DNA of 21,925 bases from a virus. The notes under the pieces were generated by a model. The model did not search any database. It had not been told where the DNA came from and saw only the letters and a program-made list of their open reading frames with translations. The DNA is taken from the IMG/VR virus record IMGVR_UViG_3300017769_000151, positions 1 to 21,925 of that record. One strand, given 5' to 3'. Position 1 is the first letter of the stretch. Each line of letters starts with the position of its first letter. Both the position numbers and the translations under genes were made by a program. Below, one piece after another: positions 1 through 21,925 of this stretch.

Positions 1-189
1 CTCCTTTGCATCAGGACTTATAAACAAGAACCCACCATAGTTACCCTCTTCATCTGCAGATACTTCAATCGTAACAGGTGCATAGTTAGGTGCTTTCAAT
101 AAGAATTTAGGGAAGCCATCTTCTCCCTCTCCTAAATATTTGTTTATAGAAAAACCTTCTAGTTGTTTGTAATATTCATTCATGTCCAT
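1..189 (-). CDS. Hypothetical phage protein, N-terminal part (cut by window edge)
   Basis: The first 63 codons of a leftward gene that runs off the left edge. The reading frame is open throughout. The start is the ATG at 189, preceded by AAGGAG with an 8-nt spacer, and it overlaps the methyltransferase stop codon as TAATG, so the two genes are probably translationally coupled. The visible part begins MDMNEYYKQLEG, is acidic and aromatic, and shows no membrane span or motif I recognise. I cannot assign a function. It is probably co-transcribed with the methyltransferase. Confidence 0.75.
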   Translation of the reverse strand, partial: MDMNEYYKQLEGFSINKYLGEGEDGFPKFLLKAPNYAPVTIEVSADEEGNYGGFLFISPDAKE

Positions 190-1397
190 TATACCATCTC
201 CTTATTGTTGTTATACATTTCATGCCACTCATCTGACTGTATGCCCTTGAGTATATGAGCAATCACATCTACTGTCCAACCATTACCAATCATCTTGTAT
301 CGTTGTGTCTTTGATACACCCTCTGTGTAATTATCAGGTAGTGTCTGCAATCTCTCACACTCAATAGGTGTTAGCTTTCTCCATGTCATACCTTCTACCA
401 CAACATTATCTTTTTGTACAGTCGTAAGACAATTAGTTTTATCATCATCACGTATCTCTACTTGTGGTGTTAGTGGTAAATCCATTTGGTAATCTTTACG
501 TACACCCTCTGCATCTAGCCTACGATTAACAATGCGACCACCCTTGGCAGAATACGTAGCTACCTTTGGTTCTCTATTGCCACCTTGCATAGTCAATAGT
601 GTAGGTGCTTTACCATTCATGTGATACACTTGCTTTGTTGCTCTGTAATTGTAGTGTGCATACTCTTCTGCATCTCCTACAGGTATCAGTCTATCAACAA
701 GTGTCATACCATTATTACCTGCTCCCTTGTGCATTGTAGCAGTAGTACACAGAGACTTTTGATATGGGTGTTTGTGATGTCTAGCATTACGTTCATTGAT
801 TGGTACAGGTGGTTCTCCATGATCCTCTTGTAGTATATCTCGTAACACTAAACCTAAATCTTCCATAGGTGGTATTGGTATCTGCATATACTTACCACTA
901 CATAATGGGTCATTCATTCTTTTACCAAACCAATAGTTTCTCCACCTGTTCTGTGCAGATTTAACACTAGAGTTAAGTAACTGTGGGGGGAATCCCATAT
1001 GCTCTGTGATTACATCTTCAAACTCTTTCTTCATTCTAACATTCTCAAGTAGCACGTACTCAGGTTTTAAGTCATTCATAACATTTATAAACTCAAAGAA
1101 TAACTTGGAACGTGGGTCATCAAATGCCAACTGATCTCCTGCAAAAGAAAATCCCTGACAAGGTGAGCCACCGAGAAGTAGGGTTATGGGTTCAGAGTTG
1201 TATGGGGTACGTGTAGCATACCAATCTTTTAACTTTGTAACATCTCCTAACTGTATTGTATTAGGAAAATTCTTTTGTGTTATCTCCATGGCATACTTGT
1301 CAATCTCACAAGCATAGTATCTATGGACAGGTATGTTAGCACGTTGTAAGGCTAACTGCCCACAACTCATGCCATCAAATAAACTTAGTACATTCAT
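189..1397 (-). CDS. C5 cytosine-specific DNA methyltransferase
   Basis: A 402-residue enzyme that transfers a methyl group from S-adenosylmethionine to carbon 5 of cytosine in DNA. The family motifs are in order: motif I (LFDGMSCGQ, residues 6-14) for AdoMet binding, motif IV (SPCQGFSFAG, with catalytic Cys80), motif VI (ENV, 118-120), motif VIII (QNRWR, 149-153), motif IX (LTPIECERLQ, about 342-351) and motif X (GNGW, 371-374). The variable region between VIII and IX, about 160-340, should hold the target-recognition domain. Motif I carries FDG in place of the commoner FAG. The catalytic set looks complete, so the enzyme is probably active. No restriction nuclease is visible beside it, so it is most likely an orphan enzyme that protects phage DNA from host restriction or marks it for regulation. 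The start follows the stop of the upstream miniprotein by one base (TAA-T-ATG). The target sequence cannot be read from this protein. Confidence 0.95.
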   Translation of the reverse strand: MNVLSLFDGMSCGQLALQRANIPVHRYYACEIDKYAMEITQKNFPNTIQLGDVTKLKDWYATRTPYNSEPITLLLGGSPCQGFSFAGDQLAFDDPRSKLFFEFINVMNDLKPEYVLLENVRMKKEFEDVITEHMGFPPQLLNSSVKSAQNRWRNYWFGKRMNDPLCSGKYMQIPIPPMEDLGLVLRDILQEDHGEPPVPINERNARHHKHPYQKSLCTTATMHKGAGNNGMTLVDRLIPVGDAEEYAHYNYRATKQVYHMNGKAPTLLTMQGGNREPKVATYSAKGGRIVNRRLDAEGVRKDYQMDLPLTPQVEIRDDDKTNCLTTVQKDNVVVEGMTWRKLTPIECERLQTLPDNYTEGVSKTQRYKMIGNGWTVDVIAHILKGIQSDEWHEMYNNNKEMV

Positions 1398-1398
1398 A

Positions 1399-1485
1399 TT
1401 AGACTCCTATGTAGCATGAAAAGAATAATGCAATTATTCCTGTCACAATTAAAATTAATATTCTATCGTTATCATTAGGTAACAT
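1399..1485 (-). CDS. Single-span membrane miniprotein (28 aa)
   Basis: A short leftward gene of 28 codons plus stop. Its ATG at 1485 has a strong ribosome binding site (AAAGGAG, spacer about 7 nt). A polar start (MLPNDNDR) is followed by a hydrophobic stretch, ILILIVTGIIALFFSCYIGV, long enough to cross a membrane once. The stop lies one base before the methyltransferase ATG, so the pair is probably coupled. A 15-bp palindrome lies 13 nt upstream of the start. The function is unknown. The ribosome binding site, tight packing and clean membrane segment make it a plausible real gene despite its size. Confidence 0.6.
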   Translation of the reverse strand: MLPNDNDRILILIVTGIIALFFSCYIGV

Positions 1486-1498
1486 TTTAATCTCCTTT

Positions 1499-1513
1499 GT
1501 CCCAACTTGGGAC
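1499..1513 (-). repeat. 15-bp start-associated palindrome, copy 1
   Basis: GTCCCAAGTTGGGAC on the minus strand: 7-bp arms around a central G. It lies directly before the ribosome binding site of the 28-residue membrane protein, 13 nt from its ATG. It is one of ten identical copies, all oriented with leftward transcription. Confidence 0.9.
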
Positions 1514-1519
1514 TTATAG

Positions 1520-1624
1520 TTATAAACAATTACAAAACGTGTTAGTTATCGCCATCGCCATGATGTATGTAATATATAACACAATTACACCACCAAAGCA
1601 AATGGCGAATACTTTATATAGCAT
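1520..1624 (-). CDS. Single-span membrane miniprotein (34 aa)
   Basis: A 34-codon leftward frame whose ATG at 1624 overlaps the last 11 bases of the upstream coiled-coil gene. The translation has one long hydrophobic run (VFAICFGGVIVLYITYIM, residues 5-22) and a polar tail with two cysteines, fitting a single-pass membrane peptide. No clear ribosome binding site precedes the ATG, so expression would rely on coupling to the overlapping upstream gene. It fills what would otherwise be a gap of about 100 bp. The function is unknown, and a chance frame cannot be excluded. Confidence 0.4.
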   Translation of the reverse strand: MLYKVFAICFGGVIVLYITYIMAMAITNTFCNCL

Positions 1625-2381
1625 CTATGTAAACACGTAGATGTGTAGACTGATCTATTGATTGACCCCAATACGTAGCACCTGTACCCTTGAGTTCAGG
1701 CTTGATGTGTTGTCCACGTACTCTCATAGTGTATGACTCGTTATTAAGATATACTTTCATACCTCTTGTTAGCTTCTTGCCATACTCATCATTAGGTATC
1801 TCAGAGAATACATATCTGTGTCCTTTAGTATTAGCATTATCATAGTATAACTTTCTCCAATACTCTACGTGTTTACTTTCTCTATGTGCAAGATTTTCTG
1901 CTTGTTCTAGCAGTTCATCTCTCTCCTTGAGCATACCTTGTAGGTTCTCAACCTTAGTTGTGAGTCCAAGCAACCTATCCTCTTGCTCTTGTAAGTTCTT
2001 CTTATATATCTTGTCATTGTTTTCAATGATGTCATCAGTCTTCTTCAAGTCTTCTTTTAACTCCTTGATTCGCATAACTCTACCTCTATCTTGGTCTTTA
2101 ACTTTAGCAGATGAAGTTTCTACTTGACCTTGTAACCTCTCAATCTTAGCAACTAAGTCTTTAGTTCTACCCATATGCTCTGACCTGTCAAGCATCTCCT
2201 CTTGCTCACACAACTTAGCAAATGCCCTGACCATATGTTGAAAGTCCATATGTGATATAGGTATGTGCTTATCTTCTGCTTCTGAATAGTATGTCTTGTA
2301 GTTTAAGTCATACATATCACTTGCTAATTTACCTGTGCTAGTTGTTGCTCCTAGCATTTGTACTACTCTGTGTATCTTCAT
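1614..2381 (-). CDS. Coiled-coil hypothetical protein
   Basis: A 255-residue protein I cannot assign to a family. Residues about 60-170 are rich in Glu, Lys, Gln and Leu with heptad-like spacing and almost no Gly or Pro, which indicates a long coiled coil and probable oligomerisation. The C-terminal 85 residues look globular and aromatic (YWRKLYYDN, YVFSEIPNDEYG, TYWGQSIDQ). There is no signal peptide or membrane span. The ATG at 2381 has AAGGAG 8 nt upstream and overlaps the previous stop as TAATG. It sits among early-type genes, so a host-takeover or DNA-metabolism role is possible, but nothing in the sequence shows it. Confidence 0.8.
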   Translation of the reverse strand: MKIHRVVQMLGATTSTGKLASDMYDLNYKTYYSEAEDKHIPISHMDFQHMVRAFAKLCEQEEMLDRSEHMGRTKDLVAKIERLQGQVETSSAKVKDQDRGRVMRIKELKEDLKKTDDIIENNDKIYKKNLQEQEDRLLGLTTKVENLQGMLKERDELLEQAENLAHRESKHVEYWRKLYYDNANTKGHRYVFSEIPNDEYGKKLTRGMKVYLNNESYTMRVRGQHIKPELKGTGATYWGQSIDQSTHLRVYIDAI

Positions 2382-2554
2382 TATACTAACTCCTTACCTT
2401 GAACATAGTTGTTATCTTTTTCTATTATGTGTGGTGCAGATTGCATGAAGAAGTCTACCATGTCTACTGCTTCCTGTTCTGACTCTGCTTCTACTGAATA
2501 GTAGAGGTAGCCATTCATACCTTCAATGTGTATTTTAAAAAAGTATTCTTTCAT
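2381..2554 (-). CDS. Small hypothetical protein (57 aa)
   Basis: A 57-residue acidic protein beginning MKEYFFKIHIEGMNGYLYY. I chose the ATG at 2554, not the longer frame starting at 2617, because AGGAG lies 6 nt before it and the 15-bp palindrome lies just upstream. The longer form would have to translate through the palindrome. The pattern of two likely beta strands followed by an acidic helix (EAESEQEAVDMVDFF) resembles small ferredoxin-like folds, but I recognise no family. Its stop overlaps the ATG of the coiled-coil gene. Confidence 0.7.
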   Translation of the reverse strand: MKEYFFKIHIEGMNGYLYYSVEAESEQEAVDMVDFFMQSAPHIIEKDNNYVQGKELV

Positions 2555-2572
2555 ATTCGTCTCCTGTGTTGT

Positions 2573-2587
2573 GTCCCAACTTGGGAC
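2573..2587 (-). repeat. 15-bp start-associated palindrome, copy 2
   Basis: An exact copy of GTCCCAAGTTGGGAC on the minus strand, 18 nt before the ATG of the 57-residue protein and immediately upstream of its AGGAG. It falls just downstream of the stop of the next gene at 2592. Confidence 0.9.
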
Positions 2588-2591
2588 ATGG

Positions 2592-2993
2592 TTAAATGTA
2601 AACTTTGGGGTTACCATTTGAGGAATCCATGTTAATCATACCTACCCAATCACTTGGAATGTAATTCCATTCTTTAGGTTTGTATTGGTTATCACTCATG
2701 CCTTGATGCATGAAGTAGTCATCTGTATAGGGGTTATACTTTACTCTATCCCAATCGTCAAGATATACCATACGTGATGGCTCTTCCCTTGACTCTGATA
2801 TATAACCTACTGCAAAAGCATGAACATTCTTCTTGCCCTCTTGTCGCACTCGCTTTTGTCCACCCTTACGGACAACAAACTTAGCATCTTCAAGAACAAC
2901 CCATGACTTATGATCTTTTACTAAACCACTCTTGCAATCTTGTATGCTCCAACAGTTTCTATGTAAGTTCCAATAGACTCTAACCTTTTGCAT
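2592..2993 (-). CDS. Hypothetical phage protein (133 aa)
   Basis: A 133-residue basic N-terminal, aromatic-rich protein. The opening (MQKVRVYWNLHRNCWSIQ) and the central KYNPYTDDYF segment look like a conserved small phage protein, but I cannot name the family or a function. There is no signal peptide or membrane span, and two cysteines lie near the N-terminus (14 and 20). The start at 2993 follows AGGAGAGG and overlaps the end of the upstream 46-residue gene by 14 nt, so the genes are probably coupled. Confidence 0.8.
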   Translation of the reverse strand: MQKVRVYWNLHRNCWSIQDCKSGLVKDHKSWVVLEDAKFVVRKGGQKRVRQEGKKNVHAFAVGYISESREEPSRMVYLDDWDRVKYNPYTDDYFMHQGMSDNQYKPKEWNYIPSDWVGMINMDSSNGNPKVYI

Positions 2994-3120
2994 AAAACCT
3001 CTCCTGATGTTGTTGTTTAATTTTACGTTGCATCTTCCTGTTAAACTTCCACATATTTTTATTCTTAGTATTAGGCTTTTTCCTAACAGGTATCTTTTGA
3101 AATGTGTCTTGACTATTCAT
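2980..3120 (-). CDS. Small basic hypothetical protein (46 aa)
   Basis: A 46-residue, strongly Lys/Arg-rich protein (core KIPVRKKPNTKNKNMWKFNR), probably nucleic-acid binding by composition alone. The ATG at 3120 has GAGGAG 7 nt upstream. That site lies within the end of the preceding gene, whose stop overlaps this start. Its own 3' end overlaps the start of the 133-residue gene in another frame. The nested overlaps and good ribosome binding site support a real gene. The function is unknown. Confidence 0.65.
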   Translation of the reverse strand: MNSQDTFQKIPVRKKPNTKNKNMWKFNRKMQRKIKQQHQERFYAKG

Positions 3121-3268
3121 TTGTAATCTCCTCAATAATTACGTCATTATAACCTCTAGCTTTCCAATCGTCTGCATCTCGCTTGGCATCATTGTAGTTC
3201 TTGTAGTAATCATCGTTACCACCTACCCAAACTATGTATCTCCAACCATTTGCATAATCTGTATCCAT
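3113..3268 (-). CDS. Small hypothetical protein (51 aa)
   Basis: A 51-residue protein, MDTDYANGWRYIVWVGG at the start, followed by an aromatic, acidic region (NDDYYKNYNDAKRDADDW) and ending in VIIEEITNE. The predicted pattern is strand, helix, strand. The pattern of an amphipathic strand, a gap and a helix ending in DDW..RGY suggests a small compact fold, but I recognise no family. The ATG at 3268 has GAGGAG 7 nt upstream. The 3' end overlaps the next gene by 8 nt. Confidence 0.7.
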   Translation of the reverse strand: MDTDYANGWRYIVWVGGNDDYYKNYNDAKRDADDWKARGYNDVIIEEITNE

Positions 3269-3272
3269 AATA

Positions 3273-3449
3273 TTACTCCTCTGTAAAGAATGCTTGTTTA
3301 TATCTTATAGTGCCTTCCACAATAGCTATAGCTTCATTAAGTCTTTTCAAGTTATACTTGTTCTTTATGTGTATAGGCACTTGTGGATTAGTCTCCAAAC
3401 TATTTTTAGTTTGTAACAATAATGATAACAGTTCTCTATTCTTTTCCAT
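3273..3449 (-). CDS. Small hypothetical protein (58 aa)
   Basis: A 58-residue, largely helical protein: a Leu-rich N-terminal helix (NRELLSLLLQTKNSLE), a proline break, then a second helix (LKRLNEAIAIVEGTIRY). It looks like a helical hairpin and could mediate protein contacts. The ATG at 3449 has AAGGAG 7 nt upstream, and a 15-bp palindrome ends 12 nt before it. Its terminal GAGGAG also serves as the ribosome binding site of the next gene. No family recognised. Confidence 0.7.
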   Translation of the reverse strand: MEKNRELLSLLLQTKNSLETNPQVPIHIKNKYNLKRLNEAIAIVEGTIRYKQAFFTEE

Positions 3450-3461
3450 TTGATACTCCTT

Positions 3462-3476
3462 GTCCCAACTTGGGAC
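3462..3476 (-). repeat. 15-bp start-associated palindrome, copy 3
   Basis: An exact copy of GTCCCAAGTTGGGAC on the minus strand, abutting the AAGGAG of the 58-residue protein and 12 nt from its ATG. It occupies the short gap after the GP88-like gene. Confidence 0.9.
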
Positions 3477-3486
3477 ATTGTTAATG

Positions 3487-4170
3487 TTAATACTTCTTTA
3501 CTTTCTCAACGATAGTGTCTGTCGTGCCATGTTGATAGCACAACAGACAATCCTTACACTTTTGACCTGTACAATTCTGATCGTCAACATACTCATCTTC
3601 TAACACATTATTGAATGTCTTGTCAAAGTGCTTGGGTGGTTTGCTCAAGATCGTACCTACTTTTGGATTACTGTAAATAATAATAAGGTTTTTAGGTTTA
3701 TCTCTTGAGTCAAAAAATGGTTTAATAATATCTGTACGTTTAGTCCACAAGGCGAATATGCAATGTGGGTTGTGTTCTGCAATACGACAATAGTTCTCTA
3801 TGTGTGTAAACTTATTATATCTCTTGATAACTTTGCCCTTTGAGTCCACAGTCTCAGTACGTAATTCGCCATGTGCATCAAGTCTTTTGTATGCCACAAG
3901 ATACGTAGGTATATTACTGCGTTCAAGCAATCGTTCTGCTAAATGCTCATTGCGAGATAATGCAGGTTGCATATTCTTGCGATAAGAACCAAGCATGACG
4001 TGACTATAGCAAACACCACAGATGTCAACGACTTTACCTGCCTTGTCATTTTTAGCTTTGGCTTTGATGTATCTGTCGTAGCAGAAGCCATTGGTAACTG
4101 TATTGTCGCTAATAGCAGTCAAAGACTCAAGTTTGCCTGTCATCTTTGATACGTGTATATCTTGTAACAT
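3487..4170 (-). CDS. GP88-like phage protein with two cysteine clusters
   Basis: A 227-residue protein that resembles the phage family called gene product 88 (function unknown). This assignment is from recall of the pattern and is moderately sure. Two cysteine groups frame it: C30 with C51-x2-C54 near the N-terminus, and C200-x4-C205-x2-C208-x2-C211 near the C-terminus. Together they could bind zinc or an Fe-S cluster. The middle has an alternating strand and helix pattern. I chose the ATG at 4170 because GGAG lies 6 nt upstream. The ATG at 4182, four codons earlier, lacks any ribosome binding site. A leader of about 75 nt with a hairpin and palindrome precedes the gene. Confidence 0.75.
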   Translation of the reverse strand: MLQDIHVSKMTGKLESLTAISDNTVTNGFCYDRYIKAKAKNDKAGKVVDICGVCYSHVMLGSYRKNMQPALSRNEHLAERLLERSNIPTYLVAYKRLDAHGELRTETVDSKGKVIKRYNKFTHIENYCRIAEHNPHCIFALWTKRTDIIKPFFDSRDKPKNLIIIYSNPKVGTILSKPPKHFDKTFNNVLEDEYVDDQNCTGQKCKDCLLCYQHGTTDTIVEKVKKY

Positions 4171-4203
4171 ATGTAACTCCATAAGTAATAGTTAAAATTT
4201 AAG

Positions 4204-4226
4204 TAGGCAGTTTTACAAGATGCCTA
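4204..4226 (-). other. Hairpin in the leader of the GP88-like gene
   Basis: Inverted repeat TAGGCA / TGCCTA (6-bp stem, 11-nt loop) between the palindrome at 4246 and the GP88-like start. No U-run follows on the minus strand, so it does not look like an intrinsic terminator. An unused AGGAG lies just upstream of it. It may influence translation of the gene, but the stem is weak. Confidence 0.35.
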
Positions 4227-4245
4227 GCTTCTCCTCTCGTTGTGT

Positions 4246-4260
4246 GTCCCAACTTGGGAC
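4246..4260 (-). repeat. 15-bp palindrome, copy 4
   Basis: An exact copy of GTCCCAAGTTGGGAC on the minus strand. As at other copies, a purine-rich ribosome binding site (GAGAGGAG) follows it, but no start codon comes after that site at a usable distance. The next gene begins 75 nt away. Confidence 0.9.
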
Positions 4261-4266
4261 TTTTGG

Positions 4267-4593
4267 TTATGCTACCAACTTCTGTGCTAGTCTAGACTTG
4301 AAAGCAACATACCAATTCTGCGTAACTCTAGGCTTACCACGTCTATCATAAGCATGGAATGATGAGAACTTAGAACCAAAGTTGAATCTGATTAAAGGCT
4401 CACCTGACTTGCCACCATTACCCTTGCTAACAAACCAACCCTTGACTTTGATTCTATTCTTATCGCCTTGATATCTAAAAGGCTTGTACCCTTTAAGTTT
4501 AAGATAAGTTAAAGTTAAAAGGATTCGTATAGGTGTGAAGCCACCCTCTATAACTTGACCTTTTGCGATATCGTTAAAATTGATAATAAACAT
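4267..4593 (-). CDS. Hypothetical phage protein (108 aa)
   Basis: A 108-residue basic protein rich in aromatic residues. It starts MFIINFNDIAKGQVIEGG, has a helical Leu-rich stretch (PIRILLTLTYLKLKG), then a basic, Gly-rich part (KGWFVSKGNGGKSGEP) and a Phe/Arg-rich C-terminus. There is no signal peptide or clear motif. The ATG at 4593 has AAAGGAG 8 nt upstream. It is the first gene behind the promoter at 4637-4665, so it and the genes to its left can be transcribed without the upstream promoters. Function unknown. Confidence 0.75.
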   Translation of the reverse strand: MFIINFNDIAKGQVIEGGFTPIRILLTLTYLKLKGYKPFRYQGDKNRIKVKGWFVSKGNGGKSGEPLIRFNFGSKFSSFHAYDRRGKPRVTQNWYVAFKSRLAQKLVA

Positions 4594-4636
4594 ATAGAAA
4601 TCTCCTTTGTTAAATGTTAATGTTTATCTTGCTTAC

Positions 4637-4665
4637 ACCCTACCATAGGATATAAGAGGTGTCAA
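4637..4665 (-). promoter_or_regulatory. Leftward sigma-70-type promoter P1 with operator half-site
   Basis: On the minus strand, TTGACA (4665-4660), a 17-bp spacer and TAGGGT (4642-4637) preceded by TGG, which supplies an extended -10. The -10 is weak, but the surrounding GGTA..GTGTAAGCA matches the leftward promoter at 5355. GTCCCA, one arm of the repeated palindrome, runs into the -35 box (4672-4660), so a palindrome-binding protein could compete with RNA polymerase here. It would serve the gene ending at 4267 and those beyond. Confidence 0.55.
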
Positions 4666-4673
4666 ATGGGACA

Positions 4674-4838
4674 TCATATTCTCAATAATGTATATACTGC
4701 ACCACCTAATCCGAGTACACCCACTGTATATATAGCGATTGGTATCAGTCCTACGTTGTATAACATATCATTACCCATGATAATTACAACGATTACAGAT
4801 ACGATTAATAAAGTTATTCCACCTAATTTTTCTAACAT
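4674..4838 (-). CDS. Two-span membrane protein (54 aa)
   Basis: A 54-residue hydrophobic protein with two membrane segments (about 9-27, ITLLIVSVIVVIIMGNDML, and about 33-52), a short connecting loop and few charges. The ATG at 4838 is preferred over the frame's first ATG at 4856 because GGGGAG lies 7 nt before it. Upstream, the stop of the 38-residue gene overlaps the earlier ATG. The size and topology would fit a holin-like or antiholin-like peptide or an early host-membrane modulator, but the sequence does not decide. The recognised holin lies elsewhere in the window. Confidence 0.65.
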   Translation of the reverse strand: MLEKLGGITLLIVSVIVVIIMGNDMLYNVGLIPIAIYTVGVLGLGGAVYTLLRI

Positions 4839-4852
4839 TAGTTCTCTCCCCA

Positions 4853-4969
4853 TCAATCATTAGTTTTATTATAAAATTCTCTTAACTCTTTTTGCATCTC
4901 TTTTGGTAGACTATCCCACCAAGACATTAAGATACTGTCTAGCAGTCTATATTTATCTTTAATTTTCAT
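4853..4969 (-). CDS. Small hypothetical protein (38 aa)
   Basis: A 38-residue, mostly helical charged peptide (MKIKDKYRLLDSILMSWWD at the start, then PKEMQKELREFYNKTND). The ATG at 4969 directly abuts the TAA of the upstream gene, and GAGGAG lies 6 nt before it, which strongly supports translation. No motif recognised. Confidence 0.65.
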   Translation of the reverse strand: MKIKDKYRLLDSILMSWWDSLPKEMQKELREFYNKTND

Positions 4970-5284
4970 TTACTTCTCCTCAGTTGTTGGAGTCCCAACT
5001 TGGGACATTTGCTTTGCTCGTTGCTCTTTAATAAATGCCCTAGCTTTAGCTAACACACTTCGTCTATGCTCATCACGTTTAGCCATAAGGTAATCATGCA
5101 TGGCATTATCACTACCCAATGCACCACTAATCATGATAGGGTACATATCTATGGTCTGCTTACGTTCTGCGTTAGGTGTGAAGTCCCAAGATGATCTAAG
5201 GGTTTTCGTGTACCTAGCAGGGGTTGGCTTCCCATTCTCAAAGGCTAATTTGAGGTAAGCATTCTCGCCTTTAGTAATCGTCAT
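4970..5284 (-). CDS. Hypothetical phage protein (104 aa)
   Basis: A 104-residue basic protein, starting MTITKGENAYLKLAFENGKP, with a helical Arg/Lys-rich second half (MAKRDEHRRSVLAKARAFI). The ATG at 5284 has AAAGGA about 6 nt upstream. The frame could be extended to 5314, but that would translate the palindrome at 5298 and has no ribosome binding site. Near the C-terminus another palindrome copy lies inside the gene and is read as SQVGT. It is the first gene after promoter P2. No family recognised. Confidence 0.75.
   Translation of the reverse strand: MTITKGENAYLKLAFENGKPTPARYTKTLRSSWDFTPNAERKQTIDMYPIMISGALGSDNAMHDYLMAKRDEHRRSVLAKARAFIKEQRAKQMSQVGTPTTEEK
4992..5006 (-). repeat. 15-bp palindrome, copy 5 (inside a gene)
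   Basis: An exact copy of GTCCCAAGTTGGGAC within the last 12 codons of the 104-residue gene, read in frame as Ser-Gln-Val-Gly-Thr in a polar, probably disordered tail. Confidence 0.9.
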
Positions 5285-5297
5285 GTCTATCCTTTCT

Positions 5298-5312
5298 GTC
5301 CCAACTTGGGAC
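5298..5312 (-). repeat. 15-bp start-associated palindrome, copy 6
   Basis: An exact copy of GTCCCAAGTTGGGAC on the minus strand, 13 nt before the ATG at 5284 and immediately upstream of its ribosome binding site. It lies in the leader between promoter P2 and the gene. Confidence 0.9.
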
Positions 5313-5354
5313 ATCTAACTCGTTGAAATCAATACCTTTATTCAGTATGCTTAC

Positions 5355-5382
5355 ACTATACCACATACAAAACAAATGTCAA
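5355..5382 (-). promoter_or_regulatory. Leftward sigma-70-type promoter P2 with operator elements
   Basis: On the minus strand, TTGACA (5382-5377), a 16-bp spacer and TATAGT (5360-5355) with an extended TGG element. This is a strong sigma-70 match. The -35 is fused to the half-site GTCCCATTTGACA (5389-5377), and a full palindrome lies 6 bp further upstream (5396-5410). The predicted start near 5348 gives a leader of about 60 nt containing the palindrome at 5298. It restarts transcription after the terminator at 5509-5541. Confidence 0.75.
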
Positions 5383-5395
5383 ATGGGACATGTAA

Positions 5396-5410
5396 GTCCC
5401 AACTTGGGAC
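5396..5410 (-). repeat. 15-bp palindrome, copy 7 (upstream of P2)
   Basis: An exact copy of GTCCCAAGTTGGGAC on the minus strand, 13 bp upstream of the P2 -35 box and next to a second half-site that overlaps the -35. The pair looks like a tandem operator. Confidence 0.9.
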
Positions 5411-5415
5411 ACTTA

Positions 5416-5482
5416 ATCTATAACCTATAACCTACATACTACTGTCATCATCTATAACCTATAGCCTACAACCTACTATCAT
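5416..5482. repeat. Tandem 33-bp imperfect direct repeat
   Basis: Two 33-bp units, 5416-5448 and 5450-5482, match at 29 of 33 positions. Both start ATCTATAACCTATA and end in TCAT. They contain the word ATAACCTA several times. They lie in the non-coding gap between the terminator and promoter P2 and run into a perfect 14-bp palindrome, ATCATAATTATGAT (5478-5491). This could be an iteron-like binding array or an origin element. No function is shown. Confidence 0.6.
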
Positions 5483-5508
5483 AATTATGATGGACAGAAT
5501 TTAGGCAC

Positions 5509-5541
5509 AAAAAAAATCCCAAGCCATTTCTGACTTGGGAC
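5509..5541 (-). terminator. Rho-independent terminator (leftward)
   Basis: On the minus strand, TCCCAAG pairs with CTTGGGA across a 10-nt loop, followed by eight T residues (5516-5509). It lies 14 nt after the stop of the 202-residue gene, so it ends the transcript from promoter P3. Its stem has the same sequence as the arms of the repeated palindrome. Confidence 0.85.
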
Positions 5542-5554
5542 TTGATCTTATTTT

Positions 5555-6163
5555 TTATGATGCTTTTTTTGCAACTTGATCTATTGAGTAATCGGATATT
5601 TTTTGAGCTTCTTCACTTGAAGCAAAATCTATAAGTGAAAGTAAATCTTCACCAAATTCTGCAACCCAAATATCGGCAAAGTTTTTAAGTACATCTTCCT
5701 TAGTTCTAGGTGCAGAAGGTGTTTCTTCTGATGTCCCAACTTGGGACTCATCATTTTCAGAATTATCATTTTCAGACTTAGAAGGTGCAGGGTTAAAGTA
5801 TGCATTAGTTTTTGAAACAACCCCACGTACCCCATTAACTTTTGAAGACTTGGCATCTGCAGTTTGTGAAAATTCTACAATCTTTTCAATATCTGCAATT
5901 ATTGATTTGTAAGCACTTGTATCATTTTTGAATTGTCTCTTTTTGATAAGAACTTTTTTACCCTTGGCATTCTTTTTGAACTCAAACATAGCCTTGTAAC
6001 CATTCTCAAAAAGTTCTTCATTAGATGAAGATGTCAATTCTACACAAGCCATATACGTTGCACTATCTACACCCTTGGATAAATCCTTAAAGATGTCATT
6101 ATTAAGTCTATTAGTTCTAGTAACATAAAGAGAAATAAAAGTATTTGCATTTAAGTTTGTCAT
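5555..6163 (-). CDS. Hypothetical phage protein (202 aa)
   Basis: A 202-residue protein and the only gene between promoter P3 and the terminator at 5509-5541, so it is probably a monocistronic early transcript. Residues 1-120 look globular, with a basic patch (EFKKNAKGKKVLIKKRQFK). Residues about 125-152 are a Ser, Glu, Asn and Asp-rich linker that includes SQVGT, encoded by an internal palindrome. A helical acidic domain ends the protein (KNFADIWVAEFGEDLLSLID). The ATG at 6163 has GAAAGG about 8 nt upstream. It is the gene nearest the control region on this strand, the place where a regulator or single-stranded-DNA binding protein might sit, but no helix-turn-helix or OB-fold motif is evident to me. 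Confidence 0.8.
   Translation of the reverse strand: MTNLNANTFISLYVTRTNRLNNDIFKDLSKGVDSATYMACVELTSSSNEELFENGYKAMFEFKKNAKGKKVLIKKRQFKNDTSAYKSIIADIEKIVEFSQTADAKSSKVNGVRGVVSKTNAYFNPAPSKSENDNSENDESQVGTSEETPSAPRTKEDVLKNFADIWVAEFGEDLLSLIDFASSEEAQKISDYSIDQVAKKAS
5733..5747 (-). repeat. 15-bp palindrome, copy 8 (inside a gene)
   Basis: An exact copy of GTCCCAAGTTGGGAC in the disordered linker of the 202-residue gene, read in the same frame (Ser-Gln-Val-Gly-Thr) as the copy at 4992. Confidence 0.9.
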
Positions 6164-6204
6164 GATTTTTACCTTTCAAAGTAAAGTTGTTATTGATGTT
6201 TACT

Positions 6205-6232
6205 AGTATGCATGTTTTGAAAGCATTGTCAA
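6205..6232 (-). promoter_or_regulatory. Leftward sigma-70-type promoter P3
   Basis: On the minus strand, TTGACA (6232-6227), then CATACT (6210-6205) after 16 bp. ATACTA or TACTAG at 17-18 bp are alternatives. A full palindrome ends 2 bp upstream of the -35 box. The predicted leader is about 35 nt and leads to the gene starting at 6163. Confidence 0.6.
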
Positions 6233-6234
6233 AT

Positions 6235-6249
6235 GTCCCAACTTGGGAC
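6235..6249 (-). repeat. 15-bp palindrome, copy 9 (abutting P3)
   Basis: An exact copy of GTCCCAAGTTGGGAC on the minus strand, 2 bp upstream of the P3 -35 box. That is the position of an operator or activator site. Confidence 0.9.
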
Positions 6250-6381
6250 ATGCTCAAACGTATAGTGGAAGCCAAATAGATATTTTGGGACATAGCGAAA
6301 AGAGAACGAAACAGGAACAAAAGTGTTGGGGTAGGGTATGCATAAAATAAAGAGAATAGGTATCATTTTTTATAATCGTAA

Positions 6382-6397
6382 TGTTTCACGTGAAACA
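6382..6397. other. parS: parS-type centromere site (ParB binding), perfect 16-bp match
   Basis: TGTTTCACGTGAAACA, a perfect 16-bp palindrome identical to the chromosomal parS consensus bound by ParB in Bacillus, Caulobacter and most bacteria. A chance match in a window of this size is very unlikely. No parA or parB gene is visible here. The site is intergenic, between leftward promoter P3 and the rightward promoter. Known role of the site: it loads the CTP-dependent ParB clamp for DNA segregation. A role in this phage is inference. Confidence 0.85.
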
Positions 6398-6473
6398 ATT
6401 TAGGCAAGTGATACACTAACAGTTGACAATTATATAAAAAATCTAGGGTTTATAAGGGTTTAATGGGTAAAAA

Positions 6474-6488
6474 GTCCCAACTTGGGAC
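6474..6488 (-). repeat. 15-bp palindrome, copy 10 (control region)
   Basis: An exact copy of GTCCCAAGTTGGGAC on the minus strand, about 77 bp from the parS site and 207 bp before the rightward -35 box. It is the rightmost copy. None occurs beyond it. Confidence 0.9.
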
Positions 6489-6695
6489 ATAAAAATATTA
6501 TTTTTCTTGCAGTTTGTCGCATAATATCAAAAAATTGTCTGTTTTCAATGCCACCTGCCACTGCCACTACCCCCCATACAGTACGCATATACAGATAAAT
6601 ACACAGATAGGTAAAATTAAGTGTTAACCACTACAAGCAAGTGATAAATGCCAACTACCTAGTGCCTTGTTTTTAATGGTTTTATAAAAGGGGGG

Positions 6696-6724
6696 TTGAC
6701 AAAACACCAAAACTGCTATATAAT
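6696..6724 (+). promoter_or_regulatory. Rightward consensus sigma-70 promoter
   Basis: TTGACA (6696-6701), a 17-bp spacer and TATAAT (6719-6724): both boxes and the spacing match the consensus exactly. The predicted start near 6731 gives a leader of about 125 nt before the first rightward gene. It probably drives the whole small-gene and holin block. Confidence 0.85.
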
Positions 6725-6796
6725 TATGTATAACAGGTGTACAGGGAAAATGTATACATATAATAATGATATATATAACATATAAATGTAATACAT
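6716..6796 (-). CDS. Possible 26-residue hydrophobic peptide behind a strong ribosome binding site
   Basis: On the minus strand GGAGGAGG lies 10 nt before an ATG at 6796 that opens a 26-codon frame rich in Tyr, Leu and Ile. The frame overlaps the -10 box of the rightward promoter and has no clear promoter of its own. A+T-rich DNA readily gives such hydrophobic frames, so this may be chance; the ribosome binding site is the only real support. Confidence 0.15.
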   Translation of the reverse strand: MYYIYMLYISLLYVYIFPVHLLYIII

Positions 6797-6855
6797 TTTA
6801 AATGAACCTCCTCCTATATGATTATCCCCGTACTATACAATAATAAGACTTGACA

Positions 6856-7068
6856 ATGAGAAAAAAATCAGTAAAACTATATACACCAGAGAATATGCTG
6901 GAAGCATTTTATCATGCTATCCACACAAATACCTTGAATCGTTTACACATACCCCATAGTTCCGTGTTTTATGTTCGTGCAGCAATAGAAGCGAAGACAG
7001 GAAAAAGATATACACTAAAACACGTAGAGAACGCAATGAAAGCAGAGGGAATGTTAAATGATGTTTGA
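6856..7068 (+). CDS. Hypothetical phage protein, first rightward gene (70 aa)
   Basis: A 70-residue basic protein (MRKKSVKLYTPENMLEAFYH at the start). Two helical parts surround HIPHSSVFYVRAAIE, and the end (YTLKHVENAMKAEGML) resembles the recognition-helix half of a winged-helix or helix-turn-helix domain, but no firm family match comes to mind. I use the ATG at 6856. A TTG six bases earlier is possible. Neither start has a Shine-Dalgarno sequence. Lying first after the exact-consensus promoter, it could be a late regulator. That role is inferred from position only. Confidence 0.65.
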   Translation: MRKKSVKLYTPENMLEAFYHAIHTNTLNRLHIPHSSVFYVRAAIEAKTGKRYTLKHVENAMKAEGMLNDV

Positions 7069-7306
7069 GACATGGGTACTTGTATGCCTTATTGGTACAC
7101 AGAATATATGCCATACACTGTCCGATTTACACGGACCTTATGAAACCAAGAAAGAATGTGTGGCACGTGCTTACGAAATAGCAGTGGACTTGCCAGAACA
7201 TATGCCAAATTATGTTGCTGTTAAGTATAAATGTATTAAAAGCAAAGAAGACTTAGAAGGTAAGATAAACACAACATGGCAGCTAAACGAAAAAAGGGTG
7301 GATTAA
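7058..7306 (+). CDS. Small Cys-containing protein with hydrophobic N-terminus, paralogue A
   Basis: An 82-residue protein with a hydrophobic start (TWVLVCLIGTQNIC) that may act as a signal or anchor. A soluble part with Cys34 and Cys59 follows, spaced to form a disulfide if exported. It shares the pattern VLV-x3-GT, then T, C, A and PN, then a C-terminal Cys-containing strand with the protein at 9886-10068, so the two look like diverged paralogues. Its start overlaps the previous gene by 11 nt, with GAGGG upstream, and its end overlaps the next by 31 nt. A periplasmic or envelope role is plausible but not shown. Confidence 0.7.
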   Translation: MMFETWVLVCLIGTQNICHTLSDLHGPYETKKECVARAYEIAVDLPEHMPNYVAVKYKCIKSKEDLEGKINTTWQLNEKRVD

Positions 7307-7569
7307 AAGGCTTTACTCAAAAGAGTGGTGATATGCGTTCTACGAAGAGTGGAGCAGGTATGACCAAGAAGGGTGTTGCCAAGTATCGTAGAGAAAACCC
7401 CGGTAGTAAATTAAAAACAGCAGTAACAGAGAAGAAGCCTACAGGTAAAAGAGCAGCTAGACGTAAATCATTTTGTGCTAGGAGTGCAGGACAGATGAAG
7501 AAGTTTCCTAAAGCAGCTAAAAATCCTAATAGTCGTTTACGACAAGCACGAAGAAGATGGAGATGTTAA
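7276..7569 (+). CDS. Basic phage protein with KSFCARSAG motif (97 aa)
   Basis: A 97-residue, very Lys/Arg-rich protein. Features are a Gly/Lys start (MAAKRKKGGLKGF), a central MTKKGVAKYRRENPGSKLKT segment, the motif KSFCARSAGQMKKFP (about 65-79), and a C-terminal NSRLRQARRRWRC. This arrangement, with an internal Cys in a KSFCAR motif and a terminal Arg-rich RWxC, is a recurrent small phage protein of unknown role. The composition suggests nucleic-acid binding. The position before the packaging genes fits a late, possibly virion-associated protein. I cannot give a reliable database family. Confidence 0.75.
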   Translation: MAAKRKKGGLKGFTQKSGDMRSTKSGAGMTKKGVAKYRRENPGSKLKTAVTEKKPTGKRAARRKSFCARSAGQMKKFPKAAKNPNSRLRQARRRWRC

Positions 7570-7570
7570 T

Positions 7571-8104
7571 ATGAGTAGTCCTGCAAGGAAAAAAGCCGAA
7601 GAAAAGGCAATGGAGCTTAAAAAGAAAGTAGGTAAACAACCAAAAAGAATAGTTGGTAAAACTTACGTGACTAAAGAGGGAGATACTGTATCTGATATAG
7701 CAAAGTTAATGGGTACAACTGTTTCTAAAATTAAAGCAGCCAACGCTAGATTAAAAGATGTTAATAAATTACCTAAAGGTATAAGATTAAAATTGCCTGT
7801 TACTAAAACTGCAGGTAATATTGGAACATTTGATGCAGAATCAAATCCATATAAAGAAGGTGAAAAAGTAAAACTACGTATGGGTGGCTCATTAAGACCT
7901 GTCCCTAAAGGTGGGGGAGGTAAAGGATTGTCTAAACTTCCTACTCAAGTTAGAAATAAAATGGGTTTTATGAATAAAGGGTCTCTTGCAACAAAGAAGA
8001 AAACTAAAAGCAAAGCTAAAGGTGGCAAGGGCATTATAGTTGTAAGCATAGGTGTAGGTAAAGTTAAACCTAAGAAAAAAACTAAAGCAAAAAAGAAGAC
8101 ATGA
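7571..8104 (+). CDS. LysM-domain protein
   Basis: A 177-residue basic protein. Residues about 31-77 form a LysM domain (start YVTKEGDTVSDIAKLMGTTV, then INxAN-like IKAANARL, and end LPKGIRLKLP), a fold that binds N-acetylglucosamine polymers such as peptidoglycan. No signal peptide precedes it. The C-terminal 80 residues are Lys/Gly-rich and low in complexity (KLRMGGSLRPVPKGGGGKG, KKKTKSKAKGGKG). It starts one base after the previous stop and overlaps the next gene by 4 nt (ATGA). A role at the cell wall, either in virion attachment or to position a lytic factor, is inferred from the domain. Confidence 0.8.
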   Translation: MSSPARKKAEEKAMELKKKVGKQPKRIVGKTYVTKEGDTVSDIAKLMGTTVSKIKAANARLKDVNKLPKGIRLKLPVTKTAGNIGTFDAESNPYKEGEKVKLRMGGSLRPVPKGGGGKGLSKLPTQVRNKMGFMNKGSLATKKKTKSKAKGGKGIIVVSIGVGKVKPKKKTKAKKKT

Positions 8105-8361
8105 TCTCTCGTAACTATGCTTCTGAATACAGAAAGTATCAAAAGCAACAGAAACAAAAGAAAGACAGAGCTAGTAGGAACGCAGCTAGACGTGTCATGC
8201 TTAAAAAGGGTAAAGTTACCAAAGGGGATGGCAAAGATGTCTCCCATAAGAATGGGAATCCTAGAGACAATAGACCCAAGAATCTTACTGTAGAAAGACG
8301 CAGTAAGAATAGAAGTTATCGCAGAACTAGGACTGCAGGTAAACTTCATAGAACTGCATAG
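8101..8361 (+). CDS. HNH-like small basic protein
   Basis: An 86-residue basic protein. Residues about 46-65, VSHKNGNPRDNRPKNLTVER, match the second half of an HNH-type nuclease finger (H-x-[DN]-G-N-x3-N-x3-NL). The stretch before it is Arg/Lys-rich (RASRNAARRVMLKKG). The first conserved His of a full HNH site and zinc cysteines are absent, so it could be a non-catalytic DNA-binding relative. HNH proteins often sit near terminase genes and help in packaging cleavage, but this one lies 4.7 kb upstream. The ATG overlaps the LysM stop. Confidence 0.65.
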   Translation: MISRNYASEYRKYQKQQKQKKDRASRNAARRVMLKKGKVTKGDGKDVSHKNGNPRDNRPKNLTVERRSKNRSYRRTRTAGKLHRTA

Positions 8362-8376
8362 AAGGAGACAACAATT

Positions 8377-8547
8377 ATGCCGATGCATGGTAAAAAGAAA
8401 TCAAAGATGATGAACAAAGGTGGTGCTACCAAGAAGTCTAAAATGATGAATAAAGGTGGAGCTATGAAAAAAACAAAGTATATGGCTAAAGGTGGCATGA
8501 AAAAGACTATGGGTTATGCCCGAGGTGGAGCAGCTAGACGTAAGTAA
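8377..8547 (+). CDS. Lys/Gly/Met repeat miniprotein (56 aa)
   Basis: A 56-residue, highly basic protein made of near-repeats: KSKMMNKGGATK, then KSKMMNKGGAMK, then KTKYMAKGGMK, then MGYARGGAARRK at the end. There are no acidic residues. The ATG at 8377 has a strong GAAGGAG with a 9-nt spacer, and the TAA overlaps the next ATG as TAATG. The C-terminal GG(A/L)-x-RK ending recurs in the 1164-residue protein (MKRGGLASRK). Such Lys-Gly-Gly repeats might coat DNA or tether to the capsid interior. The role is unknown. Confidence 0.75.
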   Translation: MPMHGKKKSKMMNKGGATKKSKMMNKGGAMKKTKYMAKGGMKKTMGYARGGAARRK

Positions 8548-9257
8548 TGTCCTACCTCATTAGTAACATCCCACACTTCAAGTGTTGGGTGCGAAGAGAG
8601 TTCACTTGTAATCACCAACAATATCATGGTGAGTTCCTTCATGCGTTAGCTTTTGCAGTCAATACCATACCCGATAGGTCATTGAGCTTCCAAGTTGTAT
8701 TCACAGGTTGTACAGAAGATGAGAATGTACATGGTGGTGCAATGTGGGCAAGAATGCCAATACAGGCACTTGTAGCAGATATACCTGTAGATGAATGGGC
8801 AGAACCAATGGAAGACCATATATGTCAACCTTGGGATTGTGAAGCTAGAAACCATAGTGTCATTGTCATGGATAGAGTCAGTTCTTCCCCTTGGCTCTGT
8901 AAAATAGACAATGCATTTTATACTGCGAAGTATTTATTCACAGTAGATTATACCGATAGCGAAATAGCAGATGACCCTGCACAACACAAACAATCACACG
9001 TGATGTATTTGTTAGATGCAGGTGAGTGGACAGGTAACATTGTAGCATTACCAAATAACAGGGTAAGAGCAACAAGTCCTGCATTATGGGTTACAGGAGA
9101 AGGTGCTCCTGACTTTGCTCCTTCACAGTGGTTACACTCTGCAGAAGCACATGAGTCTTACCTAGACCCCTTTACAACATTTAACAATCTATACGAGGAC
9201 AGAAGTGGCAGTAAAAAAAGCAAAAGCAACAATAAAAAAAGTAGCAGGAAAACTTAA
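8547..9257 (+). CDS. Conserved hypothetical phage protein (236 aa)
   Basis: A 236-residue protein with a rich Trp/His/Cys content. Segments that look conserved are WVRREFTCNHQQYHGEFLHA (14-33), ENVHGGAMWARMPIQALVAD (about 59-78) and a C-terminal low-complexity tail of Ser, Lys and Asn. The pattern is mainly beta with no membrane span. I recall similar proteins in marine phage genomes without an assigned function. It could be structural, given its place in the late block. The start overlaps the repeat miniprotein, and its tail overlaps the next gene by 53 nt. Confidence 0.75.
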   Translation: MSYLISNIPHFKCWVRREFTCNHQQYHGEFLHALAFAVNTIPDRSLSFQVVFTGCTEDENVHGGAMWARMPIQALVADIPVDEWAEPMEDHICQPWDCEARNHSVIVMDRVSSSPWLCKIDNAFYTAKYLFTVDYTDSEIADDPAQHKQSHVMYLLDAGEWTGNIVALPNNRVRATSPALWVTGEGAPDFAPSQWLHSAEAHESYLDPFTTFNNLYEDRSGSKKSKSNNKKSSRKT

Positions 9258-9492
9258 AAAAGCTAGTAAAGCTCATGCAGGTCAAGCAAAGACGCTATCA
9301 GCACTTAAATTAAAAAGTGGTGGTAGCACAGTAAACAAAGCAGGTAACTATACCAAGCCTACTATGCGTAAGCGAATATTCAACAGAATAAAAGCAGGTG
9401 GCAAAGGTGGTGCTCCGGGTCAATGGTCTGCACGTAAAGCACAGATGATGGCTAAAGCCTATAAGTCAGCAGGTGGTGGATACAAAAACTAA
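9205..9492 (+). CDS. Small basic phage protein with GQWSARKAQ motif (95 aa)
   Basis: A 95-residue basic protein that starts with GTG at 9205, with GAGG about 7 nt upstream. Residues about 46-95 carry a compact conserved-looking domain (NYTKPTMRKRIFNRIKAGG, then GAPGQWSARKAQMMAKAYK, and GGGYKN at the end). The N-terminal third is Lys/Ala-rich and probably unstructured. Similar short proteins are frequent in marine phages, with unknown function. Its stop and the next ATG overlap (TAATG). Confidence 0.75.
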   Translation: MAVKKAKATIKKVAGKLKKASKAHAGQAKTLSALKLKSGGSTVNKAGNYTKPTMRKRIFNRIKAGGKGGAPGQWSARKAQMMAKAYKSAGGGYKN

Positions 9493-9791
9493 TGGCTAAG
9501 AAGAAAGACCCTAAAGTAGGTACAGGTAAAAAACCTAAAGGTTCAGATAGAAGGCTTTATACAGATGAAAACCCCAAAGACACTGTTAGCATTAAGTTTG
9601 CTACTGTATCGGATGCTAAAGCTACGATATCTAAAGTTAAAAAGATTAATAAACCATATGCGAGGAAAATACAAATCCTTACTGTCCTTGAACAACGAGC
9701 CAAAGTATCTGGGAAGAAAGAACAAGCAGCACTCGCTAAAAAAGCAAAAGAACAATTAAAGAAGGCACATGAACGAAAAAAGAAAAAATAG
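9492..9791 (+). CDS. Small basic phage protein with RRLYTDENP motif (99 aa)
   Basis: A 99-residue Lys-rich protein. The central part has a conserved look: KKPKGSDRRLYTDENPKDTV followed by IKFAT and a helical repeat (DAKATISKVKKIN, PYARKIQILTVLEQRAKV). The last 30 residues are Lys/Ala-rich helix. I recognise the type from phage and large-virus genomes but not the function and not the exact family name. Its 3' end overlaps the start of the Cys-rich miniprotein. Confidence 0.75.
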   Translation: MAKKKDPKVGTGKKPKGSDRRLYTDENPKDTVSIKFATVSDAKATISKVKKINKPYARKIQILTVLEQRAKVSGKKEQAALAKKAKEQLKKAHERKKKK

Positions 9792-9882
9792 ATGTGAGAC
9801 TTGTGAATGTTACGATTGCGATTGCGATGAGTGCAACTGTGATTGTCACGAAGAAGAAGAGGTACAGGGAGTACCTGTATAA
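9769..9882 (+). CDS. Cys-rich metallothionein-like miniprotein (37 aa)
   Basis: A 37-residue protein with eight cysteines between residues 9 and 26, spaced C-x2-C-x-C-x2-C-x-C-x2-C-x-C-x-C and followed at once by His27. Acidic residues (Asp/Glu) fill most gaps, and an acidic tail follows. The pattern of CxC and CxxC pairs is that of a metal-thiolate cluster, as in metallothioneins or a small zinc or Fe-S site. The ATG at 9769 has GAAGG 4 nt upstream and overlaps the previous gene by 23 nt. It ends 3 nt before the next gene. I know no named phage family with this exact layout. Confidence 0.7.
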   Translation: MNEKRKNRCETCECYDCDCDECNCDCHEEEEVQGVPV

Positions 9883-9885
9883 TTA

Positions 9886-10068
9886 ATGATAGAGTTTGTG
9901 CTTGTGTTTATGATGGGAACAAGAGTGATAGACCAAACACAAAGATTTGATGACATTGACAGATGTCGTTACTTTGCAGAACGTCTGCATAACCAACCAA
10001 CCATACCACAAAAAGAAGGACCAAACTTAACGATAACTTCATATTGTAAACCTATAAGGAAAAGATAA
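9886..10068 (+). CDS. Small Cys-containing protein with hydrophobic N-terminus, paralogue B
   Basis: A 60-residue protein: hydrophobic start (MIEFVLVFMMGTRVIDQTQR), one Cys at residue 27 after an amphipathic spacer, and a second Cys near the end (ITSYCKPIRKR). It follows the same plan as the protein at 7058-7306 and is probably a diverged copy. The N-terminal segment is short for a membrane span but could be a signal. Upstream there is only a distant GGGAG. Its TAA overlaps the next ATG. Function unknown. Confidence 0.65.
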   Translation: MIEFVLVFMMGTRVIDQTQRFDDIDRCRYFAERLHNQPTIPQKEGPNLTITSYCKPIRKR

Positions 10069-10508
10069 TGTTAGCAGAACTCGCAGCAGCAAACGCAGCT
10101 TTTAGTGTTATTAAAAGTTTTGTATCCAACGGAAAAGAATTAACAGGGTGTGCTAAACATATATCCGATTTTGTATTTTCAAAAGAGCAGTTAGAAAAGA
10201 AAGCGAAGAAACAAAAATCTAAAGGTGGTGGTTCAGACCTAGAAGAGTTCATGGCTCTTGAGCAGATAAAAGAAAAAGAAGCAGAACTCAAGAAGATGAT
10301 GATATACATAGGTAGACCCGGATTATGGCAGGATTGGCAAGAGTTCCAAGCAGAGGCTAGAAAGTCTAGACGTTATCAAGAAAAGATGAAAGAGAGAAGA
10401 CAAGCAGAGTTGATGGAATATTTTGGTTATGGTATAGCTTTTATATTCGTACTATTCTTTGCGGGATTACTAGCTTGGATTGTCGGCAAATGGACAGGGA
10501 AACTTTAA
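10068..10508 (+). CDS. Charged protein with C-terminal membrane anchor (146 aa)
   Basis: A 146-residue protein. An Ala-rich, mildly hydrophobic start (MLAELAAANAAFSVIKSFV) leads into a Lys/Glu-rich, largely helical middle (residues 40-115) with WQDWQEFQAEAR, and then a clear membrane span at about 120-140 (YGIAFIFVLFFAGLLAWIVG). With the anchor at the C-terminus, most of the protein should lie on one side of the membrane. It lies two genes before the holin, so a role in lysis control or virion injection is possible. I recognise similar proteins in marine phages but no function. AAGGA precedes the ATG. Confidence 0.75.
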   Translation: MLAELAAANAAFSVIKSFVSNGKELTGCAKHISDFVFSKEQLEKKAKKQKSKGGGSDLEEFMALEQIKEKEAELKKMMIYIGRPGLWQDWQEFQAEARKSRRYQEKMKERRQAELMEYFGYGIAFIFVLFFAGLLAWIVGKWTGKL

Positions 10509-10861
10509 CACCTTGCATAGGTATATGCACATTAAAGAATGATGTATGCATAGGATGCAATAGAACAATAGAAGAAATTAAAGAGGCATATGAAAATAGC
10601 ATGGCATTAAAAAAATCACAGAGGTCATTAGTTGCGTGGGGAAAACAAAAATGGAGAACCAAATCAGGTAAACCTTCTACACAAGGGAGTAAGGCAACTG
10701 GTGAACGTTATCTACCTGAAAAAGCGATTAAGGCTTTATCTGACAGTGAATATGCCTCCTCTACGGCTGCTAAACGAAAAGCGACTAAGCGAGGTAAACA
10801 ATTTTCTAAACAATCCTCTAAGACGGCAAAAAAAACATCAAGATTTCGTAGATTCAGCTAA
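10490..10861 (+). CDS. DUF1289 cysteine motif fused to basic TGERYLPEKA domain (123 aa)
   Basis: A 123-residue two-part protein. Residues 8-35 hold a DUF1289 motif: C9-x3-C13-x6-C20-x2-C23 in PCIGICTL and VCIGCNRTIEEI, a likely Zn or Fe-S binding knuckle common in Proteobacteria. Residues about 50-123 form a basic domain (KWRTKSGKPSTQGSKATGER, then YLPEKAIKALSDSEY), with a Lys/Arg tail, of a kind I associate with marine phage small proteins. I chose the ATG at 10490. An in-frame TTG lies five codons earlier. It overlaps the membrane-anchored gene by 19 nt. The joining of the two parts in one phage protein is unusual to me. The function is unknown. Confidence 0.75.
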   Translation: MDRETLTPCIGICTLKNDVCIGCNRTIEEIKEAYENSMALKKSQRSLVAWGKQKWRTKSGKPSTQGSKATGERYLPEKAIKALSDSEYASSTAAKRKATKRGKQFSKQSSKTAKKTSRFRRFS

Positions 10862-10908
10862 AGTAAAAGAGCAACTAAGACTTGCAAGAATGCAGGAGAA
10901 AATAAAGA
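10862..10908 (+). other. Short gap before the holin
   Basis: 47 bp between the DUF1289 fusion and the holin ATG. It holds the holin ribosome binding site (AGGAG). An overlapping frame continues through the gap, but it looks like a by-product of the A-rich coding sequence. Confidence 0.5.
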
Positions 10909-11301
10909 ATGATACAGGCACTAATAGGACCACTCGCAAATCTCGCAGGAACGTGGTTTCAAAACAAAGTAGAAAAAACAAAAGCCGATGGTCTCGCTAA
11001 AGTAGCTGAAGCAAAGGCAAGAGCAACAGTAGCAGAGAAAGTAGCAGCAGGTGAAATTGCATGGGAAGGCAAAATGGCAGATGCCACTAATGATAGCTGG
11101 AAAGATGAGTTTGCCTTAGTTGTCCTACTAACTCCTGCAATTTTAGTTTTTATTCCGGGCATGACAGAATATGTGGAACATGGATTTAGTATATTGGCAA
11201 CTTTACCAGAGTGGTATCAGTACCTCTTATATATCGCAATTAGTGCGTCATTTGGGATTAAGGGTGTCGGACAAGCAGCTAAGATGTTCAAAAAGAAGTA
11301 A
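10909..11301 (+). CDS. Holin, GTA three-transmembrane type
   Basis: A 130-residue protein that matches the GTA holin (three-helix) family. It has an amphipathic N-terminal segment (MIQALIGPLANLAGTWFQNK), a charged Ala-rich helix (30-60), then WKDEFALVVLLTPAILVFIP (about 64-83) and a second span (YQYLLYIAISASFG, about 103-116), with a Lys-rich end. The conserved WKDE and the strong span after it are typical. Holins form holes in the inner membrane at the lysis time and let the endolysin reach the wall, and the endolysin here has no signal sequence. AGGAG lies about 10 nt upstream. The 3' end overlaps the NifU-like gene. Confidence 0.85.
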   Translation: MIQALIGPLANLAGTWFQNKVEKTKADGLAKVAEAKARATVAEKVAAGEIAWEGKMADATNDSWKDEFALVVLLTPAILVFIPGMTEYVEHGFSILATLPEWYQYLLYIAISASFGIKGVGQAAKMFKKK

Positions 11302-11567
11302 TGTCTGATACAGAACAAAAGATAAATAAAATAATAGTAGAGTCTATATTACCTAGTGTTCAGATGCATGGTGGACACGTAGAGTTACAATCTTTCAAAG
11401 ATGGTATAGCAACAGTATTTTTAAGTGGTGCGTGTAGTGGATGTGCAATGTCCACACAAACATTAAAGATGGGGATAGAAAATATGTTAAAGTATTATAT
11501 ACCTGAAGTATTAGCAGTTGAGGGTATTGAAGACCCTAATTCTACAGTGAGTCCATATTACCAATGA
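11301..11567 (+). CDS. NifU-like Fe-S cluster protein
   Basis: An 88-residue protein matching the NifU C-terminal domain. It has the family helix (NKIIVESILPSVQMHGG), a beta hairpin (ELQSFKDGIATVFLSGAC) and the CSGC motif (Cys45 and Cys48) that binds a [4Fe-4S] cluster for transfer to apoproteins, followed by helix TQTLKMGIENMLK. Length and core look complete for a stand-alone domain. It overlaps the holin stop (TAATG) and precedes the endolysin promoter. Phage copies are seen as auxiliary genes and might support Fe-S enzymes during infection. Its place inside the lysis region is curious. Confidence 0.9.
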   Translation: MSDTEQKINKIIVESILPSVQMHGGHVELQSFKDGIATVFLSGACSGCAMSTQTLKMGIENMLKYYIPEVLAVEGIEDPNSTVSPYYQ

Positions 11568-11578
11568 CATTAAAAGCC

Positions 11579-11607
11579 TTGACATATTTAAAATTATCTG
11601 CTATAAT
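11579..11607 (+). promoter_or_regulatory. Rightward consensus sigma-70 promoter before endolysin and packaging genes
   Basis: TTGACA (11579-11584), a 17-bp spacer and TATAAT (11602-11607): an exact consensus. The predicted start near 11614 gives a leader of about 70 nt to the endolysin ATG at 11683. The leader contains a 12-codon frame (11640-11678) that may be a leader peptide. The CTGC just before the -10 also occurs at the other rightward promoter. Confidence 0.85.
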
Positions 11608-11639
11608 TTGCAGGATAGGTAATTATTTTTGGCATCTAC

Positions 11640-11678
11640 ATGTCAAAGAAGTACGTAAGAACCAAACAAGAAGATTAA
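11640..11678 (+). CDS. Possible 12-residue leader peptide before the endolysin
   Basis: A short frame (MSKKYVRTKQED, then TAA) in the leader of the endolysin transcript, ending 4 nt before the endolysin ATG. It has no clear ribosome binding site, so it may be a chance frame. If translated, it could couple to the endolysin start, which has a weak site of its own. Confidence 0.2.
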   Translation: MSKKYVRTKQED

Positions 11679-11682
11679 TATA

Positions 11683-12138
11683 ATGAATTTAGTTACACTA
11701 CAAAATGAAATAGCCGAAGATGAAGGAATAAAATACGAATTATATTTATGTTCAGAATCGCATTTGACCGGGGGAATAGGGCATTTGATTACTGAATGGG
11801 ATACTGAATATTACGATAAGCCTGTAGGAACAAAAGTACCTAACGAACAAGTTAATGAATGGTTTGAGAATGATATACAAGTATCTATAAAAGACTGTAA
11901 ATCTTTGTTTAGTAACTTTGATAACTTACCTGAAGATATACAACATGTATTAATAAATATGTCATTCCAATTAGGGAAGCCTCGTTTATCCAAATTTAAA
12001 AAGATGATCGCTGCCGTAGAGAATGAAGACTATCCTGAAATGGCAGAGCAGATGGAGGACTCACGTTGGTACAAACAAACAACCAACAGAGCACAGCGTT
12101 TAATAGACAGAGTTATAACACAAGGAATACCACATTGA
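11683..12138 (+). CDS. Endolysin, T4-lysozyme type (GH24)
   Basis: A 151-residue muramidase that cuts the N-acetylmuramic acid to N-acetylglucosamine bond of peptidoglycan. The catalytic motif lies at E14, x8, C23, x5, T29, inside a stretch reading LTGGIGHLI, matching E11, D20 and T26 of T4 lysozyme with Cys at the Asp place. Later, LINMSFQLGKPRLSKFKKM and the NRAQRLIDR end match the family's C-terminal lobe. No signal peptide or anchor is present, so export depends on the holin. It follows the exact-consensus promoter with only a weak AGAAG ribosome binding site. The next gene's TTG start overlaps its stop. Confidence 0.92.
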   Translation: MNLVTLQNEIAEDEGIKYELYLCSESHLTGGIGHLITEWDTEYYDKPVGTKVPNEQVNEWFENDIQVSIKDCKSLFSNFDNLPEDIQHVLINMSFQLGKPRLSKFKKMIAAVENEDYPEMAEQMEDSRWYKQTTNRAQRLIDRVITQGIPH

Positions 12139-12500
12139 GTAGAGAATTAACTGAAAGACAAAAAAAGTTTCTAGAAGTTTTGTTTGAAGAAGCAGGTGGC
12201 GATGTTGTACAAGCAAAACTATTAGCAGGATATTCTGAGCACTCTGCAACTTCCTCTATTGTTGCATCAATGAAAGATGAAATCATGGAAGCTACTCAAA
12301 TGTATATGAGTAGGAATGCTCCGAAGGCAGCAGTGGCTATGGTGAGTGGAGTTGATGAACCTACACAACTCGGTATAAGAGATAGATTATCTGCTGCTAA
12401 AGAATTGTTAGACAGGGTAGGTTTAACTAAAACTGAAAAGGTTCAAGTGGAAGCATCAGGTGGAGTGATGTTGCTACCACCAAAACAGAGTGATGGATAG
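12135..12500 (+). CDS. Terminase small subunit (probable)
   Basis: A 121-residue protein I take to be the terminase small subunit that recognises phage DNA. The N-terminus (LTERQKKFLEVLFEEAGGD, then VVQAKLLAGYSEHSA) is a helix-turn-helix of the type found in small terminases, followed by an alpha-helical region suited to ring assembly (about 50-95) and an acidic-to-polar tail. The start is TTG at 12135, overlapping the endolysin TGA, with AAGGA 8 nt upstream. The frame extends further upstream but has no better start. It is followed by a second DNA-binding-type gene and then by the large subunit. Confidence 0.7.
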   Translation: MSRELTERQKKFLEVLFEEAGGDVVQAKLLAGYSEHSATSSIVASMKDEIMEATQMYMSRNAPKAAVAMVSGVDEPTQLGIRDRLSAAKELLDRVGLTKTEKVQVEASGGVMLLPPKQSDG

Positions 12501-12894
12501 AAGTTTAGGTAAGTGGAAGTTACCACAACCCACAGATTTAAAAGATGAAGAACAAAAAGATTGGATACAGATACCACGTATAGCAAGAACTATACCTTTT
12601 GGTTACACAATTAATGAAGAGGATAATGAGTTACTTGATCCTGTGCCTTATGAACTAGAAGCTATAGACTTAGCTAGAAAATATGTAAAACAATATTCAT
12701 ATCGTGAGGTAGCTAATTGGCTAACAACAAAAACAGGCAGAGAGATATCTCACGTGGGATTAAGAAAAAGATTAATGCATGAGCAACAACGTAAGAACCA
12801 AGCTAGAACTCTTAGAAAATGGTCCGAGTATGCCAAGAAAGCAATCCAAAAAGCGAAAGCGATTGAAGAAGGCAGAACAGGAGCAAAAGCCTAA
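12490..12894 (+). CDS. Helix-turn-helix protein between terminase subunits (134 aa)
   Basis: A 134-residue protein. Residues about 65-95 (YVKQYSYREVANWLTTKTGR then EISHVGLRKRL) look like a resolvase-type helix-turn-helix that binds DNA. The N-terminal half (IPRIARTIPFGYTINEEDN) is a conserved-looking segment, and the C-terminus is a basic helix (WSEYAKKAIQKAKAIEEG). It overlaps the small terminase gene by 11 nt and the large subunit start by 65 nt. I associate this arrangement with marine phages. It may assist packaging-site recognition. That role is inferred from position. Confidence 0.75.
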   Translation: MMDRSLGKWKLPQPTDLKDEEQKDWIQIPRIARTIPFGYTINEEDNELLDPVPYELEAIDLARKYVKQYSYREVANWLTTKTGREISHVGLRKRLMHEQQRKNQARTLRKWSEYAKKAIQKAKAIEEGRTGAKA

Positions 12895-14332
12895 AATAAA
12901 AATTGCAGATGACATAGAAGATGTTCCTATAGCAGAACAAAATGTTATCTTTAAACCAAATGAAGGACCTCAAACAGAGTTTCTTGCAGCTTCTGAAAGA
13001 GAAGTATTATATGGTGGCAGTGCAGGTGGTGGCAAAAGTTATGCCATGTTAGCAGACCCACTACGTTATATGGGTCATCCATCATTCAGTGGTTTGTTAC
13101 TGCGACATACAACAGAAGAATTAAGAGAACTTATATTTAAGTCAAAAGAATTATATCCTCAAATATGGAAGGGGATCAAGTGGTCGGAAAGAAAGATGCA
13201 ATGGGAAGCACCATCAGGTGCAAGACTATGGATGTCTTATCTAGACAGAGATGATGACGTTCTAAGATATCAAGGTTTAGCCTTTAGTTGGATAGGCTTT
13301 GATGAGCTAACACAATGGGCAACACCCTATTCGTGGAACTACATGAGGTCAAGACTTCGTTCTACTGCTCCTGATTTACCTGTCTATATGAGAGCAACAA
13401 CGAACCCCGGAGGTCCGGGACATCAGTGGGTCAAGAAAATGTTTATTGACCCTGCACCTTATGGAAAGACTTTTGATGCCACAAATATTGAGACAGGACA
13501 GGTTCTGCAGTATCCTAGCAACCACAAAAAAGCAGGTGAAGCACTATTTAGAAGAAGATTCATACCTGCTAGGTTATCTGATAATCCGTATCTCTCAAGT
13601 CAAGGTGATTATGAAGCAATGCTTCTATCCTTACCTGAACAACAAAAGAAGCAGTTGCTTGAGGGCGATTGGGATATTAAAGAAGGTGCTGCTTTTACTG
13701 AGTTTAATAGAGATATTCATGTTGTTGAACCTTTTTCAATTCCAAGAAATTGGGTTAAGTTTAGGTCTTGTGACTATGGTTATGGTTCTTATAGTGGTGT
13801 GTTGTGGTTTGCTGTTTCTCCAGACGAGCAGATTATTGTATATAGAGAGTTGTATGTTTCTAAAGTCCTTGCCACAGATTTGGCAGATATGATACTAGAA
13901 CTAGAAGCTGAAGATGGAACTATGAAGTATGGAGTTTTAGATAGCTCTCTTTGGCATAAACGTGGTGACACAGGTCCTTCTTTGGCAGAACAAATGATAC
14001 AAAGAGGATGTCGTTGGAGACCATCAGATAGAAGTAAAGGCAGTCGTGTAGCAGGTAAGAACGAAATACATAGACGATTGCAGATAGATGATTTTACAGA
14101 ACAACCACGAATGGTGTTTTTTAACACATGTACAAATGCTATATCACAACTACCTGCCATACCTTTAGATAAAAGAAACCCTGAAGATGTGGACACTAAG
14201 GCAGAAGATCATATTTACGATGCGTTAAGATATGGTATTATGTCAAGACCTAGATTTAGTATATTTGACTATGACCCTGTAGGTAGACCATCGCAAGGTA
14301 TGCCTATAGCAGACTCAACTTTTGGATATTAA
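12830..14332 (+). CDS. terL: Terminase large subunit
   Basis: A 500-residue DNA packaging motor with ATPase and nuclease domains. ATPase: Walker A GGSAGGGKS (62-70), Walker B AFSWIGFDEL with D158 and catalytic E159, and coupling motif RATTNPGG (188-195). Nuclease (RNase H fold): SCDYGYG with D315, VLDSSLW with D371, and a third acidic site in AEDHIYDALRYG (459-469). The N-terminal 25 residues are Lys-rich and variable. I chose ATG 12830; a longer frame opens at 12779 with no better signal. The start overlaps the helix-turn-helix gene. It pairs with the small subunit and docks on the portal to fill the capsid. Confidence 0.95.
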   Translation: MPRKQSKKRKRLKKAEQEQKPKIKIADDIEDVPIAEQNVIFKPNEGPQTEFLAASEREVLYGGSAGGGKSYAMLADPLRYMGHPSFSGLLLRHTTEELRELIFKSKELYPQIWKGIKWSERKMQWEAPSGARLWMSYLDRDDDVLRYQGLAFSWIGFDELTQWATPYSWNYMRSRLRSTAPDLPVYMRATTNPGGPGHQWVKKMFIDPAPYGKTFDATNIETGQVLQYPSNHKKAGEALFRRRFIPARLSDNPYLSSQGDYEAMLLSLPEQQKKQLLEGDWDIKEGAAFTEFNRDIHVVEPFSIPRNWVKFRSCDYGYGSYSGVLWFAVSPDEQIIVYRELYVSKVLATDLADMILELEAEDGTMKYGVLDSSLWHKRGDTGPSLAEQMIQRGCRWRPSDRSKGSRVAGKNEIHRRLQIDDFTEQPRMVFFNTCTNAISQLPAIPLDKRNPEDVDTKAEDHIYDALRYGIMSRPRFSIFDYDPVGRPSQGMPIADSTFGY

Positions 14333-14333
14333 A

Positions 14334-16487
14334 ATGGCAGAAGAAAATAATGAAATAATGATTGAAGATGATGCAATAGCATTAGAAGATACAGATGATC
14401 CTGTAATCGCTGATGCAGGTGTAAATGGCATCATACCTTTTGTTCAAGAACGATATGACAGAGCAGAAGATTACAGAAGAAATGATGAAGAACGATGGTT
14501 ACGTTCATATACAAATTACAGGGGGATATACGGAAGTGATGTTCAATTTACTGAAGCAGAAAAGTCTAGAGTATTTATCAAAGTTACCAAAACCAAAACT
14601 CTCGCAGCTTACGGACAAATTGTTGACGTATTATTTGCAGGTAACAAATTTCCTATTAGCGTTGAGCCAACGATTTTACCCGAAGGTGTACTTAAAGATG
14701 TTAGCTTTGATCCGAAAGAGCCTGAAGAGTTGCGTGGCAGGGGTCAAGAAACTTCTCCGTATGGCTTTGAAGGTGATGGACAAGATTTTCCAAAAGGTGC
14801 TACCGAAAAAAGTTTACTTGAAGGTCTTGGACCTCTTCAAGAAAAACTAGAAGGTATTGAAGGATTAAAAGGTGAAACAGGTAAAACTCCCACATCAATA
14901 ACATTTAGTCCATCTATGGTGGCTGCGAAAAATATGGAGCAAAAGATAATGGATCAGCTTCAAGAGTCAGGTGCTACTAAGCAATTAAGAAGCACTGCTT
15001 TTGAAATGTCCTTGTTTGGTACAGGGGTTATGAAGGGTCCTTTTGCTATAGATAAAGAATATCCTAATTGGGATGATGAGGGTGAATACAATCCTAAATT
15101 TAAAACAGTTCCTTCCACATCACATGTATCTGTTTGGAACTTTTATCCTGATCCTGATGCTAATAACATGGATGAAGCACAGTATGTTATTGAGAGACAC
15201 AAGATGTCTAGATCACAACTGCGTTCACTAAAAAAGAGACCTTACTTTAGATCAAGCGTTATAGATCAAGTAGTTGAGTCAGGAGAATCTTATGTTAAAA
15301 AGTATTGGGAAGATGACTTGTCTGACTACGCACCTGAACATGGTGTATATCGCTTTGAGGTATTAGAATATTGGGGTATGTGTGACACACAACTTCTAGT
15401 AGATAATGAAGTAGAGATACCTGATGAGTTAAAAGACTTTGATGAGTTACAAGCTAATATATGGATTTGCGATGGTAAATTAATAAGAATGGTTCTTAAT
15501 CCTTTCAAACCTGCAAAGATACCATATATGGCAGTTCCTTATGAGCTAAATCCGTACTCTTTCTTTGGTGTAGGTATAGCAGAAAATATGGATGACACAC
15601 AAACTTTAATGAATGGTTTTATGAGAATGGCAGTAGATAATGCAGTATTATCAGGAAACCTGCTCATAGAAGTAGATGAAACTAATTTAGTTCCGGGACA
15701 AGACTTATCTGTGTATCCGGGTAAAGTGTTTAGAAGACAGGGTGGTGCTCCGGGACAGGCTATATTTGGCACTAAGTTCCCAAACGTATCAAATGAAAAC
15801 ATACAGTTATTTGATAAAGCTAGACAATTAGCAGATGAAAGTACAGGATTACCATCATTTGCTCATGGTCAAACAGGAGTGACAGGGGTGGGTAGAACTG
15901 CTTCAGGTATATCAATGCTTATGAATGCAGCTTCAGGAAGCATTAAGACTGTTATAAAAAATGTAGATGACTATTTACTGCGACCATTAGCAGAGGGTTT
16001 CTTTAGATTTAATATGCAGTTTGACTTTAGTCCTGAAATAAAAGGGGACTTAGAAGTTAAAGCTAGAGGCACAGAAAGTCTAATGGCAAACGAAGTTAGG
16101 TCACAGAGATTGATGCAATTCTTGCAAGTATCATCTAATCCTGCATTAGCACCTTTTGCAAAGTTTCAGTATATCATACGTGAGATAGCAAAATCTATGG
16201 ACTTAGACCCTGATAAAGTTACCAACAATATGGATGAGGCAGCAATTCAGGCAGAGCTTATGAAAGAATTTCAAGCTCCTGCACCTGAAGGACAACCTCA
16301 ACAACCACCTGCAGGAGCAGACCCAAGTGATCCTACAGGAGCAGGTGGAGCAACTATAGGAACAGGTCAAGCACCTATTCCGGGTGAACAAGGATTTACA
16401 GGAGTACCTCAAGATAGTGGACAAGCAAATACTCAACAAGCTCAAGCCGATGGTGGGCAACAACCACCAATGGGAGGCATTCAGTAA
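14334..16487 (+). CDS. Portal protein
   Basis: A 717-residue portal, the dodecameric ring through which DNA enters and leaves the capsid and on which the terminase docks. Recognisable parts are the N-terminal helix-rich region (FVQERYDRAEDYRRNDEERW, about 34-53), the clip or wing strand region (RFEVLEYWGMCDTQL), NPFKPAKIPYMAVPYELNPY and FFGVGIAENMDDTQTLMNGF, and a stem-like segment (GVGRTASGISMLMNAASGSI). The C-terminal 80 residues are Gln/Pro/Gly-rich and probably disordered. It fits a long portal of the podovirus or marine-phage kind. ATG 14334 follows the terminase stop by one base. Its 3' end overlaps the next small gene. Confidence 0.92.
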   Translation: MAEENNEIMIEDDAIALEDTDDPVIADAGVNGIIPFVQERYDRAEDYRRNDEERWLRSYTNYRGIYGSDVQFTEAEKSRVFIKVTKTKTLAAYGQIVDVLFAGNKFPISVEPTILPEGVLKDVSFDPKEPEELRGRGQETSPYGFEGDGQDFPKGATEKSLLEGLGPLQEKLEGIEGLKGETGKTPTSITFSPSMVAAKNMEQKIMDQLQESGATKQLRSTAFEMSLFGTGVMKGPFAIDKEYPNWDDEGEYNPKFKTVPSTSHVSVWNFYPDPDANNMDEAQYVIERHKMSRSQLRSLKKRPYFRSSVIDQVVESGESYVKKYWEDDLSDYAPEHGVYRFEVLEYWGMCDTQLLVDNEVEIPDELKDFDELQANIWICDGKLIRMVLNPFKPAKIPYMAVPYELNPYSFFGVGIAENMDDTQTLMNGFMRMAVDNAVLSGNLLIEVDETNLVPGQDLSVYPGKVFRRQGGAPGQAIFGTKFPNVSNENIQLFDKARQLADESTGLPSFAHGQTGVTGVGRTASGISMLMNAASGSIKTVIKNVDDYLLRPLAEGFFRFNMQFDFSPEIKGDLEVKARGTESLMANEVRSQRLMQFLQVSSNPALAPFAKFQYIIREIAKSMDLDPDKVTNNMDEAAIQAELMKEFQAPAPEGQPQQPPAGADPSDPTGAGGATIGTGQAPIPGEQGFTGVPQDSGQANTQQAQADGGQQPPMGGIQ

Positions 16488-16632
16488 TTATGTTGATGCT
16501 CTAGTTGGGCAACATCATAAAATATTAGAACAAGCAGATAATGATATTATCATGTATCGTTCTCAAGGTGCAGTAGCATCTTTGAAGAAACTTAAATTAC
16601 TTAGGGATGAAGTTTTAAAGAATGTCAGTTGA
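16450..16632 (+). CDS. Small helical protein after portal (60 aa)
   Basis: A 60-residue helical protein (HQWEAFSNYVDALVGQHHKI, then ILEQADNDIIMYRSQGAVA and LKKLKLLRDEVLKNV) overlapping the portal 3' end by 38 nt in another frame and the next gene by 11 nt. The heptad-rich composition suggests a coiled coil or helical hairpin. I believe small proteins of this type follow the portal in marine phages, but the role is unknown. I chose ATG 16450, as it starts the region that looks globular; the frame can extend to 16384. No clear ribosome binding site, so expression would rely on coupling. Confidence 0.6.
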   Translation: MVGNNHQWEAFSNYVDALVGQHHKILEQADNDIIMYRSQGAVASLKKLKLLRDEVLKNVS

Positions 16633-19600
16633 AACTAGAAGAAAAGAAAGAGAGCCTAAAACGGAGACTGAAAAGGCTCTGATGGCTCAAAAGACAAAAG
16701 AAGGTTTACAGGGTTTAGCAATAGGTCCTGTAACAGGTCTTCTTGGTCTACCTTCTGATATAATAGATTTAGCAAACATGGCAAACGATGCTATAGCTAA
16801 ATATGGTGCAGATACAACTATCGCACAATTCTCAAAGTTAATAAAGCCACAGTTAGATGCAGTGCAAGAAAAGTATGGTAGAGATGCTTTTGATAAAGGA
16901 TTCACAGAATTAACAGGTATAAAATCTGATCCAACTAGACCTGCACAGTTTTTAGGTGAATTAGTATCTTTAGGGGGTGTAGCTAAAACAGGTGTAAAAG
17001 GTGCTAAACTAGTTGGTGAAACTATATCCGATACCTACAAAGGTGCTAAAAAGTTATTTGAAGATTCTACTCTGCCACCACCTGATAATTTAGCAGCACA
17101 AACTGTAGGTGCAACCAAACCTGTAGATCAACTTGAGCAAACAAAAAAACTGTTAGATAAAGAAAAAGCAATAACTACAGAAGCACCTAATATTATACCA
17201 CCTGACGAATTTATAAATGCTCCTAAAACAACTAGAATGAGCATGGCAGGAAATAGAACTCCTACAGGTAAGCAACAGATTACAAAGTATAGGGAGTTAG
17301 ATAAAACAAAAAAATATAATCCTGATGAACTATTTGAAATGACAGGTGTGTATAAAGGATCAGATGGTGAGTTTAGATGGGAAATAGATACTACAGATGC
17401 AGAGTTAAAAGGTCTTAATATAATAAAAAATGCAAAAGATGGAGATGCTGTAGCTCTTTCTAGTATATTAAAGTTTGACAGATTATATCAAGAATATTTT
17501 GAGCCTTTAAAAGTTAGAAAATTATTATCTAGATATAACTATAAACCTATGAAAAATGTATCTGTTGTACTACGAAAAGGGACAGATGAAGATGGAAGGG
17601 CATTAGCTGCTTACACTCCATCTAGTGATGTGATAACTTTATACACAGACAGAATATATAATGCTACACTTGATGCTGCAAATAAGGCTCAAGATTTTAA
17701 AAATATAGATAAACTATACGAGTATCAACTAGAAAGCACGTTACTTCACGAAATACAACATGCTATTCAAGGAAGAGAAGGATTTACAAGAGGTAGTGCT
17801 ACACAAAATTTTATACGTTCTGGTTATGAACAAGATATAAAAACTAATAATGAATTATTGGATCAGTCTTACTTTCGGTTTTTTAATGAATTTGAATCTG
17901 AAAATGCATTAACAGGTTTATCAGGTAGAGATAGATTAGATAAAGTATCTAACTATGTTAAACTAGCATTTGAAGAAAATCCTAACCTTAGTGATGGTGC
18001 TATAAATTCTATAATTAAAGCAGAGATTAGAAACTTAGATAGAGCAGGTGTAGGTTTATCAAGCGTAAAAAAAGAGCAAGTTCTTAGGTCTTACTTTTCA
18101 AATATTCAACGTCATTATAAAAACAAAAAAATATTAGATGATGAATATGACACTGCTTATAAAAGCTACAGAGATGTATATGGCGAAAAAGAGGCGAATC
18201 TTGTACAAAAAAGATTTGAGGAAAGGCGTAATTTAAGAGCATTAATGTCTATGGATACAGGACAAGCAACAAAGTCTGACATAGAAAAAGTGCAAAAAGA
18301 AATGCGTCAAAAATCACCCCCGTCTGACATGATGGGATTGACTCGTTCAGAACGAGAAAGACAAGATGTTTTAGCAAGAACTGACCCCATAACAGGTAAG
18401 GTTAAGCGTAAAGTATCTATAAAAAATTTAGCAAAAGGTGGAGACATGAAAAAACAAATGGACTTATTTCAAGAAGGTGGACTCAAAGATGAAGGTGGTA
18501 CAGTAGACCCTGTATCAGGAAACGATGTTCCACCGGGTTCTACACAAGAAGAAGTGAGAGATGACATACCTGCACAGTTAAGTGAAGGAGAGTTCGTGTT
18601 TCCTGCAGACGTAGTGAGATTCATAGGTCTTGAAAAGTTGATGACGTTAAGACAGGAAGCTAAAGCAGGACTCAAGCGTATGGAAGAGATGGGTCAGATG
18701 GGTAACAGTGATGAAGCCACCTTACCTGATGACATGCCTTTTACTATAGATGACCTTGACATGGAAGACGAACAGGAGTATAATCAAGGTGGAGTTGTAC
18801 GGGCACAAGCAGGAACATTTGTAGCTCCGGGAGCAGGTATAACGACAACACCTTCTCAGTTTACAGGACAAGCATTACCATCTGCAACGAATATACCTAA
18901 TTATGTAGCACCTAACATACCACCCCCTGCACCTGCACCTCTAGGTGGGTTCAGACCTTTAACAACATCTGCACAAACAGGGCAACAGAATATGGGAACA
19001 ACACCTACCTTTCAGACATTGATAGGCAGAAGACCCGGACAGTATGACGAATTTCGTGAATATGTTAACGAAGCAGGTATGAAGCTACAGATACCATTCA
19101 AAGATGGACAACCTATATATCCAATACCTGAAGGTTATACCTTTGTAGACCCTGAAGAAGAAAAAGTGGTAGACCCTAAAGTTACAGATGTAAAACCACA
19201 AACAACTAGAGTTACAGAAGAAAGTGGCGATGATGGTGGAGATGGAAGTAAAACATCTGCAGTTGATTTAACAGGTGCTCCTCTATCTTACAAATCTATA
19301 TTTGATATGGATAAACTAGATACTGCATTAAAGGACATTGCCTTTGGACAGTTGAACCTATTTGATTTAAAAGGTGCAACTATGAGAGGTATAACAGGTA
19401 ATGTAGATATTAATAATGTGACACTAGAGTTTCAAAAAGAGGTTATGGGTAAATTTAAAGATAATCTGGTGAATAAATACGGACAAAATTTTAATTTAGC
19501 TAGTATGAATGATATTGAAAGAAATAGTTTAGCAGAATCTCTTAATAAATCATCTGACATGGTTAAAAACGTATTAACAGATTCAAATGATAATCCTCTA

Positions 19601-20116
19601 AATACGGATGACCTTATTAGCAAAGCTAACAGAACATATGGTATGAGTGTAGTTAAAGCTAACTTAATGGCTAAAGGAACTAATGTATTGTCAAGATCAA
19701 AGATTACACAACTAGCAAAAGATATGATGACAAAAGATATGGAGATGAAAGAGAGATCGGCTAAAGCAAGACAAGCGTTTGAAGATTATTCTGACAGTTC
19801 ATCTGATTCTGGAGTTACTCAAGATTTGTCAGATGTTGTATCTGATAGAGATAAAGCACAAGCTGCTGCAGAAGCAGGATTTAATGTTGATGAAACTTTT
19901 GGTGGTGGATCAGCACCTTCTTCTCCTAACTTTAGTAATGTATCGGATGATTCAGGAGGAAGTGAACCTGATAGTGGAGGAGGTTATGGCTCAGATGACT
20001 CTGGAACTATGGGAGGTGAAGAGGTCGCTAAAGGTTCTCTTATAACTAAACGCAAAACATCAGGTAAATTAAAGAAAAAGTATATGAAGCGAGGTGGATT
20101 AGCTTCACGTAAATAA
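16622..20116 (+). CDS. Large internal or structural protein with HExxH zinc-peptidase domain (1164 aa)
   Basis: An 1164-residue multi-part protein. Part 1 (1-150): a helical start and a Gly/Ala-rich stretch (GLQGLAIGPVTGLLGLPSDI) that may contact membranes. Part 2 (about 230-400): a zincin-like domain with HEIQH at 376-380 (Zn ligands H376 and H380, catalytic E377), preceded by a WEIDTTDAELKG segment and followed by REGF, as in polyvalent phage proteins that carry a peptidase. Part 3 (about 605-715): GGLKDEGGTVDPVSGND and SEGEFVFPADVVRFIGLEKL, a segment I know from marine phage structural proteins. Part 4: Pro/Gly/Gln-rich, EYVNEAGMKLQIPFKDGQP near residue 816, a helical region, a Ser/Asp/Gly-rich tail, and MKRGGLASRK at the end. 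It lies between portal and scaffold. It may be an ejected internal virion protein whose peptidase acts on host or phage proteins (inference). Confidence 0.85.
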   Translation: MSVETRRKEREPKTETEKALMAQKTKEGLQGLAIGPVTGLLGLPSDIIDLANMANDAIAKYGADTTIAQFSKLIKPQLDAVQEKYGRDAFDKGFTELTGIKSDPTRPAQFLGELVSLGGVAKTGVKGAKLVGETISDTYKGAKKLFEDSTLPPPDNLAAQTVGATKPVDQLEQTKKLLDKEKAITTEAPNIIPPDEFINAPKTTRMSMAGNRTPTGKQQITKYRELDKTKKYNPDELFEMTGVYKGSDGEFRWEIDTTDAELKGLNIIKNAKDGDAVALSSILKFDRLYQEYFEPLKVRKLLSRYNYKPMKNVSVVLRKGTDEDGRALAAYTPSSDVITLYTDRIYNATLDAANKAQDFKNIDKLYEYQLESTLLHEIQHAIQGREGFTRGSATQNFIRSGYEQDIKTNNELLDQSYFRFFNEFESENALTGLSGRDRLDKVSNYVKLAFEENPNLSDGAINSIIKAEIRNLDRAGVGLSSVKKEQVLRSYFSNIQRHYKNKKILDDEYDTAYKSYRDVYGEKEANLVQKRFEERRNLRALMSMDTGQATKSDIEKVQKEMRQKSPPSDMMGLTRSERERQDVLARTDPITGKVKRKVSIKNLAKGGDMKKQMDLFQEGGLKDEGGTVDPVSGNDVPPGSTQEEVRDDIPAQLSEGEFVFPADVVRFIGLEKLMTLRQEAKAGLKRMEEMGQMGNSDEATLPDDMPFTIDDLDMEDEQEYNQGGVVRAQAGTFVAPGAGITTTPSQFTGQALPSATNIPNYVAPNIPPPAPAPLGGFRPLTTSAQTGQQNMGTTPTFQTLIGRRPGQYDEFREYVNEAGMKLQIPFKDGQPIYPIPEGYTFVDPEEEKVVDPKVTDVKPQTTRVTEESGDDGGDGSKTSAVDLTGAPLSYKSIFDMDKLDTALKDIAFGQLNLFDLKGATMRGITGNVDINNVTLEFQKEVMGKFKDNLVNKYGQNFNLASMNDIERNSLAESLNKSSDMVKNVLTDSNDNPLNTDDLISKANRTYGMSVVKANLMAKGTNVLSRSKITQLAKDMMTKDMEMKERSAKARQAFEDYSDSSSDSGVTQDLSDVVSDRDKAQAAAEAGFNVDETFGGGSAPSSPNFSNVSDDSGGSEPDSGGGYGSDDSGTMGGEEVAKGSLITKRKTSGKLKKKYMKRGGLASRK

Positions 20117-20175
20117 TCCACATACTAGCTACTTATCCCCCAACGATATGGCTACGATAACCCTAGGAGAAAACA
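20117..20175 (+). other. Short gap before the scaffold gene
   Basis: 59 bp between the stop of the 1164-residue protein and the scaffold ATG. It holds the scaffold ribosome binding site (AGGAG). I see no promoter or terminator. Confidence 0.55.
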
Positions 20176-21063
20176 ATGGCAGAACAAGCACAAGAAATGG
20201 TGGTAGATGCTACACCAAATAAAAAAGCATTTATGGAAAAGCGTTCTACTCATGAAGATAGAATTAAAAAAGATGAGCAGGAGCTTGAAGAACTAAAGAA
20301 ACAAGTTGAAGGTGAAGCTGAAGAACCTGTTACAGAAGAGAAAGCAGAGGATGAGGAAAAACCGAAGAACGCTGAAGAAAGAACTTTCAAAAAGCGTTAC
20401 GGAGACCTACGTAGACACTCTCAAGAAAAAGAAAGAGAGTTCCAAAAACAACTTGACGAGTTAAAAGGGCAACTAGAAAAGGCAACTAAGAAAGAGATAA
20501 AGTTACCTAAGACAGAAGCCGAGATAGAAAATTGGACAAAAGAATATCCTGATGTAGCAGGAATAGTAGAAACAATCGCTATCAAGAAAGCAAAAGAACA
20601 ATCTGATGCTTTAGAAAAAAGAATCAAAGAGATTGATGAATTAAATGCAAGAACTACAAAGGAACGTGCAGAAGTAGAATTACTGAAGATACATCCTGAT
20701 TTTGCAGATATAAGAGATAGTGATGACTTTCACGAATGGGCAGACGAACAACCGAAATGGGTACAAGAGGCACTTTATGAAAACGACAACGATGCAAGAT
20801 CAGCAGCTAGAGCTATTGATCTATATAAATCAGATAGAGGCATTGGCAAGAAAGACACGAAAAAGAGTAGTAAGAGTGCTGCTTCGGAAGTTAAAGCAAA
20901 AAATACTAGGTCTGTTCCTGATCCTGAAGGAAACACCAATAAGATTTTAGAGTCGGAAGTACAGAGAATGTCTGCAGATGAATACGAAAAGAATGCAGAT
21001 ACAATCATGGAATCTATCCGATCAGGTAATTTTGTCTACGATGTATCTGGTTCTGCTAGATAA
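20176..21063 (+). CDS. Capsid scaffolding protein (probable)
   Basis: A 295-residue, highly charged protein with long helical, Glu/Lys-rich stretches (DRIKKDEQELEELKKQVEGE and KEREFQKQLDELKGQLEKAT), a small folded-looking core (IHPDFADIRDSDDFHEWADE, about 177-196) and a Ser/Lys-rich end. It lies directly before the major capsid gene. Composition, size and position match phage scaffolding proteins, which line the prohead interior and leave before or during packaging. AGGAG lies 7 nt before the ATG. No protease motif is seen in it. Confidence 0.85.
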   Translation: MAEQAQEMVVDATPNKKAFMEKRSTHEDRIKKDEQELEELKKQVEGEAEEPVTEEKAEDEEKPKNAEERTFKKRYGDLRRHSQEKEREFQKQLDELKGQLEKATKKEIKLPKTEAEIENWTKEYPDVAGIVETIAIKKAKEQSDALEKRIKEIDELNARTTKERAEVELLKIHPDFADIRDSDDFHEWADEQPKWVQEALYENDNDARSAARAIDLYKSDRGIGKKDTKKSSKSAASEVKAKNTRSVPDPEGNTNKILESEVQRMSADEYEKNADTIMESIRSGNFVYDVSGSAR

Positions 21064-21285
21064 TTAGTTGACAAAGTGTTATTTATAGGTATAACTATAG
21101 GTAACTAAAAATGTGACCTCTCCACGTGGACAACTCACATACTATACTACACTTGAAAGCCTACCTGATGGTATGAGCCTATGTTTAAGTAGCTATTAAG
21201 CATACACCTCACAACTATTAGCCGATGACGAGTAAAACTGTCGTATACTTTATGTATACATTTGTTTATTTCAATGGAGATAAAA
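21064..21285 (+). other. Non-coding leader before the major capsid gene
   Basis: Over 200 nt without a gene. It carries a promoter (21068-21095), a perfect 10-bp palindrome TCCACGTGGA (21121-21130), a hairpin TACC-TGAT-GGTA just after it, and GTATAC-TTTAT-GTATAC (21243-21259), a 6-bp stem with a 5-nt loop close to the capsid start. AATGGAG provides the capsid ribosome binding site. The leader may be structured, but I match no known RNA family. Confidence 0.55.
21068..21095 (+). promoter_or_regulatory. Sigma-70-type promoter before the major capsid gene
   Basis: TTGACA (21068-21073), a 16-bp spacer and TATAAC (21090-21095). It begins 5 bp after the scaffold stop and would give the capsid gene its own transcript with a leader of about 185 nt. 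Confidence 0.7.
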
Positions 21286-21925
21286 ATGGCATTTAAAACT
21301 GCAGCAGGTTATGGTAATCTGCCTAATGGTAATTTCTCCCCAGTTATTTACTCTAAGCAGGTTCAGTTAGCCTTCAGAAAAACTTCCGTTGTTGAAAATA
21401 TCACTAACTCCGATTATTTTGGAGAGATATCCAACATGGGTGATTCTGTAAAAATTATCAAAGAGCCAGAGATCACTGTCAAGGAATATGCTAGAGGTGC
21501 AAACGTACAACCTCAAGACCTTGATGATGAGGACTTCACATTGACTATTGACAAAGCGAATTACTTTGCTTTCAAGATAGACGATATTGAAGAGGCTCAC
21601 AGTCACGTAAACTTCTCTCAACTAGCAAGTGACAGAGCAGGTTACAGACTTAAAGACAACTATGACCAAGACGTTCTTGGTTACCTATCAGGATTTGCAC
21701 AAGCATCTAACAATGCTGTAGCAAGTTCAGCTAACGCAACAGTTAATGGAACTAAAGCAGTGTCAACTGCAGGTTCAGACGAATTGTTGACAAGCATGAA
21801 GCTAAGAAAAGATAGCTTTGGTAACATCACTACTTCTAGTGCTGGTGACCACTCTATCCCAATAGCTCCAAGACTAGGTGGTGCAACTGCACAAGCAACT
21901 GCTACAGCTACTCCTTTACAGGTTA
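21286..21925 (+). CDS. Major capsid protein, N-terminal part (cut by window edge)
   Basis: An open frame of 213 codons that runs off the right edge without a stop. ATG 21286 has TGGAG 7 nt upstream. It begins MAFKTAAGYGNLPNGNFSP and continues YSKQVQLAFRKTSVVENITN, then EISNMGDSVKIIKEPEITVK. This resembles HK97-fold or P22-like coat proteins in which an N-terminal arm is followed by strand-rich VxIxxxP repeats. It lies straight after the scaffold, behind its own promoter, the standard place for the coat gene. The exact fold family is inferred, and the C-terminal half is not visible. Confidence 0.88.
   Translation, partial: MAFKTAAGYGNLPNGNFSPVIYSKQVQLAFRKTSVVENITNSDYFGEISNMGDSVKIIKEPEITVKEYARGANVQPQDLDDEDFTLTIDKANYFAFKIDDIEEAHSHVNFSQLASDRAGYRLKDNYDQDVLGYLSGFAQASNNAVASSANATVNGTKAVSTAGSDELLTSMKLRKDSFGNITTSSAGDHSIPIAPRLGGATAQATATATPLQV

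Follow-up and report, generated by a model that had tools for sequence, protein, structure and literature searches.

The 21,925 nucleotides of viral DNA analysed here (the window) raise the question of what a putative metallopeptidase is doing among the head genes of a phage. The original prediction saw a complete HExxH site in an 1164-residue protein and suggested that it either matures the capsid or is ejected to cleave host proteins. The open reading frame is genuine; it starts with ATG, runs from 16622 to 20116 on the + strand and consists of a cargo part (aa 1-608) fused to a C-terminal carrier part (aa 609-1164). The motif, HEIQH, is present at aa 376-380 (17747-17761, +), in helix 168-192 of the model described below. 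From the composition of the protein 0.00054 HExxH motifs are expected by chance, and HEIQH is the only one among all stop-to-stop frames of at least 60 aa on both strands of the window.

The gene is preceded by the portal gene (14322-16487, +; PF23899 SU10_portal, 92.7 bits; phrog_332, 2e-82, and also phrog_1216), which is the fixed upstream limit of the cargo slot. Between the portal stop and the start codon of the large reading frame lies a leader of ~134 nt (16488-16621, +), conserved in DNA identity and overlapped by a small open reading frame (16384-16632). The fixed downstream neighbour is a gene for 295 aa (20176-21063, +) which matches phrog_13678 (5.7e-63), a family of unknown function, followed by the gene for the major head protein (21262-21924, +; phrog_267, 6.8e-32), truncated by the contig end. 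The predicted location between portal and scaffold thus stands for the portal, while "scaffold" is a label given to the 295-aa gene from its position alone.

The N-terminal module (16622-17071, +) has the expected Gly-rich, hydrophobic stretch near the protein start, recognized by eye as GLQGLAIGPVTGLLGLPSDIIDL; the longest Gly/Ser/Asp-rich tract is found close to the C terminus. This module, which may have a membrane or pilot role, varies independently, since it is different in the relative L038 where the start of the zincin is similar. It is followed by a linker (17069-17266, +) of the form PPPDNLA..T.GATKP...TKKLLDKEKA, partly common to otherwise divergent relatives. A 90-nt block of it from 17081 shows 71-81% DNA identity in L007, L009 and L013, and the linker could be an internal recombination point.

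The domain around the motif was modelled as aa 195-555 (17204-18286, +) with AlphaFold (mean pLDDT 90.9, pTM 0.84). In the model the HExxH helix (168-192) is followed by a helix (326-351) carrying a glutamate, which is the HEXXH plus second-helix Glu arrangement of polyvalent zincins. This glutamate, E522 (18185-18187, +), is the predicted third zinc ligand and lies in a YxxxxGExEA motif at the start of the helix. Conservation of the His and Glu residues had been set beforehand as a check that could overturn the prediction; E522 (YGEKEAN) is conserved in 60 of 64 aligned sequences, and H376, E377 and H380 in 64 of 64, a figure to which the search pattern itself contributes in part. The alignment was made from 114 zincin reading frames matching the profile, of which 77 segments of at least 60 bits containing "HE" were taken, reduced to 71 by removing those 92% alike; the final set is 63 sequences plus the window (L006, L059, L067, L080, L091, L099 and both pieces of L087 omitted), with the "HE" filter as a source of bias in the count of HExxH. 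A check free of this filter is given by the contigs fetched by the C-terminal module alone, where 19 of 19 zincin reading frames retain HExxH. There are 17 invariant columns across 11 sequences, which include those of the Pseudomonas phages F116, H66, AF and 8P. The dN/dS ratio (NG86) is ~0.16-0.48 in eight of nine pairs, the ninth being saturated, and judged from these substitutions the zincin is under purifying selection.

The search of solved structures with the window model was dominated by a long helical insert (model 197-325), and for this reason the compact relative L104 was modelled instead (pLDDT 86.6). Its core has three strands, an HExxH helix and a Glu-bearing helix (helices 76-81/83-87, strands 89-93, 98-104 and 109-115, helices 120-139 and 204-214), the element order given for the polyvalent zincin fold in section 8 of Iyer et al. 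(2017; PMC5512222). In Foldseek neither model found a solved structure at E ≤ 0.001. Metallopeptidases head the structural re-ranking, in which IrrE/PprI, Spartan, selecase, lethal factor, CapP, MATCAP and BlaR1 are found, with a best Z of only 5.9. This best neighbour of L104 is IrrE/PprI (M78-like; 93 residues, rmsd 3.8), a cellular regulator whose similarity is at the level of the fold only. Among viral predicted structures there were 14 matches at E ≤ 0.001, several with "polyvalent" names. No match was found by phmmer against PDB, and no usable one in NCBIfam. Two hits of the zincin-alignment profile were discarded as too weak, herpesvirus UL31 (E 0.013), where the aligned segment excludes the HExxH, and IrrE 3dte (E 0.06). 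In the AlphaFold models the predicted fold is zincin-like, so the second check set beforehand, a predicted structure lacking this fold, did not overturn the prediction either.

It could be argued that such a domain is no peptidase but either a structural relic or an oxygenase that depends on a metal. The re-ranking does include, at Z 4.4, the HExxH domain of an alpha-ketoglutarate oxygenase (PDB 8s5f), oxygenases with an HExxH fold are discussed in PMC12633501, and the N4 virion RNA polymerase is packaged unprocessed despite its HExxH domain, according to PMC5512222. We consider this improbable, since IrrE/PprI ranks above the oxygenase, the motif is intact in all the unselected reading frames, and purifying selection speaks against a relic.

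The only Pfam match of the 1164-aa protein at E ≤ 1 is LPD23 (PF18838), at aa 232-263 (17315-17410, +), with 21.7 bits, which is under the curated gathering cut-off of 27. The relatives L007, L009 and L013 score 29.8, 33.9 and 33.7 bits and are above it; the clade therefore has LPD23, of which the window protein holds a divergent copy. L013 and L049 have an additional weak ART-PolyVal match. The protein also combines two disparate domains, zincin and carrier, near late virion genes, between portal and coat. The HEIQH domain is a phage polyvalent-protein metallopeptidase domain of the LPD23-linked kind, a class already known, and probably a zinc enzyme that cuts proteins. It shares with the polyvalent zincins (PMC5512222) the HExxH on one helix and the Glu on the next with a variable insert between them, and the setting in a multidomain protein whose gene adjoins virion genes. 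It differs from them in its setting, as a swappable N-terminal cassette whose boundaries are fixed, on an HMO-2011-type carrier, and from the LPD23-associated kind in its score below the cut-off. The homologous domains of H66 gp60, F116 p60, AF gp16 and 8P_023 have every invariant residue; these proteins are far larger (3787 aa in H66), have other domains and belong to other phage families.

The carrier module (18446-20116, +), with its conserved first part DPVSGNDVPPGS..EEVRDDIPAQLSEGEFVFPADVVR, is homologous to gp49 of HMO-2011 and gp49 of CRP-1, hypothetical proteins that occupy the same post-portal place and are 61.8% (HMO-2011) and 64.8% (CRP-1) identical to it in the first ~150 aa. Unlike the window protein, they have no N-terminal cargo and start at the junction. 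The first 150 aa of the carrier weakly match phage tape-measure PHROGs in the window protein (E 0.0019 and 0.0061), and phrog_3547 is matched in 9 of 10 members of the carrier alignment (best 1.4e-5). The segment typical of marine phage structural proteins in the original prediction is thus real, and the module appears to be weakly related, in part, to tape-measure proteins.

Cargo and carrier meet at KGGD-M-KKQM (18434-18460, +), with the Met at 18446-18448. This Met is at the same position in 20 of 20 fused zincin reading frames, in 32 of 42 other fused ones and in 0 of 11 split ones starting upstream, the split set being one related group; elsewhere the position is occupied by I, L or V. 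The Shine-Dalgarno-like pairing upstream of the junction Met is -7.3 kcal/mol (n=63) against -2.3 at other internal Mets (n=1564). Against a control of GG motifs elsewhere in these reading frames the signal vanishes (-8.04 vs -8.44, 53 and 637 motifs, p 0.66); the GG protein motif by itself accounts for the apparent ribosome site at the junction, which was rejected as a sign of internal initiation. An internal translation start at the junction Met is a possibility.

What the slot contains was surveyed in 76 non-redundant contigs chosen by the C-terminal module alone, so that the carrier is present in all of them through selection. The sets of relatives were the best 80 of at least 338 and the best 80 of at least 579, and the frequencies therefore describe contigs near the window rather than the whole collection. 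The slot holds a fused zincin in 7 contigs, a separate zincin reading frame in 11, another N-extension in 39 (most of these, all except the few with Pfam matches, having no named enzyme), another reading frame in 2 and nothing in 15, and 2 are ambiguous. None of the 13 GenBank relatives searched has a zincin domain anywhere in its record. The cargo begins at a near-fixed distance after the portal and ends at the GG...Met junction: DNA identity to L007, L009, L013, L037 and L038 is ~88-94% until ~16622 and then drops, and the first ATG is at +122, +131 or +146 in most of 12 loci compared. Cargo is only 33-58% identical between contigs whose portals are 93-95% identical, and the slot class differs in 76 of 178 pairs with a portal identity of at least 85%. 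The Pfam domains in 66 N-extensions are LPD23 (16), DUF6782 (8), Phage_lysozyme2 (6), Methyltransf_23 (4), ART-PolyVal (3), Hydrolase_2 (2) and Phage_lysozyme (2); DUF7178 is also among the cargo, and the CRP-2 and CRP-3 proteins begin with a Hydrolase_2 domain.

These comparisons bear directly on a prohead maturation protease, that is a zincin which trims scaffold or coat. The gene lies where such an enzyme could be looked for, with the portal on one side and the scaffold-like gene on the other, and the S78-type prohead protease (PF04586) is found in 0 of 14 records searched, among which the window fragment is represented by the 47-kb contig behind L002 with the same protein at 100%. That there is no separate prohead protease gene is therefore correct for the S78 family. 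However, the portal, scaffold-like and coat genes are in the same order in all 13 GenBank relatives, and these do without the zincin; among the contigs with a closely related C-terminal module the slot is empty in 15 of 76. The slot can be empty despite near-identical portals (L015 vs L184, 99.86%; L135 vs L148, 99.7%, neither zincin-bearing), although in the window clade the nearest empty-slot portals are ~80-81% identical, which makes the argument from protease loss an indirect one there. Conservation of these head genes does not entail conservation of the zincin, so the proposed capsid maturation is unsupported and in our judgement very improbable indeed. Phages of the P22 and T7 types are not known to need a prohead protease. 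The P22 coat family is matched in 3 of the 14 records and is absent from the 47-kb relative, and no argument is based on P22 kinship.

The same survey was used to weigh autoprocessing, in which cleavage by the zincin within the chain that contains it, for example at the GG...Met junction, frees the carrier before or after packaging. Autoprocessing of polyvalent zincins has been proposed by Iyer et al., and self-cleavage of phage P1 DdrB in the same paper (PMC5512222). A freed carrier would be functional, as the carrier is a free polypeptide in HMO-2011, CRP-1 and the split loci. However, among 18 zincin-bearing non-redundant loci the zincin is a separate reading frame in 11, and 39 of 46 fused loci have no visible zincin (6 of these 39 on contigs open at the 5' end). 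Zincin presence and fusion are uncoupled; the zincin is neither kept for the fused state nor needed by it, and we regard autoprocessing as unlikely, though less so than the other alternatives.

The other cargo suggests that the enzyme could act on the cell envelope at entry, with a periplasmic protein or the cross-links of peptidoglycan as a possible target, a job shared with the lysozyme and hydrolase cassettes. The wall-degrading domains found at the same place, including those at the start of the CRP-2 and CRP-3 proteins, are in favour of this. The methyltransferase, ART-like and DUF7178 domains, also at the same place, suggest cytoplasmic targets instead, and protein cleavage is the activity of the zincin's structural neighbours, which we count against an envelope function. 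It is rather improbable.

The explanation we favour, and consider probable, is that the zincin is an enzyme cassette open to exchange, borne by an internal virion protein that resembles tape-measure proteins and is probably ejected into the host. The protein would consist of two parts, N-terminal cargo and C-terminal carrier, and belong to the virion of a marine phage of the HMO-2011 type. In the window the cargo would be a polyvalent zincin metallopeptidase with H376, H380 and E522 as zinc ligands and E377 as general base, situated between the conserved leader behind the portal and the conserved GG...Met junction. The phage would swap the enzyme and leave capsid, portal and carrier unchanged. 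The protein would most likely be packaged and then enter the host along with the DNA, where the peptidase may cleave host proteins (defence or regulation) or free parts of the ejected polypeptide. The options offered in PMC5512222 for polyvalent zincins are autoprocessing, virion processing and host proteins.

A delivered cargo is more likely than a capsid-building tool, and the data are compatible with ejection to cleave host proteins. This reading, which we prefer, has indirect support from the other cargo at the site, the tape-measure-like carrier and the H66 virion protein. That the protein may be a podovirus ejection protein is suggested by its gene position and the tape-measure-like segment. 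According to a GenBank note, mass spectrometry confirmed H66 gp60, which has the homologous domain, as a virion component; since the H66 protein has 3787 aa, packaging of the whole is no proof that the domain matters. Virion proteomics of an HMO-2011-type phage was not found in the open-access literature. A parallel is the coliphage N4 virion RNA polymerase gp50, a multidomain protein that is packaged and ejected and whose HExxH domain has no known activity; the motif is named in the 2025 preprint on this polymerase (PMC12633501). Unlike the window protein, gp50 has a polymerase in place of the carrier.

More tentatively, the start of this internal virion gene in HMO-2011-type marine phages might be an exchange site like that of polymorphic toxins, bounded by a start codon that stays fixed and an internal Met that is retained, with interchangeable cassettes of 0 to ~1,200 codons between them. 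One carrier would be kept and the injected enzyme changed (peptidase, ADP-ribosyltransferase, methyltransferase, wall hydrolase); translation may also begin at the internal Met, in which case the gene would yield the carrier by itself as a second protein. We hold this reading as a whole to be possible, with the odds somewhat against it.

In the open-access literature we found no link between HMO-2011-type phages and polyvalent proteins, only unrelated work on LPD23, and nothing on the HMO-2011-type slot under ejection proteins and domain exchange. The available portions of PMC9038755 and PMC8528129 do not mention "peptidase", and that of PMC9038755 does not mention "polyvalent", "ejection", "hypervariable" or "internal virion".

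The gene family is a natural experiment on the targets of polyvalent zincins, with close relatives in which the zincin is fused, separate, replaced or absent, and the comparison of the slot counts against two proposals, that the zincin matures the capsid and that it must free itself from the carrier. It also marks out a gene called "hypothetical" in the isolates as a locus where enzymes are exchanged rapidly within an abundant group of marine phages, and where early host-takeover or defence-evasion products may occur.

The large open reading frame at 16622-20116, in a virus record of 21,925 bases, codes for a protein of 1164 aa with HEIQH at aa 376-380, as the original prediction stated. This is the sole HExxH among the window frames of at least 60 aa; 0.00054 such motifs are expected in the 1164 aa from composition. 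The portal gene (PF23899) directly precedes the frame and a scaffold-like gene and the head protein come after it, in agreement with the proposed site between portal and scaffold. Judged by the sequence of the C-terminal half of the protein (the carrier, aa 609-1164) and by the order of its genes, the phage is HMO-2011-type. Carrier homologues in the same gene position are found in Puniceispirillum phage HMO-2011, in eleven Roseobacter CRP phages and in ctYwJ313, a record of an uncultured podovirus, all annotated as “hypothetical protein”. The carrier starts with MALNKQMELF in HMO-2011 gp49, MKEQMELF in CRP-1 gp49 and MKKQMDLF in the window. Both gp49 proteins start at the window's carrier start, and aa 1-608 lie outside the core protein; compared with them the window protein adds an N-terminal cargo of 608 aa.

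Elsewhere in the window there is a C-5 cytosine DNA methyltransferase (189-1397, minus strand; PF00145, 157.7 bits), and on the plus strand a LysM-domain protein whose tail is basic and rich in Lys and Gly (7571-8104, 34.1 bits), adjoined by small frames that are very basic too. A 236-aa protein (8547-9257, plus strand) matches phrog_3704 (3.7e-29), labelled ferredoxin in the auxiliary-metabolic category, and has no match in Pfam. A DUF1289 protein with a Cys motif (10475-10861, plus strand, 38.8 bits) is encoded near a NifU-like protein of 88 aa (11301-11567, plus strand; PF01106, 84.1 bits), possibly a phage-carried iron-sulphur helper.

The only Pfam match of the 1164-aa protein is LPD23 (aa 232-263), whose score of 21.7 bits falls short of the cut-off of 27; the related loci L007, L009 and L013 exceed it. 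When the zincin domain is aligned with ten relatives that include Pseudomonas phages AF, H66, F116 and 8P, the 335-aa gp3 of EBPR podovirus 3 and the 420-aa ctnlZ23 protein, there are 17 invariant columns, including HE-QH and a Gln three residues on; in a second motif, YxxxxGExEAxxxxxR, the Y, GE, A and R are invariant. The conservation of the His and Glu residues was borne out in a larger alignment of 64 sequences, where HExxH is kept in all 64, partly built in by the HExQH search pattern and the “HE” filter, and E522, which played no part in retrieval, in 60 (the exceptions being one D, one A, one R and one gap). HExxH is also present in 19 of 19 zincin frames on contigs (best 80 of at least 579) fetched with the C-terminal module only, a count free of that motif bias. 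For the domain, eight of nine pairs have an NG86 dN/dS of about 0.16-0.48, the ninth being saturated.

AlphaFold2 on the 64-sequence alignment gave a mean pLDDT of 90.9 and a pTM of 0.84, with HEIQH within a helix (model residues 168-192) and E522 opening another (326-351). The modelled domain has the same topology as the polyvalent-protein MPTases in Iyer et al. (2017; PMC5512222). With this model Foldseek yielded no PDB match at E <= 0.001, and a second search of solved structures was dominated by a helical insert (197-325); among viral predicted structures there were 14 matches at the 0.001 threshold, several named large polyvalent protein associated. A compact relative, L104 (261 aa, without the long insert; pLDDT 86.6), again gave none at 0.001 with Foldseek. 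Re-ranking its matches placed IrrE/PprI, Spartan, selecase, lethal factor, CapP and MATCAP in the first 14 rows, with an HExxH oxygenase in row 8; these structures are HExxH enzymes, in part by their titles. The best match is IrrE/PprI (Z 5.9, rmsd 3.8, 93 residues) and metallopeptidases lead, in line with the anticipated zincin-like fold. As Z is modest, the predicted fold is assigned from topology, motif and re-ranking jointly. That the domain by itself is a polyvalent-protein zincin is very probable, and it is a divergent member of a class already described.

The DNA of the window is about 88-97% identical to that of L007, L009, L013, L037 and L038 from 16,181 to about 16,630. Past this point identity drops. 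In L007, L009, L013 and L038 most of the cargo is about 40-60% identical, and the drop is smaller in L037 (42-87%); at about 18,431 identity recovers to 88-99% in L007, L009 and L037 and to 77-90% in L038. The cargo of L013 is longer by about 300 aa, which keeps its DNA from realigning at the junction, a conserved GG...Met (window Met at 18446-18448); at protein level L013 is the same there as the window. Away from the junction, 637 GG motifs occur in the fused frames examined, often as xGG[LVI]. A second divergence lies in the C-terminal half of the carrier, ahead of the scaffold-like gene. In six pairs of empty and loaded loci the first ATG lies +122, +131 or +146 behind the portal in 10 of 12 loci, the outliers being L015 (CRP-1, +164) and L160 (+236); in the window it is +135. 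Five zincin-bearing relatives have portals 93.4-95.4% identical to the window's, and cargo 32.5-58.4% identical (best BLAST segment). Among 178 locus pairs with portal identity of at least 85%, a set including zincin-fetched loci, the content of the slot between portal and carrier differs in class in 76 and a zincin is present in one member only in 10. CRP-1, with an empty slot, and L184, with a 106-aa extension, have portals 99.86% identical; for L135 (empty) and L148 (246 aa) the value is 99.7%. The nearest empty-slot portals to the window clade are about 80-81% identical, with no closer one among the loci compared. No description of the exchange site was found in openly accessible literature, which does not prove its absence.

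A census was made of the best 80 of at least 579 contigs by carrier module, 76 of them non-redundant. The zincin is fused in 7 and a separate frame between portal and carrier in 11; 39 have an N-terminal extension without zincin (6 of these open at the contig 5' end), 2 a different separate frame, and in 2 the portal is off the contig. The slot is empty in the other 15 of the 76, and the zincin profile, which matches a 47-kb relative of the window, matched 0 of 13 whole records of GenBank relatives. The suggestion that the protein may mature the capsid is not supported by these counts: a capsid protease should persist wherever the same head is built, which the zincin does not, and we consider this role highly improbable. 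A self-release protease, freeing the carrier, should track fusion; of the same carrier-fetched contigs, 18 bear a zincin and 11 of these encode it separately, and no zincin shows in 39 of the 46 with a fusion (the same 6 open at the 5' end). Presence of the zincin thus does not go with fusion, and self-release appears unlikely.

Other cargo was sought in 66 N-terminal extensions with Pfam (E <= 0.01), in a set including loci chosen for zincin, so that the counts are not frequencies: LPD23 16, DUF6782 (putative metallopeptidase) 8, Phage_L5_gp82 8, Phage_lysozyme2 6, Methyltransf_23 4, ART-PolyVal 3, and Hydrolase_2, DUF7178 and Phage_lysozyme 2 each, besides single weak matches. CRP-2 and CRP-3 have an N-terminal cell-wall hydrolase, and in CRP-738 a separate gene for a DUF7178 protein precedes a short carrier. 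Pfam names no domain in most of the non-zincin extensions. In L013 (5827-8736) and L049 (4993-8646) a zincin and then a weak ART-PolyVal match lie ahead of the carrier, possibly two effectors in one cassette. The extension of CRP-9 looks CHAP/NlpC-like by eye at aa ~100-250 (NWCATFVSDVL...GDHVTFYVG), with no Pfam report.

Over its first 150 aa the carrier resembles tape-measure PHROGs, phrog_3547 in 9 of 10 carriers aligned (best 1.4e-5) and phrog_5448 in 6, and matches a virion structural family in 2. Gp60 of Pseudomonas phage H66, with a homologous zincin domain, is noted in GenBank as a mass spectrometry-verified virion part; by analogy this is an indirect, and the only experimental, pointer to a virion location. 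At their C termini the CRP-345 and CRP-13 carriers have a tract rich in Gly or Ser and share a near-identical CCFIMLEARYG domain, and the carrier tail looks modular too.

The zincin would be an exchangeable enzyme mounted on the carrier; fixed boundaries, fast replacement, the mixture of enzymes and a carrier in all loci (by selection) fit this reading. It is weakened by the LPD23 score, the similarity to solved structures and the tape-measure matches, all weak, and because most non-zincin extensions are unnamed and the window clade has no near empty-slot relative. From the polyvalent kind of protein (PMC5512222) and the N4 precedent (PMC12633501) we infer that the cargo may be ejected and then act on host proteins. 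Taken as a whole, it is somewhat probable that these phages mount an exchangeable enzyme on a carrier, which would be ejected and act on the proteins of the host.
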